64,000 nucleotides of DNA from Stygiolobus caldivivus. GTDB taxonomy: Archaea > Thermoproteota > Thermoprotei_A > Sulfolobales > Sulfolobaceae. The position numbers and the translations under genes were made by a program. The stretch covers positions 2,454,501 to 2,518,500 of the forward strand of contig NZ_AP024597.1 of NCBI RefSeq assembly GCF_019704315.1. The letters run 5' to 3'. The notes under the pieces were generated by a model that saw only the letters and a list, made by a program, of their open reading frames with translations, was not told the origin of the DNA and searched no databases. Within the stretch, counting starts at the first letter, position 1; every line of letters starts with the position of its first letter. Of the stretch, positions 1 to 64,000 are shown piece by piece.

Positions 1-1603
1 CTATATCACTTAAGTCTACTTTTTCAATATCTAATCTCTCATAGTTCTTTGACAAGATATTATAAGCCCTAGCGTAAGTATACTGTAAATAAGGACCGCT
101 ATTTTGGTCGAAATCAACCACGTTATTTACGTTAAACGTAACGGGTTTATTCGCCGAGACAGAAAGGATCACATAACGTATGGCAGCATTTACTATTTCA
201 TTAATGTTATCTATTTTACCTCCTTTCTCCTGAATTTTCTTTCTAGCTACTTCTTCTACTCTTTCCACTATCTCGTCTAAAGAAATAAACCTTCCAAGCC
301 TTCCGCTCATTTTCATCCCTTGCAAATTCACCATACCGTAAGAATAATGGATTAAGTTTTTAGCATAATTCTCATAACCTAATAAGTAAAGTGACGCTCT
401 TAACTGCATCTGGGGAACCGATTGCTGTTCCGCTATCACGTTTATTACCCTATCGGCTTTAAAACTGCTAAATTTCCTAATAGTGTAGGCTATATCTCTA
501 GTAGTATATAATGAAGTACCATCAGACCTAACGAGGACTAATGGAGGTAGTTGTAAGCCAACAGGAATTGATAACTCTTCTTTCTCATCTTTACTTAATT
601 CAAGATTTAGAGCCTTAGTCCCCTTATAGTCTATAGACCTCATTAGCGCTTCAGACACTATCTTATTTACCTCTCCGCTCCACAGCAGGTCACTCTCGTA
701 ATCATAGTCGTCGAAAGATATGTGGAGTTTATTGAGGCTCTGTTCAAATGCTGCTAAGTTGTACTTTACTATTTTCCTTATAATCTGGACAACTTTATCA
801 TTACTTTTACTCTCATATTGTCTAATTATGTTCTGTATCTGAGCTTCTACATCCTCTATCCTGTTAATTTCATCGGCTAATTTGTTAAATATTTCTGGGT
901 ATCTTTCCTGATGCTGCGCCGCTATACCTACTAGTTCATCTAACCTTTTAATCTTTTCACGGTATTTCTCATCGTCATTTATTAACTGGAGTTCTTGTCT
1001 TATAGTTTTAATTTCTATTAGGACATTAGTTATTGAGTAAATTATGCCAAACCAGTGGTCAGCCTTAATATTAGAGGGCAGTTCAGGTTCCCCCAAAAGC
1101 ATATAACCTAATGCTAAGATAGCTACTTGTCTCCCTGCATCGTTTACATAGAACCTTGTGTTTACTGCATGCCCCCTTATCTTAAGCATCCTCGATATCG
1201 TATCACCTAAAATCGAGTTTCGTAAATGTCCTATATGTAAAGGATGAATAGGGTTTGCACTTGTATGCTCTACGACTATTCTGAATTTTTTCTCAGCCTC
1301 CTCTATCCCATAATTATCAGGAAAATTCGAGAATAGAAATTTAAACAAGTTCTTCTCGTCAATAAAGGCATTTACGTATATGCCTGATTTCTTAATTTCT
1401 CCTATGAGTTTTTGCCCCTTGTCTACGTATTCCTTACTCAATAACGTTCTATCCTTAGAAACTGAAGGTATAGGTAAAGCCAGATCTCCGACCTCATCTC
1501 TCGTAGGGTATTCAATGTTTTTAAATACCTTATCATAACTAATACCTAACTGTTCCGACAAGATCTTAGAGAATTCGATCTTAGCCTCTCTTATAGGATC
1601 CAC
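1..1603 (-). CDS. argS: Arginyl-tRNA synthetase (3' end outside window)
   Basis: Class I synthetase that charges tRNA-Arg. The reading frame is open on the minus strand from a GTG at 1601-1603 to the window edge, so the C-terminal end is missing. The N-terminal residues (VDPIREAKIEFSKIL, then the GDLALPIPS stretch) match the ArgS additional N-terminal domain. The middle region carries the HIGH-type motif, read as PIHIGHLRN near 1210-1240, characteristic of ArgS. It diverges from the small gene at 1657 with only about 50 bases between starts. A GTG start is chosen because the upstream in-frame ATG options meet stops. Family assignment is firm. Confidence 0.9.
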   Translation of the reverse strand, partial: MDPIREAKIEFSKILSEQLGISYDKVFKNIEYPTRDEVGDLALPIPSVSKDRTLLSKEYVDKGQKLIGEIKKSGIYVNAFIDEKNLFKFLFSNFPDNYGIEEAEKKFRIVVEHTSANPIHPLHIGHLRNSILGDTISRMLKIRGHAVNTRFYVNDAGRQVAILALGYMLLGEPELPSNIKADHWFGIIYSITNVLIEIKTIRQELQLINDDEKYREKIKRLDELVGIAAQHQERYPEIFNKLADEINRIEDVEAQIQNIIRQYESKSNDKVVQIIRKIVKYNLAAFEQSLNKLHISFDDYDYESDLLWSGEVNKIVSEALMRSIDYKGTKALNLELSKDEKEELSIPVGLQLPPLVLVRSDGTSLYTTRDIAYTIRKFSSFKADRVINVIAEQQSVPQMQLRASLYLLGYENYAKNLIHYSYGMVNLQGMKMSGRLGRFISLDEIVERVEEVARKKIQEKGGKIDNINEIVNAAIRYVILSVSANKPVTFNVNNVVDFDQNSGPYLQYTYARAYNILSKNYERLDIEKVDLSDI

Positions 1604-1656
1604 AAGATGGCATAAGCCGGTGTGTTTATATCTTTTTCTCACAGAATATTTGAATC

Positions 1657-1863
1657 ATGAAAAGAGTAGAAGTCCTTATAGTAGATGATTTAAAAGGGTC
1701 TACGAAAGTAAGTGAAAAACAAATTAATGAGGTATTAAGACAATTTAACGACGAGACAATAGATAAAATAATCATTAACAGGGTAACCCTGCCGTCATCT
1801 CTAAACGATGAGGATAACATACTCGGTGTTCATATTATAGTGAGGGAAGTTGCAGAAACGTAA
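1657..1863 (+). CDS. Small conserved-looking protein, function unknown
   Basis: A 68-residue protein I do not recognise. It has a beta-alpha-beta-like look: MKRVEVLIVDD, a charged helix, then an IIINRVTLP strand and a final HIIVREVAE strand. A TATA-like element (TTTATATC, about 1623-1631) lies about 26-30 bases upstream of the ATG, as expected for a leaderless or near-leaderless transcript. Its last 14 bases overlap the start of the Cys-rich gene at 1850, so the two are probably co-transcribed. Confidence 0.6.
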   Translation: MKRVEVLIVDDLKGSTKVSEKQINEVLRQFNDETIDKIIINRVTLPSSLNDEDNILGVHIIVREVAET

Positions 1864-2242
1864 TATATGCCCTCATTATAAGGGAGGATTTTGTGTATCT
1901 CCAGTTCTAGATAGCCCATCGGACTCAGTTACATCTCCGTCAAGGTGCCAAGGTAATTATAAGTCTTGCAGGTATTATATGGGGACGGAAGGAGAAAGCT
2001 CCAAGAGAGAAGGACTGGAACAATATTCTGAAGACGAAAAAGTAGAGCAAGAAATTTCATTTTACCATAAAATTAACATACTTGAGAATAACTTAGACAG
2101 TGAATGCCCTAATTTTGAACTTTTCAGGACAGAAAAAGGATTAGTCGCAAGATGTAAAATAATGGACAGAGTATTAACGTCATCACAAGCAGAACTTTGC
2201 TCAAAAGTTTGGAAATCTTGCCCAATAAGGGTCTTAACCTAA
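1850..2242 (+). CDS. Cys-rich protein with two C4 mini-domains
   Basis: A 130-residue protein of unknown function with eight ordered cysteines in two sets: C7, C15, C33, C40 (beginning CPHY) and C86, C102, C117, C124 (beginning CPNF and ending CPI). Each set could bind Zn or an Fe-S cluster. The same CPHY-C-C-CP pattern occurs once in the protein at 6447-6779, so this looks like a duplicated mini-domain. TTG is the likely start, preceded by GAGGG. It overlaps the upstream gene by 14 bases and the convergent gene at 2234 by 9 bases. No enzymatic motif is visible. Confidence 0.65.
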   Translation: MQKRNICPHYKGGFCVSPVLDSPSDSVTSPSRCQGNYKSCRYYMGTEGESSKREGLEQYSEDEKVEQEISFYHKINILENNLDSECPNFELFRTEKGLVARCKIMDRVLTSSQAELCSKVWKSCPIRVLT

Positions 2243-2542
2243 TTTAGCATATTTCCCATCTTCAGACATGGTTACTAGGTTCTTTTCGGCCAAATCTGAC
2301 AAGGCTTTCCTGATCTTGTCTTCACTTGCTATTCCTGATAGTGCTGAATGTAACTCCTTTAAATTCATAGGTTTTTGACTAAGTAGATCTAGCAATATTT
2401 CTTTCAATTCTTCCTCATTAGGCGCTGTCATGACAACTACTTCTTTATCAGAGTATAGAACACGTAACTTTTTCTCTACCTCGTTTAAAGGTTCTTCTCC
2501 TTCTTTATTAGAAGACCTCTTTTTTCTCCTTGAGGACGACAT
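2234..2542 (-). CDS. Small winged-helix-like protein
   Basis: About 102 residues. A very basic Ser/Arg/Lys N-terminus (SSSRRKKRSS) is followed by a charged linker, then a region that reads like a winged helix: LKEILLDLLSQKPMNLKELH, then IRKALSDLAEKNLV and a wing ending in DGKYAKL. It is probably a DNA- or RNA-binding protein; the target is unknown. A GTG at 2557 could add five residues, but the ATG at 2542 has a better placed GAGGG ribosome binding site. It converges on and overlaps the Cys-rich gene. Confidence 0.6.
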   Translation of the reverse strand: MSSSRRKKRSSNKEGEEPLNEVEKKLRVLYSDKEVVVMTAPNEEELKEILLDLLSQKPMNLKELHSALSGIASEDKIRKALSDLAEKNLVTMSEDGKYAKLG

Positions 2543-2672
2543 CTTAAACCCTCTCACTCACTAAGTTATAATTAAAATCTGTTTGCTTATAAGTATTGAT
2601 GAAAACACCACATAATTACTTAACTACAGTTTTTATATGGCATCTTAAAATTAGTTATATTAGGCGAATCAT

Positions 2673-3017
2673 TTGGGAGAACCTGACTTCTTACGGCATA
2701 TAGTAAGTAAGGTATTAACACCTGTGAGTCTGGACCTAAAAAAATTAGACGAAGCACAAAAACTACTAGCTAAAGCGGAGTCAAAATACGGTTTTTCTTC
2801 TTATGGTGGAGACCCTGAAAAATTAGCTAATTACCTACTAAGCCCAGATTTCATAAACCTTGTTTTAATAATAGGAGTAGACCTATCTAAGAAACTACTT
2901 TATCTAACTCGGGACAGTTACTCGAGTCCAAAGATCAAAGAGGCTGTCCAAAAAATGCTTGATGAACTTGACGGATATTCAGGAGAAGAAACAAACCAAG
3001 TTATGATGTACAAATAA
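2673..3017 (+). CDS. Hypothetical helical protein
   Basis: 114 residues, mainly helical, beginning GEPDFLRHIVSKVLTP from a TTG codon. A TATA-like TTTTTATATGG at about 2630-2641 lies some 35 bases upstream, supporting transcription from here. No Cys, membrane or catalytic motif is seen and I do not recognise the family. It converges on the thermosome gene with an 80-base gap. Confidence 0.55.
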   Translation: MGEPDFLRHIVSKVLTPVSLDLKKLDEAQKLLAKAESKYGFSSYGGDPEKLANYLLSPDFINLVLIIGVDLSKKLLYLTRDSYSSPKIKEAVQKMLDELDGYSGEETNQVMMYK

Positions 3018-3069
3018 CTAACTCGTTTTAACGAATTAAAAAGAAGACAAAAACAATAGAATGGATAGA

Positions 3070-3092
3070 AAATAAATAAAAAAGCTCTATTA
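3070..3092 (-). terminator. T-rich terminator after thermosome gene
   Basis: Immediately after the thermosome stop codon the minus strand reads into runs of T (CTTTTTTATTTATTTTC). Archaeal RNA polymerase commonly terminates at such U-tracts without a hairpin. This is inferred from sequence only. Confidence 0.4.
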
Positions 3093-3096
3093 AATT

Positions 3097-4773
3097 TTAC
3101 TCAAATGATGGCTTATTACTCCCTTCCTCTCCGCCTTCTCCGCCCTTACTTCCCTCTTTCTTCTCGCTCTTTAAAGGAGAGGCAGCAATTAAGTCATCAA
3201 TCTTTAGTATTGCAGTAGCAGCTTCTACAGCACTCTTAAGTACTTGCATCTTAACCCTTACCGGCTCAATTACATTAATAGCCATCATATCATCATTGAG
3301 TTTACCGTTTAATACATCTACTCCAGCGTTAACTAGGCCTTTAGAGTGTTTAGACCTTAAGTCCATTAGAGTCTGAATTGGTTCCATACCCGCAGTTTCT
3401 GCTAATATCATAGGAATTTCTTCTAAAGCTTCTGCGAACTTTTCAATTGCTAGTTGCTCTTTCCCTCCTACACTCCTTGCATATTCTCTAAGTCTTAAAG
3501 CTAATTCAGTCTCAACAGCTCCTCCACCTGCAACAATCATAGGCTTAGATAATACATTCCTTAACGAGTGTAATGCATCATTTATACTCCTCTCGGCTTC
3601 ATCTAATGCCATATCATTTGACCCTCTTAATAAGATGTTTACAGCCCTGGGGTTCTTAGCACCTTCAATGAATACCATCTTATCATTTCCTACTCTTCTT
3701 TCCTCAACTAACTCAGCATAACCTAAGTCTTCAGGGGTCGCATCTTTTATACTACTTATTATCCTAGCTCCTAAAGCCTTCTCCAGCTTTTCTATATCAC
3801 TCCTCTTTACTCTCCTTACGGCTAATATTCCCTTCTTTGCCAAGAAGTGCTGTGCTATATCGTCAATACCCTTCTGACATATGACTACATTAGCACCTAT
3901 TGAAGCTAGCTTATCGACCATCTCCTTCAGGTACTTAGCTTCCTCATCAAGGAAGGCTTTGATCTGTTCAGGACTAGTTATACTAATCTTAGCAGAAATT
4001 TCTGGTTTCTCTACTTCAAGTGCCGCATCAAGGACTGCAATCTTAGCCTTTTCGACCCTCCTTGGCATACCAGGGTGAACCACTTCCTTATCAAGGACTA
4101 ACCCGCGTACTAGCATACTGTCCTCAGTGCTTCCACCCTTTTTCTTATCGATCTTGATTAGGTCGAGGGGTACGCTATAACTTCCATCTGGCTGTTTCTC
4201 TGCTACAATAGAGACTGCATCTAACACTAAGTTTATTATCTTGTCCATCTCTTCACCGCCAGCAACGAACTTACTCGACATTGTAGTGTATACTATCTTC
4301 CTTAACTGATCTCTAGTAGCTTGGGAGTTAAGATCACTTACGTCTATCTTTAAGGCTAATTGATCGATTATTTCTAGTGCTTTATTAAGAGCTTTCTTAT
4401 ATCCTTCAATTATAATTGTTGGGTGTATATTCTGGTCTAGTAGGTCATCAGCTTTGTCGAGTAGTAATCCTGCCAATACTACGGCTGAAGTGGTACCGTC
4501 TCCCACTTCAGCATCTTGTGCTTTGGCTGCTTCTACAAGTAACTTAGCAGCTGGGTGTTGAATTTCCATCTCTTTTACTATTGTCGCGCCGTCATTGGTT
4601 ATTGTAACATCTCCGAAACTGTCAATTAGCATCTTGTCTAGTCCTCTAGGACCTAATGAGCTCTTTAGCATTTCCGATAACGTTACAGCTGCAAGTATAT
4701 TGTTCCTTAAAGCATCCCTGCCACTTGTTCTATTTGTACCTTCTTTGAGGAGTAATACCGGAGCACCTGCCAT
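3097..4773 (-). CDS. thsB: Thermosome subunit beta (group II chaperonin)
   Basis: ATP-dependent chaperonin subunit that forms the double-ring thermosome (rosettasome) and folds proteins at high temperature. 558 residues, normal for the family. Visible hallmarks are the ATP-binding [16 protein letters not shown] and [12 protein letters not shown] segments, the [17 protein letters not shown] region, and a Gly/Glu-rich C-terminal tail. The [21 protein letters not shown] start and the overall sequence resemble the Sulfolobus TF55 beta subunit rather than alpha, which starts with a Thr/Ala-rich extension; the subunit letter is from memory. A strong TATA box and an SD-like GGTGA precede the ATG. 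Confidence 0.95.
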
Positions 4774-4804
4774 ATGGATTCACCGTAGCTGGTTTTCATT
4801 AGGA

Positions 4805-4825
4805 GCGGTTATATATAAATTTTTC
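4805..4825 (-). promoter_or_regulatory. Thermosome promoter TATA box
   Basis: The minus strand contains TTTATATATAACC centred near 4814, about 40 bases before the thermosome ATG. This allows a roughly 14-base leader that includes GGTGA as a ribosome binding site. Heat-inducible control is known for the family but no specific operator is identified. Confidence 0.6.
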
Positions 4826-4943
4826 TTTTTATGGTTTAGGCGTATTCACTTGCATCTGAACGGACTTTTAACGTCTTTATCTAGAAAATAAACGATAATT
4901 TACAAAAAATCTTTAATTCTAGCACTTGAAAGTAACCGTATAA

Positions 4944-5675
4944 ATGGAACTTTGCCAACGATGTAATAAAAGAGAAGCAAAGTATATTGTAGGAGGGAGA
5001 AGACTTTGTGAAACGTGTGCAAGGGATGAAATTGTAAAGAGAGTTAGAAAAGAAATACATAACAGTAAGATGTTTAGTTTCAAGGATAAAGTAGTTATAA
5101 TAGTACCAGATAACCTTAACCAACTTGCAGAAATACTCTCTCAAATTGTAGGAAAGGCTTGCTATACGTGCAAACTACAGATAGACAAAGTAAACATTAA
5201 AACAGAGATTAATACTGACAGTAACATAAACGATTATATCTGGAAAATTATTATGTATTCGAAAAGTCTAGCCGATTATAAAGTGAAAATCCTACCTTTT
5301 CCTTCTAACTTTTTCCTCGCTTATCTATTATATTCAGTCTCAACTAAAGACTATTCGTACATAAATTATGTCACAAGCTATAAGTTGCTGAGCGATGGTA
5401 CTAGATTTTTTATACCACTTTACTCAATCTCTCTCTTAGAACTTAATGCTTTCGGTGAAATAAAGGAAATTAGCTTTAACGACGAGATATTTGACGCAAT
5501 TTTCAGATGGGTCAACACACAATTAGCTGAAAATTATGAACTATTTCATACTTTCATAGCTTCTACATCACTGTTTAATTCTGCACGATGTAAATCTTGT
5601 GACGCTTTCATTGAGTCTGGGGAGTATTGTGCTCGATGTAAAAGGACTTTAACTTCTCCTTTTCCTCCTTATTAA
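4944..5675 (+). CDS. TtuA/Ncs6-like protein lacking the PP-loop (Ncs2-like)
   Basis: 243 residues with the frame of a tRNA 2-thiolation protein. An N-terminal zinc finger (C4, C7, C22, C25) is followed by a basic helix, a short strand KDKVVIIVP, and a C-terminal zinc finger (C216, C219, C229, C232). TtuA/Ncs6/CTU1 enzymes share this two-finger plan but carry SGGKDS after the first strand. Here that position reads PDNLNQ, so ATP adenylation is probably lost. A CxxC pair (C73, C76) remains inside. Eukaryotic Ncs2/CTU2 is exactly such an inactive partner of Ncs6, so a scaffold role in tRNA thiolation is inferred. It diverges from the thermosome gene and overlaps the next gene tail to tail by 68 bases. 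Confidence 0.6.
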   Translation: MELCQRCNKREAKYIVGGRRLCETCARDEIVKRVRKEIHNSKMFSFKDKVVIIVPDNLNQLAEILSQIVGKACYTCKLQIDKVNIKTEINTDSNINDYIWKIIMYSKSLADYKVKILPFPSNFFLAYLLYSVSTKDYSYINYVTSYKLLSDGTRFFIPLYSISLLELNAFGEIKEISFNDEIFDAIFRWVNTQLAENYELFHTFIASTSLFNSARCKSCDAFIESGEYCARCKRTLTSPFPPY

Positions 5676-6426
5676 GGATAATTTCGAATTTAAATACATC
5701 TTTTTGCTGTTTACTGGGGGGTAAAATGCCTTCCCATGAGTAGTAGAAATAACCTGCAGACATAATCTCCTTAAAACCATCCTGGTCTATTTTATAATAG
5801 TCAAAAAGCATCTGTAATACGTTCAGCTCCTCTTTTATCTGCTTCATACTAATTACATATCTACAGATATAACACGATAAGTCTGGCATAATAGCATTAA
5901 ACCCGCATTTAGGACATTTGACTGGGGAGTTAATTCCGTAGAGTGTCCAATTAGACCTTAAGATATCTATCAGGTCATTCCTCCCTCTTTTTACACATAC
6001 CTCGTATAGCCTGGGACCCAGGTCTTTAATTGCATTTCTAGTGTTATATACTACAAACTCTAACTGCTCTTCCGAGAGTTTTTCTAAGTCCTTAATCCTG
6101 ACTAACTTCATAGCCAAAAACTCCATTAAAGCGTCTTTATTTGCAGAGAGCCTGTTAATAATGGTCCTCGACTTGGGCTTCGTCTTCACTTCGCCTACGG
6201 CACCGCTGAAAGGCTCCTTAATAAGTTCCTTATATTCTTCTCTGGACAAGTTTAAATATGCGAGCCCTAACGCGTTTATTACCTCATCCAAATATTCTTC
6301 TAAGAGTTGGTTAGGGTCTACATATTTTACAACTGTAGACTTCTTCTTTTTACCTGAAGTCTTTGATTGTGACTCAGCAGAAGGGTCTTTTTGTTCTTTA
6401 TCTTCTTCTTTCTTTTTTCTAGGCAA
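5608..6426 (-). CDS. Conserved-looking protein with zinc knuckle, unknown
   Basis: 272 residues. A highly charged, probably disordered N-terminus (about residues 1-32, Lys/Glu/Ser rich) precedes a helical body. A CPKC...CYIC zinc knuckle (CPKCGFNAIMPDLSCYICRY) lies near residue 170. I do not recognise the family. The nucleic-acid-protein appearance (basic tail plus zinc knuckle) is suggestive only. Its last 68 bases lie antisense to the C-terminal zinc finger of the TtuA-like gene. The next gene upstream in the same direction ends 20 bases away. Confidence 0.65.
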   Translation of the reverse strand: MPRKKKEEDKEQKDPSAESQSKTSGKKKKSTVVKYVDPNQLLEEYLDEVINALGLAYLNLSREEYKELIKEPFSGAVGEVKTKPKSRTIINRLSANKDALMEFLAMKLVRIKDLEKLSEEQLEFVVYNTRNAIKDLGPRLYEVCVKRGRNDLIDILRSNWTLYGINSPVKCPKCGFNAIMPDLSCYICRYVISMKQIKEELNVLQMLFDYYKIDQDGFKEIMSAGYFYYSWEGILPPSKQQKDVFKFEIILNKEEKEKLKSFYIEHNTPQTQ

Positions 6427-6446
6427 AAGCTCCCCCTGAACTGCGA

Positions 6447-6779
6447 CTAGACTGTATGGGATAAGTCCAGGTAGTCCATAGGAAGCATTTTACCTTTAGA
6501 CACTATCTCGTTATATTTCTTTTCCAAATCTTCAATAAATACAGGGCAGTTCTCAAATTTTCCCTCCCTGGTGCATTTAGCACCACCTAAAGTTAAGAAA
6601 CACATAGACGACTTCTTATCATAATGAGGGCATAACTTATGATAAGTTTTAGCACTTTTTATCATCTTTTCTATCCACTGTTTTTTGTGGTCCTTCTTTT
6701 CTGCTTCCTTCTCAGCCTTAGCTAGTACTTTGTTCATCTCTTCTTCTGAGATCTTTGAAGATCTCGTACTATCTGCCAT
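6447..6779 (-). CDS. Cys-rich C4 mini-domain protein
   Basis: 110 residues: a charged helical N-terminus (about 1-48) and then C50, C60, C69, C78 in a CPHY...C...C...CP pattern shared with the protein at 1850-2242. Metal or Fe-S binding is likely but unproven. The ATG at 6779 is preferred over the GTG at 6788 because a GGTG ribosome binding site lies just before it. Its promoter must sit in the inverted-repeat region next to whiP, so its expression may be tied to the origin region. Confidence 0.6.
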   Translation of the reverse strand: MADSTRSSKISEEEMNKVLAKAEKEAEKKDHKKQWIEKMIKSAKTYHKLCPHYDKKSSMCFLTLGGAKCTREGKFENCPVFIEDLEKKYNEIVSKGKMLPMDYLDLSHTV

Positions 6780-6810
6780 AAATAACACCGCATTATGTAA
6801 CTTTAAGCGT

Positions 6811-6968
6811 CTCCTCTAATATATATTACTACTACTACTCTTATCAAATAATAGACGGGCAGGCTTATCCCATAGATATTAATATTTGTATAATGTAAGA
6901 AGAATTCACGTAAAATATTACCTGGCACCGATTTATAGTAGTAGTAATTATTTATGCTATAAGAGGAG
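6811..6968. other. Candidate replication origin oriC3 with inverted repeat arms
   Basis: The intergenic region beside whiP has nested inverted repeats. Left arm: CTCCTCT at 6811-6817 and ATTACTACTACTA at 6825-6837. Right arm: TAGTAGTAGTAAT at 6936-6948 and AGAGGAG at 6962-6968, in mirror order. Between them lies an AT-rich core (about 6870-6920) suited to unwinding. In Sulfolobus the third chromosomal origin is adjacent to whiP. The arms would then be initiator-binding sites; that is inference. The promoter of the Cys-rich gene at 6779 lies within the left arm. Confidence 0.6.
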
Positions 6969-7030
6969 CCACAAATTTGAAAAAGGGAGAAAAGGAAACC
7001 TGGGTAGAGCTATGAACTATTAGAGAAAAC

Positions 7031-7750
7031 TTAACATTCGCTTATCCTGTCTTTAAATGATTGTGTAAAACCTATCCTAAGTCCTAATTTAGGGTCATGG
7101 TACAGGTAGAGAATCCTCTTGGTCTGTAACTTTCTTAAAACTCTAAGTAACCAAGCTGTATCGGCACCAAACTCTTCTTGGAGCTGGTCTATGTAAACGT
7201 AAGTAGACCCCCATTGCTTATATTTGTTAAGGAGATATGATAGTAACTCTTTTTCTTCTTCGTCTAATTTTTTCAGAATTTCATCTAGACAGTTAATAAG
7301 ATCAGTCTTTTGTGGTTTATTTTCTGCAGTACTGGTTTTTGCTTCAATAAACAACAAAAATTCTTTTCTCTCTTTGTCATCTTTTTCCTTATTCTTGTCG
7401 TTTATTGAGGGCTTAACCTTTTCATTAAATATGTCTCTAGCTATAGCTAAATATTCAGTAAACTTAGTACTATTCTTACTCTCCAAGATCTCTTTAGCTA
7501 GGTCCTCTCCTAATGCCGAAAGATGCCATCTACCTGCCTCTTGGTAAACTAATCCTTTTCTTTTCCAGTAACTAAGATAACTACTAACATACTTAGTTTC
7601 AAGCCCCAAGTTTACGGCTATCTCTGATGTTCTTAGTGGCCTGGCTAAGAGGAGGACTAGGACGGCCTCTACTAATTTCGACCGGGGGTTAATACTCTTA
7701 TTTTCTTGAACCTTTACAGTGTCTATAATGTCAGTATCGTCAGTCTTCAT
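7031..7750 (-). CDS. whiP: Replication initiator WhiP (winged-helix initiator protein)
   Basis: 239 residues with two winged-helix regions: residues about 25-75 ([20 protein letters not shown], then YVSSYLSYWKRKGLV) and about 155-230 (EEEKELLSYLLNKYKQW, then WLLRVLRKLQTKRILYLYHD), joined by a charged linker. This two-wH Cdt1-like plan, and the neighbourhood close to the thermosome gene, match WhiP, which marks and binds oriC3 in Sulfolobus. An AT-rich TATA-like stretch about 26 bases upstream of the ATG suggests a leaderless mRNA. The identification rests on architecture and context and is fairly strong. Confidence 0.75.
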   Translation of the reverse strand: MKTDDTDIIDTVKVQENKSINPRSKLVEAVLVLLLARPLRTSEIAVNLGLETKYVSSYLSYWKRKGLVYQEAGRWHLSALGEDLAKEILESKNSTKFTEYLAIARDIFNEKVKPSINDKNKEKDDKERKEFLLFIEAKTSTAENKPQKTDLINCLDEILKKLDEEEKELLSYLLNKYKQWGSTYVYIDQLQEEFGADTAWLLRVLRKLQTKRILYLYHDPKLGLRIGFTQSFKDRISEC

Positions 7751-7820
7751 CAGATCAAATTTGACAAACTAAAATTAATAATAGTGGAAAGATTTACCCT
7801 TAGTAATTCCATGCATTTTT

Positions 7821-8933
7821 CTAATCAGTAATATCGCAAGTCTTTACTGCAACAAATTCATCATAGCCCACAATTACTTTGTAGACTCCTTTCATTAAAT
7901 TGTCTAATTTGGGGTCTCCGGAATCAATCCTTAAGCAATCAAAAGTATATAGTTTACTTCTTGTCGAAACTACTATTATGTTATCTCTTTCTACCTTATT
8001 ACTCTCTATTCTTAGTAATTTTCTAAGAAATAAAGGCCCTATCTCTTGGTTTCCTCTACCTATTAAAAACCCTTGCCTCCCTATAGGTGTTAAAATCAGC
8101 TTTAACTCCCCGGTTAAATTAAGCAAATCGTCATAATTTGCACAGCTCTTAATTAATTTCATATTTTGCAGAATATCAGTACAAAGGAAATTAGTTTCTA
8201 TCCCTATTTTTCTCAGTATATTCTTTGTAGTGCTGCCAGGTCCTATAACGTAAGTTATGTCTGGATTTGATAGTTCTTTATCTATAACATATTGCGCAAT
8301 TTCGTCAACTTCCTCTTTTTCTGAAATTATCTCCTCTTTATTGGGTACTATTAAGTTGGAGTAATTAATAGTTCTAGCATAACCGAAGAGCTTCACATTG
8401 TACTTCCCTTGCCGATAAGCTTCTTCATCTATATCGAGGATCTCTGTAATAATAACTTCGGTTTTACCTTGTACAAAGTGGCGCAAAAGGATACCTGCAC
8501 CCTCAGGAGTATTTGCAAATACCCCACTGTGCATTTTAACTCCGGTAGGGATCCCCAAGACAGGTAAGGTGTCTTTTACTACACTATATACGTCTCTAGC
8601 TGTACCGTCCCCTCCTGCAAAGACTATTATGTTACATGACTCTTTCTCGAGGAAATAGTTAAGGGCGTTTATAGTATCAACTCTCAAGGTAGGGGAGTGT
8701 ATTGTTATGTCAATAACCCGGTAGTTCAACTGTGTATTTTTGAAGTAATCTTCTCCCATCTCCCGAGGGGCTACCACATAGATAACGCTATCTTTGGGTG
8801 CGGTTGACAAAAACCTGGCCATCCTTAACGGGGTTTCTTGGTTATATGTATGTAGGCTATCACTCCCCTTATAGCCTATCCTTCCGCCGCTCCCTGCTAC
8901 TGGGTTAACAAGTAGGCAAATTGTTTTTGTCAT
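7821..8933 (-). CDS. ATP-NAD kinase / AcoX-family protein
   Basis: 370 residues. The NAD kinase superfamily signature GGDGTARDV is at residues 107-115, with an N-terminal LLVNPVAGSGG segment and a PVLGIPTGVKMHSGVF block typical of the ATP-NAD/AcoX subgroup rather than PpnK. A substrate is not established for the archaeal members; it may phosphorylate NAD or another nucleotide or lipid. It ends the unit that begins with the winged-helix gene upstream: the two are only a few bases apart and probably co-transcribed. Confidence 0.8.
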   Translation of the reverse strand: MTKTICLLVNPVAGSGGRIGYKGSDSLHTYNQETPLRMARFLSTAPKDSVIYVVAPREMGEDYFKNTQLNYRVIDITIHSPTLRVDTINALNYFLEKESCNIIVFAGGDGTARDVYSVVKDTLPVLGIPTGVKMHSGVFANTPEGAGILLRHFVQGKTEVIITEILDIDEEAYRQGKYNVKLFGYARTINYSNLIVPNKEEIISEKEEVDEIAQYVIDKELSNPDITYVIGPGSTTKNILRKIGIETNFLCTDILQNMKLIKSCANYDDLLNLTGELKLILTPIGRQGFLIGRGNQEIGPLFLRKLLRIESNKVERDNIIVVSTRSKLYTFDCLRIDSGDPKLDNLMKGVYKVIVGYDEFVAVKTCDITD

Positions 8934-8937
8934 TACC

Positions 8938-9552
8938 TTAAAGTAGTGATAATAATATTTTATAAGCTAAGTAATTATTACGCGGTTCGAAGAAAATTAC
9001 CAAGTCATAAGGCTTCATAACATGGGTTAGTTTTTCCTTAATTTCCCCTTTTAACTTCTTTACTTCTTCGCTCTCATTAAAAGTTTTTGGCGGAAGTTCT
9101 ATTTTTTCGTCCAGGTCTACTATGCCTATTAAGGTCCTAGTAGCCCCAGACCTAATTATTAGGTCCCTTAGCTCTAATATCCCGATTTTTTCTATGAGGC
9201 TAGAAGAATTTCTTAATATGAGACAACTTGCGTCCCAATTGATAGTGTCTAACTTTATACTTTCAAGTACTACTGTTCTTTGCAAAAAATAATCGAGTAA
9301 TTCCTTTCCCTTATCAGAAAGGATTATTCCTGCCACTTTATCTATATTTACTAGCCCTAATTCCCTTAACCTCTTAATTAAAGTCCTTGTGCTCGCTTCG
9401 CTAAGCCCTAATTTTCTCATGAGTAAATGTCTCCCAATAGGTTGCTCTTTCTTTATAATATCAAGTGCTAAAAGTACATGAGCCTCATCAAAATTGGGCT
9501 TATTGCCCTTCTTAGGAGTTACAGCCTGATTTAGTAGTGTTACGATCTCCAC
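8938..9552 (-). CDS. Winged-helix regulator, DUF4443-like
   Basis: About 204 residues. A winged helix occupies the N-terminal third ([20 protein letters not shown], then [20 protein letters not shown]). A C-terminal region ending in [17 protein letters not shown] resembles the DUF4443 effector domain. It is probably a transcription regulator responding to a small molecule. A longer start at 9576 exists, but it would run through the argF TATA box, so the GTG at 9552 is preferred. It is divergent from argF and in an operon with the AcoX-like kinase. Confidence 0.65.
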
Positions 9553-9585
9553 ATTTATAAATGGCACACAGAACATAAAAATATG
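9550..9585. promoter_or_regulatory. Interlocked divergent promoters of argF and DUF4443 gene
   Basis: On the plus strand ATTTATAA (9553-9560) lies about 27 bases before the argF ATG at 9583, placing transcription start at the start codon. On the minus strand an ATTTTTATG stretch (about 9573-9582) lies about 25 bases before the GTG at 9552. Each gene's TATA box therefore sits at the other gene's start codon, which would make simultaneous initiation in both directions unlikely. Confidence 0.5.
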
Positions 9586-10503
9586 TTGAGGGGAAAAAGC
9601 CTACTTTGTCTGTTGGATTTTTCTAAACAAGAAATAGAAAAAATGATGGATGTATCTTTTATGATGAAAAACTACGTGTACACTGGCAACACACCCAAAC
9701 TTTTAGAAGGAAAGAGTGTAGCCCTAATTTTTGAAAAGCCTAGTACTAGGACCAGGGTCAGTACGGAGCTAGCTATAAGGAAATTGGGCGGTATTAGTAT
9801 AGTATTAAGTAAAGGAGAACTCCAGTTAAGTAGAGGTGAGCCCGTGGAAGATACTGCACGGGTATTAGGTAGGTTTGTAGACGGTATTGGTGCTAGAGTA
9901 CTTGACCATAAAAGCCTTATAATAATGTCAGAGTATTCTAAGAAGCCTGTAATAAACTTGTTGAGCGATATAGCCCACCCTCTCCAAGCTTTATCCGATT
10001 ATATGACGATAAAGGAAAAGTTTGGTAAGTACGAGACGGTAACTTTTGTAGGCGATGGGGGCGATAACGTGTTAATTAGTCTCATGGCTTTCGCTGCCAA
10101 GTTAGGGCTAGAGCTACGTGTTGCGTCTCCGAAGGAGTATAAACCTAAGCAAGAAATATGGAAAAGGATAGAGGAAGAGGCTGAAAAGAGTGGTGCAATA
10201 ATAGAATTTTATGAGGATCCCTATGAAGCTGTGAGAGGGAGCATGGTTATCTATACAGATGTGTGGGTGAGTATGGGTCAAGAAAAAATAGGAGAAGAAA
10301 AAAAGAAAAAATTAAGTCAATATAAGGTGAGCAGAGATCTAATGAGGTATGCTAGTAAAGACGCTATTTTCCTACACTGTCTACCCGCGGTTAGAGGAGA
10401 AGAAGTAGAGGCGGAAGTAATAGACGGTCCTCAATCAGCTGTATGGGATCAAGCGGAGAACAGGTTGTATACTGCTATGTCGGTATTTTCACTTCTTATT
10501 TAA
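9583..10503 (+). CDS. argF: Ornithine carbamoyltransferase
   Basis: Transfers the carbamoyl group of carbamoyl phosphate to ornithine, giving citrulline in arginine synthesis. 306 residues, normal length. It has the carbamoyl-phosphate motif STRTR at 54-58, HPLQ at 132-135 (HPxQ in the family), DVWVSMG at 226-232, and the ornithine-side HCLP at 265-268, which separates it from aspartate carbamoyltransferase. It is probably leaderless. It overlaps nreA tail to tail by 15 bases. Confidence 0.93.
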
Positions 10504-11730
10504 GAAAGAGTCTATAGAAGTTTGGACAAGGAGCTTTTTTATACTTTTTATATCTTCTAAGGAGACCTTGTCCTTAGCCTTCAACCTCATATTTACAAAC
10601 TTAATTGCGTCTCTAAGTCCTTCAAACGTAGCTATCTTATTTTCTTCTAATGCTCTTTTAGTAGTCTCTCTAATGTGCCAATTACCTACTGGAGCATAGT
10701 ACTCCGCTGTTATTTCTCTTATGATAATTACCCCGGCTTGCCTCTTTCTCTCGTGCAGTTTTTCAAGGACGGCTAGCCTTGATGCCATATAACCACCGTC
10801 TAAGAAATCATACTTTCCCCAATAGTCCTCGCTTAGGTCACTTACAATAAGCTCGTTAGCCCATAGTGATAGTGGGTGCCAGATTTCTACCCATACACTT
10901 CTGTAAGTAGATGGAAATAATATAATGTGGAAGTAGTTTCCTAAATATGAGGAATAATATACCTCGACTTCGTCTATCTCTCCGAAACGTCTAATTTGCG
11001 GGAGTAAATACTTACCTATAGCCTGGTCTACTGCAGTTATACTCCACCTAGTAGGCACTAATTTTCTGTTTTTCTTGAGCCCGAATAGCCCGAGTGAAAG
11101 TCCGGTTATGATCTTGTAATAGTCTTCACCATTTCGATATAGTTCCAGTATGGCTTCTTCAGCCTTTACGTCATCAAAGATAAATTTTTCAAGGTGAGGC
11201 GAAAGCTTAGGATTATCCTCGACCTTAATATCGTTAACTTCAAGTGAAGGACCTCTAGGTATAAGTACCCCATCAAACCGTAATTTAGCTTCTATGCCTT
11301 TTTTATCACTAACCGCATTTGAGTCTACGGGTTTGTAAGATACTCCAGCTAAAGAAATTTCCTTTTCGTAGAGTTTGAAAGGGTCGTTGATGTCTACTTT
11401 TTTAAGTAGAGATGAGATCATTTGACTCCTTAATGACAGGATTTCATTAAGGCTCTTTTTACCCCACCAACCTTTAGGGTCTTCATATTCTTTTGCTTGA
11501 TCCCCTTGTACACCAGGTGGTATGTTATAGATTAGCGGGACTTTAGGATAGTTTTTCTCTCCTATAATAATACTGGGAGGTGTGGAACCCTTTATTGCCT
11601 CCGAGCTATGGACTTTGCTAACTGCTATGGTAATAGACCTAAACCTATCCATTATAGGACAAGAAGGGAGACCGCATAGGTATTTATACCCTTTACAACG
11701 GATACATAGTTCTGCGGGTATTTTTCGCAA
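10489..11730 (-). CDS. nreA: DNA repair protein NreA
   Basis: 413 residues. The N-terminal zinc-binding pattern C9, C12, C19, C24 (CIRCKG, then CGLPSCP) is the hallmark of the archaeal Nre family, which works with PCNA in repair of DNA damage. The C-terminus carries a PIP-box-like QTSIDSFL followed by three residues, the PCNA-binding end known for NreA. The ATG chosen starts just before the zinc motif, as in relatives. This makes a 38-base same-strand overlap with the PHP gene upstream, suggesting translational coupling. Confidence 0.88.
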
Positions 11731-12355
11731 TTTTCAGTTTCCTCAATATACTCCATTCTACTATCTTTAACTTAGCTTTTGCGGTTAATCCTATCCCTAT
11801 AGGCTTTACCCTACCCTTTTTTAGTTCTTCTAATATATCATCAACTCTAAACTCCGTTATTTGTAATTCATTATATGCAGAACCCAATGCCTCGCTCACG
11901 TGTGAATCGCTATTAGCTAGACCGGGTAAGCCAAGTGCCTGAGAAGCTTTCAAAGCTTTTTCATTTGCACTTTTAGGTGCTTTAGAGTTGAAAACTTCTA
12001 TTGCATCAAACTTGTAACTGAATACTTTTTCTCCTATTCCTGCTCTAAAAATATCGAAAGGGTGAGAAGGAAAAATTAGGCAATTATTTTCTTTACTGTA
12101 ATCGATTAATTGTTGTATATCACGAGGGGGGTCTGGAGGAAAATTACATAAAATAACTACATGTCCGTACTGTGTACTCACTTCCTGTCCGGGTACTACT
12201 GGATATCCTTTAATTCTCTTATGCGCTTCAGATGTATCATGGTCTGTTATAGCTATACCATCCAGCCCTTTTTTGAGGGCAGTTTTTATCATTAGTTCTG
12301 GGGAATACTTGCCATCGCTGTAAAAAGTATGGACGTGGAGGTCTATCTTTATCAT
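11693..12355 (-). CDS. PHP-domain phosphoesterase
   Basis: 220 residues with PHP metal-binding motifs: DLHVHT (H7, H9), SDG, ITDHDT, a later PSHPFD, and NSDSH near residue 150. It is a metal-dependent phosphoesterase of the polymerase/histidinol-phosphatase family; the substrate is not predictable. Its start overlaps the asd stop by 4 bases (ATGA), and its end overlaps nreA, so it sits in one long minus-strand unit from thrC to nreA. Confidence 0.8.
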
Positions 12356-13404
12356 ATATACCCAAGCTCCTTCATAACCTCCACTGTTAAAATAGTAATA
12401 CCTGCAGCACCCCTAACTAAATTGTCTCCTAAAGCTATAAGCCTCAGTACGTTATTTTCGAACCTTAACCTACCTACTGTGATTGCCATCCCATTTCCTG
12501 CAGGCACGTCTAATAGTGGTTGGGGCCTATCCTCTTCGTCCCTTACTATTATAGGTGATTTAGGTGCTGTTGGTAAATTCTTAATCTGGGGTAGAGATTT
12601 AAAATTCTTAAGTCTTTGTTTTATTTCTTCTATATCTATTTTCTTGTCTGTCATTATGTTTATTATTCCCATATGTCCGATTCTTGTCGGCACTCTGATC
12701 GAAGTAACAGATGTATCTAAGTTAGCTGGAATTATCTGTTGTTGGTCTACTTTCCCGTTAAGCTTTGTTAGTTCTTTTGCTATTTTATCTTCCTCACCTT
12801 TAATATATGGTATGATATTTCCTTCTATAGACATAAAGGGGATCCCGTTATATCCGGCCCCGCTCACAGCTTGAAGTGTCGTTATTAAAATTTTTGACCT
12901 CTCCGCTATGTCAAGTAAAGGTTTTAACGGCATTGACATTATGGCTGCCGTACAATTTGGGTTTTTGACTAGAAGTCCTTTCCATCCTTTTTTAGACTGC
13001 TGTGCTTTTAGGAGCTCTAAATGCTCCCAGTTTACTTCTGGGTTAATTAGAGGGACATCAGGATCCATTCTGAATGGGCTTGCGTTCGATACTACGACCT
13101 TCCCGTTCTTAACTAACTCTAACTCTATGCTTTCTGCTAACTCGTTAGGGAGTGCTGAAAGTACTATATCAACATCTTTATGGTCTTCATAATTGGTAGA
13201 TACTATAGGTAAATCTTTTACGTTCTCTGGTATATCACCCGGTTCAACCCACCTTACGGACTCCTTATACTTTTTACCTATTTTTGACGGAGACGCACTA
13301 ACTTTAACTAATTCTAGATAAGGGTGAGTTGATATTAGTTTAACCATTTTTTGCCCTACCATACCCGTTGAGCCTAGTAGGGACACTCTTATTTTGTCGA
13401 CCAT
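12352..13404 (-). CDS. asd: Aspartate-semialdehyde dehydrogenase
   Basis: Reduces aspartyl phosphate to aspartate semialdehyde for threonine, methionine and lysine synthesis. 350 residues. The NADP-binding LGSTGMVGQ is at 10-18 and the catalytic cysteine is C151 in NPNCTAA. The RIGHMG and [16 protein letters not shown] blocks are typical of the archaeal type. Sulfolobales also have a related malonyl-CoA reductase with TPLCTAQG at the active site; the NPNCTAA motif and the lysC/thrC neighbours favour Asd. It overlaps lysC by 16 bases. Confidence 0.9.
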
Positions 13405-14738
13405 TCTAGTACCACCTCATGTAAGTCTTTGGCGAGTTGTTCTGATTCTCTCTTATTTGATATAAATGTTATACTGACACCTTTAAGACCTCTGGAGATA
13501 AAAAGCGGGTCATATGCTGACGCTCTCGTAAGGACTTTGCTCGAGATTTCTTTATTTCTTAACCCACATCCAACAATACTTATTGCACTTACGTCTTCAA
13601 CTTCTACCTCCTTTATGAGAGAACCAAGCTGGTTAAGCCTATTCATCAGCCTATCGCTATCTTCATTGTTTATTACAAGCTGGATCACCGTCTCAGAAGC
13701 AGGCTGTGATATTGCCACGATGTTCACATTTGCATTTTTAACTTCTGTTGTTATAGTAGCTGCAGAACCTATTTTTCCTACTATTCTAGTGCTCTCGATA
13801 GTAATTAACTTCAGGTTATCGTTTGTAGTTAGTCCCTTTAGTAAATCATTTTGGGTACACATTCCCTCTATTGTCGTATCACCTTCTTCATAAAGTCCCT
13901 CTATGATAACTTTCATGTTTGAGCCGAATAGCGGGTCAAACGTCCTCGGGTGGAGCCTTTTTGCACCTAGCTGAGAGAGTTCTATGGCTTCTTCCAGGGA
14001 CAGTCTAGGAATTGTAATAGCATTTTTAATCTTTTTCGGGTCCGCGGTCATTATACCGGGTACTTCCGTGATTAATCTGACTTCTTTAGCGCTAAGGAGC
14101 TTTCCTATAAGTGTAGCTGTGTAATCACTACCTCCTCTTCCTATTGTAGTAAACTTGTGGGTCTTGCTTATTCCTATGAAGCCAGGGATCACAGTTACGG
14201 GTCTGTTAATTTCTTCTAGCTTTCTGGTCAAATACTCTGTTGACTCTGTTAATAAGACATTTGCTTCACCGAAATTTTCATCCGTTATTAGAGGGGGGTC
14301 TGATAGATAGCCCACGTTTAATTTATTGTTAGTTAGATAAGCGGATAAGACTATAACAGCGAGCCTTTCTCCGAACGAAAGTATATAGTCCCTCACTTTA
14401 GGTGTTACTTCGTCTAGTACTCTTATTGACCATGCTACTTTGTATAATTCATCGGCCAGTTTAGAAAGGTCTTTGAACGCTCTTTCGAATTCTATTCCGT
14501 CTACTAGTTTTGATAAGAGCCTAATGTGTCTATCGTAAATATCGCTTATTATGTCCACTGATTTATCAGTCTGCGTCGTTACAGATAGGAGTTGGTTTGT
14601 AACGTTTTTTATAGCCGATGTAACTACCACGTTTTTACTAAAAGATGGTTCACTAGAATATTTCTTTATCTTTTCTAGAATAAGTTCATAGTCTTTCTCA
14701 TCTTTCTGGATTGAACCTCCTATTTTTAAAATTCTCAT
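13389..14738 (-). CDS. lysC: Aspartate kinase
   Basis: Phosphorylates aspartate as the entry to the Thr/Met/Lys pathway. 449 residues. The N-terminal nucleotide-binding KIGGSI stands where most aspartokinases have [15 protein letters not shown] is near 200, [12 protein letters not shown] follows, and two C-terminal ACT-type regions start about residue 300, so feedback control by a pathway amino acid is likely. It shares one base with the thrC stop and overlaps asd by 16 bases, so the three are translated from one mRNA. Confidence 0.92.
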
Positions 14739-15922
14739 TACAGCTCACCGAGGACTACTTTATCAATATGCTCGGGGTTAACTAAGATACGTTTAGCTTC
14801 GGATTTCGCCATAGCCTCTGGGTCTTTAAGTGCATGACCGGTTAGTATCATGACAGTCTTTTCATTTGTATCTAACCTTTTCTCGTTAACTAGTTTTAAG
14901 AACCCAGCATATGCAGCTGCTGACGCGGGCTCAGCGCCGATCCCTTCTCTTCTTGCTAACTGTCTTTGGGCGTCAAGGATCTCGTTATCTGAGACTGAGA
15001 TGGCGAATCCTCTCGAGTTTTTAATAGCTTTTATAGCTTTTTTCCAGTTAACCGGCTTTCCTATTCTTATCGCTGTCGCTACTGTTTCTGGTGTGTCTAC
15101 AAATTCCGGTTTATCAAGTCCTTTTTCAAAGGCCCTTGCAATTGGGGAGGCCCCTTCAGCTTGGACTCCTATCATCCTCGGAGTCCTATCTATTATGCCT
15201 GCACTCTTTAGCTCGGTAAACCCTTTCCATATGGCATAAATATTTCCAGCATTTCCTACTGGAACTATAACGTTATCAGGGACTCCTATGTCCTCATAGA
15301 TTTCAAAGGCTATAGTCTTTTGTCCTTCTAACCTCCAAGGGTTAAATGAATTGAGGGGGTATACAATTTTGAGTTCTTTGTACAATTTCATGACACTCGA
15401 CATAGCGATATCAAAACTCCCGTCTACCTCAAGAATTGTCGCACCATATAGAATTGATTGTGCAAGTTTGCCTATAGCCACTTTTCCTTTCGGGAGCACT
15501 ATATAACTTTTGAGTCCAGCTCTGCTAGCGTAAGCTGCCGCTGACGCAGCTGTATTCCCGGTAGACGCTGCAACAACTACCTTATACCCTAAAGAAACAG
15601 CGGAGCTTATGGCTACTGTCATTCCTCTATCCTTAAAGCTACCTGTGGGGTTAGCCCCTTCAAACTTAAAATACGCGTTTTCGTAGTTACTAGACTTTAT
15701 TAGTGGTGTATTCCCTTCATTAAGTGTAACTATCCTTTTGTATTCACCTGCTATTAGGTCTTTATATCTCCAGACTCCCTTGCCTCTAAGGGAAGAGAAC
15801 GTAAACCCTTTAGGGGGTTCTAATATTATCTCGAGTAGTCCTCCGCATTTAGGGCAAGTTATGAGGTCTTGTTTTACTGGGTACTCCTCTCCGCAATCTA
15901 AACATTTCAAATAGCCTTGCAT
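14738..15922 (-). CDS. thrC: Threonine synthase
   Basis: PLP enzyme converting O-phosphohomoserine to threonine. 394 residues. A zinc ribbon at the N-terminus (C7, C10, C23, C26) is followed by the fold-type II core with the PLP lysine K97 in GSFKDRG and a phosphate-binding PVGNAGN. It is first in the thrC-lysC-asd-PHP-nreA run; homoserine dehydrogenase and kinase are not in the window. It diverges from the UbiD gene. Confidence 0.92.
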
Positions 15923-16010
15923 GTTTCCAACAATAACTCACCACTGTACGGTAAAGCTCTTTATTACACTAAATTATAAGCTTTATCTTATATCAAAAAT
16001 GTGAGTAATT

Positions 16011-17465
16011 ATGGCTTTTAAGGATATTAGAGAGTATATTGATTTTCTACGAAAAAATCGGAAAATAATAGAAATTAATGACGAAATATCTACAGACCTT
16101 GAAATAGCATATATCTCTAGGCAGGCTACTTATAGGAATTTTCCTCCTCTTTTGTTTACCAAGGTTAAAGGCTATCCGGGATGGAAAGTATTGACTAATG
16201 TATTTTATTCTATTGATGCGTTTTATGATCTATTAGGGACGAGCAAACTTGAAGAAATAAGTAAAAATTTCATAGAACAATTTATGGGGGACATGCCCAT
16301 ATCGCTTTCTCAGAAAATTAAAAGTTTAACCGAATTTACCAAGTTCGGAAAGATCTTGCCTAAGAGTAAAAAACCAGTTTTTGAGGAGGAAAGTAGAGCT
16401 AACTTACTAACTTTCCCTGCGTTAAAAACTTGGCCAAAGGATGCTGGCAGGTATTTTACTTTTTCTATAGTGATAACTAAGGACCCAGAAACTAATGTCA
16501 ATAACTTAAGTGTGTATAGAATTCAGATTGTTAATGATAGAGAAGCTATAATCCATTGGCAGGTGTTGAAAAGGGGGAATATCGCTGCTCAGAAATATAA
16601 AAGATTAGGAGTCAGGAAGATCCCGGTAGCTATTGTTAATGGTGTAGACCCGGTTATTGCGTTTATAGCCTCCTCACCTGTCCCACCGGGTCTAGATAAA
16701 TACCTATTTGCGGGCATAATAAGGGGTGAAGGTGTAGAAGTCCATGAACTGGATAACGGGATATTAGTCCCGTCGAATGCGGAGTCTGTTATCGAAGGAT
16801 ATGTAGACCTAGACGATGTTAGGTTAGAAGGACCTTTTGGAGATCATTTAGGTTATTATACTCCGCAAGACTATTTTCCTACCTTTAAACTCGAAAAGGT
16901 ACATTTAAGAGAGAACCCGATATTTCACGCTACATCTGTAGGTAAACCTCCTCTGGAGGACGCTTGGATAGGCAAAGCTGTAGAGAGGCTTTTCCTTCCT
17001 TTTTTGCAAATGATAGTCCCAGAACTAGTGGATATGAATTTGCCTGAGTACGGATTATATACTGGTATCGGTATCTTCTCTATAAAGAAGATGTACCCTG
17101 GCCAGGGTAAGAGAGCAATGATGGCTTTATGGGGAACCGGACAACTGAGCTTACTAAAATTCATAATAGTTGTGGATGAAGACGTGAACGTACATGATAT
17201 TAATCAAGTAATGTATGCCATAGCGTCTACTGTAGACCCCAAGAGGGATGTCCTAATAGTAGATAATGTGATTACGGATTCTTTAGACCATACAGTCCCT
17301 AATCCTCCTTTGGGGAGTAAAATCGGTATTGATGCCACAAGGAAATTTAAAGAAGAGACTGGTAGAGAATGGCCCGAGGAAGTCAAAGACGATGAACAAG
17401 TTGTTATTAGAATGAGGCCTCTACTTGAAAAGATCCTTAGATCTCATGATCTTCCCGTAAAGTGA
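16011..17465 (+). CDS. UbiD-family prFMN-dependent decarboxylase
   Basis: 484 residues, normal for UbiD. It has [18 protein letters not shown], the most conserved UbiD block, plus a C-terminal [20 protein letters not shown] segment. The family decarboxylates aromatic or alpha,beta-unsaturated acids using prenylated FMN from UbiX, which is not seen here. In some archaea a UbiD homologue decarboxylates anhydromevalonate phosphate, but Sulfolobus is known for a different mevalonate route, so the substrate is open. A TTTATCTTA element 26 bases upstream suggests a leaderless start. Confidence 0.85.
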
Positions 17466-17724
17466 CCTCGGACTCTAAGTCTTTGAAAATTATACTAACT
17501 TTTTTTATATTTTCAATAGTGGCTTTAACCTCGATTTTCTCGTTTTCTTTAAGTTCCTTATTAATTGTAACCTCGTCATGGATTACTTTGGGGACTCTTT
17601 CTTGATCATACGTTAGCGTAGTTACCTCATAGTCAACCATCACCAGTCTGAGTAATACTTTTTTAGGACTATTGTTCATTATAACGATGTTATTTCTGTC
17701 TATCTTTACCGAAAAGACGCTCAT
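17437..17724 (-). CDS. Small beta-rich protein, unknown
   Basis: 95 residues alternating hydrophobic and charged in strand-like segments ([50 protein letters not shown]). It resembles a small immunoglobulin-like or beta-sandwich domain but I do not recognise it. It converges on the UbiD gene with a 29-base overlap. Coding status is supported by its tidy fit between neighbours rather than by homology. Confidence 0.5.
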
Positions 17725-17805
17725 CAGGTTATTTAGTATAAATAAAGTGTATTATAAGCCCGTCTATTTTAACAGTATCTGTTGACTAGTCTTAATTTGA
17801 GATAA

Positions 17806-18465
17806 ATGGCTGGCGTAAATGATTTTATTAAGAACTGGAACGGAAAACAGGAGCCTACATTAGCTGAAAAGTTAAAGACAGCTTTCAAGCCACAACAACC
17901 ATTACGTTATAAATTGGTTATGGCTAATTATAGGCTTAAGACTACTATAAGTAGGCTTGATGTTTATATATCTAAGCTTCAAGAGAGGGATAGGTCATTA
18001 TTTGAAAAGGTAGTAGAAGCCCAGATCTCTAAGGACAATATGAGGGCTGCTATGTATGCTAATGAGATCGCTGAAATAAGGAAAATAACTAAGCAGTTAT
18101 TAGCTACTCAAGTAGCACTAGAGCAAGTACAATTAAGGTTAGAAACAGTTACTGAGTTAGGTGACGTATTTAATTCCCTTGTGCCCGTAGTCGGAGTTAT
18201 TAGGGAACTCAGGTATGCCATGAAAGGGGTTATGCCAGAGCTCTCTGTTGAGCTGGCTGATTTAGAAGAAGGGTTACAAGAAATAGTAATTGAAGCGGGA
18301 GAATTCAGCGGAACTGGAGTTGACTTCACCTCGACTTCCCCAGAGGCAAGAAAGATTTTAGAAGAAGCTACTATGGTTGCAGAACAGAGGATGAAAGAGA
18401 AGTTCCCATCTCTCCCATCTTTCGTGACTTCTGTAGCACAAAAATCCAATGAAGATCATAAATGA
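17806..18465 (+). CDS. cdvB2: ESCRT-III-like CdvB paralogue (CdvB2 type)
   Basis: 219 residues of ESCRT-III type: a basic amphipathic start, then long helices ([57 protein letters not shown]) matching the same helices in CdvB at 52745. It lacks the C-terminal winged helix of CdvB, as CdvB1 and CdvB2 do. The short FPSLPSF near the end may be a weak MIM-like motif. These proteins polymerise at the division neck and drive constriction with CdvC. The '2' is based on recalled gene order relative to cdvABC, not on alignment. Confidence 0.8.
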
Positions 18466-18534
18466 GAAATAAATTTGGTAATTAGATTTTTTCAAGGGTC
18501 AATAACATTTTTTAATGTATAAGTAAATATTTTA

Positions 18535-20916
18535 ATGGGGAATATCGTGACTTCTTCGGTTATTGAAGGGGATCTTATACTTGACCTTAAGTCTATAAGG
18601 AAAGATATGCTTTCTCTAGCTGGAGGTAAAGGTGCTAATTTAGGTGAACTGATTGCATTTGGTATAAGAGTTCCTCCTGGTTTTGTTATTACATCAAACG
18701 CATATAAATACTTTATAGAATATAATAAATTAAAAGAGAAAATCAAGAACGTATTGGAAACAGAACCGGATGAAGAAAAAGCAAGTGAGAAAATTAAGTC
18801 ATTAATTTTATCAGCTACCGTACCCAAAGATTTAGAGGAAACTATTTATGGAAATTATGATTCATTATCTAAATTAGTAGGTAAAGAAGTCTTAGTAGCA
18901 GTAAGGTCTTCAGCTACAGCTGAGGATATAGCCGAGGCAAGCTTTGCGGGCCAACAAGACACTTATTTGAATGTTTCACGTGCCGAACTATTGGATGCGG
19001 TAAAGAGAGTATGGGCAAGCTTATATACTGCAAGGGCAATTTCATATAGAAAAGCAAAAGGGATAGATCAGTTAAATATAGCTATGGCAGTAGTCGTCCA
19101 AAAAATGGTAAATTCTAGATCAGCTGGAGTTATGTTCACTTTACATCCTTCTACTGGGGATAGAAATTACATCGTAATCGAATCGAGTTGGGGTCTAGGT
19201 GAATCTGTAGTAGGAGGGAGAGTTACCCCGGACGAGGTTATAATTGAAAAATCTAGCCTAAAAATCGTAGAGAGGAGGCTTTCTCATAAGACCACAAAAA
19301 TAGTCTATGACCAGTCTTCTCGCCAAAACAAAACTATACACCTATCGGGAGAGGAAGCCGATACGATGTCATTAAATGACGATGAAGCTATCGAGCTAGC
19401 TAAACTAGCTCTAAAAATAGAAGAACATTACGGTAGACCTATGGATATTGAATGGGCTATAGATGCTGATTTGAAGTTTCCTGATAACGTTTTCATAGTT
19501 CAAGCTAGGCCAGAAACGTACTGGAGTAATAAAGGTAAAGAAGAACAGAAAGAGAAGAAAGGAAGTTCTACGGGTAAGATCCTTACAAAAGGCATTCCTG
19601 CGAGCCCCGGTATCGTTGTCGGAAAAGCAAGGGTCTTATTAGATCTTAAAGACGCTAAAAACTTTCAGCAAGGCGAAATTCTAGTAACTAAAATGACAGA
19701 TCCGGATTGGGTTCCAGTAATGAAGATAGCATCAGCTATAGTAACGGACGAGGGTGGTAGGACCAGTCACGCGGCAATAGTATCTAGAGAGCTCGGAATT
19801 CCTGCCGTAGTTGGGACAGGTAATGCTACTAAAGTCATTCAAGATGGGCAAGAAATAACAGTGGACGCTACAAGAGGAGTTATCTATGAAGGAAAAGTAG
19901 TCCACGAAGAAGCTGAGAAAGGCTCTTCTGTGCAAACTACTCATACCTCAGTCTCTGGGATATCACGTGATGTCTTACTTAGTTTATACCCAGTTACCGG
20001 GACTAAGATTTATATGAATCTGGGTCAGCCGGATGTTATACAAAAATACCTCGATCTTCCATTTGACGGGATAGGCTTAATGAGGATAGAGTTTATAGTT
20101 AGTGAATGGATTAAGTATCATCCTCTCTATCTTATAAAAATAGGAAAACCTGAAGAATTTGTTAATAAACTTGCCGAAGGAATTTCTATGGTAGCGTCGG
20201 CAATTTATCCGAGACCGGTAGTAGTGAGGTTCTCGGATTTCAAGTCTAACGAGTACAAAAGCCTTCAGGGCGGTAGTGAATTTGAACCAGACGAAAGAAA
20301 TCCGATGATCGGGTGGAGAGGAGTTTCAAGATATATAAGTAAACAGTACGAACCAGCTTTTAGACTTGAGGTCAAGGCTATCCTTAAAGTCAGAGAGGAG
20401 ATGGGGCTAAGTAATGTCTGGGTTATGTTCCCGTTCGTTAGGACTACATGGGAACTTAATAGAGCAATTAGGATCATGGAAGAAGAAGGACTACGAAGAA
20501 GTTCTGACTTTAAGGTCTGGATAATGGCAGAAGTTCCTTCAGTTATCGTGTTAGCCGATGAATTTTCTAAGATTGTTGACGGATTTAGTATAGGTAGTAA
20601 TGACTTAGCTCAGTTAACTTTAGGAGTGGATAGGGACTCTGATCTCTTGGCTAGAATGGGTTATTATGACGAGAGAGATCCAGCTGTCCTGGAATCTATA
20701 AGGAGGCTTATACATACGGCTCATAAATACGGAAAGACTGTGTCGATCTGTGGGCAAGCACCTAGTGTATATCAAGAAGTAGTGGAATTCCTAGTGAAAG
20801 AGGGAATTGATAGTATCAGCGTGAACCCAGACGCGGTTGTAAGTACCAGACGTATGGTAGCTTCTGTTGAGCAGAAGATGTTATTACAAGGATTAAGAAA
20901 GAAATTAGAAGAGTGA
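18535..20916 (+). CDS. ppsA: Phosphoenolpyruvate synthase
   Basis: Converts pyruvate, ATP and water to PEP, AMP and phosphate; the entry to gluconeogenesis, fitting the enolase gene later in the window. 793 residues with all three domains: N-terminal ATP-grasp ([32 protein letters not shown]), the swivelling phosphohistidine domain with catalytic H412 in GGRTSHAA, and the C-terminal PEP-binding barrel ([18 protein letters not shown], then SICGQAPS). Transcription may begin close to the ATG. Confidence 0.95.
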
Positions 20917-20926
20917 ATTTATAGAC

Positions 20927-21244
20927 CTAGATAGTTAAATATTTTCCTTTTCTTCCTGATATTTTTTCCCAGCACTGTATACAATATCTTCTGGCCCCGT
21001 CAAAATGAGCAGTACAGTCTTGGCATATTATTTTGCCGCAATTTTCACACTTTCCTATAGATAAGTTCTTTCCACATATTTCACAAATACTCATCTCACA
21101 TACTTTACAAATTAGTCTATCAAATAAGAAGTCCTCTGGACATACCTTTCTTCTACATATCCTACAAACAAAAACAGACGCGTTTTCTTCGCAAATATCA
21201 CATTTCCAGGAACTTCTTAAACCACCTAAATGCCTCTTCATCAT
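20927..21244 (-). CDS. Multi-zinc-finger small protein
   Basis: 105 residues with many CxxC pairs (CDIC, CRIC, CKVC, CEIC, CENC, CQDC, CIQC), enough for three or four zinc sites, in a B-box/ring-like cross-brace order. It probably acts in protein or nucleic-acid binding. Its first 46 bases overlap the end of ino1 on the same strand, so it is likely translated from the ino1 message. No enzymatic part is present. Confidence 0.7.
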
Positions 21245-22274
21245 CTTTCGCCTGTACTGGAGGATGTTTAAAATAGAATGCCGAAAGTTCTACCAGAGGG
21301 CCGCTTAATTTTTTATCTAATGCTACTTTTACACCTCTTATTACGTCAACTAGGACTGCAGCACAATTTGACTTATCATCAACTTCCAGTGATGCTTCAA
21401 TCTTTATTGGCATCCCTGCAAACCCACACCCCTTCACGTAAATATATGCTACTTTAGTGTTTCCAAGAAACGGGATATAATCAGAAGGACCTATTCTAAT
21501 TTTACCTTCTTTTTCTAAGTACTCGTTATCTAAAGTACTTGTTACAGCCTTAGTTTTGCTTATTCTCTTGGAATGTAGTCTTTCTTCAGTTTTCATGTTC
21601 AGGAAATCTGTGTTTCCCCCAACGTTTAACTGGTAAGTCTCATCTACTTTTACTCCTCTGAGCCTAAATAATGATGTTAAAGTCCTATGTAAGATTGTAG
21701 CTCCTATTTGCCCTTTAATATCATCTCCGGCGATGGGCAGCCCTTTTTCTTTAAAAAGTCGTGGGAATTCACCAGTAGGGTCACTAGCTATAAAGACTGG
21801 TATAGCGTTAACAAAGGCAGTGCCAGCTTCTAATGAAGCTTTAGCGTAAGTTCTGCTAGCTATTTCGCTTCCAACCGGTAGCATATTTACTAAAATCTCA
21901 GCCCCACTATCTTTCAATTCTTGGATTACGTCCTCTATTTTTCCATCTATTGTAGGATTAAAGACATCTATCATGTGAGGTGCTACTCCATCAAATACGG
22001 GGCCTTTAGATACTTTAACGCCTTTTTTAGGCATCTCTACGATCTTAGGGGTTATATTTGGTTTTTCAAAGATTGCTTCGCTTATGTCTTTCCCGACTTT
22101 ATTCTTAGATATGTCAAAAGCCGCTACAATTTCTATGTCCGTTACCCTATAGTTTCCGATAAGCGGTGTAATTAAGCCTTCGTAATAGTCCTCTCCTTTC
22201 TGTTTATAATACTCTATACCTTGTATAAGCATTGAGGCACAATTTCCTAGCCCGGCTATTGCTACTTTAATCAT
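21198..22274 (-). CDS. ino1: myo-Inositol-1-phosphate synthase
   Basis: NAD-dependent isomerisation of glucose 6-phosphate to inositol 1-phosphate, used in archaea for archaetidylinositol-type lipid headgroups. 358 residues, the short archaeal/bacterial form. The N-terminal Rossmann [11 protein letters not shown] is at 4-14, [17 protein letters not shown] is near 190, and [11 protein letters not shown] is near 220. It is followed by the multi-zinc-finger gene and diverges from acyP. Confidence 0.9.
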
Positions 22275-22307
22275 TGATTTTAAAATGAGAGAATATGGAT
22301 AAAAATA

Positions 22308-22362
22308 TATTGTGATGATAAGGAGAAATCAGATAGGTGAAGAAGTGGAGCGACACTGAGGT
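22308..22362 (+). ncRNA. Candidate C/D-box sRNA in the acyP leader region
   Basis: The spacing fits a dual-guide archaeal C/D sRNA exactly: C box GTGATGA (22312-22318), 11-base guide TAAGGAGAAAT, D' CAGA (22330-22333), 3-base spacer, C' GTGAAGA (22337-22343), 12-base guide AGTGGAGCGACA, D box CTGA (22356-22359). The D' and C' boxes each have one mismatch. Such RNAs direct 2'-O-methylation of rRNA or tRNA with fibrillarin; I cannot name the target. The D box overlaps the acyP ribosome binding site. Confidence 0.65.
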
Positions 22363-22365
22363 GAT
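22358..22365 (+). promoter_or_regulatory. Strong ribosome binding site of acyP
   Basis: GAGGTGAT, nearly a full complement to the 16S 3' end, lies 5 bases before the acyP ATG. It is unusual here because most first genes are leaderless, and because its first two bases are shared with the D box of the candidate sRNA. Confidence 0.7.
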
Positions 22366-22370
22366 TGTAA

Positions 22371-22643
22371 ATGTTAAAGCGGATGTATGTTAAAGTTTAT
22401 GGCATGGTACAAGGAGTAGGGTTTAGGCGTTTCGTCCAAATTCATGCGGTTAGGTTAGGAGTTAAAGGGTATGCAAAAAACCTTCCTGACGGTACAGTAG
22501 AAGTTATAGGGGAAGGACATGAGGAGTCCTTGCAGAAACTCTTAGAGCAGATAAGACGGGGCCCTCCTTTAGCTAAAGTGGAAAAAGTGGACGTTAAATT
22601 TGAAGACTATAAAGGTGAGTTCGACACTTTTGATACCTATTAA
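22371..22643 (+). CDS. acyP: Acylphosphatase
   Basis: Small hydrolase of carboxyl-phosphate bonds. 90 residues, the usual size. It carries the phosphate-binding loop [11 protein letters not shown] (residues 11-21) with the catalytic arginine, and the [16 protein letters not shown] block with the catalytic asparagine (KN). The start is fixed by a strong upstream ribosome binding site. It stands alone before the trp operon. Confidence 0.93.
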
Positions 22644-22660
22644 AATTTTTAAATGTGGTA

Positions 22661-22672
22661 AGCTTTTATTGT
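22661..22672 (+). promoter_or_regulatory. trp operon promoter
   Basis: CTTTTATTG (22663-22671) lies about 27 bases before the trpB ATG at 22695, the usual TATA-to-start distance in Sulfolobales. The operon mRNA would begin at or next to the start codon, leaving no room for a leader attenuator. Confidence 0.5.
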
Positions 22673-22694
22673 ATAAGGTGTTTTTGTTGCACCA

Positions 22695-23969
22695 ATGGTA
22701 AACACTGATTTGATTCCAAAGTACTGGTATAATATAGTCCCAGATCTACCTAAGCCTTTACCTCCTCCAAGGGATCCTCCAGAAGCAGAGTTTTCTAGGA
22801 TAGAGCTATTAAAGAAAATATTGCCAAAAGAAGTACTAAGACAGCAGTTTACTATAGAGAGGTTTATAAAGATACCTGAAGAGGTAAGGGATAGATACGA
22901 GGCAATAGGTAGACCAACTCCACTAATTAGGGCTAAAAGGTTAGAAGAGTATTTAGGTACTCCTGCAAAAATTTACTTTAAGTATGAAGGTGCCACTCCT
23001 ACAGGGTCTCATAAGATAAATACTGCGATACCTCAGGCATATTTTGCTCATGAAGAAGGCGTAGAACATGTTGTCACCGAGACCGGTGCAGGACAGTGGG
23101 GTACTGCAGTAGCGTTAGCAGCATCAATGTATGATATGAACTCCACAATATTCATGGTAAAAGTAAGTTATGAGCAAAAGCCAATGAGAAAGACTATTAT
23201 GGAACTTTACGGTGGGAATGTTTATGCTAGTCCTACAGACCTTACTGAATTCGGCAGAAAAGTCCTGAAAGAAAACCCAAACCACCCTGGCTCTTTAGGT
23301 ATCGCGATGAGTGAAGCAATAGAATATGCACTAAACCACGGTTATAGATATTTAGTAGGTAGTGTTCTTGATGTAGTCCTTTTACACCAGTCAGTAATAG
23401 GTATGGAGGCTATTGCCCAATTAGAGGAATTAGGTGAAGAACCAGATGTATTAGTAGGATGCGTAGGGGGAGGTAGTAACTTCGGAGGTTTTGCTTATCC
23501 TTTTATAGGAGCCAAAAAGGGAAAGAAGTTTATAGCTGTAGGAGCAGCTGAAGTCCCTAAGTTTAGCACCGGTAGATACGAATACGACTTCCCCGACTCA
23601 GCTGGACTCTTACCCTTAGTTAAGATGATAACATTAGGTAAAGACTATGTGCCTCCGTCTATTTACGCTGGTGGACTAAGGTACCATGGAGTTGCACCGT
23701 CGTTAAGTTTACTTGTAAGGGAAAAAATGATTGAGTGGAAGGAATATGAAGAGGAACAGATATTCGAAGCAGCGAGGCTTGTGATGAAAACCCAAGGTAT
23801 TGTACCAGCACCTGAAACCTCACATGCATTAAGGGCTGTAATTGACGAGGCATTAGAAGCTAAGAAAAATAACGAGAAGAAGGTGATAGTTGTTAACTTT
23901 AGCGGTCACGGATTGCTAGACCTAGGTAACTATGAATCAATTAAGAGGAGGATAGGGAATAAGAAATGA
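22695..23969 (+). CDS. trpB: Tryptophan synthase beta chain, TrpB2 type
   Basis: Joins indole and serine to form tryptophan. 424 residues, longer than TrpB1 (about 390-400), with the N-terminal extension and the long [27 protein letters not shown] region of TrpB2. The PLP lysine is K107 in [17 protein letters not shown] is the phosphate loop. In Sulfolobus the operon beta chain is TrpB2a, which pairs with the adjacent TrpA. It overlaps trpA by 4 bases. Confidence 0.93.
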
Positions 23970-24703
23970 GGAGGATGTTAGTAACTTATATGACTTTAGG
24001 CTACCCTTCGTTAGACCCTTTTTATAATTTCATAGAGAAGAGCGTTGAACTGGGCACTGATATCCTTGAGATAGGTGTTCCTCCAAAATACGCTAAATAT
24101 GACGGTCCTGTGATCAGGAAAAGCTATAAGGCTGTAACAAACTGGTTAAAAGATTACTACTCCGTATTGGCTGAAGTTAGAAAAAGAGTTTCGGTACCTA
24201 TAGTAATTCTCACCTATTTAGAGGACTATGTAGATCAGTTGGACTCTTTCCTAGAGAAATTAAGAGAGATAGGTATCGATGGTATATTATTCCCTGATCT
24301 ATTAATTGATTTCGTGGACGACTATGTATCTTACGTTAATGATATCAAAAAGCACGGGTTAAAAGCCGTACTTTTCACTGCACCTTCAGTACCTGATAAC
24401 TTAATCCAAGAGGCTTCAAAGATTTCCGACCTTTTCCTCTACTACGGTGTTAGACCAACTACTGGGGTTATTATACCGGTTAGTGTTGACTCTTTAATTA
24501 TACGTGTAAGAAACCTGGTTCAAAATAAACTAGTTGTAGGTTTTGGACTTAACGACTTCAACGATTTAAGAAAGGCACTAAGTGCTGGTGCTGACGGTGT
24601 GGCAATCGGGACAGCGTTTATTGAAGAAATTGAAAAGAATGGAATTGAAAGTGCATTAAAACTGGTAAAGGAAATTAGGGGGATCCTAGATGAATATAGC
24701 TAA
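23966..24703 (+). CDS. trpA: Tryptophan synthase alpha chain
   Basis: Cleaves indole-3-glycerol phosphate to indole and glyceraldehyde 3-phosphate. 245 residues, slightly short for TrpA, as in other Sulfolobales. The LEIGVPP near 33, [11 protein letters not shown] near 108 and VGFGLND near 190 are conserved blocks. It overlaps trpB by ATGA and trpD by 14 bases, so translation is coupled. Confidence 0.92.
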
Positions 24704-25736
24704 TTATCTACGAAAGTTAGTGTATGAAAAGGGCAGTCTAACCGAAACTGAAGCTGAGGAAATAGCTAATGCTATAATGAAAGGTGAAATTACCGAAATA
24801 CAAAGCGCTGGGGTTCTGGTAGCTTTAGCTTCAAAGGGTGAAAGTTCTGAAGAAATAAGAGGATTTGCTAGAGCTATGAGAAACAACGCTATCAGGATAG
24901 ATTTCCCTAACACTTTAGACACGGCTGGAACTGGTGGAGATGGGCTAAATACGCTGAATGTAAGTACTGCTACCGCGCTAGTCCTTAGCCAAGTTTTTCC
25001 GGTAGCAAAACATGGTAATAGGTCCGTGAGTAGTAAATCTGGAAGTGCTGACGTACTAGAAGAGTTAGGATATAAAATAACTGTAGAAAAAGATAAGGCT
25101 ATAGAACTCTTAACTAAATCTAATTTTGTATTCTTATTCGCACCACTATATCACCCGGCTATGAAGAATGTTGCAAATGTCAGAAAGAATCTGGGGATAC
25201 GTACGATATTTAATATCCTTGGCCCTCTTACCAATCCCGCTTCAGCTAGGTATCAAATGATGGGAGTTTTTTCTGAAAAGTTTATTGATAGGATAGCTGA
25301 GGCAGCTCAGGATCTCGACTACGAACGGATGTACCTCTATCACGGTGAACCTGGTATAGATGAAATAAGCCCACAAGGGGACACTATAATTTATGAGGTG
25401 AACAGACGTAAGATCGAGAGGTATAAGGTAAATTATACGGATTTTGGTATCAAGGAACCGGTTCCAATAGAAAAATTAAGAGTAGAGAGTACTCATGATT
25501 CTGCGGTTAAAATAATTAGGGGTTTATCAGGATTAGATAAGAACGTCAAGACCTTTATTGCAATTAATGTAAGTGTGGGGCTTAGGCTGTTGGGCAAGGT
25601 GACAGACTTTAGGGATGGATATGAATATGCTATTCAACTCATGGAAAGCTCTATAGGTCATATAGAAAAAATAATAGAATTGAACGGAAATATTGAAAGG
25701 TTTAGAGGACTGGTGAGTGAAGCTGGTAAAGGTTAA
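24690..25736 (+). CDS. trpD: Anthranilate phosphoribosyltransferase
   Basis: Transfers phosphoribose from PRPP to anthranilate. 348 residues. The [14 protein letters not shown] phosphate/PRPP loop lies near 80 and [21 protein letters not shown] near 106, the classic TrpD signature. The S. solfataricus enzyme is a well-studied relative. It overlaps trpF by 20 bases. Confidence 0.95.
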
Positions 25737-26331
25737 ATTTTGCGGTATATCTCACGTCCAAGATGCAATAACTGCAGAAAAATTGGGAGCAGATTTTATA
25801 GGTGTAGTAGCTGATACGGTCAGCCCTCGATATGTTAAACATGAATTTGTAAAAATATTAAAAAACCACGTAACTAAGCCAGTAGTCATAGTTAAAGTAA
25901 ATGGTACTATACAAAGGATTTTAAATGAAGGAAAAGAGGCAGATATAATACAAATACATAGAGTGTTAAGCGAAATAGAAATTGAAGAGTTACTTTCCTC
26001 GTCTATAAAGAATTTAATTCTGTACGTTCCTGCTTCGAGAGAATTTGAAGGGTACTTTAGACTGGTTATTTCAAGGACTAACTACATGATATTACTAGAT
26101 AAAAACCCACAAAATAGGTTGGATTTATCTATTGCCGAAAAATGGCTTAAGGAATATTATAAAACGGGGATAGGGGGAGGAATAACCCCGCAAAATGTCA
26201 GAGAGTATCTTTACCTAGATCCTTACTGGATAGATATATCAAGCGGTATCGAAACCTACAAAGGTAAAAAGGATTCGAGTAAGATGGCCTTAATTTTGAA
26301 AGAGGTGAGAGAATGGAAGTATACCCGATAA
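25717..26331 (+). CDS. trpF: Phosphoribosylanthranilate isomerase
   Basis: Amadori rearrangement of phosphoribosyl anthranilate to CdRP. About 204 residues from a GTG codon inside the end of trpD. The N-terminal VKFCGIS contains the catalytic cysteine (KxCGI), GADFIGVV follows, and [15 protein letters not shown] binds phosphate. It overlaps trpE by 19 bases. Confidence 0.92.
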
Positions 26332-27617
26332 CTGCATTTGCTCAACCCAATGAGGTTTTTTCATGTATAAAAGAAGGAGAAGACATAGCAGCCTTATTAG
26401 AAAGCGGAAGTGGGCCACAGCATAAATCGAGGTTTAGCATAATAGCGTGGGGGAGAAAAGGATACTTAAAATTAAATAAAGATTCTAGCGACGGAGATAT
26501 CAATACTACATTCTATGATCCCCTAGAAGTACTAGGGGAGTTTATAAAAAAAGCACCTTTGCTTTCATTGCCAGGTAAGTTTAAAGGGGGTATAATTGGC
26601 TACGTTAGTTACGATGCGATAAGGTACTGGGAGGTAATTAAGGATCTTAAACCAGAAATAGAAAACTGGCCTTATGGAGAATTCTTCATACCAGAAAATA
26701 TTATAGTTTATGACCACGTTGAAGGGAAGGTATATGTTGAAGGTGAGTTGCGACTAAAGGACAATTGTTCTAGTTCAGGACAGTTAAAGTTCGAATTCTA
26801 TGACGAATCTTTAGGGAAAACGGAATTTGAAAATAGTGTTTCAGAGATCTTGGATTATATAAAACGAGGCTATGCTTTCCAAGTCGTAATTTCTAGATTT
26901 TATAGGTATAGTTTTAAGGGTAATTTAGTGCATTTTTATAATGCATTAAGGAAGATAAACCCATCACCGTACATGTTCTATTTAAAGTTTGGCAACCGAG
27001 AAATAATAGGTTCAAGCCCAGAAACCCTATTCAGTGTCCAAGATGGCATAGTGGAAACATATCCGATAGCTGGTTCGAGACCGAGAGGTAGAACTGTTGA
27101 AGAAGACTTAGAGTTAGAGAGGGAGATGCTAGCGTCTGAAAAGGAAAGAGCAGAACATCTAATGTTAGTTGACTTAGCTAGAAATGATATAGGTAAAGTA
27201 TGCTACATGGGTTCTGTTAAGGTCCCAGAATTAATGTATGTAGAAAAGTACAGTCATGTACAACATATTGTAAGTAAGGTCGTTGGGACCCTGAAGAGAA
27301 ATAATACGTCATTTGATGTGCTTAAAGCTACGTTCCCAGCTGGGACTGTAAGCGGTGCCCCTAAGCCCATGGCTATGAATATCATTGAAATGCTTGAGCC
27401 ATATAAGAGAGGACCTTATGCAGGTGGTGTAGGGTTCTTCTCGTCTAACGGTGATTCAGAATTTGCCATTACAATTAGAAGTGCTTTTGTAAATAATGAC
27501 CTGTTCAGAATACAAGCAGGAGCAGGGATAGTATATGACTCAATTCCTGAAATGGAATATTATGAAACTGAACATAAAATGAAGGCATTGAAGGTCGCTA
27601 TGGGGGTAGAGAGATGA
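26313..27617 (+). CDS. trpE: Anthranilate synthase component I
   Basis: Makes anthranilate from chorismate, using ammonia from TrpG. 434 residues. The N-terminal LLESGSG (about 29-35) is the tryptophan feedback site, so allosteric inhibition is expected. [10 protein letters not shown] and the [22 protein letters not shown] blocks form the chorismate and Mg sites. Four bases overlap trpG. Confidence 0.95.
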
Positions 27618-28198
27618 CAGACGTTACGTTAATAATAGATAATTATGACAGTTTCGTATATAATATTGCTCAGATAGTAGGAGAGTTAGGGACAATTCCT
27701 ATAGTAATCAGGAATGATGAAATTAGTTTAAGAGGAGTAGAAAGAATAAACCCTGATAGGATTATAATCTCACCTGGACCCGGATCCCCGGATAAAAAGG
27801 AGGATATAGGGATAGTGATTGATGTGATAAAACAGTTGGGGAAGAGGATCCCTATCCTAGGTATCTGCTTAGGTCATCAAGCTATAGGGTATGCTTATGG
27901 TGCTAAAATAAGGAGAGCTAAAAAGATTTTTCATGGAAAAATAAGTAGAATAATCCATAATTCTTCTGTTATTATATACGATGGAATTCCTAAACAGTTT
28001 GAGGCTACCAGATACCACAGTCTAGTAATTGATGACGTAAAAGATCCCTTAATTATTGACGCCTATTCTGTCGAAGACAATGAAATAATGGGTGTTCACC
28101 ATTCGGAATACAAGGTTTATGGTGTTCAATTTCATCCCGAGAGTGTAGGTACACCTTTTGGTAAAAGAATACTTTATAATTTCATTAATAAAGTCTAA
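27614..28198 (+). CDS. trpG: Anthranilate synthase component II
   Basis: Glutamine amidotransferase that supplies ammonia to TrpE. 194 residues. It has [13 protein letters not shown], the nucleophile cysteine in [10 protein letters not shown], and the His-Glu pair in FHPESVGTP. It stops 4 bases before trpC. Confidence 0.95.
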
Positions 28199-28202
28199 TC
28201 AG

Positions 28203-28949
28203 ATGCCTAGATTTTTACAAGGTTGGTTAGGTGATGTAGTGAGGTTTTCACAGCAAAGACCAGAAATCTATAAGGTTAGGCAGAGGCCGATCTATTCTCT
28301 TAGGCAAAGTATACTTCATATCAAGGGTCACGGTAAGAACCCTATTATCGCGGAATATAAGAGGAAATCTCCCTCCGGTTTTAATATGGATCGAGATATT
28401 ATAGAATATGTTAAATTTATGGAGTCTAATGGTGTTGCCGGGATAAGTGTTTTAACGGAGGAAAAATTTTTCGGCGGGAGCTACAAAGACCTAGAAGCTG
28501 TAACAAGGGCCGTACGTATACCGGTCTTAATGAAGGACTTTATAGTGACTGAAAAGCAGGTAAATTCAGCATACAGCTTAGGCGCAGACGTAATATTATT
28601 AATAGTCAGAGTTCTTACCGAAAGAGAGCTAGTTAGTCTCTATAAGTATGCTAAGAGTTACCACCTAGACGTCATAGTGGAAGTTACTAATGAAGAGGAA
28701 ATAGAAATAGCAGTAAGAAATAACTTTGATATAATAGGTGTTAATTCACGTGACTTAGCGTCTCTGGATCTAAGTTTAGAAAAGACGAAGAGGTTGCTGA
28801 AATTAATTCCATCTGATAGATTGAAAATAGCTGAGAGTGGAATAAGATCTAGAGACGATATACAGCAATTGAAAGAAGCTGGAGCTGACGCATTTCTAAT
28901 AGGAACTACACTGATGCAAGATCCGAATAAAATAAAGGAGTTAGTATAG
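28203..28949 (+). CDS. trpC: Indole-3-glycerol phosphate synthase
   Basis: Closes the indole ring from CdRP. About 248 residues. The start is placed at the ATG giving MPRFLQGWL, which matches the known S. solfataricus start; a longer frame from 28158 would overlap trpG needlessly. [12 protein letters not shown] holds the catalytic lysine; LMKDFIV and IGVNSRDL are conserved, and IAESGI is near the end. It is the last trp gene. Confidence 0.95.
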
Positions 28950-28960
28950 GTGTATATTTT

Positions 28961-30181
28961 ATGTTAGACAATTTTTCTGAGGCATCAATGGCTATAAGTG
29001 GCGAATCTACTCTAGTATATCAAGAGGTTGCAAGGAAGGTTCAGAGAGAGAAAGGCATAAGGGTTATAAATTTCGGAATAGGACAACCGGATTTACCTAC
29101 CTTTAGAAAAATTAGGAACGCTGCAATAAAGGCTCTTGACGAAGGTTTTACAGGGTATACTTCAGCTTATGGTATAGATGAATTACGTGAAAAAATTGCT
29201 TCTCATGTTAATACACTATATCCTAACGGGAAGCCAGTTAAGAAAGAAGAGGTTATAATAACACCCGGTGCTAAAACAGCTCTGTATTTAGCTTTTCTCC
29301 TTTACGTTAACCCTGGAGATGAAGTAATAATATTTGACCCTTCATTTTATTCGTATGCAGAAGTAGTTAAAATGCTAGGTGGAAAGCCGGTTTATGTTAA
29401 GATGAAATGGGCGGAAGAGACAGGTTTCTCGTTAAACGTAAGTGAATTAGAAGATAAAATTTCGTCTAAAACTAAAATGATTGTATTAAATAACCCCCAT
29501 AACCCTACAGGTATGGTCTTTGATCCGAAAGAAATAGAAAATATAATGGAATTAGCCAAAGAGAAAAGCATAATTTTACTTTCAGACGAAATTTATGATT
29601 ATTTTGTGTACGATGGGCGGATGAAAAGTATTCTTGAAGACCCCGACTGGCGTGACTACGCGATCTACGTTAACGGCTTTAGTAAGACCTTCTCCATGAC
29701 CGGTTGGAGATTAGGATATGTTATAGCCAAAGAGAAAATCACCAAAAAAATGGCTGAACTCGCTGCAAATATATATACATGCCCTACAAGTTTTGCGCAG
29801 AAAGGTGCCATTGCAGCATTTGACGCTTTCGATGAAGTGAAAGATATGATATCTCTATTTAGAAGAAGAAGGGACGTAATGTATGAAGAATTAAAGAAAA
29901 ATAAGTGGATAAAAGTTCATAAAAGTCAAGGAGCTTTCTATATGTTCCCTTATATAGGAGAGATCCTTTCTAGGGCTAACATTCAGGTAAAAGATTTTGC
30001 GATAAAGTTGATCGAAGAAGCCGGAGTTACAACTATCCCCGGAGAGGTATTCCCTTTAGAAGTAGGAAAGAATTACTTAAGACTAAGTTTTGCAGTAGAC
30101 GAAAACGATATAAGAGAAGGAGTAAGAAGGATTAACGAGTTTACAACAAGGCTGATGAAAGAAATAGTAGGCGAAAGATGA
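28961..30181 (+). CDS. aspC: Aspartate aminotransferase-type class I aminotransferase
   Basis: PLP transaminase of fold type I, 406 residues. The NNPHNPTG motif lies near 178, the PLP lysine is in [13 protein letters not shown] near 240, and the C-terminal LRLSFAVD arginine binds the substrate carboxylate. It is close to the S. solfataricus aspartate aminotransferase. It begins 12 bases after trpC, so it may be read through from the trp operon and could also act on aromatic amino acids. Confidence 0.88.
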
Positions 30182-30270
30182 GCTAAACTCCCATGGGCTG
30201 ATTTATTTTAGCATGGTGGTTATGTATAGCACTATCAGATTTTACCTTATCGTTTAAAGAAAATGAAAAG

Positions 30271-32724
30271 TTACTTTTTGATCACTGATATTAGCTCAGC
30301 TCTTATTTCTTCGCTTTCCGCGTATTCAATATTTTCTATTTTTAACGTTTTCTTTATATCATTTTCAATAGCCCTTATTTTCTCTATGTAATCTTTAGGA
30401 CCATATAGTTTGACATTTATGATAGAAACTATTGACAGTTGATTCTGTATTTTAAGCGTCCTTATAGCAGAAGTAGTTCTCTTTATATATTCCCCTAGTT
30501 TCAGGATTTCAGCATCCTCTTCTATATCGTTTACCTCAGGCATCCTTTCTAGTAAAATGCTCATTTTATCTCCAAAGAGTCTGCTGTACATTTCTTCGGT
30601 GATATGAGGTGCCAGCGGGTGCAAAATTATTAGTAGTTCTCTGAATATTCTTTGGAGAGTATAGAGTGCTGACTGGTCTTCTTCAAATAGTCTGTGTTTG
30701 AGTAGTTCTAAGTATTCATCTGCGATGGTTTCCCAGAAATATGAGTATAATGATTCGACTACCGTATAAAAGTCGTAACTATTATATGCTGTAATTGCTT
30801 TCTCTACGAATTTCTTATGTTCTAATAAAATCCACTTGTCTATCGGATGAAAAGTCGAGGGCTTATTAAACTTTCTCTTACCTATAAATGCATAAGATAA
30901 TCTTCCTGCGTTCCATAGTTTTTGTAATAGTAATTTCTTAGCTTTGACTGTCTCCCATTTAAACGGGAAATCGTCTCCGATCCTTGCATCTAATAGGGTT
31001 AACCTAATAGCGTCAGCACCAAATTCATCTACTCTGTCTAAGGGGTTTACTACATTTCCTTTACTTTTACTCATTCTAGTTCCGTCAGGTCCTAGTACTT
31101 GTCCGTTTACCAGGACCTCTTTGAAAGGCACGTTCCCTGTTAGCATGAGGGTTCTGAAAAAAGTATAGAATAACCACGTACGTATTATATCTGTCCCTTG
31201 TAACCTAATTGATGCCGGAAAAGTCTTTGAAAACCTTCCTTTATCCGTGTAAAAGCCTGTTAAATACACTACGGTTACGCTAGAGTCGATCCAGACGTCA
31301 GCTACATCCGTTACAGGTTTTAGGGGTAACCCGCATTTAGGACATTTATCTGTTGGTGGGTTTATTTTTGTTGGATCTACCGGGAGTTGCTCCTCCCTAG
31401 CTGGGACTAAGTGTCCGTTATCGCAATACCAAAAAGGTAATGGAGTACCGTATACCCTTTGCCTACTAATATTCCAGTCCCATTCTAGGCTATTTATCCA
31501 GTCCTCTAGGTAATGTGACATTCTGGATGGGATAAACTTCATCTTTTTGTATTCTTCTAGTAATTGGGGTTTGAATTGCAATGTCTTAATGTATATCTGT
31601 TTCTTTGTTAAGAATTCAATAGGGGAGAGACAATCGCTTCTTTCCGTGTGGGATAGAACATTATGCTTAATATTTTCTACTTTAACTAGATAACCTTGCT
31701 GTTTCAGCATTTCTACTATCTTTTTCCTAGCTTCCATTACTTTTAATCCGTCTAGAAGGCCATTAGTGTTTTTCATTCTACCTTTCTCGTCAACTAGCTC
31801 AGTTACGGGCAAATTATACATTAATTGCCACTTTATATCCTGGGGGTCACCATAGGTACTGATCATGACCGCGCCTGTACCAAACTCTTTTTCTACTGCT
31901 CTATCAGCTATGATTTTCACTTCTTTATTAAACAATGGAACTATGACAGTTTTCCCTACTAAATTTTTATATCTTTCATCCTCTGGGTGAACAGCTACTG
32001 CTTGTGTAGCCCCCAGTAATTCGGGCCTTGTAGTAGCGATTATTATGTCTCCTCCATCTTTAAGGGGAAATTTAATAAATGCTAGGATTCCGTCTTTTTC
32101 TAAATATCCTACCTCACTTTGAGCTAGTGCCGTCTCACACTTAGGGCACCAATACACGGGGCCTTCTCTCATTTCTATTAAACCGTTCTCGAACATTTGA
32201 AGCAAACTTTTCTGTATTACTTTTCTGTATTTTTCTTCGTATGTCCTATACTCAAATCTTTCCCATTCTGGTCTATAACCAAGTCTTATCATTGCTTCCT
32301 TCATTCTCTTTATCATTTCTTCAGTCCATTCTATGCATTTTTTGAGAAAAAGTTCCCTGTTATCTTTGGGTATTCCAAGCTTATATTGGACTTTTAGTTC
32401 TGTAGGAAGTCCTTGCGTGTCCCAACCTTGAGGTAAAAGTACGTTATATCCTTGAAGTCTCCTAAACCTTCCTATTGTATCTGCTATTGAGACCCAGTAA
32501 GCGTGTCCCATGTGAAGTTCTCCGCTTGTGAAAGGGGGAGGAGTATCAATAATAAATGTCGGGGAGCTATCATCTTCGTCTCTAAATCTAAATACTCTTT
32601 CCCAGAATTCTTGGCTCAACCAAATTTTTTGCCATTTAAGTTCTATTGATTTAGGGTCATAGTGTTTAGGCCATTCCTCCATCTTTTTATTAATCTCATC
32701 CTGCGTTAGCATTGTTTCACCCAA
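30271..32724 (-). CDS. valS: Valyl-tRNA synthetase
   Basis: Class I synthetase for Val. 817 residues. It has the HMGH form of HIGH near residue 73, the CP1 editing domain with a zinc-like CPKC...CGLP insertion, and MSKSKGNVV (KMSKS). The anticodon-binding region follows ([15 protein letters not shown]). The C-terminal coiled coil is short, as in archaea. It is divergent from the flavoprotein gene. Confidence 0.95.
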
Positions 32725-32767
32725 TATATCACTAGTTTATAAGGTATGAGGTTAAAAACTGTTGGAA

Positions 32768-33748
32768 ATGAAGATTGCAATTATAGGTGGTGGAGTATCA
32801 GGTTCTCTACTTGGATACTTATTAAGGACTAAAACTAACCACGAAGTTGAACTTTTTGACGTAGTTAGTAACTATGTTAAGCCATGCGGTGATATAGTTC
32901 CTAATGTATTTTCTCCTCCTTATCCTTGGGAAGTCAAATTTAACATAAAGAGATTTGCTTTCTACGTAGATGGAGAAAGAGTATATGATGTACAATACAA
33001 GCATACTAAGTGGTTAGTTATCGATAAGTGGAAGTGGATCAATGAAATGAGGAAAAGTCTTGGATTTAACCATGTTAACAATTTCAGAAAAAGTGAGTTC
33101 GACCTTGTGATAGACTCTAAAGGTCCTTACGATATGGATAGAGATGTTGTATACACGACTAGGGCTATTATCAAAACAGACAAGTTCACCGATGAGGCAA
33201 TTTTCGAATTTAATACTAAGTATACAGGGTTTTATTGGGTTTTCCCAGCCGAAGAAGGCCTACTTAATGTGGGGGCCGGTTTTATAGAGCATAAGAATTC
33301 CAAAGAACTGTTGCTAAGTTATATGAAAGAAAGGATAGGGCATTTTGAGATAACTGATCTAAGAGGTGCACCCATTTCTATTTCACCAGTGAAAAATAAA
33401 TCGGGAAGAATAGGAGAGGCTAGGGGTTTAGTTTTTCCCTTAAGCGGTGAAGGGATTCGGCCTTCCGCGATATCAGCTATAAAAGCTTTTGAGGCTATAA
33501 ACTATGATCCAGCCCACTTTGACATCAAACTGGAATCCGATCTCAGACCTTTAGAGAAAAGTGTAATGCTACAATATAAGATCCTTTCACTTTACAGAGC
33601 TAGCGGTTTACCCCTTAGAAAAGGTCTTTTAAAATTCTTGTTTAAGAATGATATTTTGATAGATGCGTATCTTGAAGATAAATTAACTCCAGAAGGTATA
33701 ATTGAGTCAGCGAGGTTTGTTAAAAGTGGAGGTTTACTTAGAAAATAG
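32768..33748 (+). CDS. FAD-dependent oxidoreductase, geranylgeranyl reductase-like
   Basis: About 326 residues. The N-terminal FAD dinucleotide motif is IAIIGGGVSGSLLGYLL, the KPCGDIVP block matches the PxxYxWG/C-type segment of geranylgeranyl reductases (GGR), and GFYWVFPAE and LVFPLSGEGIRPS follow. It may reduce lipid or quinone isoprenoid double bonds, but it is shorter than typical GGR. A TTTATA box about 28 bases upstream favours the ATG at 32768 over a TTG at 32762. Confidence 0.75.
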   Translation: MKIAIIGGGVSGSLLGYLLRTKTNHEVELFDVVSNYVKPCGDIVPNVFSPPYPWEVKFNIKRFAFYVDGERVYDVQYKHTKWLVIDKWKWINEMRKSLGFNHVNNFRKSEFDLVIDSKGPYDMDRDVVYTTRAIIKTDKFTDEAIFEFNTKYTGFYWVFPAEEGLLNVGAGFIEHKNSKELLLSYMKERIGHFEITDLRGAPISISPVKNKSGRIGEARGLVFPLSGEGIRPSAISAIKAFEAINYDPAHFDIKLESDLRPLEKSVMLQYKILSLYRASGLPLRKGLLKFLFKNDILIDAYLEDKLTPEGIIESARFVKSGGLLRK

Positions 33749-34115
33749 TAAAAGTAAAACCGGTAAGCATGCAATTAGGACTCTAATCTTTGAGGTAAAG
33801 AATAACGAGCTTGTTGAGTTTAAGAATTTTCAGGTAAAAAATAAGCTTCCACCAACTTATAGAGTGGGTGAAAAGGACGTAATAGTTGTACCTGATAAGG
33901 GTATTTTCATTCACCTAGTATTTATAAAAAATATTAAGAATAAAGTAAGAGGTAAAGTAAAAGTATACAAGGACGGACATATCGTTTCTGAAATGAATTA
34001 TAGGAAGTTAAAGCTTAAGCTGGTGAACGGTGATCAGTCGTATATCGAGCAAGTGAAAGCTCTCTTTGAAAAGCTGAAGATCCCAGTTAAGGGTGTAAAC
34101 ACTAAACTCAAGTAG
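33702..34115 (+). CDS. Small beta-rich basic protein, unknown
   Basis: Up to 137 residues, rich in Lys and strand-like repeats (RTLIFEVKNNELVEFKNF, DVIVVPDKGIFIHLVF, GKVKVYKDG) with a final helix. I do not recognise it. The start is uncertain: the TTG at 33702 overlaps the flavoprotein by 47 bases, and a GTG at 33726 is an alternative. It is likely co-transcribed with the flavoprotein and the gene at 34126. Confidence 0.5.
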   Translation: MSQRGLLKVEVYLENSKSKTGKHAIRTLIFEVKNNELVEFKNFQVKNKLPPTYRVGEKDVIVVPDKGIFIHLVFIKNIKNKVRGKVKVYKDGHIVSEMNYRKLKLKLVNGDQSYIEQVKALFEKLKIPVKGVNTKLK

Positions 34116-34125
34116 GTGAAGGTAA

Positions 34126-34449
34126 TTGTTTGAGTTAGAATATGTGGTTCTACCCTCCGATCCCTCTAATGTTCTAAGGAGTACATACGCCTTGGAGTTG
34201 ATAGAAAAAGATCTAAGAGAGGTATGTAATGTCGTAAAAGCTGGGGCTTCTCTACTTTGTGCGCCTTCGACAGATACATTGATCGTAGTTTTCACCTCTT
34301 TTAATGAGGGGCGGCAACTAAATATTCATATTAAGGCTCAATCTATTAACTCTCAATCTCTAGTTAACCTATTGTCTAAAATAGGCTCAAGGCTTAGAGA
34401 ACAAGGTTATGTAATGACCTTGGCTACGTCCTCAAGCATTTTTAAGTAA
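34126..34449 (+). CDS. Small protein, possibly Pcc1/KEOPS-like
   Basis: 107 residues from a TTG codon. A strand start LEYVVLPSDPSNVLRSTYAL is followed by TLIVVFTSF and a segment IKAQSINSQSLVNLLSKI. That last part recalls the 'A-x-alR-x-x-x-N-S' helix of the KEOPS subunit Pcc1, but the match is weak and there is no alignment behind it. Treat function as unknown. It converges with and overlaps the gene at 34407 by 43 bases. Confidence 0.5.
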   Translation: MFELEYVVLPSDPSNVLRSTYALELIEKDLREVCNVVKAGASLLCAPSTDTLIVVFTSFNEGRQLNIHIKAQSINSQSLVNLLSKIGSRLREQGYVMTLATSSSIFK

Positions 34450-34739
34450 ACTTGTTTTAATTGTTCATCTTCTGCTATTTCCTTCTTTAACTCCGCTACA
34501 ATATTACATAAATATGTGTGTATTCTTGATTTGCATACTATACCTCTAACTATCTTGTAATCATTATTTTCAACGTTTAGCTCTACATAACTTATATTAT
34601 TCACGTTGTGTAGCACTTTTAGATTTTCTTGGTTTTTTATAATAAGTTCTGTATCTGCGTAAAAAATATTTCCTATTACTACAAGTTCTTTGTTATCTAA
34701 CAAGATTTTTCTAAACTGGTTGGACAAGTTCACTCCCAC
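34407..34739 (-). CDS. Hypothetical protein
   Basis: Up to 110 residues: strands (LVVIGNIFYADTELIIKN, VSYVELNVENNDYKIVRG) then a C-terminal helix pair. The start is unclear: the GTG at 34739 overlaps the zinc-ribbon gene by 29 bases, and a TTG at 34703 just after that gene's stop would trim 12 residues. No known domain is recognised. Confidence 0.45.
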   Translation of the reverse strand: MGVNLSNQFRKILLDNKELVVIGNIFYADTELIIKNQENLKVLHNVNNISYVELNVENNDYKIVRGIVCKSRIHTYLCNIVAELKKEIAEDEQLKQVYLKMLEDVAKVIT

Positions 34740-34929
34740 AATAAGGGCACTTATACTTCAACCCCCTTGCATCGGCCTCGCAGAAATAAGCCCTATATTT
34801 CTTCTCACATTTAGGGCATTTATACACAATATCAGTTCCCATTCTTAGTTTCCTGTTACATATTCTACAGTATACTTGTACCCAGCCTATATGTCCGTAA
34901 GCGGTACTTCCTCTCCCTTTAATACTCAT
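34711..34929 (-). CDS. Zinc-ribbon protein
   Basis: 72 residues with CRIC, CPKC, a lone Cys and CPYC: enough for two zinc sites. It reads SIKGRGSTAYGHIGW, then the Cys-rich part. It may be a small ribosome- or transcription-associated zinc protein but is not one of the RNA polymerase subunits or ribosomal proteins that I recognise. It is divergent from the basic-tail gene at 35045. Confidence 0.6.
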   Translation of the reverse strand: MSIKGRGSTAYGHIGWVQVYCRICNRKLRMGTDIVYKCPKCEKKYRAYFCEADARGLKYKCPYCGSELVQPV

Positions 34930-35044
34930 GCGATATACTACCTTTTCCCATATATTTATATTTATCGTGAGGATGAGGTGTTACCTTCTTCCGCAAAGAG
35001 TAATTATTATTAGGAGAAGACTATAAATATATTAGGAATTAGAA

Positions 35045-35596
35045 GTGCAGGCAGTTGTCTCTTACTATAAAATAGAACCTATTGAACTCATACCGGGTTT
35101 AATTGGGTACAAAGTTATCAAAGAAAAAGAGGATAATATAGATATAAAAAGCGAAGACGAAGCAGAAAAAATTTCTCCTCAAGACAGTGTCTATGCAATA
35201 GTCGTTTCATCCGATAGGTTTAAAGCTACGAACGCTCCAAGTGCAATCAGATATACTTTACCCGAACCTCTAAAGATACTGAGGATAGGTTATCCTAAAG
35301 ATGCTCAAAATCCTGACGCAGTTTCTATGGAATATATAACGTTTTTTGATAAGGATTATAGGTTGATAGGGCTAGATATAACAGAGAAGTTTGACAAACC
35401 CTTTGTAATATTGGACTTTGAAAATGGGTTCACTAAAGTGGTTTCTAAAGGGGAAATCAATTCTAAGCCTAAAGGTACAAAAGAAATGCCAACTACTAAA
35501 AAGGCTAATAAGAAAGTTAAAAGCAAGAAAAAGAAGAGTGGTAAGAGAACTGGTTCGAGACAAAAAGCTAAGAGCAAGAGTACTAGAAAGAGCTGA
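35045..35596 (+). CDS. Protein with Lys/Arg-rich C-terminal tail, unknown
   Basis: 183 residues from a GTG codon. The first 135 residues look folded (IPGLIGYKVIKEKE, SVYAIVVSSDRFKA, FVILDFENGFTKV). The last 45 are almost all Lys, Ser, Thr and Arg, histone-tail-like and suited to binding DNA or RNA. A TATA-like ACTATAAATATA (35021-35032) precedes it closely. The basic tail's coding sequence overlaps the start of ogg by 59 bases in another frame. Confidence 0.6.
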   Translation: MQAVVSYYKIEPIELIPGLIGYKVIKEKEDNIDIKSEDEAEKISPQDSVYAIVVSSDRFKATNAPSAIRYTLPEPLKILRIGYPKDAQNPDAVSMEYITFFDKDYRLIGLDITEKFDKPFVILDFENGFTKVVSKGEINSKPKGTKEMPTTKKANKKVKSKKKKSGKRTGSRQKAKSKSTRKS

Positions 35597-36161
35597 CGAA
35601 TTTTTATTAAATAATAGATCTGGGGAAGAAGTCTGGTTTAGAGAACTAGTTTTATGTTTACTTACCTCCAACTCTTCTTTTATATCCTCTTATAAAGCCT
35701 TAGTCGAATTATATTCATACGATATAACTACATTAAGTAAAGATAAAATTTCCTCTATTCTTAAGAATTCAGGATATAGATTTTATAATCTTAAGGCAAT
35801 ATATATTAAGCGGGCAATAGATACTTATTATGGAAAACTTAAAAGCATTGTAAAACCTATAGCAGACATTGATCAAATAAGCGCGAGAGAATTTCTAGTA
35901 TCTAATGTGAAAGGCTTAGGATACAAAGAATCAAGCCATTTCCTCCGTAATGTAGGTTACTTTGATCTTGCAATAGTGGACAGACATATCTTAAAATTTG
36001 TAAATAATTATTTGTATGTTAACATTAAAAAAGTAGACAGTAAAAGGAGGTACTTATTGGTAGAGGGTTTATTAAAAGCTCTAGCATCATCTTTAAATAT
36101 GCAAGTAGGGTTGCTTGATCTCTTTATATTTTTTAAGCAAACTCAAACTCTCGTAAAATAA
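35538..36161 (+). CDS. ogg: 8-oxoguanine DNA glycosylase/lyase (Ogg2)
   Basis: Removes 8-oxoguanine and nicks the abasic site in base-excision repair. About 207 residues, matching the Sulfolobus Ogg length from memory. RARVLERADEF near the start, EVWFRELVLCLLTSNSSF, the helix-hairpin-helix VKGLGYKESSHFLRNVGY with catalytic lysine, and the catalytic aspartate in DLAIVDRHIL are clear. The GTG at 35538 is chosen because longer starts add only a frame through the neighbour's basic tail. Confidence 0.9.
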   Translation: MVRELVRDKKLRARVLERADEFLLNNRSGEEVWFRELVLCLLTSNSSFISSYKALVELYSYDITTLSKDKISSILKNSGYRFYNLKAIYIKRAIDTYYGKLKSIVKPIADIDQISAREFLVSNVKGLGYKESSHFLRNVGYFDLAIVDRHILKFVNNYLYVNIKKVDSKRRYLLVEGLLKALASSLNMQVGLLDLFIFFKQTQTLVK

Positions 36162-36171
36162 AATAAAAAAA

Positions 36172-36208
36172 TATAAAAGTAAGAATTTGACGTATAATTT
36201 GAGGGTAA
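36172..36208 (+). promoter_or_regulatory. Promoter and ribosome binding site of the serA leader
   Basis: TATAAAAG (36172-36179) is a good archaeal TATA box, and GAGGG (36201-36205) lies 5 bases before the ATG of the short leader ORF at 36211. A transcript starting near 36203 would carry about 150 bases before serA, an unusually long 5' leader for this genome. Confidence 0.5.
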
Positions 36209-36210
36209 AA

Positions 36211-36315
36211 ATGCAACTAAGCAAAAGTCCTTTGAATGTGCCTAAAGGCATTCAAGATTATTTAACAACAATCGTGTTCTGTGCTTTTTCTTCATCATCT
36301 TCATCATCATGTTAA
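36211..36315 (+). CDS. Candidate Ser-rich leader peptide of serA
   Basis: A 34-codon frame directly before serA. It ends Phe, seven consecutive Ser codons (TCT or TCA), Cys, stop. The next two genes make phosphohydroxypyruvate and probably a transaminase of the serine pathway. By analogy with bacterial leader peptides rich in the regulated amino acid, ribosome stalling at the Ser run could control serA. A hairpin (36233-36254) lies within the frame. The function is inferred; the C/T-rich repeat could be chance. Confidence 0.45.
   Translation: MQLSKSPLNVPKGIQDYLTTIVFCAFSSSSSSSC
36233..36254 (+). repeat. Hairpin in the serA leader
   Basis: TGAATG (36233-36238) pairs with CATTCA (36249-36254), with CC/GG pairing inside after a two-base bulge and a TAAA loop. 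It lies upstream of the Ser codon run in the short leader ORF and could be an RNA switch element. Confidence 0.45.
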
Positions 36316-36352
36316 AGAGCTAATTCTTTAAATTGTCCTAAGGGTGACGATT

Positions 36353-37288
36353 ATGCCTTCCGTTAAAGTATTAATTACAGATCCGATTAATGAAATACTA
36401 ATTAAAACTCTTAAAGAGAAAGGAGCAGATGTAGATTATAAACCAGAAATAGAAAGGAAAGAACTTCTTGGTATAATTGAAAACTATGATGTATTAGTAG
36501 TAAGAAGTAGGACCAAAGTAGATAAGGAAGTAATAGAAAGAGGGAAGAACCTGAAGATCATCGCAAGAGCTGGGATAGGATTGGATAACATCGACACTGA
36601 TGAAACTGATAAAAGGGGGATTAAAGTAGTTTATGCACCGGGTGCATCTACAGATTCTGCAGTGGAGTTAACTATTGGTCTAATGATAGCAGCGGCTAGA
36701 AAGATGCACACTGGGATGAACCTTGCGAAATCAGGTATATTCAAAAAGATAGAGGGCATAGAATTAGCGGGTAAAACCATAGGTATAATTGGTTATGGTA
36801 GAATAGGAACTAAGGTAGGATTAATTGCAAATGCTATGGGAATGAGAGTTTTAGCTTATGACGTGATAGATATCAAGGAAAAGGCTGAAAAGCTCAATGC
36901 TAAAGCCGTAACACTAGACGAGCTAGTAAAAGAGTCGGATGTTATAAGTATACACGTTACGGTAGGTAAAAACGCAAAACCTATATTAGATAGAGATAAA
37001 TTTGAAAAAATGAAAAATAATGTAATAATCGTGAACACGAGTAGGGCAGTATCAGTTGACGGTAAAGCTTTACTAGACTACATAAAGTCTGGAAAAGTTT
37101 ATGCATACGCAACAGACGTTTTTTGGAACGAGCCACCAAAAGAAGAATGGGAATTAGAGCTACTGAAACACGAAAGAGTTATAGTTACTCCTCATATAGG
37201 CGCTCAAACTAAAGAGGCCCAACAGAGGGTTGCGGAAATGACATTACAAAACTTATTGACAGCTATGAAAGAGCTGGGGTTGATATAA
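36353..37288 (+). CDS. serA: D-3-phosphoglycerate dehydrogenase
   Basis: First step of phosphorylated serine synthesis. About 311 residues, the short form without ACT domain. It has [14 protein letters not shown] (NAD loop), [13 protein letters not shown] (substrate arginine), and TPHIGAQT (catalytic His). A ribosome binding site AAGGGTGA sits before the ATG; the GTG at 36344 is an alternative start. Lack of an allosteric ACT domain makes control by the upstream leader more plausible. It is 1 base from the next gene. Confidence 0.93.
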
Positions 37289-37289
37289 G

Positions 37290-38405
37290 ATGTTACTTAT
37301 TCCGGGACCAGTGGAGGTTCCTAAAAGCGTAAAGGAAGCATCTACGTTAGTGATTAACCATAGAAGCGATAAATTTAGAGAAATAGTCAAAAACCTAGAA
37401 ATTTTAATGAACGAACATTTTAGCTCTAAAAGAGTTGCCTTATTGACAGGTTCTGGTACTCTAGCCGTAGAAGCTATGGTATACTCTCTAATAAAAAGAG
37501 GAGAGAAAGTCATTACTTTTCCATACGGGGAATTTGGAAACAGACTCCTTGATTCATTAAGAAGAAGAGGTGCTAACGTAGTAAGTTACGAGAAACCCTT
37601 AGGCGAAGCCTTTACGGTCGACGAGATAAAAGAAGCAATAGATAATAATAAAGACGCAACGACAGTAGCTCTAGTCCATAATGAGACAAGTACTGGGATC
37701 GCATTCAGGAATATGGAAGATATTGCTCATGCGGTAAAAAGTAAGGGTCTAAAGCTACTTGTCGATTCAGTATCAGGTTTTGCTGCATATAAACTACTCG
37801 TGAATGAGTGGAAAATAGACGCTGTAGCTACCGGTAGCCAAAAAGCACTAGCCTCCGTCCCTGGTCTGGGCTTCGTTGCTTTATCTCAGGACGGGATAAA
37901 TGAACTTGTTAAAGAAGAAGTCCCAGCTTACCTAGATATTTCATTATATTTGAAGTTCCAAGATAAGTTTGAAACGCCGTTTACTCCAGCTGTAGGTGTG
38001 TTCAATGCTACTCTAAGAGCTGCAGAGTTATTGAAGATGGAAGGTATTGAAAACAGGTGGAGAAGGCATGAATCTTGTGCACGTTTTATAAGGAGTGTAG
38101 CCAGTTATCTAGGTTTTTCACTGTTTGGTAATGAAAGTAATTTTTCAAATACTGTAGTAGCTGCAGCACCTCCAATAAAGGATCTAAGGGCTAAGCTCAA
38201 GGAATTTAAGATAGAGATCTCACCTGGAATAGGAGAGTTAAAAGAGAAAATAGTGAGATTCGGCTTATTAGGGGTAGTAGACGATAGGGCTGTTATGAAG
38301 TTAGCTAACGCTCTAGGAACTATATTTAACTCAGAGATCCCGTTTACCCCTCCGCCAGAATGTAAGTTACCAGAGTTCTTAGCTAAAGAGGTAAACTGGG
38401 ATTAA
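37290..38405 (+). CDS. Class V aminotransferase (serine-pyruvate / alanine-glyoxylate type)
   Basis: 371 residues of the AgxT family. [10 protein letters not shown] at the start is typical, [12 protein letters not shown] binds PLP, and the PLP lysine is in [15 protein letters not shown]. Directly behind serA, it probably acts as the transaminase for phosphohydroxypyruvate or between serine and pyruvate/glyoxylate. It is a likely operon partner. Confidence 0.9.
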
Positions 38406-38438
38406 GCGTTAGATTTTTTTCTTACTCATTGAGTGTGA

Positions 38439-38708
38439 ATGGTAATGAGTATTAGTAAAATTAACAAGATTTTTGAGGAGAGTTGGAAGGGAAGGTTAAC
38501 AAAGTATGAAATTGCGAGAATTATAAGCGCGAGGGCATTACAACTTGCAATGGGTGCACAACCTTTAATTGACACTTCCAACTTACCTTATGATGATGTT
38601 ATCAGCATTGCAGAAGAAGAGTTAAAGAAGGGTGTATTACCTATTACTATTAGGCGTATTTATCCTAATGGTAAGACAGAACTAGTATCAATTAGAAAGA
38701 TAGAATAG
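38439..38708 (+). CDS. rpoK: RNA polymerase subunit K (Rpo6)
   Basis: Homologue of eukaryotic Rpb6 and bacterial omega; helps assemble RNA polymerase. 89 residues with [21 protein letters not shown] and [15 protein letters not shown], the defining blocks. The N-terminal extension is a little shorter than in S. solfataricus. It is followed 2 bases later by the topoisomerase gene. Confidence 0.93.
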
Positions 38709-38710
38709 AT

Positions 38711-40720
38711 ATGGTCTGTAAACCTAAAGAGTACACATTAATCATTGCTGAAAAAAGTAAGGCAGCTAAGAAAATAGCTGAAGCTTTATCGACTAAACCA
38801 CAAGTATGTAAGCAGTTCTCCGTAACATATTGGGTCGTCAACTATGACAGAAATCAGTTGATCATTGCACCTGCAGCAGGTCACCTCTTTAATTTACATG
38901 GTAATTCAGGTTTTCCAGTTTTTTCAATGGAATGGAAGCCACTGTGGTACATCGATAGTTCTTCTAGGTATACAAAGAAATATTATGAATTGTTCAAAGC
39001 TCTGTCTTCAAGTGCAAAAGAATTTGTGAATGCTTGCGACTTCGACATAGAAGGTTCGGTGATAGGTTATATAATAATTAAATTCTTTGGGGATGAGAAA
39101 AAAGCCAAAAGGATGAAGTTTTCTGCTCTAACTAGAGAAGATATAAGACGAGCGTTTGCCCACTTGGAGCCCTTAGATTATAACATGATAAGTGCTGGAA
39201 TAGCAAGGCATAAGGTAGACTGGTTATGGGGTATAAATGTAAGTAGGGCTTTGATGAACGCTATTAAAGAGGTTACGAGTAAGAAAGTGGTTTTAAGTGC
39301 AGGAAGGGTTCAAAGTCCCACGTTAATCCATGTTGTTAATACTACTGTAGATAGAGAGACCTATGTCCCTCTTCCTTACTATACTATAAGCGTTGAGGCA
39401 GTAATTAACAAAAGAAAAATTAAGTTTACGTTAGACAAGGTTTTTGAGAGTAAGGAAGAGGCACAAAAATTCGCTGAAAAAATACGTTCTGATCAGATTA
39501 TAGTAAAGGAAGTAAACTATGAGGAAAGGAATCTAATTCGTCCTCCCCCTTTTAACCTCGGAGATCTTCAAGTTGAAGCGGGACGAGTATTAGGCCTTTC
39601 ACCTTATTATACTGAAAGGCTTGCAGAGGAGCTCTACTTGGACGGACTAATTAGTTATCCGAGGACAAATAGCCAGAAAATACCCGCGACTGTGAATATT
39701 GATCAAATAGTCCAAGAGTTAGAAAAAAATAACTTTGCTAGCCTAGTAAAAACTGTGAAAAATATTACTAAGAAGGAAAGGGGGTTTAAAGTAAGACAAG
39801 GCGAAAAGGAAGACCCTGCACACCCCGCTATATACCCTACCGGGGAAAAAGCTAAGGGATTACAACTTAAAACGTACAAATTATATGAGTTAATTGTAAG
39901 GAGGTTCTTAGCCAGTATTTCAGCGGATGCTAGAGTTAAAGATCAACACGTTGTCCTCGCATTTAAAAACACTGAATTCAAAGCTAAACTTTCGTTCCAG
40001 AAAGTTGAGTTCAAGGGATGGTTACTAGTTTATCCCTATCGTAAAGTTACAGATGAAGAATTTTTAGATACAAAAGAGGGGGAAATCGGGAGAATAACAA
40101 AAGTTTCAGTATCTATGAAAATGTCGAAACCTTCACAAGGTAGGTTAACTAAAATTGATTTGCTGAAATGGATGGAGAGCTCTAACCTAGGGACCGAGGC
40201 TACTAGGGGTAGAATAATAGAAACTCTATTCGATAGGAAATATTTAGAGAAAAAGGGTACTTATATAGTTCCTACCTACTTAGGGATAACGGTAGCAGAA
40301 GTTCTAGATCAGTATTTTAATGAACTAACAGATATTTCGCTAACTAAGAAAATGGAAGAGAAACTCAACGCGATCATAGACGGTAAAGCAAAAGAACAAG
40401 AGGTAATCGATGATACCGTTAAAATGTTAGAACAATACTTGGATAAGTACCAGGAAGTTAAAAAGCCTATAGGAGAGAAGTTAGGAGGAGTATTAGGACT
40501 TGTTAGATATACCCAATGTAAGGTATGTAGATTAGAAGCTACCGGTTCAAACGGTTTATGCAAGTATCACGAGACCGCTCTCAAGAAGTTAAGAGAGTCT
40601 TTGACAGTATGGAAAGAAAGAAGCGGGTTATCAGAAACAGTTATAATAAAGAAAATATCTGCCTCATCCTCAACGGGTAAATATGTTAAGGAAATTATAC
40701 AAAAAGGGTGGATCCAATAA
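38711..40720 (+). CDS. topA: Type IA DNA topoisomerase (topoisomerase III)
   Basis: 669 residues. Toprim domain at the N-terminus (IIAEKSKAAKKIAEAL; ACDFDIEGSVIGY with acidic metal ligands), and the catalytic tyrosine Y316 in LISYPRTNSQ. A C-terminal zinc-like segment CKVC...CKYH lies near 600. There is no helicase part, so it is not reverse gyrase. It relaxes negative supercoils and decatenates. Close to the described Sulfolobus enzyme. It is next to rpoK, as in other Sulfolobales. Confidence 0.93.
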   Translation: MVCKPKEYTLIIAEKSKAAKKIAEALSTKPQVCKQFSVTYWVVNYDRNQLIIAPAAGHLFNLHGNSGFPVFSMEWKPLWYIDSSSRYTKKYYELFKALSSSAKEFVNACDFDIEGSVIGYIIIKFFGDEKKAKRMKFSALTREDIRRAFAHLEPLDYNMISAGIARHKVDWLWGINVSRALMNAIKEVTSKKVVLSAGRVQSPTLIHVVNTTVDRETYVPLPYYTISVEAVINKRKIKFTLDKVFESKEEAQKFAEKIRSDQIIVKEVNYEERNLIRPPPFNLGDLQVEAGRVLGLSPYYTERLAEELYLDGLISYPRTNSQKIPATVNIDQIVQELEKNNFASLVKTVKNITKKERGFKVRQGEKEDPAHPAIYPTGEKAKGLQLKTYKLYELIVRRFLASISADARVKDQHVVLAFKNTEFKAKLSFQKVEFKGWLLVYPYRKVTDEEFLDTKEGEIGRITKVSVSMKMSKPSQGRLTKIDLLKWMESSNLGTEATRGRIIETLFDRKYLEKKGTYIVPTYLGITVAEVLDQYFNELTDISLTKKMEEKLNAIIDGKAKEQEVIDDTVKMLEQYLDKYQEVKKPIGEKLGGVLGLVRYTQCKVCRLEATGSNGLCKYHETALKKLRESLTVWKERSGLSETVIIKKISASSSTGKYVKEIIQKGWIQ

Positions 40721-40723
40721 AGA

Positions 40724-40786
40724 AAATCAGCTACCTCAGGGTTTCATAACTCACCGGTCGCGCTGGCATGACTTACATCATCTGAA
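40724..40786 (-). ncRNA. Weak candidate C/D-box sRNA downstream of topA
   Basis: A GC-rich island in an AT-rich gap. On the minus strand a C-like ATGATGT (40775-40781) is followed after 35 bases by CTGA (40736-40739), with another CTGA at 40727-40730; a C'-like GTTATGA is at 40744-40750. The internal D' box is not clear, so it is less convincing than the two other candidates. Confidence 0.3.
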
Positions 40787-40965
40787 AGTTTATTTGAACT
40801 TAGGATAATAAAGTTAAGTCGTATAAAGCTAAATTGTGAAACTAAGGTAAATATTCAGATTTTATATATAAGTACAATCTCCACTCCTAAAAATAAGCTA
40901 ACTTTTCTCATGACGGGTAGTATTGGCTACAAGCTATTAAACTCCTTTTGAGTATCTAATCTACA

Positions 40966-42852
40966 ATGAGGGAAATTAGTTTAGACGAGTACCTTAAATT
41001 ATGGAGAGAAAGTATAGAAAGACCGGAGGAATTTTGGGACAGTATAGCTAAAGAGCTAATTTGGTTTAAGCCATATACTAAAGTCCTTGATTATAAATCA
41101 CCGGATAACTATAGGTGGTTCGTTAATGGCGAAATAAATATTGCTTATAATGCTTTAGACAGATGGGTTAAACAAGGTAGAGGGGACAAGGTAGCTATCC
41201 TGTGGTTAAATGAATTCCAACAGGAGAAAAAGTATACCTATTCACAGCTTTACGACTTAACTCTAAAGATCGCTTCGTTTATCAGACAGTACGCTTCTAA
41301 CCGCGATACTGTTCTATTGTACATGCCCATGGTAGTAGAAGCAGGTGCAGTGATGTTAGGATCAGCCAGGGCAGGTACTATACATACTGTAGTGTTCTCC
41401 GGGTTCGGTGTAAAAGCCTTAGCTGAGAGGATTAAAAGCGCGAGGCCGAAGATAATATTTACAGCCGACGTTACGTACAGAAGAGGAAGGAGTATAGAGC
41501 TAAAGAAGGTAGTAGATGAGGCAATAAAAGAGAGCCAAGTACAAGTCGAAAAAGTAGTGGTTTTAAATAGAGAAGGAAAATCAGACTTTAAGGAGAATAG
41601 AGATATCGATTTCAGTGAACTAAGTAAAATAAATACATCGCAAGAAATCGCTAAAACTTCCTCAGAAGACCCTCTGTTTATCTTGTATACATCAGGTACT
41701 ACGGGAAGACCTAAAGGGATAGTCCATGCAATGGGTTCTTATACAGTTTGGGACTATGCTCATGTTAAATGGCTCTATGATTTTTCAGGTAATAAAAAGC
41801 TTTTAACCACAGCCGATTTGGGATGGATTAACGGGCATTCTTACAGTCTATACGGTGTACTGCTAAATTACGGAACTTCTATATGGTATGAAGGTGTATT
41901 AGACTACCCTCACCCCGGAGTTATGTGGGAAATAATCGAAAAATACCGGGTCGAGTATGTATGGACAGCTCCTACATTGATTAAGATGTTAATGAAATAC
42001 GGTGATGAACATGTAAATAAGTTCGATACGAGTAGCTTAGAAATTTTTGTAACGGCTGGCGAAAGCCTAGGAATTGAAGCTCTGAACTGGCTGAGAAATA
42101 ATGTAAAAGCTGAGAAGATTTTCGAAGTATGGGGTCAGACAGAAAATTCAGGATACATAGCTTCGCCAGGCGGATCTTACTACGGTTTTGTCGAGATTAA
42201 AGACGGGAGTGTAGGTTTACCTTTACCTTCAATTAAAATAAAGATAGTTGATGATGGAGGAAACGAGTTACCTAGCAGGAAAGCAGGGAATATAATAGTC
42301 GTAACACCATCCCCAGCTTTTATGATAGGGTTATGGAATGACGAGAGATATGAGAAATATTATACTAGGTTTAAATACTATGAGACAGGTGATTACGGAT
42401 ATCTAGATGAAGACGGGTACTTATACATACTTGGTAGGAGTGACGATGTATTAAAAATCGCAGGGCATAGGATAGGTGTTGCAGAGATCGAAAACGCCGC
42501 CTATATCCCTGAGGTAGCAGAAGTAGCAGTCGTAGGGGTACCGGACACAATAAGGGGTGAGATAGCAATCATATTTGCCGTACCCAGGGAAGGAGTAAAA
42601 GACCTCGTTGAAGTTAAGCAAAAAATCCTCGATAGCGTCAAGAGAAATCTAGGAGCTATCGCAGTGGTCAAAGATGTAGTGTTTGTTAACAAATTACCCC
42701 ATACTAGAACTGGAAAAATAATGAGGAGGGTATTAAAGTCGTTAGCGACTGGTAAAGATATCGGAGATATATCGTCGTTAGAAGATGAAGCTAGCGTAGA
42801 AGAGGCTAAAAGAGCGTTATCGGAAATTAAAGTGGTGGACAAGTTTGAGTAA
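40966..42852 (+). CDS. Acyl-CoA synthetase (acetate/propionate/3-hydroxypropionate type)
   Basis: 628 residues of the AMP-forming acetyl-CoA synthetase family. P-loop YTSGTTGRPKGIVH near 243, GWINGHSYSLYG near 274, ETGDYG and the C-terminal catalytic lysine in HTRTGKIMRR near 585. In Sulfolobales such enzymes include 3-hydroxypropionyl-CoA synthetase of the 3HP/4HB cycle, but sequence alone does not fix the substrate. The following CoA-transferase-like genes suggest a pathway for an unusual acid. Confidence 0.85.
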   Translation: MREISLDEYLKLWRESIERPEEFWDSIAKELIWFKPYTKVLDYKSPDNYRWFVNGEINIAYNALDRWVKQGRGDKVAILWLNEFQQEKKYTYSQLYDLTLKIASFIRQYASNRDTVLLYMPMVVEAGAVMLGSARAGTIHTVVFSGFGVKALAERIKSARPKIIFTADVTYRRGRSIELKKVVDEAIKESQVQVEKVVVLNREGKSDFKENRDIDFSELSKINTSQEIAKTSSEDPLFILYTSGTTGRPKGIVHAMGSYTVWDYAHVKWLYDFSGNKKLLTTADLGWINGHSYSLYGVLLNYGTSIWYEGVLDYPHPGVMWEIIEKYRVEYVWTAPTLIKMLMKYGDEHVNKFDTSSLEIFVTAGESLGIEALNWLRNNVKAEKIFEVWGQTENSGYIASPGGSYYGFVEIKDGSVGLPLPSIKIKIVDDGGNELPSRKAGNIIVVTPSPAFMIGLWNDERYEKYYTRFKYYETGDYGYLDEDGYLYILGRSDDVLKIAGHRIGVAEIENAAYIPEVAEVAVVGVPDTIRGEIAIIFAVPREGVKDLVEVKQKILDSVKRNLGAIAVVKDVVFVNKLPHTRTGKIMRRVLKSLATGKDIGDISSLEDEASVEEAKRALSEIKVVDKFE

Positions 42853-43600
42853 GCTAATGAGTTTAAAGGATGCCGTAAACTTAGTACGAGATGGAAGTTC
42901 TATCACGATCAGCGGGATGTCCTTTCACAGAAACCCTATGTCGTTTATTTATGAGCTCATTAGGAGCGGTAAAAAAGACCTTTATTTCATAGACAGGGAA
43001 CCCGGGTTCGGGTTAGAGGTACTGCTTAAGCACGGTGTAGTAAGTAGGGTAAGAGCCGCTATGGCTACGTTAGAATGGTTCGGTATCCCACCTTATTTCA
43101 GAAAAATGATAGAAAATAAAGATGTGGAATTTTTAGAGGATACTTGCGGCGCCTTTATCGCAGGGATAAGAGCTGGAGCTTTCGGGCTTTCTTTTATGCC
43201 TGTAAAGGGTATAATAGGCTCGGACTTGGTCAAGATCCACGAAAAAGCAGGTGATTGGAAATTATCTAGAGACCCTTTCTCAGGTGAAGAGATTATCTTG
43301 GTCAAGGCAATAGTCCCAGATGTGGCAGTGATCCACGTACATAGAGCTGATGAAGAAGGAAATAGTGAAATTTTAGGCCCCATTTATGAGGACGAGTATA
43401 AGGCTAAGGCCGCTAAGGTCACTATTATAACTGCAGAAGAAATAGTGAATAGAAACTACTTTTACGGTAGGAGGCCTACGATTAACGGGGAGTATGTCGC
43501 TGCTGTAGTCCACTCGCCTAGAGGTGCAGAGCCTACTAGTATGTTCGGGCTATATGACGTGGACTGGGAAAGGGTTATAGAGGAATTACAACCGATTTAA
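42845..43600 (+). CDS. CoA-transferase alpha subunit-like (family I, GctA/IpdA type)
   Basis: 251 residues with the SITISGMSFHRNPMSF start typical of glutaconate CoA-transferase/IpdA alpha subunits, FGLSFMPVKGIIGSDL, and PDVAVIHVHRADEEGN. It partners with a beta subunit (next gene, opposite strand). Relatives include both CoA transferases and hydrolases of ring-cleaved CoA thioesters. The TTG start overlaps the synthetase by 8 bases; an ATG at 42857 is also possible. Confidence 0.82.
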   Translation: MSKLMSLKDAVNLVRDGSSITISGMSFHRNPMSFIYELIRSGKKDLYFIDREPGFGLEVLLKHGVVSRVRAAMATLEWFGIPPYFRKMIENKDVEFLEDTCGAFIAGIRAGAFGLSFMPVKGIIGSDLVKIHEKAGDWKLSRDPFSGEEIILVKAIVPDVAVIHVHRADEEGNSEILGPIYEDEYKAKAAKVTIITAEEIVNRNYFYGRRPTINGEYVAAVVHSPRGAEPTSMFGLYDVDWERVIEELQPI

Positions 43601-44323
43601 CTATAGAAGTGCGTCCCGTAAGTTATGTGGGTCCATATTTCTGATAAACTCTTTTTCGCTACTGGAGAGACTAATTTGTTTGAGGTTAGGCGAGGCTACA
43701 ACTTTAAAACCCGTATTTAAAATAATATCGTCTACTGTGGTATTCTCATAAATCGAATCTATAAACCACATCTGTTTTTCTCTGTCGAGTTTTATAACGC
43801 CTAGGTTGGTAACTATAATAACATTATTTTTTGCATATTTCGCCGTACCCGTAATAAAGTCTACTCGTTCGACTAATGACCTTTTAGAGTGTTTTAGATT
43901 CCATAGGATAGCTTTCTTGACCAGAGGTAAAATAAAAGCTGTCGCTGCTCCACCTGTCAATCTTACTTTAGGGTTATAGTAGTCTCCTATCACTGATAGG
44001 TTGACGTTAGCCTCTTTGTCTATTTGTACTGGTCCTAAAAACATTACATCAAGCTTGCCTTTTTGAGCTAAGTCAAAAGCATCTGCCGTGATAATTACCG
44101 GGGTTTCGGAAACCATAAATGGGTTTCCCGTGGACGGGCTTACCTCTACAGACTTAGGATTATCGGCTTCTGCTACCCCTATTATTTTTATTTTTTTACC
44201 ATACAGATCCCTTGCCATAAAAGACCCAATTAGAGCTGGTATAGAGTTTAACCCTACATACACAAGCTCGTTATCTTCAATTTGTAAAGCAATAGCTTTT
44301 ATTACATAATCTACTTGACTCAT
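43601..44323 (-). CDS. CoA-transferase beta subunit-like (family I, GctB/IpdB type)
   Basis: 240 residues with DVMFLGPVQIDKEANVNLSVIGDY and the VRLTGGAATAFILP segment, which mark beta subunits of family I CoA transferases. A possible catalytic Glu lies in GVAEADNP where family members have E(S/N/G)G, so activity may differ. It is encoded on the opposite strand to the alpha subunit and the two stop codons touch, so the pair cannot share one mRNA. Confidence 0.8.
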   Translation of the reverse strand: MSQVDYVIKAIALQIEDNELVYVGLNSIPALIGSFMARDLYGKKIKIIGVAEADNPKSVEVSPSTGNPFMVSETPVIITADAFDLAQKGKLDVMFLGPVQIDKEANVNLSVIGDYYNPKVRLTGGAATAFILPLVKKAILWNLKHSKRSLVERVDFITGTAKYAKNNVIIVTNLGVIKLDREKQMWFIDSIYENTTVDDIILNTGFKVVASPNLKQISLSSSEKEFIRNMDPHNLRDALL

Positions 44324-44939
44324 TAGTAATATACATGCTTATATCGGTAATTAAATCCACTACTAAAAAAGGATATAAGAGCTTATTCCTACAAAAACTC
44401 CAAAATTTGCTGTATGTAGTATCTAAAGTATTTTTAACTCAGGGTGACTATGTCCATAAAACCATGTGAAACTCGAGTATGTTGTAGACAATCTTACTAT
44501 CTTACAACCACAAATCCTAGTCTGTTGTGGATTATATAGTAGCTTTGAGACCTAATAACATATACTTATTAATCGTCTAAAGTGCAACGGATCCTCTAAG
44601 ACAGCTTAGCCCGCTATAAAGAAGGTATTCCGCTCTACAAATCTGGGTTATAAAATATAATTCAGAGAATAAGTTTGATATCGCCAAATAGATTGAAAAA
44701 AGAAAATTAGGAAATAATGGTTATTAAGTGAATACTTTTTAATTTAATTCCATAAAATTCCTAAAAGTATCTAAATTCTGATTTTCCTCAGTTCGAGCAT
44801 GTATAGTTTATTGTAATATTTTTATATTAACTTTTTATGTAATTTCAGTTTTTAACCCTGTTAATTAATTATCTCCAAGATTTTAAAAAATCTACTTATA
44901 TTTTTCGAATTAGAATATAAATTTTGACAGTGAAAAGAA
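44324..44939. other. Gene-free AT-rich region with small hairpin
   Basis: No convincing gene. A CCACAA...TTGTGG inverted repeat lies at 44508-44530, and the last 250 bases are extremely AT-rich. A TATA-like GAATATAAAT at about 44913-44922 is the likely promoter of the following transporter gene, which would be leaderless. A few short open stretches around 44450-44650 may be decayed sequence but show no recognisable match. Confidence 0.4.
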
Positions 44940-46175
44940 ATGATAACACTTACAGCTCCTCTATGGGTTGGGATTTTAATAGGATTTATAATAGGAGCAG
45001 CAGCTGAAGCTTGGGGAATAGGTAATCCAGAAACCCTGATCAGGTTGGCAAAATGGGAAGACAGGCTGTTTGTAGATTGTATATTATTAGGCGTCGCGAT
45101 TGCTACACCAGTAATGTACGGTCTTTACGCCGCAGGAGTAGGGTTCCATTGGTCTCCTAAGGCATTATATCTTATCGGTGTTGGGTTGGGTGGGCTTCTA
45201 TTTGGAGTAGGTCTTGCGATATCCGGCTACTTCCCCGGCTCAACATGGATGGCGTTAGGAGAAGGAAGAAGAGACGCGATCTATGCTATTTTTGGTGGGC
45301 TTGCAGGAGCTGCAGCATGGACTATACTTTTTCAAACACCTGCTGGGCAATGGTTAGTTAGCACGTTAAATTTCGGGAGTCAAGTTATAGGTGCTACACA
45401 TCCAGCAGGCAAAGAATATTTAATTCCATGGGGTGGATTAACATCTCTAGACTTATTTGGTATATCACTACTCTACGCTGGAATATTATTCGTAATAGCT
45501 TACTTCATGCCCAGATATAAGGGAGGACAGCATAGCTGTTTAAGGTCGGCTTTAAGTAAAGAGTCATTAACCGATTTCGAGAAAGGTAAGAGACTTGATA
45601 CTGCAATGTATCTAACTTACGGTGGTTTACCTTACGGCGAGAAGTCAATTGCAAAGAAATTAAACGAGTATTGGGCTGTAGAAAGTAATGTGACAAAATT
45701 CTATATGATAAGTATAGGCGGAATTGTAGGCCTAACGGTAGTGGCTGAAATGTTTATGCACCAGATTTTCGGAGAATCTACCACCTACTCATGGATGGCA
45801 GGCTATATATTTCTGCCAGACTTTAAGTACAGCCAGATAGTCTTCAAAGGGATTGGTTGGGAGCCTTTTAGTGATATAGGAACATTATTAGGTTCCTTCT
45901 TTGCTGCTACCTTTCTTACAAGAAGGTTTACAGCTTTTAGAAAGAACATACCGCTAAGCTGGCAAAAAAGGTTCGGAAATAATGAGGGAATAAGAGCTCT
46001 TGGCTCATTCGGAGGTACAGCAATAATGATGTTCGGTGCTAGGATGGCTAACGGATGTGCATCTGGACATATATTGAGCGGATTATTGCAGATGTCACTT
46101 AGCGGCTGGGAGTTCTTAATTGCTGTAGTGGTTGGAATGTTAGTTACTGCAAGAATAGTCTATGGTGAGGGGTGA
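44940..46175 (+). CDS. YeeE/YedE-family sulfur (thiosulfate) transporter
   Basis: 411 residues, about ten membrane segments in two repeats. In the C-terminal repeat the motif [13 protein letters not shown] keeps the cysteine used by YeeE/TsuA to pass thiosulfate. In the N-terminal repeat the matching segment reads GYFPGSTW, so the usual CPGT cysteine is gone. Import of thiosulfate or another sulfur anion fits a sulfur-metabolising acidophile. It is followed 6 bases later by a small membrane protein. Confidence 0.8.
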
Positions 46176-46181
46176 AATACC

Positions 46182-46430
46182 ATGGCAATTAATACGGATG
46201 AGAAAAGGTTAGAACAGCTTGATAAGACATTTAAAATAATATTTCTGATAGGCTTAATTCTAATATTTGTCATAGCAGCAGCGGAAACTAGTAATTACCA
46301 AGGATTTTCACCTACCCCATCTCAAATTGCTACAGTAGGATATATCGTGGTTGTTTTATTAATAGTTGCAGGAGTAATATACAGTCAATTCCCCCCATCC
46401 GTGTTAGGTAAGCCTATAAAGGGAGAATAG
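46182..46430 (+). CDS. Small two-TM membrane protein
   Basis: 82 residues: a charged N-terminus, TM1 about 19-37 (IIFLIGLILIFVIAAAE), a short loop and TM2 about 47-68 (IATVGYIVVVLLIVAGVIY). It is probably co-transcribed with the YeeE/YedE-like transporter, so an accessory subunit is plausible. No known family is recognised. Confidence 0.6.
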   Translation: MAINTDEKRLEQLDKTFKIIFLIGLILIFVIAAAETSNYQGFSPTPSQIATVGYIVVVLLIVAGVIYSQFPPSVLGKPIKGE

Positions 46431-46502
46431 GCATAATCTTCCTAAGTTAAGACTGATTTTTTCATATTATCCTTCTCCTTTTTATCTATCTGAAAAGGAT
46501 AT

Positions 46503-47600
46503 ATGTGTATGTTAGGCAAAAGGATTTTTGAGCTAGGTGAGGCAATCCATGGTTCACAGAAAGAAAAAACAATACTAAATCTCATAAAGGAGTACCTTTC
46601 AACTAGGTACACTAACTATAAAGAATATCAGATAAAAACAAAAGAATGGAGAATAGAAGAATTCAGCTTTCGTGTTAACGGTAGTGAGGTTAGGGCTAGT
46701 CTTTTACCTTATACCAGCGGATACGTGAAAGGAGAGGTGGGTAAGGAAATAGCTTTCAGTACTATGCCGGAACACCCTTTCCTAGTATCGTCCGTCCACG
46801 AAGAAAACTCAAAATCCTATCAAGCATCAGTGTTTTATGATCAAGGTAAATTAAGGCGGATCGGTGTTAAGGGAGAGAAGCCTGCACTATTTAGCTCAGT
46901 TCCGCTAAAACAAGGGGATAAAGTCGAAATATATGCAGAAGGTAGTCTTATCGAGACGACATCATATAATCTAGAATTTACACTTCAAGAAGGAGAGGAT
47001 TATGTTATAATCGGTGCCCATGTAGACCATTGGTTAAGCGGCTATCATGATAATATATTCTCTATAGACTTTCTTTCCTCTCTTAATTTTCCTAATCTGA
47101 AGCACGGTCTAAAGCTCATTTTCTTTTCATCCGAAGAAGGACCTAGGTGCTGTAACGGCTCTTTTCAGCATCCTAAAGATGATGTTTTTATTATGATCTC
47201 TTTAGATGCACTTTTCCCTAATCGCGTGGTATTTTCTGCAACTCCGGATCTCTGGGAGCTTTCACGGTTTTTTAATGTAAAGAGGATAGAGATGCCGACT
47301 CCCTTTTCAGATCATTTCCCATATGTTATAGAAGGGTTCCCAGCTATGGTTCTCTATAATGACGATTTAATACCGTGGTACCACTCTGATATGGACCTAC
47401 CAGTAGAGCAAGACATCCTCTTTTCTAAGGAACTAGAAAAGTCTTTCTTAAAGTTCTTGCAAGCATTAGATAAAATGAGCAAAAGTGAACTCGATGAAAG
47501 GTTCTTTAAATATGCTGAAAGCAGAGGAGTATCAATTAAAGGCAGAAAGGGTAGCATAGTCCCCTATGGCTTAAATTCAAGGCTTAAAAACGAGAAGTAA
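46503..47600 (+). CDS. M28-family metallopeptidase-like protein
   Basis: 365 residues. The zinc-peptidase ligands appear in order: HVDH (within VIIGAHVDHWLSGYHDN), the EE of SSEEGPR, D of SLDAL, and H of YHSDMDLP. This is the M28 aminopeptidase layout. No signal peptide is seen, so a cytoplasmic peptidase is inferred. An additional N-terminal domain of about 160 residues precedes the catalytic part. Confidence 0.8.
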   Translation: MCMLGKRIFELGEAIHGSQKEKTILNLIKEYLSTRYTNYKEYQIKTKEWRIEEFSFRVNGSEVRASLLPYTSGYVKGEVGKEIAFSTMPEHPFLVSSVHEENSKSYQASVFYDQGKLRRIGVKGEKPALFSSVPLKQGDKVEIYAEGSLIETTSYNLEFTLQEGEDYVIIGAHVDHWLSGYHDNIFSIDFLSSLNFPNLKHGLKLIFFSSEEGPRCCNGSFQHPKDDVFIMISLDALFPNRVVFSATPDLWELSRFFNVKRIEMPTPFSDHFPYVIEGFPAMVLYNDDLIPWYHSDMDLPVEQDILFSKELEKSFLKFLQALDKMSKSELDERFFKYAESRGVSIKGRKGSIVPYGLNSRLKNEK

Positions 47601-47713
47601 AGCTAGAATCACGAGGCACTGCTCAAACTGGTTAAATATAACGTTTAGTAGTCACAGTGTTTGACGAAAGGTAGGATGTAATAGATAAAAAACTAGCTAT
47701 TGTTTTACTATTT

Positions 47714-48061
47714 ATGAATTCCCAAATTGAGGCTAAAATAGCTCAAATGAGGTGTGAAAATAGACCCGTAAAAGTTATAGCGAAGAGACTTGGATTGAAC
47801 AGAGAAGATATAGAACTTGTTATACAAAAATGGATTTTGTCTACAGACCCATTTATCGAAGAAATAATTAAGGGTAGGAAAGTAAAGAATCCTAAGGTAG
47901 ACCCTTCACTCAAAGTCAACTTTGTAAGTAATGTAGAGGAATTGCTTAAAGATGATGATGTATTGGACTATATAGCCCTTCACTGGACTGATCACCATGA
48001 CAGGCTCATGGACTGTATTAGGTATAAAATTTACGTGTATCTAAAGACTAAAGAGGGTTGA
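47714..48061 (+). CDS. Small HTH-like protein, unknown
   Basis: 115 residues. The N-terminal part (IEAKIAQMRCENRPVKVIAK, then GLNREDIELVIQKW) resembles a homeodomain-type helix-turn-helix as in resolvases. The rest is acidic and helical with HWTDHHDRLMD, possibly metal-binding. It is at the edge of the gene-poor zone. Not recognised. Confidence 0.5.
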   Translation: MNSQIEAKIAQMRCENRPVKVIAKRLGLNREDIELVIQKWILSTDPFIEEIIKGRKVKNPKVDPSLKVNFVSNVEELLKDDDVLDYIALHWTDHHDRLMDCIRYKIYVYLKTKEG

Positions 48062-48599
48062 GAACTACCACAAATAAGTTGAACCTTGAATAAGGTGACG
48101 GAATGTGGATCAGCTATACTACAAGTTCGCCTCAACTATTTCGTACCTTTATCCAATATGTTCAATTAGTTAGGTTAATCATTCTAGAAGAGAAATCTAC
48201 ACGTAAAGTCTACGCCTTAACGAGGTTAAGAGTAAAGAGAATTCGGTGGTTATGCAGGATAAAGGTAAGAGAATGATACAAAGTAGGTGTCATTTTGAAG
48301 TTTCATCTTAAGTTTATAATGATAATAGATAAGGTGTATTCGTGTTAATATCTAGTTTTTTATACTTTATTTGAGAGGTAAAGCTATTTCTAGTGTATTA
48401 CATCAAGGTTTCTAGGTAAATATTTATACAGAGTAAATACTAGACTAAGTTTTTACACACTCTAATAAGGTATTAGGACAAGGTCAAATACGTCACTATT
48501 TTTCATAAAGGGTGTACTAGTTAAGTCCTAAAGGCTGACTTAACGGGTTCACACTAAGAAATTGTGTAGGTACAAATTAGGGGTTCCATAACCAATTAG
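48062..48599. other. Gene-poor stretch with perfect hairpin
   Basis: No supported gene. A frame at 48103-48276 encodes 57 residues, ending in a basic stretch, but nothing supports it. A perfect 8-base inverted repeat occurs at 48521-48545. The base composition and the stop-rich frames suggest eroded or non-coding accessory DNA. Confidence 0.4.
48521..48545. repeat. Perfect 8-bp inverted repeat
   Basis: GTTAAGTC (48521-48528) and GACTTAAC (48538-48545) with a 9-base loop, 55 bases before the DUF4143 ATPase gene. It could be an operator, a terminator-like hairpin, or the end of a mobile element. Confidence 0.6.
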
Positions 48600-49931
48600 A
48601 TGGTAAATGAAACTGGTCAGAAAAAGACCACTTACTATCTAAAACTGGTCAGAAAAGGACTTATATCCTGTTTCAGATTAACTCCCGTGGAGAGGTTTAA
48701 GAGTGTTATTGCAGAATGGTTAACCTCAAGGTTACCAGACTTGGTAGAGAGGGACGTGTCTTTGCCTTTAGACAAGGACTACATAATTACCGTAACTGGA
48801 GGTAGGAGGAGCGGGAAGACGTTCCTGCTCTATCAGGCTATTCGAGAAATAATTAAACGCGGTATGGCATCTCAAGATGAGATTTTGTATGTGGACTTTG
48901 AAGACTATAGAGTTAAGGGAATATCTGTAGATGATCTAGATAAGCTTCTGACTTCATTCATAGAATTAACAGGGAAGCAGCCAAAGTATTTATTCTTTGA
49001 TGAGATACAGAACGTTAGGGGCTATGGGAGCTGGTTTAGGAAAAAGATTAACGCTAAAATTTACTTATCTGGCTCTTCGTCACAATTAACCCCGATAAAT
49101 ATCGCGGAGGAGTTGAGGGGAAGGAGCATAAACTACGAGGTCTATCCACTATCGTTTAGGGAGTTTTTAAGGTTCAAGGGGATCGCGTACAGCCCTCTTA
49201 TCGCGTACACTCCCCAGCGGGGCATACTACTTTCTCTACTTAGAGAGTATCTGTATTACGGGTCCTATCCTGCTGTCGTTCTCGAAAGGGAAGATAAAGT
49301 GAAACTTTTGCGCTCGTATTTCGATTCGGTCATAGTAAGGGATCTTTCAAATGTAACCCCAAATATTGCTGAGAGTTTTGCCACCTACTTGGTCGCCAAT
49401 TATTCGAGCCTGATAACAATAAACAGAGTTTATAACTATTTGAGGGGCCTCGGTATTAAAATAGGGAAAGAGACAGTCCTAGAGTTGTTCTCAAAAGCCA
49501 AGGAGAGCTATTTTTCTTACTTTGTTGAGGAGTTCGATAAGAGCGAGAGTAAGAGGAAGGTAAACCCTAAGAAGCTCTATGTGGTAGATACCGGATATTC
49601 AACGGCTTTAGGTTACGAATTTTCGATATCAAGGGCTATGGAGAATGCGGTATTCATAGAACTCTTGAGGAGAGGTTACAAGGAAGTATATTACTGGAAA
49701 GGGAAGAGAGAAGTAGATTTCGTAGTAAGTAAGAACTTTACCCCCATCACATTAATTCAGGTAACTTATGCTACCGATAAGGTGGAAGAAAGAGAAACGG
49801 AAGGGATACTTGAGGCCAAGAGTAGGCTAAAAGTTGATAGTTCCTTAATTATAACCTGGGACTACGAAGGAGAAGTTAAGGGGATCAAGGCATTACCGTT
49901 GTGGAAGTGGTTATTAAGCCAGGAAGAATAG
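48600..49931 (+). CDS. AAA+ ATPase with DUF4143 domain
   Basis: Up to 443 residues. Walker A GGRRSGKT near 66, Walker B YLFFDEIQN near 123, sensor SGSSSQL, then the AAA_14/DUF4143 layout ending with the nuclease-like VDTG and EVDFVV segment. This family is common and variable in archaea and often sits in mobile or defence-like surroundings; its role is unclear. The first 29 codons span a direct repeat (AAACTGGTCAGAAAA, twice, in different frames), so a GTG at 48687 may be the true start. Confidence 0.8.
   Translation: MVNETGQKKTTYYLKLVRKGLISCFRLTPVERFKSVIAEWLTSRLPDLVERDVSLPLDKDYIITVTGGRRSGKTFLLYQAIREIIKRGMASQDEILYVDFEDYRVKGISVDDLDKLLTSFIELTGKQPKYLFFDEIQNVRGYGSWFRKKINAKIYLSGSSSQLTPINIAEELRGRSINYEVYPLSFREFLRFKGIAYSPLIAYTPQRGILLSLLREYLYYGSYPAVVLEREDKVKLLRSYFDSVIVRDLSNVTPNIAESFATYLVANYSSLITINRVYNYLRGLGIKIGKETVLELFSKAKESYFSYFVEEFDKSESKRKVNPKKLYVVDTGYSTALGYEFSISRAMENAVFIELLRRGYKEVYYWKGKREVDFVVSKNFTPITLIQVTYATDKVEERETEGILEAKSRLKVDSSLIITWDYEGEVKGIKALPLWKWLLSQEE
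48609..48657. repeat. Direct repeat AAACTGGTCAGAAAA
   Basis: The 15-base sequence occurs twice about 33 bases apart around 48609-48657, in different reading frames of the overlapping ATPase frame. The first copy also forms GGTC...GACC. This argues that the region is regulatory rather than coding. Confidence 0.55.
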
Positions 49932-50557
49932 AAGACGGAAATTAATATAACAGTAAAATAATGACGGAAATATTTATGCTTTACAAAAAGTGTCTCCGCG
50001 AGAATTCTTTTATTTGGAGTAAACTTACTGTCACCCTTTATTACTTCTTTATCAAGCTTGAAATGAATTTAATGGATAATTATGATAACGCTAACCTTGT
50101 ACTTAGGTTTTGTAGGTAGACTAAAGTCTAAAGGTATAAAGCGGTATTAAAGTCCCTGAATTTACACTGCGAGAGATGGGCAAAGGGAAGAAACCGCTAT
50201 GAAAATTTAGACGAGACGACTAAGAGGGCAATACAGACAAAAAATGGGGATCTATATACGTTTTTCTCTCGCATAGAAAATTGAATCAAAAGAAGCTTTT
50301 AGAAACGCTCTTATGGAATCAATAATAGATAACCAGATTAGCATATCTGCGGTTATGATCTTCCCTATAATTTTTACCTTATAAGCGAATAATTCACCGT
50401 TAAACTATTGCTATAGTATAGAATACTTTAGTATATAATGTTAAAGATAAGGAATTACGTAAGCGGACATACTGTCATTATTAAGCTATGAGTCATAGAT
50501 AGGTGGAATAACACTCTAGAGTAATTGTACAGATCATTAGTATAATATGCCTTAAGG
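49932..50557. other. Gene-poor stretch, probable decayed sequence
   Basis: No intact gene. Direct repeats GACGGAAAT lie at 49934-49942 and 49963-49971. Around 50125-50290 one frame encodes about 50 residues without a start and a second frame continues the reading after it, as in a frameshifted remnant. The fragment is not recognised. Composition is like the flanking accessory DNA. Confidence 0.35.
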
Positions 50558-50710
50558 ATGAATTTTATAGGTTATTGTGACTTAATTTTCACAATTTTTC
50601 CAATAAATACTATCCGTGAAGTGATGAGGAAGGCTGTACCGCAGAGAATGATCAGAGCAGTTAAAGAAGGAACCGTTATCATACCTTTAGGTGATACAAG
50701 TTTTGTGTAA
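50558..50710 (+). CDS. Very short ORF, doubtful
   Basis: A 50-codon frame ending 7 bases before the 3' end of the convergent tRNA-Leu. Its second half (REVMRKAVPQRMIRAVKEG, then TVIIPLGDTSFV) looks protein-like, but no family is recognised. It may be the 3' remnant of a gene truncated by an insertion at the tRNA. Confidence 0.25.
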   Translation: MNFIGYCDLIFTIFPINTIREVMRKAVPQRMIRAVKEGTVIIPLGDTSFV

Positions 50711-50717
50711 AAATACG

Positions 50718-50814
50718 TGCGGGGGGTGGGCTTCGAACCCACGCAGGCCTACGCCAGCGGATATCCCGGAGGCGTCTTGAGTCCGCCCCCTTTGACCAGC
50801 TCGGGCACCCCCGC
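50718..50814 (-). tRNA. tRNA-Leu (CAA) with intron
   Basis: Acceptor arms GCGGGGG (50814-50808) and CCCCCGC pair fully with discriminator A at 50718. The T arm is GTGGG-TTCGAAG-CCCAC and a long variable arm (GGC-GTAG-GCC) shows a class II tRNA. After removal of 13 bases at 50763-50775 the anticodon arm is GCGGA-CTCAAGA-TCCGC, giving anticodon CAA at 50777-50779. CCA is not encoded. Without the intron the anticodon stem cannot form. Confidence 0.88.
50763..50775 (-). other. 13-base tRNA intron at position 37/38
   Basis: The insert ACGCCTCCGGGAT lies between G37 and A38, the canonical archaeal intron site. GGG near its 3' end can pair with the CUC of the anticodon loop, a relaxed bulge-helix-bulge arrangement for the splicing endonuclease. 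Confidence 0.7.
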
Positions 50815-50874
50815 TTGTTTATTAAGATTTAATTCATGAGTTTTAAGTTTTTGTATCGTTGAACCGTACTTACC

Positions 50875-51546
50875 TCACATCACTTCTATACGGCCTTGAT
50901 CTGTTCCTAAAATTATTTCATAGTCCCTTACTCCTTTTTTACCGCAAAATACACCGCTTTCGACTACTCCCGGTATTTCTTTCACTTTCTTTTCGAATTC
51001 ACATAACTCCCGAGAATTAACTTCTGCATCGATAATTGCGTTTCCATTGTCTGTTATTATACTTCCTATTTTCCCATTACTTTCTCTGATTTTAACATTA
51101 TATCCCAGAGAGCTTAGTTCAGATAAAACATAAGATAACCCAGTTTGTACAACTTCTACGGGGACGCTTAGTTTAGCTGATGTGTTAAGTTTCGTGTACT
51201 CTCCTATGAAAACAGACTTTTGTGAAAAATAATATAGTAATTTCTCTCTAAGTAGAGCTGCACCCCCACCTTTTACCATGATTTTATCTTTAGTTACCGC
51301 ATCAAAACTATCAACATAAATCTCTGGCTTTATACCTGTGGTTAAAGATAATACTAGTGCTCCTCTCTTTGACAACTCAAGCTCTGTATCCATTGAGCTA
51401 GCGATAAAAATCTTGTCCTTTAACATATTTTTATTATCTAAGACTTCAATTAACTTCCTGACTGTCTTACCAGTGCCCATGCCTATTACTCTGTGCTGTA
51501 ATAACATAGGTGATACGAACTCAGCCACGACTTGTTTTGCATCCAT
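50875..51546 (-). CDS. rpiA: Ribose-5-phosphate isomerase A
   Basis: Interconverts ribose 5-phosphate and ribulose 5-phosphate. 223 residues. GMGTGKTVRKLIEVL corresponds to the family GLGTGST loop, DSFDAVTKDKIMVKGGGAALLREKLL to the D-x-D and KGGGGAL catalytic block, and PVEVVQTG follows. It lies downstream of the cdv genes in the same direction, with a 72-base gap. Confidence 0.92.
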   Translation of the reverse strand: MDAKQVVAEFVSPMLLQHRVIGMGTGKTVRKLIEVLDNKNMLKDKIFIASSMDTELELSKRGALVLSLTTGIKPEIYVDSFDAVTKDKIMVKGGGAALLREKLLYYFSQKSVFIGEYTKLNTSAKLSVPVEVVQTGLSYVLSELSSLGYNVKIRESNGKIGSIITDNGNAIIDAEVNSRELCEFEKKVKEIPGVVESGVFCGKKGVRDYEIILGTDQGRIEVM

Positions 51547-51618
51547 AAAAGTATAGTGATAAAATGGATTTTAGCACTTTCCCTAGGGAAAAAAGTAAAA
51601 GAGATCTTTATTAAGGAA

Positions 51619-52743
51619 CTAAAGGGCCTTAAACTTCTCATGCCATACCTCGTAGGCTTTGATCATTTCTTGATTAACACTCGGTTTTCTAACTTTTAAA
51701 ACTTCAATGAAATCATTAATGTTGACCGGTCTAGGCTCGGATAAATTCTTCTCAAACATCTCCTTTACTACTCTTATTTGTGCAGCTTGTACAATGTCCT
51801 TTATATCACTAGCAGTATAACCGTCTGTTAACTCGGCTAATTGATTTAAATTAACGCTACTATCGAGATTAATCTTAGAAGAGTAATACTTAAGCAGCGA
51901 TAATCTCTGGTTGAAGTCAGGTAATTTTACATATATTCTCTTCTGGAATCTTCTCAAAAATGGCTCATCTAGTCTCCATGGTTTATTGGTTGCACCTACT
52001 ACGTACACTTTAAACGATTCTGACTTGTCTTGTAAACCATCCATTTCTTTTAGAAATTGGTTCCTAACTCTTACTTCTCCTCCATTTTCACTGTTATATA
52101 CCCCTAACAACGCGTCTATTTCATCAATAAATATAATTACAGGTTTGTCCTCTTTTTTGGAGAGTTCTCTAGCGTTGGTAAATATCTTTGCCACATTTTT
52201 TTCTGCTTCACCTAACCACTTAGACATTATAGACGCAGCGTCTACTTGAATGAAGTATGAATCGATCTCGTTAGCTACGGCAGCCGCTATCATTGTTTTT
52301 CCGCAACCAGGTGGGCCATATAGTAGGATCCCTCTAGGCCAACCTAGTGGAAATAGATCCGGTCTTTTAGTTGGATAAACTATTGACTCCTTTAACGCTT
52401 CCTTAACGTCATCAAGCCCTACAATGTCGTTAAACGACACTTTAGGTTTCTCTTTGACTATCAAATCTTCAATGCTAACACTCGTAGTCTTAACTTGTTC
52501 TTCCCCGTTAGCCGGGATTACTTCTTTAAGGACCTCTATTCTCCTTTTGTATTCATTGATCATTTGTTCATATACCTTGATAGTATTTGAGTCATGATAA
52601 AGAGCTACTAATTGCGATAATACTTCTATTGCTTTTTTGTAGTTATTTATAGCTTCTTCTACATTTCCCTCTTTATCAGCTTTGACAGCTGCCACAGCAT
52701 ACTTTCGTGCCATCTCCTCTAGCATAGACTGCGCAGACATCAA
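51619..52743 (-). CDS. cdvC: CdvC, Vps4-like AAA ATPase
   Basis: Disassembles and remodels ESCRT-III filaments during division. 374 residues. An N-terminal MIT three-helix domain (about 1-75) binds CdvB; the AAA core has Walker A GPPGCGKT near 145 and Walker [12 protein letters not shown] near 202, followed by RRFQKRIYV. It lies 1 base after cdvB in the cdvABC unit. Confidence 0.95.
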
Positions 52744-52744
52744 T

Positions 52745-53524
52745 TTACCCCTCTAAAGCTATTAGACCTTTCTGTTCTAATCTCTTTAATAAATTAAGTA
52801 CTTCAACCTTATCTACACCATAATTTTTCGATAAGTACTCTAGATCCAAGAACCCACCCGTACTTCTAATATAATCCAATAGCATTTGCTCAGTAAGGCT
52901 CCTCTTTATCTGTACAGCCTGTGCTCTTGGCTTCGGCAACTCGGATGGTGGGTGCGGTAACTCGGGTAAGATCTCTCTCACCTTTACTTCAGCCATTTTC
53001 TGTGCTTCATCTAAAATCTGTTTAGCCTGCTCATCTACTATCGCGGGTACTACAGATTTTTCACTTATCGCACCAGTTTCTATCGCTATGCTGTTTACGC
53101 TGCTGGTTATCGAATCCAGAGCTAAAGCTACTTCTGGTGCGACACCTTTGATCTGGTCTTTGAGTTCGCCTAAGATTTTCATGACCGGGAATAAGACTAA
53201 GGAAACTCCTTGAAGCTCTTGTACGGTATCAAGTTTTAGCCTTACTTTCTCAATGGCCAAATATGCGGTGTAAATTATTTTAATCATCTTTCTTATATCT
53301 GATATTTCTTGGGCATAAATCGTCGCCCTCGCCATATCTCCTTCTATCTGTGCTCTGACTACTTTCTCAAACAGTTCCTTATCTCGCTCTTTAAGCCGTC
53401 TTATGGCTTCGTCAAGTCTGTCCTGTTGGTCCTTTAACTTTAAGGATATCTCAGTGATCACCTTATTCAACTGAATTTTACGCTTCCTGTCACTGTTAAA
53501 AATTGATGAGAACTTATCAAACAT
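52745..53524 (-). CDS. cdvB: CdvB, ESCRT-III homologue
   Basis: Forms the medial division ring and links CdvA to CdvC. 259 residues: the ESCRT-III helical core (about 20-175), a Pro-rich MIM2-like segment [14 protein letters not shown] near 200 for the CdvC MIT domain, and a C-terminal winged helix ([20 protein letters not shown], then [14 protein letters not shown]) that binds the CdvA tail. It lies 18 bases after cdvA. Confidence 0.95.
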
Positions 53525-53542
53525 CCTATGTCACTAGATTAT

Positions 53543-54259
53543 TCAGAGAGTATTTATTACCCTTACTGGTATTGGCAAAGCCACTTCTGACTTATTACTC
53601 TCCGTCTTTGCGGATTGTTCTGTCTGCGTTGGTAATGAGGGAGAAGGCTTTAATTCTAAACTCTCTTTATCAAGCCCGTCAAGTTTATCTAGTGTTTTTT
53701 TAATATCGTCACGTTCTATAGTATAACTCTCCTTAGAGAGTCTCAGGATTTCTATAGAGTTTTTATATGCTGTGTCAGGCAACTCTCCTGAAATATAACT
53801 CATCTTTAGGGCTATTGTGGCCTTTTCAATTTGGGCTAGCTGATCCTCAATCTTGTTTAGCCTGTCTTTTAGCTTCCCCTTTAACTTCCCTTGTTCTTCC
53901 CTGACTTTTAACATCTCTGCGTCGAGTTTTCTTTTCATATCATCATACATACTCTTAGGGATCTCGTTCTTAGAGTAAAGTTCCTCTAGTGCTTTTTGCC
54001 TTCTCCTTATTTTCTCCATGTAGCCCAATATCCTAAAGGCCTCATTTCTCCACTCAGGTATAAGGACTAACGAATCACCGTCTAGTTTTAGACTATCAGG
54101 GGGGTAACTCTTTATCTCCTCGCCCTTTGAAATTTCTATACCAGTTACAGTGCCGTCTATCTCAGTATAAACGTGAAGCAGAACTCCCACGTCTCTGCCG
54201 TAAATGTCCTTTATCTTTTGTCCTATAAATTTCGTTAATACCTCAACTGAAACTGGCAT
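53543..54259 (-). CDS. cdvA: CdvA, division-site protein
   Basis: Crenarchaeal division protein that binds DNA/membrane and recruits CdvB. About 238 residues: PRC-barrel-like N-terminus ([20 protein letters not shown], then [14 protein letters not shown]), a long coiled coil about 75-190, and a C-terminal [11 protein letters not shown]-type peptide that meets the CdvB winged helix. The ATG at 54259 matches relatives and has GAGGAG seven bases upstream; an earlier in-frame start at 54274 is less likely. Confidence 0.95.
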
Positions 54260-54266
54260 GGTATTA

Positions 54267-54306
54267 CTCCTCAAAGTTATCAGCTCTGTTAAGAATATTT
54301 AAAAGG
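54267..54306 (-). promoter_or_regulatory. cdvA promoter and ribosome binding site
   Basis: TTTTAAATATT (about 54294-54305 on the minus strand) is a TATA box about 26 bases before the expected start near 54274; GAGGAG at 54272-54267 precedes the ATG at 54259. A candidate sRNA ends only a few bases upstream of this box. cdvA is known to be cell-cycle regulated, but no operator is assigned. Confidence 0.55.
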
Positions 54307-54310
54307 ATTT

Positions 54311-54371
54311 GGGCCCCTCAGAAGGTAGAGGGTCATCACTGATAAGTGCTTTTAACCCTCATCATCGGCCC
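54311..54371 (-). ncRNA. C/D-box sRNA upstream of cdvA
   Basis: A near-ideal dual-guide C/D sRNA. C box ATGATGA (54365-54359), 12-base guide GGGTTAAAAGCA, D' CTTA (54346-54343), 3-base spacer, C' GTGATGA (54339-54333), 11-base guide CCCTCTACCTT, D CTGA (54321-54318). GGGCC before the C box and GGCCC after the D box form a terminal stem. It should guide 2'-O-methylation of rRNA or tRNA; targets are not identified here. Confidence 0.85.
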
Positions 54372-54427
54372 GGTAATATTATGATAGATTATTTAAAAAA
54401 GGATCTCACGGAAAGATATAATTTACA

Positions 54428-54676
54428 ATGAGTTTGCAAACACTTGAAAATATAACGAGACAGTTTTCTGGACTATTGCATATTAATCCTTCCCCTTTAG
54501 CATCGGTGTTTATCATAATTGGGATGGCAATTTTAATCGTTCTTCTGTTAGGCGGTATAGTGTACGGAGTAGTCCAAGCATTTAAGACATTACCAAACAT
54601 GCCATTTAGGAGTTTTGTGATACTAATGGTGGTTATAGCGACTTTCTTGATAGTACTCGGAATACTTATTCCTTAA
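54428..54676 (+). CDS. Small two-TM membrane protein near cdv locus
   Basis: 82 residues: TM1 about 26-50 (ASVFIIIGMAILIVLLLGGI), a short basic loop, TM2 about 62-80 (FVILMVVIATFLIVLGILI). It lies between the divergently transcribed cdvA and the convergent enolase gene. A TATA-like TTATTTAAAAA is about 35 bases upstream. The family is not recognised. Confidence 0.6.
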   Translation: MSLQTLENITRQFSGLLHINPSPLASVFIIIGMAILIVLLLGGIVYGVVQAFKTLPNMPFRSFVILMVVIATFLIVLGILIP

Positions 54677-54682
54677 AGAGGA

Positions 54683-55927
54683 TTATAACCTCTTCCCATA
54701 GTATTCTAGTCCATAATCCCTTTCTATTTCTATTATTCTATTATACTTACTAGTCCTTTCTCCCCTAGCTGGAGCTCCAGTTTTGATAAAGTCACTCTGG
54801 ACGCCAACAGCTAAATCTGCTATGAAATGATCTTCAGTTTCTCCACTCCTGTGACTAACAATGATTTTTATAGAATTTTTCTTAGCCAATTCTATGTAGT
54901 CAAAGGTCTCACTTAAGGTTCCTATTTGGTTAGGCTTAACTATAGTACCAGTTGTAGATTTTTTTTCAATACCTTTCTTTAAATATTCTACGTTAGTGGT
55001 GTAAAGATCGTCTCCCGTCACTATAGTATTCTTGAGCTTAGATTGTAAAGTTGCAAACCTGTCGAAATCGTTCTCGTTAAAGGGATCCTCTAAGTACAGT
55101 ATTGGGTACTCATTAGCTAAATTTGCATAATAGTCAATCATCTCATCTGGGGAATACTTCTTGCCGTCGATCTCGTAAACCCCGTCGTTATAGAAATCTG
55201 ATGACGCTGCATCCATACCTATGTAAACTTGGCCTTCATATCCCGAGTTCTTTATGGCAGTATATACAAGGTCTAATGCATCCCTAGTCTTTTCAAGTGG
55301 TGGAGAGACTCCCCCTTCATCGCCCAAGGCGGTATATATTTTTCCATATCTTTCGGTTATTAGATCTTTGAGTTTCTTGTAGATAGTAGTAGATGCGAAT
55401 AATGCATCTGAAAACGAATCAAAATCTTTAGGTATTATAATAAACTCCTGGATCTTAAGCATATTACCCGCATGAAGACCTCCGTTTAAAATATTAAGAA
55501 GAGGTATAGGCGTATACCTAGTCTTAGGACCCCCTATATATCTAAAGTATTCTATATTGAGGCTTTTAGCTGCTGTTTTGAGAACTGCTATAGAAGTGGC
55601 AATGGTAGTATTACCACCTATCCTACTCTTGTTTACGGTTCCATCTAATTTAAGAAGAGTCCGATCTACGGCTAGTTGATTTAGAACGTCAAAATCCCGT
55701 AATGCGTCGTTAATAACAGAATCAACTATTCTTACAGCTTCTGTAACTCCACCGTCCTTATCCCTTAATTCAACCGCTTCCCTAGTACCTTTTGAGGCAC
55801 CTGCAGGAGCATCTCCAAAGTCCGATACTCCTCCATACGTCTCTACTTTTACTCTAATAGTCCTATTTCCTCTAGAATCTAATACTTGATATCCTCTTAT
55901 CTTCTTTATCCTAGACGAATCACTCAT
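54683..55927 (-). CDS. eno: Enolase
   Basis: Interconverts 2-phosphoglycerate and PEP. About 414 residues. [17 protein letters not shown] at the start, [14 protein letters not shown], the metal acidic residues in [12 protein letters not shown] and GDDLYTTN, and [18 protein letters not shown] near the end are all present. The start is trimmed to the ATG giving [12 protein letters not shown], as in relatives. It fits with ppsA in gluconeogenesis. Confidence 0.95.
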
Positions 55928-55968
55928 TTTAAATCCTTGAATGATATTCAAATAGAGAAGACTAATAT

Positions 55969-56283
55969 ATGTTACCTATATGTTATAGTTCATTACCATT
56001 ACTGGTTTATGGTATCCTAACACCAATCTATACATATGCCTTAGAAGGTAAGCTAAGCAACGAGAAAGCATTTTATTTTGCATGGGTTACAGCGCCGTTC
56101 CTAGTCGCGTATTTTTACGTCAAATCTATTATGTTTATACCATTATTATTGATATTTAATATTATTGCTTATATAATAGTGTTTAATAACAAATATAAAT
56201 ATATTGTATCCGTGCTTTTATCAGCGTCAATATTGTGCCAATTAATTTATAGTTTAATTGTATTACATATTACTCATGCCTAG
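55969..56283 (+). CDS. Small membrane protein, unknown
   Basis: 104 residues with about three to four hydrophobic segments ([70 protein letters not shown]). No motif is recognised. It begins 42 bases from the divergent enolase start and overlaps the zinc-ribbon gene by 8 bases. Confidence 0.55.
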
Positions 56284-56605
56284 GAAAAAACAGAGCGATC
56301 CAGACACATGTCCGAATTGTGGTACCAAAGCGGATAAACCGACAAAGACTTGGCAACTCGTATCCCCACTTCCAGACGCTTACGGGAGAATAACGATAAC
56401 TGTAATGGGTTCTTATGAGTGCCCTAAATGCGGACATAAATGGAAAGCTGTGGTCTCGAAAATAAAAGCCGGTGGAAGCTCGGTAGAGGTAGAAGGGAAG
56501 AAAGGGGTTAAGAAAATAGGAGAAGAAGAACAAAAAGAAGAGGAAAATAGAGCAGAAGTAATAGAATTAGACTTAAGTGATCTGGATGAAGATGAAGAAG
56601 AGTGA
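56276..56605 (+). CDS. Zinc-ribbon protein with acidic tail
   Basis: 109 residues. A basic start [10 protein letters not shown], a zinc ribbon CPNC ... CPKC separated by about 30 residues, then a charged linker and a strongly acidic C-terminus (DLSDLDEDEEE). It could be a transcription- or chromatin-associated factor (the layout recalls Elf1/TFS-like ribbons), but I do not recognise it with certainty. The ATG at 56276 is preferred to the earlier 56258. Confidence 0.6.
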   Translation: MPRKKQSDPDTCPNCGTKADKPTKTWQLVSPLPDAYGRITITVMGSYECPKCGHKWKAVVSKIKAGGSSVEVEGKKGVKKIGEEEQKEEENRAEVIELDLSDLDEDEEE

Positions 56606-57011
56606 CGTGATACTTCTCGCTCTTATTATAATAATTTATATAAGTGTGTTTTCTGGTGTTGTACAGACGGCAAGTGTAGAAGGAGTATCAATGTATCCAG
56701 TCTTTCAGAACGGCTTCTTAACTTTCTATACCTCACCTAAAAATATAACTGTAGGTAATATAATTATCTATAAATCAGAACTGGGTACTTATGTTATCCA
56801 TAGAGTAGTTCAAATAAATTACCAGTATCATAGTTATGTCACACAAGGAGTAGATCCAATTACTAACCCTATCCCGGATAATAGGATAGGCTTAGAACCG
56901 CCTTACGGAGTTCCGAAACAATTTGTCGTAGGAAAAGTACTTGAAGTTCATGGAGTTATAATTTCAATACCTTATTTAGGATATATATCTATATTATTCT
57001 CGTTACTTTAA
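56586..57011 (+). CDS. Signal peptidase I (S26B/Sec11 type)
   Basis: Membrane serine protease that removes secretory signal peptides. About 141 residues: an N-terminal TM (VILLALIIIIYISVFSGVV), the catalytic Ser in EGVSMYP, and His in TYVIHRVV where bacteria have lysine, which is the archaeal/eukaryotic type. A second hydrophobic end (IISIPYLGYISILFSLL) is short. It overlaps the zinc-ribbon gene by 20 bases and converges on gcvPB by 9 bases. Confidence 0.85.
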   Translation: MKMKKSDVILLALIIIIYISVFSGVVQTASVEGVSMYPVFQNGFLTFYTSPKNITVGNIIIYKSELGTYVIHRVVQINYQYHSYVTQGVDPITNPIPDNRIGLEPPYGVPKQFVVGKVLEVHGVIISIPYLGYISILFSLL

Positions 57012-58523
57012 GTGAGATATTTTTCCTTCGCTTCTTAGCCTATAAACTCTGTATGTAGGTGTTACAGTAGAAGGATGGTTAGCTATAACTTGATCGATCC
57101 TACTTACCGCAGTCTTGGACGGAGAGTTAAGAATTGCCTGAGGATTTTTATACGCCTCGTCAATTATTTGCCTGATTGCCTCAGCATAACTATCTAAAAC
57201 TTCCTTAGGCTCCGTCTCTGTAGGTTCTATCATTAATGCCTCTTCAACATTTGGTGGAAAGTAAATTGTAGGTGCATAGAAACCCCTATCGATTAGGGCC
57301 TTAGCAATATCATTAGCAGAGACACCGGTATCATTAAATAAAGGCTTGGCAGAAAATACTACCTCGTGTTTTCTAGGCCTATCGGAAAAAGGTAGGGATA
57401 ATCCCCTCAAATCCTTCAACTTACTGATCAGATAATTTGTAGCTAAGGTACTCATCTTTCCTACCATCGATAACCCTTTAGAGCCTAGTCCCAAAATATA
57501 CGCATAAGCTCTGGCGACGTTCCCTATATTGCCGTAAAATGTAGCTATTTTCCCTATACTCCTTGAAGGTACGTAATCGAAGGTAAATTTACCATCTTTT
57601 TTCTGAACTAATGGATATGGTAAATACTCTACCATTTCTCCCTTAGCACATATAGCACCAGCCCCTGGTCCTCCACCTCCATGAGGGACACCGAAGGTCT
57701 TGTGTAAATTAATGTGGACTATATCAAAACCCATATCGCCAGGTCTAACGACACCTAGTATTCCATTTAAATTAGCACCATCGTAATATAATTTAGCATC
57801 AACGCTGTGCAAAACCTTTGAAATCTCTAAGATTTCACTTTCAAACAGACCCAGAGTGTTAGGGTTAGTAAGCATAAAACCTGCAGTTTTCTCGTTAGTA
57901 ACCTCTTTTAAGACATCAAGATCTACTAGTCCTTCTTTGTTTGTTCTAATATATACTACTTTATAACCTCCCATAGCAGCACTCGCTGGGTTTGTACCAT
58001 GAGCTGAATCTGCAACTAACATTTCATCACGATTTCGTCTATTTTTATCCTCATGATATTTCTTTATCATTAAAACTCCGGCTAATTCCCCAGCAGCACC
58101 TGCTGGAACTTGTAAACTACATTGGTCCATACCAGTCATTTCAGCTAACATACTCTGCATTTCGTATACCATTTCAAGAATACCTTGTACAGTGTCGAAG
58201 TCTTGAAGCGGGTGATAATCAGAAACTAATGAGCTTACTTTCTCTTCTATCTTTGGGTTATACTTCATAGTGCATGAACCTAGAGGCATAAAACCCGTAT
58301 CAACACCAAAACTCATCTGCGAAAGCCTTATGAAATGCCTTATAACTTCAAGCTCTGATACTTGGGGTAGTTCCGGTTGCTTAGCCCTCTTTAATTTACT
58401 AGGTAACTTAATCTCAACGTTTTCTCTAATCTCCTTCTCGGTTGGTATTAAGACACCTACTCTATTGCTAGTACTCTTGTATTCTGTGATTAACTGTTCA
58501 TCCCATTTAGCTTGCCTCCACAC
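57003..58523 (-). CDS. gcvPB: Glycine dehydrogenase (decarboxylating) subunit 2
   Basis: PLP-containing half of the P-protein, which decarboxylates glycine and passes aminomethyl to GcvH. 506 residues. The PLP lysine is in INLHKTFGVPHGGGGPGAG near 270. MPLGSCTMKYNP near 82 and HGTNPASAAMGGY near 175 are conserved. Its start overlaps the end of gcvPA by 17 bases. Confidence 0.95.
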   Translation of the reverse strand: MWRQAKWDEQLITEYKSTSNRVGVLIPTEKEIRENVEIKLPSKLKRAKQPELPQVSELEVIRHFIRLSQMSFGVDTGFMPLGSCTMKYNPKIEEKVSSLVSDYHPLQDFDTVQGILEMVYEMQSMLAEMTGMDQCSLQVPAGAAGELAGVLMIKKYHEDKNRRNRDEMLVADSAHGTNPASAAMGGYKVVYIRTNKEGLVDLDVLKEVTNEKTAGFMLTNPNTLGLFESEILEISKVLHSVDAKLYYDGANLNGILGVVRPGDMGFDIVHINLHKTFGVPHGGGGPGAGAICAKGEMVEYLPYPLVQKKDGKFTFDYVPSRSIGKIATFYGNIGNVARAYAYILGLGSKGLSMVGKMSTLATNYLISKLKDLRGLSLPFSDRPRKHEVVFSAKPLFNDTGVSANDIAKALIDRGFYAPTIYFPPNVEEALMIEPTETEPKEVLDSYAEAIRQIIDEAYKNPQAILNSPSKTAVSRIDQVIANHPSTVTPTYRVYRLRSEGKISHLK

Positions 58524-59877
58524 TTTCTATCACCTCTTTAATTTCAGAAATTAAAGTATCGATCATTTTTTTAGTGTGCACTTCGGTAACGCAGAACAAC
58601 GCTTCACTTTTACCGATCTGTATTCCCCCTAAAATCCCCCTCTTCAGTAGGTGAGAGTGTATTAATGAGTAGTCGATAGGAAACCTTAATGCAAATTCTT
58701 CAAAGAAATCGCCTTGATAAGCTGACGTTACACCTTTTATACTCTCAAGTTTTTGCTTAGTATAATGGCTTCTCGCATATATTTCTTCAGCCATTGCTTT
58801 AAGTCCGTGCTTTCCTAGAAGTGACAAGAATACCGCATTGGCAATTGCCATTAGTGCTTCATTAGTGGTAATATTTGATGTAGCTTTTTCCCTTCTTGCA
58901 AACTGCTCTCTTGTTTGTAGTATCAAAGTAAAAGCCTTATTGCCATTTGAGTCTTTAGTAAGGCCGACGATTCTACCGGGCATCTGCCTTACTAGTTGTC
59001 CATCCCACCTTGTAGCCATTATACCTACTAGTGGCCCTCCGTAATTTAGTGGAAGACCTAATTCTTGTCCATCACTTACAGCTATATCAATTTCGTACTC
59101 TCCTGGAGGTTTAATAAGACCTAAAGATAGGGGGTTAACACCCATAATACTTATTGCTCCTACTTTTTTTGCGTAGTCTGTTATAGTTTCTATCTCTTCC
59201 TCAAAGACACCGTAATAATTTGGTTGTTGAATATATATAGCGGATATATCGTTGGAAGATGATATGATCTCTTTTGCTTTCTCATAATCTAGTTCGCCAG
59301 AGTATTTATCGTAAGGTATTTCTATAATTTTCAACCCCTTGCCATATACCCATGTCTTAAGTACCTCCTTGTGGTAAGGGTTTATATTGGCTGGAATAGC
59401 AATAGATGTCTTCTTATTAATTCTATTAGCCATCATTACAGCCTCAGCTAAGGCAGACCCCCAGTCATAAAGCGAAGCATTGACGACCTCTAGTTCAAAT
59501 AGCTCAGCAATTAAGCTTTGGTACTCAAAAAGGGCTTGAAGAAGCCCTTGAGTGATTTCAGGTTGGTAAGGAGTGTATGAAGTGTAAAATTCTGAACGAC
59601 TAATTATAAATTTTACAGCCTCGGGTACGTAATGAGGGCACTCTCCTCCACCCATAAATGGCGGAGTAAGTAATTTCATGTTTTTACTTTTTAGCTCTTT
59701 TAGCCGTAAAGTTATTTCGTATTCCGATAAGGGCTCCTTATAAGGTAAGTCAAAGTCCCCTTTTAAGAGAATTTCGTTGGGGACATCGGAAAAGAGGTCA
59801 TAAATGTCGTTAACGCCTATTACTTCCAGCATTTCTTTAATGCTTGCTAAGTTTGGTAACCAAGGATGCATCTCCAT
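58507..59877 (-). CDS. gcvPA: Glycine dehydrogenase (decarboxylating) subunit 1
   Basis: Partner half of the split P-protein. 456 residues, starting HPWLPNLASIKEMLEVIG and with FMGGGECPHYVPEAVKFI and YTPYQPEITQGLLQALFEYQ near 110, typical of the subunit. It overlaps gcvPB by 17 bases. It diverges from gcvT with only 37 bases between starts. Confidence 0.95.
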   Translation of the reverse strand: MEMHPWLPNLASIKEMLEVIGVNDIYDLFSDVPNEILLKGDFDLPYKEPLSEYEITLRLKELKSKNMKLLTPPFMGGGECPHYVPEAVKFIISRSEFYTSYTPYQPEITQGLLQALFEYQSLIAELFELEVVNASLYDWGSALAEAVMMANRINKKTSIAIPANINPYHKEVLKTWVYGKGLKIIEIPYDKYSGELDYEKAKEIISSSNDISAIYIQQPNYYGVFEEEIETITDYAKKVGAISIMGVNPLSLGLIKPPGEYEIDIAVSDGQELGLPLNYGGPLVGIMATRWDGQLVRQMPGRIVGLTKDSNGNKAFTLILQTREQFARREKATSNITTNEALMAIANAVFLSLLGKHGLKAMAEEIYARSHYTKQKLESIKGVTSAYQGDFFEEFALRFPIDYSLIHSHLLKRGILGGIQIGKSEALFCVTEVHTKKMIDTLISEIKEVIESVEAS

Positions 59878-59915
59878 ATAAATATCAACAAGTTATACTT
59901 GATCACGGTTAATAA
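59876..59915. promoter_or_regulatory. Compact divergent promoter of the gcv genes
   Basis: Between gcvPA and gcvT, ATATAAAT (59876-59884) is a TATA box for gcvT and a TTATTAAC stretch (about 59902-59909, minus strand) for gcvPA. The boxes lie next to each other's start codons. Both halves of the glycine cleavage system are thus controlled from one 40-base site. Confidence 0.45.
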
Positions 59916-60958
59916 TGTTTAGTTCACCTCTTTTGGATATTGAAACAAAGCTAAATGCCGATATAGGAGAATTTGCAGGCTGGCAAATGCCGATGAAATA
60001 TACTAGTTATCTAGATGAACACTTAGCAGTTAGGTCGTCATGTGCTTTCTTCGACCTCTCTCACATGGGAAGATTACGAATTAAAGGGAAAATAGACGAA
60101 CTTGACAAGTTAGTAGCAAAGGAAATAAAGAAAGAAAAAATCGGAAAAATGATAGGACCTACTGCATTCCTTAACGATAAGGGAGGGTTTGAGGATGACG
60201 TAATGTTATATAAGGTAAATGAGGATGAATTTCTAGTAGTTACAAACGCAATAAATAGAGAGAAAATAATAAACTGGATAAGAAAAAACTCACAGCTTAA
60301 CGTAGAAGACCTTACCTTTGATCTAGCTATGATAGCCATTCAGGGAAGAACCGTGTGGAATATAATAGAAAAAGTCGAGTTACAACCATTAGAGTTTAAG
60401 CTAAATACCAAGTACATGAATGAGGAAGTATACCTCATAAGTAGATCTGGCTGGACTGGAGAGGACGGTATAGAAATATGGGGAAGACCAGAAACACTTT
60501 CAAGACTTATTATAAAACTTGTCAACCTAGGTGTGAAACCTGCAGGACTTATCACAAGGGATAGCCTGAGGCAAGAAATGGGATTCGTACTCTATGGGGA
60601 AGACATTGATTCCTTTATTACACCAGTCGAAGCGAGGTATTGGGTATTTTCTCTAGATAAAGAATTTATTGGAAGAGAAAAAATAGTTGAGCAATTAAAG
60701 ACTGGAGTAGATAAGATAAGAATAGGGTTTAAAGGTAAGAAGAATGAAAGAACCATTCCCAGAAAAGATAACCCTTTCATGGTTTTAGGGAATAAAGTTG
60801 GATACGTGACCAGTAGTACCTATAGCCCTTATCTAAATAGGGTAATTGGAATGGGTTACGTTAAACCTGATCACCTTTACTTAGGTTTTAACTTAAACGT
60901 TGATGTAAGGGGAAAAATGATAGATGTAAAAATATCGGACTTCCCATTAATTGGGTGA
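59915..60958 (+). CDS. gcvT: Glycine cleavage system T protein
   Basis: Aminomethyltransferase that moves the one-carbon unit from GcvH to tetrahydropterin. 347 residues, with FAGWQMPMKYTSYLDEHLAVR near the start, FFDLSHMGRLRIKG, and SRSGWTGEDGIEIWG near 175. It is 6 bases before gcvH. Confidence 0.95.
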   Translation: MFSSPLLDIETKLNADIGEFAGWQMPMKYTSYLDEHLAVRSSCAFFDLSHMGRLRIKGKIDELDKLVAKEIKKEKIGKMIGPTAFLNDKGGFEDDVMLYKVNEDEFLVVTNAINREKIINWIRKNSQLNVEDLTFDLAMIAIQGRTVWNIIEKVELQPLEFKLNTKYMNEEVYLISRSGWTGEDGIEIWGRPETLSRLIIKLVNLGVKPAGLITRDSLRQEMGFVLYGEDIDSFITPVEARYWVFSLDKEFIGREKIVEQLKTGVDKIRIGFKGKKNERTIPRKDNPFMVLGNKVGYVTSSTYSPYLNRVIGMGYVKPDHLYLGFNLNVDVRGKMIDVKISDFPLIG

Positions 60959-60964
60959 TAGTCT

Positions 60965-61387
60965 ATGAGCAATGAGGAAATCGTAGGAGGGAAATACAAG
61001 GTCTTAAAAGACAGATATTATACGGAAACTGATGAGTGGATAACAATAGAAAATAATACGGCAAAAGTAGGGATTACAGATTATGCCCAGAAGAAGTTAA
61101 GAGATATTGTAGGTGTAGATCTCCCGCAAGTAGGGAGAGAAGTAAGGTTAGGTGAACAAGTAGCCACTGTAGAATCAGTAAAGGCTGCAGCTGATATATA
61201 TTCACCGCTTTCAGGAAAAATAACCGAGGTTAACGAGGAGTTAACGACATCACCAGAACTAATAAATAAAGACCCTTATGGGAACGGTTGGATATTCAAA
61301 TTAGAACTTTCAGATACAAAAGAGATCGAAAAATTGTTAAGTTACGAACAATATATAGATACAATTAAAAAGAGAGAGGGCTTGTAA
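60965..61387 (+). CDS. gcvH: Glycine cleavage system H protein
   Basis: Lipoyl carrier protein of the glycine cleavage system. 140 residues. The lipoyl lysine is K73 in [16 protein letters not shown]. It is followed 1 base later by the PAC2 gene, so all three are likely one operon. No lipoate ligase is in the window. Confidence 0.95.
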
Positions 61388-61388
61388 A

Positions 61389-62129
61389 ATGTCAGTAGAA
61401 GTTTTAGAAGATTACCAGCCTATTCTTACAAAGCCTTCATATATGGTTGTAGGAATGCCAGACGCAGGTTTAGTAGGTGTTATAGCAACAGAGTACTTAA
61501 TTGAAAAACTTGGACTAAAGGAATTTGGATCGATATATGCACCGGGATTATTACCGCCTATATCTCATGTTAAGGACGGAATAGCGAAATCCCCAATAAA
61601 ACTCTACCACGGGAATAACCTATTAGTTTTTCACTCGTGGATAGCTATTCCTTCCGAAGCGCTGTTTCCGATATCTAAGGAAATCGTAAAAATAGCTAAA
61701 AAATATGGGATATCTACTATTATTTCTATAACCGGACTTCCTATAGAGGACAGGCTAAATACTACTACAATAAATGCATATTGGATAGGTAACGGTCAGG
61801 AAGTTGCACAAGAAATGGAAAAAATAGGTTTGATGAAGAAGTTCGGCGACGGATACATTGCTGGTCCTTACGCTCCCCTGTTGATTGAATCTAGAAAGGA
61901 AAACTTAAATAACTTTACAATAGTAGTGGAGTCCTTTCTAGACCTACCGGACCCGGAGGCATCTGCATTAGCACTGTCTATCCTTTCTAAATATGTAGGG
62001 TTCAATATATCAGTAGACGAACTGATGCAGGAAGCAGAAGAAATTAGAGAAAAGATTAAAGGTTTAATGGCACAAACTAAAGCAGAACTTCCTAAGTATG
62101 CTTCTGGGAAACCGATGACATATGCGTGA
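61389..62129 (+). CDS. PAC2-family protein (proteasome-assembly-chaperone-like)
   Basis: 246 residues of the archaeal PAC2 family. YMVVGMPDAGLVGVIATEYLIEKLG near 18 and the LPPISHVKDG segment are characteristic; FLDLPDPEASALALSILSKYVG is near the end. Archaeal members may bind proteasome core parts or RNA/ATP-grasp partners; the function is uncertain. It is in line after gcvH and before the Hsp20-like gene. Confidence 0.85.
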   Translation: MSVEVLEDYQPILTKPSYMVVGMPDAGLVGVIATEYLIEKLGLKEFGSIYAPGLLPPISHVKDGIAKSPIKLYHGNNLLVFHSWIAIPSEALFPISKEIVKIAKKYGISTIISITGLPIEDRLNTTTINAYWIGNGQEVAQEMEKIGLMKKFGDGYIAGPYAPLLIESRKENLNNFTIVVESFLDLPDPEASALALSILSKYVGFNISVDELMQEAEEIREKIKGLMAQTKAELPKYASGKPMTYA

Positions 62130-62135
62130 GCTGAA

Positions 62136-62507
62136 ATGCCCGTATTTAAAGACTTAGATGAATTAATTAGATATCTTATAGCTAAGCAAGAGGAAGAATT
62201 CGATGCAATTGAACAAGAAATAAAAAGGCAATTCGCTGAGGTGGAAAACTTCATTAGGTCTGCATCTCCTCTATACTCTATCGAGGAACTACAAGATTGT
62301 TATAAGTACCTTTTAGATATACCTAAAGCTGATACTTCCAGTCTTAAGATAGTGACATCAGACAATGTGTTAAAAGTGTACTGTAAAACAAACAGTGGCA
62401 GAGTTTACCATCTAAAGTTTACAATACCCCCTGATGCCGACCCTAATACGGTAGAAATAACCAGACACAAGTGGTTAATTGTAATAACAGTTAAAAAGAA
62501 GCACTGA
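62136..62507 (+). CDS. Small alpha-crystallin/CS-like protein
   Basis: 123 residues: a helical N-terminus (VFKDLDELIRYLIAKQEEEF and a following charged helix) and a C-terminal strand-rich half (SSLKIVTSDNVLKVYCKT, YHLKFTIPPDADPNTVEITR, WLIVITVKKK). The last strands resemble an alpha-crystallin domain, suggesting a small heat-shock-like chaperone, but the match is by eye only. Confidence 0.5.
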   Translation: MPVFKDLDELIRYLIAKQEEEFDAIEQEIKRQFAEVENFIRSASPLYSIEELQDCYKYLLDIPKADTSSLKIVTSDNVLKVYCKTNSGRVYHLKFTIPPDADPNTVEITRHKWLIVITVKKKH

Positions 62508-62580
62508 ATTTTATAAAGACTTAGAATAAATTAGAAATGTTTATATAAACGCCGTTTAAGTTTAATAATAGGGAACTATT

Positions 62581-63582
62581 TTGACCGAGGAAACTAATAA
62601 AAGCCCGAAGGACGTAGAAACAAGAAAAGTCCAAAGGTTAGGCTCATCTTCTCTTTTTATAACATTACCCAAAAAATGGATAAACAAGTGGGGTATAAAG
62701 CCCGGAGATAAGATTATAATGGAGATATCTGAAGACGGTACGCTTAGATTAGTAGCTGAGAAAGTAAAGGTAAATTATAACAGAAGAAATGTCAGAGTAG
62801 ACATAGATAGTTATAAGCAACCTATGGTCACGGCAATACCTTGTCTTTACATCCTTGGCTATGACGAGATAATGTTTACATCTAAAAAGAACATAGACCC
62901 AAAGGAATTTGAAGATGTTATAAATTACTCTAAACACCTAGTAGGGATAGAAGTAGCTGAAACAAATGAAAATAGTATAAAACTCGATTGTTTGTTGGAC
63001 ACTGAAAAAATCGGTGCTGAGTCGCTTCTCAGAAGAATACTTAACATTGCATCAAGGAAGGTTGACGAGATTTTAGCATACTTGAAAGGACAGCAGATAA
63101 ATGAAGTACAGCCCAGTATAGAAGATTTGAAGAGAGTACAACTGATGCTTTTAAGGAGGAGTATGGGAGGCAGATATACTTCCGAAAGAGACACTTTAAG
63201 GAATTTTATAATAGCAATCAACTCAATAATAATTCTCCGAGTCTACAATATTATGACTAAGCTAAGTAACTTTATAAAGAACACAAAATCCTCTTTAACA
63301 GCTGAACAAATAAAAATACTGACGGATATGTTCCAGAAAATAAACGACCTATTTGATGAGATCATTATGACAATACTTTTCCCGAGCGTGAAGAGAATAT
63401 CGAACGGCTATAACATTATCTCACAGCTTAAACAAGGATTAGAACAACTTAACATACAAGATCTATTGATAAAGAATTACCTCGAAGAACTAGTCCAAAG
63501 CTTGGAAGAGGCATTAACCAACTCCTCTTGTTCAATATTTTTGGAGGAATTACCTTGGATAGAGAGAAATTTTAATGCGTGA
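62581..63582 (+). CDS. PhoU-domain regulator with AbrB-like N-terminus
   Basis: 333 residues. The N-terminal AbrB/SpoVT-like swapped-hairpin DNA-binding region is RLGSSSLFITLPKKWINKWG, then IKPGDKIIMEIS. The rest is helical, of the PhoU type, with two helical repeats. Likely a phosphate- or metal-responsive transcription regulator. TTG start; TATA TTTATATAAA lies about 40 bases upstream. Confidence 0.8.
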   Translation: MTEETNKSPKDVETRKVQRLGSSSLFITLPKKWINKWGIKPGDKIIMEISEDGTLRLVAEKVKVNYNRRNVRVDIDSYKQPMVTAIPCLYILGYDEIMFTSKKNIDPKEFEDVINYSKHLVGIEVAETNENSIKLDCLLDTEKIGAESLLRRILNIASRKVDEILAYLKGQQINEVQPSIEDLKRVQLMLLRRSMGGRYTSERDTLRNFIIAINSIIILRVYNIMTKLSNFIKNTKSSLTAEQIKILTDMFQKINDLFDEIIMTILFPSVKRISNGYNIISQLKQGLEQLNIQDLLIKNYLEELVQSLEEALTNSSCSIFLEELPWIERNFNA

Positions 63583-63608
63583 GTAAAAAATAAGTATGGA
63601 GAAAAGTA

Positions 63609-64000
63609 ATGACTACATTAAAAATAAAAAACCTTCACGTCCAAGTTGAAGGGAAAGAAATACTAAAAGGGGTAGACCTTGAAATAAACTCCAAAGAAAT
63701 TCACGTGCTGATGGGACCTAACGGAAGCGGTAAGACGTCCCTGTCTTTAGCTATAATGGGGCATCCAAAGTATAAGGTCACAGAAGGCCAAATACTACTT
63801 GATAATGAAGACATAACAAACCTTGAGACTTATGAGAAAGTGAGAAAGGGTTTATTCCTAGCTTTTCAAAACCCAATAGAAATAAATGGGGTCAAACTTT
63901 CCACACTTCTAGTAGCGGAATACAACAGGATATACGGGTCATCAACACAACCACTACAAATAATTTCCCAAGTAAAGGAATTAAGTAAAACAGTAGGAAT
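63609..64000 (+). CDS. sufC: Fe-S cluster assembly ATPase SufC (3' end outside window)
   Basis: First 130 residues of an ABC ATPase that works with SufB and SufD. The Walker A is GPNGSGKTSL near 36, and FLAFQNPIEINGVKLSTLL near 85 is the SufC Q-loop region, which distinguishes it from other ABC proteins. The gene is cut by the window edge; sufB and sufD probably follow. Confidence 0.93.
   Translation, partial: MTTLKIKNLHVQVEGKEILKGVDLEINSKEIHVLMGPNGSGKTSLSLAIMGHPKYKVTEGQILLDNEDITNLETYEKVRKGLFLAFQNPIEINGVKLSTLLVAEYNRIYGSSTQPLQIISQVKELSKTVG

Follow-up and report, generated by a model that had tools for sequence, protein, structure and literature searches.

The arrangement of inverted repeats beside whiP and its conservation in related genomes suggest that positions 6825-6948 of the window are oriC3, a WhiP-dependent origin of replication. 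The window is the whole stretch of DNA that was analyzed, 64 kb of a Sulfolobaceae chromosome (genome size 2.96 Mb). Two inverted arms made of ACT and AGT triplets lie on either side of a UCM, and with a probability of about 0.7 WhiP binds these arms and MCM is loaded toward the UCM between them. The assignment to oriC3 had been made in the original prediction, and it agrees with the location next to whiP, the presence of a UCM, the lack of a classical ORB, and the conserved arm-UCM-arm layout. Overall that prediction is partly supported, as two of its details, the outer repeats and the unwinding core, fared less well.

Structure of the origin region

The arms are found 3' of whiP, between whiP and the gene at 6447-6788. 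The features of the region are as follows.

6447-6788, minus strand: gene for a 113-aa conserved cysteine-containing protein, immediately downstream of the putative origin, with a promoter that overlaps the AGT arm
6811-6817, plus strand: outer heptamer CTCCTCT, not conserved and judged incidental
6817-6827, minus strand: TATA box AATATATATTA of the gene at 6447-6788, directly beside the AGT arm
6825-6837, minus strand: AGT arm (R arm, distal to whiP), containing AGTAGTAGTAAT; candidate initiator-binding site adjoining the TATA box
6884-6894, minus strand: UCM ATTATACAAAT, a UBP-binding motif midway between the arms, one mismatch to ATTATACAAAC
6936-6948, minus strand: ACT arm (L arm, proximal to whiP), ATTACTACTACTA; Sulfolobaceae consensus tCTACTaCtACTAT
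6962-6968, plus strand: outer heptamer AGAGGAG, not conserved and judged incidental
7031-7750, minus strand: whiP, winged-helix initiator protein of 239 aa
7821-8933, minus strand: NAD kinase gene, upstream of whiP; carries the upstream palindrome described below

The inner arms form a perfect inverted repeat. On the plus strand ATTACTACTACTA is present at 6825-6837 and TAGTAGTAGTAAT at 6936-6948; they are complementary at 13 of 13 positions and are separated by a gap of 98 nt. The mirror order that had been described, with CTCCTCT and AGAGGAG outside the arms, was confirmed in the sequence. The heptamers had been counted as part of the element, and this can be ruled out because they are not conserved: AGAGGAG was found elsewhere only in the congener G019 and one genome of genus group g7, and CTCCTCT in none of the other whiP loci. 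The spacers between inner and outer repeats are also unequal (7 and 13 nt).

The length of the repeat is unusual but not unique. When the intergenic region was shuffled 5000 times with its dinucleotides preserved, arms of at least 13 with a loop of 20-150 nt arose in 5 of the shuffles, and the 64-kb window has three such pairs against 0.18 expected. Since there are three of them, the repeat alone is only suggestive, and conservation decides. The three pairs fit a chance trinucleotide repeat or an intergenic transcription terminator, but either is exceedingly improbable given the 98-nt loop, the specificity for a single locus, and a position conserved across 11 genera and beyond. In addition, variant bases in one arm (for example CTACAACT) are mostly uncompensated in the other, which argues against a hairpin.

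The region between the arms is centered on the UCM, which the original prediction had overlooked. Instead it had proposed an AT-rich unwinding core, but the enrichment in AT is mild (31.6% GC, compared to 37.6% for the window). The UCM is present at all three Sulfolobus origins and is needed for firing of oriC1 in S. islandicus, and UBP binds the UCM and contacts MCM (PMC12141716). This genome has a UCM upstream of orc1-1 at oriC1, flanked by classical ORBs, and another upstream of orc1-3 at oriC2. The ACT/AGT arms were sought at both of these origins and are absent from both. The ORB core CCANNNGAAAC is present at this genome's oriC1 and was not found in its whiP locus.

The product of the gene at 7031-7750 has a predicted fold that fits WhiP, and orthologues of the gene were found in all 31 Sulfolobaceae genomes, bearing out its earlier identification as whiP. 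Several other families of the same order also carry WhiP. An AlphaFold model based on 23 sequences (pLDDT 72.9) predicts two winged-helix domains, with a disordered linker and a long helix joining them. Foldseek placed the model nearest to solved structures of winged-helix regulators, among them MarR-family proteins and Sso10a, but no match reached E < 0.001, and a search by sequence for a solved WhiP structure found none. A first scan of contigs with a single WhiP protein as query gave no match. Capture of whiP from an extrachromosomal element was considered and rejected, as relatives were sought on plasmids, phages, and viral contigs and none were found.

The gene at 6447-6788 is kept beside the origin in Sulfolobaceae whiP loci. 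Its product has no Pfam match, and its NCBIfam matches are at chance level only. Farther downstream of the origin, the ORF at 5608-6426 encodes a 272-aa protein with cysteine pairs, as in the 113-aa protein.

Conservation in the Sulfolobaceae

The layout of ACT arm, UCM, and AGT arm is found in nearly all of 30 whiP 3' flanks from 11 genera of Sulfolobaceae. The UCM is within one mismatch of ATTATACAAAC in all 30. In the AGT arm, AGTAGTAGTAAT is exact in 23 flanks and has at most one mismatch in 28, at 43-58 nt from the UCM, while it is degenerate in both genomes of genus group g3. The ACT-type arm is recognizable in most of the loci and degenerate in g2, g3, and some of the Metallosphaera-like g6 genomes. 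Most columns that do not belong to an arm, the UCM, or the TATA box are unconserved, the exception being a purine-rich stretch near the start of the next gene. The original prediction had proposed a comparison of the repeats at the whiP loci of relatives, and there the arms proved to be conserved.

The arm pair is largely specific to whiP loci. Whole sequences of 31 genomes were searched for both arms 90-118 nt apart, with no UCM required, and 19 genomes had a match, each of them at whiP. Of the 26 matches listed, whiP loci account for 23, four of which are repeat readings of the same site in genomes G000 and G013; the other three lie elsewhere in G016 and G018. A control search with the reversed pattern gave one match.

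The distances from the arms to the UCM fall into clusters. In recognizable loci the ACT arm is 49-57 or 62-64 nt from the UCM (once 75), and the AGT arm is 43-50 or 54-58 nt away (once 68). These spacings step by about one helical turn, with the periodicity strongest at 10.5-11 bp. Helical phasing of the arms with the UCM is suggestive only, since phylogenetic dependence was just roughly reduced by collapsing values per genus.

The AGT arm lies next to the TATA box of the following gene, a feature missed in the original prediction, and TATA-like columns beside this arm recur across the Sulfolobaceae. The sequence AGTAAT at the junction also fits RNWAAW, the archaeal BRE pattern. The arms could thus be promoter or operator sequences of the gene at 6447-6788, with the inverted copy being incidental. 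This is very unlikely, as the ACT arm is conserved despite having no TATA box, and the other three copies of AGTAGTAGTAAT in this genome are not followed by one. Furthermore, the two g3 genomes have an AGT element at the usual distance from the UCM that is about 20 bp apart from the one at the TATA box. As the arm overlaps the promoter, binding of the initiator to it would probably also influence transcription of this gene in Sulfolobaceae.

whiP loci outside the Sulfolobaceae

The arms can be recognized in two other groups of the order. The f3 group (18 genomes) is Acidilobaceae-like and presumably consists of genomes resembling Aeropyrum, Acidilobus, and Caldisphaera; a Caldisphaera contig was also found. 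The f7 group (11 genomes) is Ignisphaera-like, including one genome that we take to resemble Ignisphaera aggregans. On the 3' side of whiP, orientation tests gave 18 loci for and 0 against an ACT-type arm before the UCM in f3 and 16 for and 1 against an AGT-type arm after it, and in f7 the counts were 8 to 0 for the ACT arm and 9 to 0 for the AGT arm; the sign tests are optimistic, as they count related genomes as if each were independent. The UCM of f3 is in reverse orientation compared to Sulfolobaceae and f7, and it is within one mismatch in 10 of the 18 loci. Repeats of the TATTAC/GTATTA type flank the UCM in several f3 loci. In genomes with Aeropyrum-type affinity the arms are thus present, more weakly than in Sulfolobaceae. 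A WhiP-type origin has been confirmed in A. pernix by marker frequency (PMC10769869).

These groups also bear on the promoter explanation. Both arms are retained in f7 and at 12 of the 18 f3 loci even though the longest neighboring ORF there is convergent, which means that promoter function alone does not account for them. In a further group, f9 (9 genomes), a UCM-like motif is kept and the ACT/AGT arms are not recognizable, so WhiP may recognize a different sequence in these organisms.

Comparison with known origins

The locus shares all tested features with the oriC3/whiP replicator of S. islandicus, S. solfataricus, and S. acidocaldarius, including whiP itself, the adjacent intergenic position, and the UCM. 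In S. acidocaldarius oriC3 lies at approximately 1.20 Mb (PMC5809426), and whiP of the S. acidocaldarius-like genome G022 is at 1.1975 Mb. A local minimum of the detrended skew, computed over only about 224 kb and influenced by gene orientation, is about 9 kb from the locus in the window and lends it weak support as an origin.

The plan of the origin resembles that of oriC1, where the order is ORB3-UCM-ORB2. Both have two inverted elements at a similar distance from a central UCM, but the elements are ACT triplets at oriC3 and ORBs at oriC1. The proteins also differ: WhiP is predicted to have tandem winged-helix domains, with no AAA+ domain in the model, while Orc1 acts at oriC1. Two inverted ORBs at oriC1 direct Orc1-1 to load MCM toward the central UCM and UBP (PMC12141716). 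At oriC3 of S. islandicus firing depends on WhiP and not on the orc1 genes (PMC4010727, PMC5333045), and neither ORB nor miniORB was seen at the WhiP origin according to a review (PMC4010727). The ACT/AGT arms most likely replace ORBs as candidate WhiP sites. Given the shared plan and the dependence of oriC3 on WhiP, the most economical interpretation is binding of the arms by WhiP, with MCM pointing inward.

The proposed mechanism parallels that of oriC1. WhiP, the product of the adjacent gene, would use its winged-helix domains to bind the two arms, in opposite orientations. It would then recruit one MCM hexamer from each side toward the UCM. Each arm is about 45-65 bp from the UCM, much as inverted ORBs flank the UCM of oriC1. 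UBP at the UCM would keep its place between the helicases up to the point at which they part and move off. The role of WhiP as the arm-binding protein is suggested by the position and symmetry of the arms and their co-distribution with whiP.

The main alternative also takes the locus to be oriC3, but with arms that are ORB variants bound by Orc1/Cdc6, or that are bound by another factor, and with WhiP acting elsewhere or as a loader. All three Orc1 proteins footprint oriC3 of S. solfataricus in vitro, as described in a review (PMC5333045). Also, a 2013 report places ORB-like nORB sites around the UCM of oriC3 in S. islandicus and S. solfataricus and gives three such sites (PMC3718332). This alternative appears unlikely, since the arms lack the ORB core that this genome has at its own oriC1, they occur at whiP loci rather than at its orc1-linked origins, and oriC3 of S. 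islandicus relies on whiP instead of the orc1 genes.

Part of the element may have been noticed before. The nORB sites and the ACT/AGT arms may be the same element. The original prediction had suggested that the triplet arms were the unassigned binding element of this origin. They remain the best candidate for an initiator element, while the word unassigned may be too strong because nORB sites had been reported (PMC3718332). The location of oriC3 beside whiP and the presence of a UCM were already known. In the literature searched, and setting aside the nORB sites, no description was found of an inverted, UCM-centered ACT/AGT pair throughout the family, nor was the order-wide range or locus specificity of the arms described. 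Work by Robinson and Bell in 2007 and by Samson in 2013 may already describe binding of WhiP at oriC3.

The arms suggest a different position for one published origin. In Sulfodiicoccus acidiphilus a whiP-linked oriC-2 with direct repeats was proposed 5' of whiP at 1,016,172-1,016,607, and the authors saw no ORB near whiP (PMC6647314). Genome G020 is this organism, because the start of its cdc6 meets the published end of oriC-1 (87,045/87,046) and its whiP starts just past oriC-2. A UCM with one mismatch and both arms are found 3' of whiP at about 1,017,340-1,017,460, on the opposite side from the proposed oriC-2, and the locus has no further UCM within one mismatch.

A palindrome associated with the origins

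A second conserved sequence, the palindrome TWAACYGGGGRGTTWA, is present about 1 kb from whiP and oriC3 in Sulfolobaceae, usually on both sides and within genes. Allowing one mismatch, 50 copies were found in 30 loci, compared to none in 20 block shuffles. In 24 of the 30 loci a copy is about 1.06-1.09 kb before the whiP stop codon, and 20 have another copy 1.06-1.46 kb past it. The copies in the window are the following.

5710-5725: further copy, two mismatches
5918-5933, plus strand: downstream palindrome TTGACTGGGGAGTTAA (one mismatch), in the ORF at 5608-6426, about 1.0 kb from the UCM
8102-8117, minus strand: upstream palindrome TTAACCGGGGAGTTAA, in the NAD kinase gene, about 1.2 kb from the UCM

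The palindrome is also found near other origins. The 11 genomes with complete lists of exact matches have 93 copies. A distance of at most 5 kb separates 24 of these from orc1-3 and 17 from whiP (0.4 expected in each case); three are near orc1-1 and none near orc1-2. This genome has copies with one or two mismatches beside an ORB of oriC1 and on both sides of the UCM of oriC2. Most f3 loci have one copy a short distance ahead of whiP and a second immediately past the AGT arm; no copies were found in the whiP loci of f7 and f9.

Several possible explanations of the palindrome were considered. Of 92 conserved columns in the NAD kinase gene, the GGG codon of the palindrome stands out most, but the neighboring codons failed the filter, and synonymous constraint on the palindrome was rejected. 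SegB was rejected as its reader, as the SegB motif is TCTAGASTCTAGA (PMC12284271). In the form TAAACTGGGGAGTTTA the palindrome is dense, with many copies, on plasmid-sized contigs of Sulfolobaceae and on some IMG/VR viral contigs (G013:C2, G014:C1, L192-L195, L200, and L201). This density suggests a site for plasmid replication, partition, or regulation. The 2013 report describes 'C' palindromes at oriC1 and says that oriC3 is without them (PMC3718332); TWAACYGGGGRGTTWA could be one of the 'C' palindromes. Tentatively, it may be a second, apparently undescribed origin-linked element bound by one factor that the three origins share. Such a factor might serve in segregation or in once-per-cycle control, or might be a regulator resembling Orc1-2.

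Implications

WhiP is the only archaeal chromosomal initiator known outside Orc1/Cdc6, and the conserved inverted pair around the UCM provides an exact, mutable target for footprinting. The arms would allow a test of whether Orc1 can be dispensed with when a Cdt1-like protein places two MCM hexamers. They also make it possible to find whiP origins from the sequence in genomes such as that of Sulfodiicoccus, where origin finders did not succeed. If the flanking palindromes do act at all three origins, they suggest that a shared layer of control may lie over origins with different initiators.
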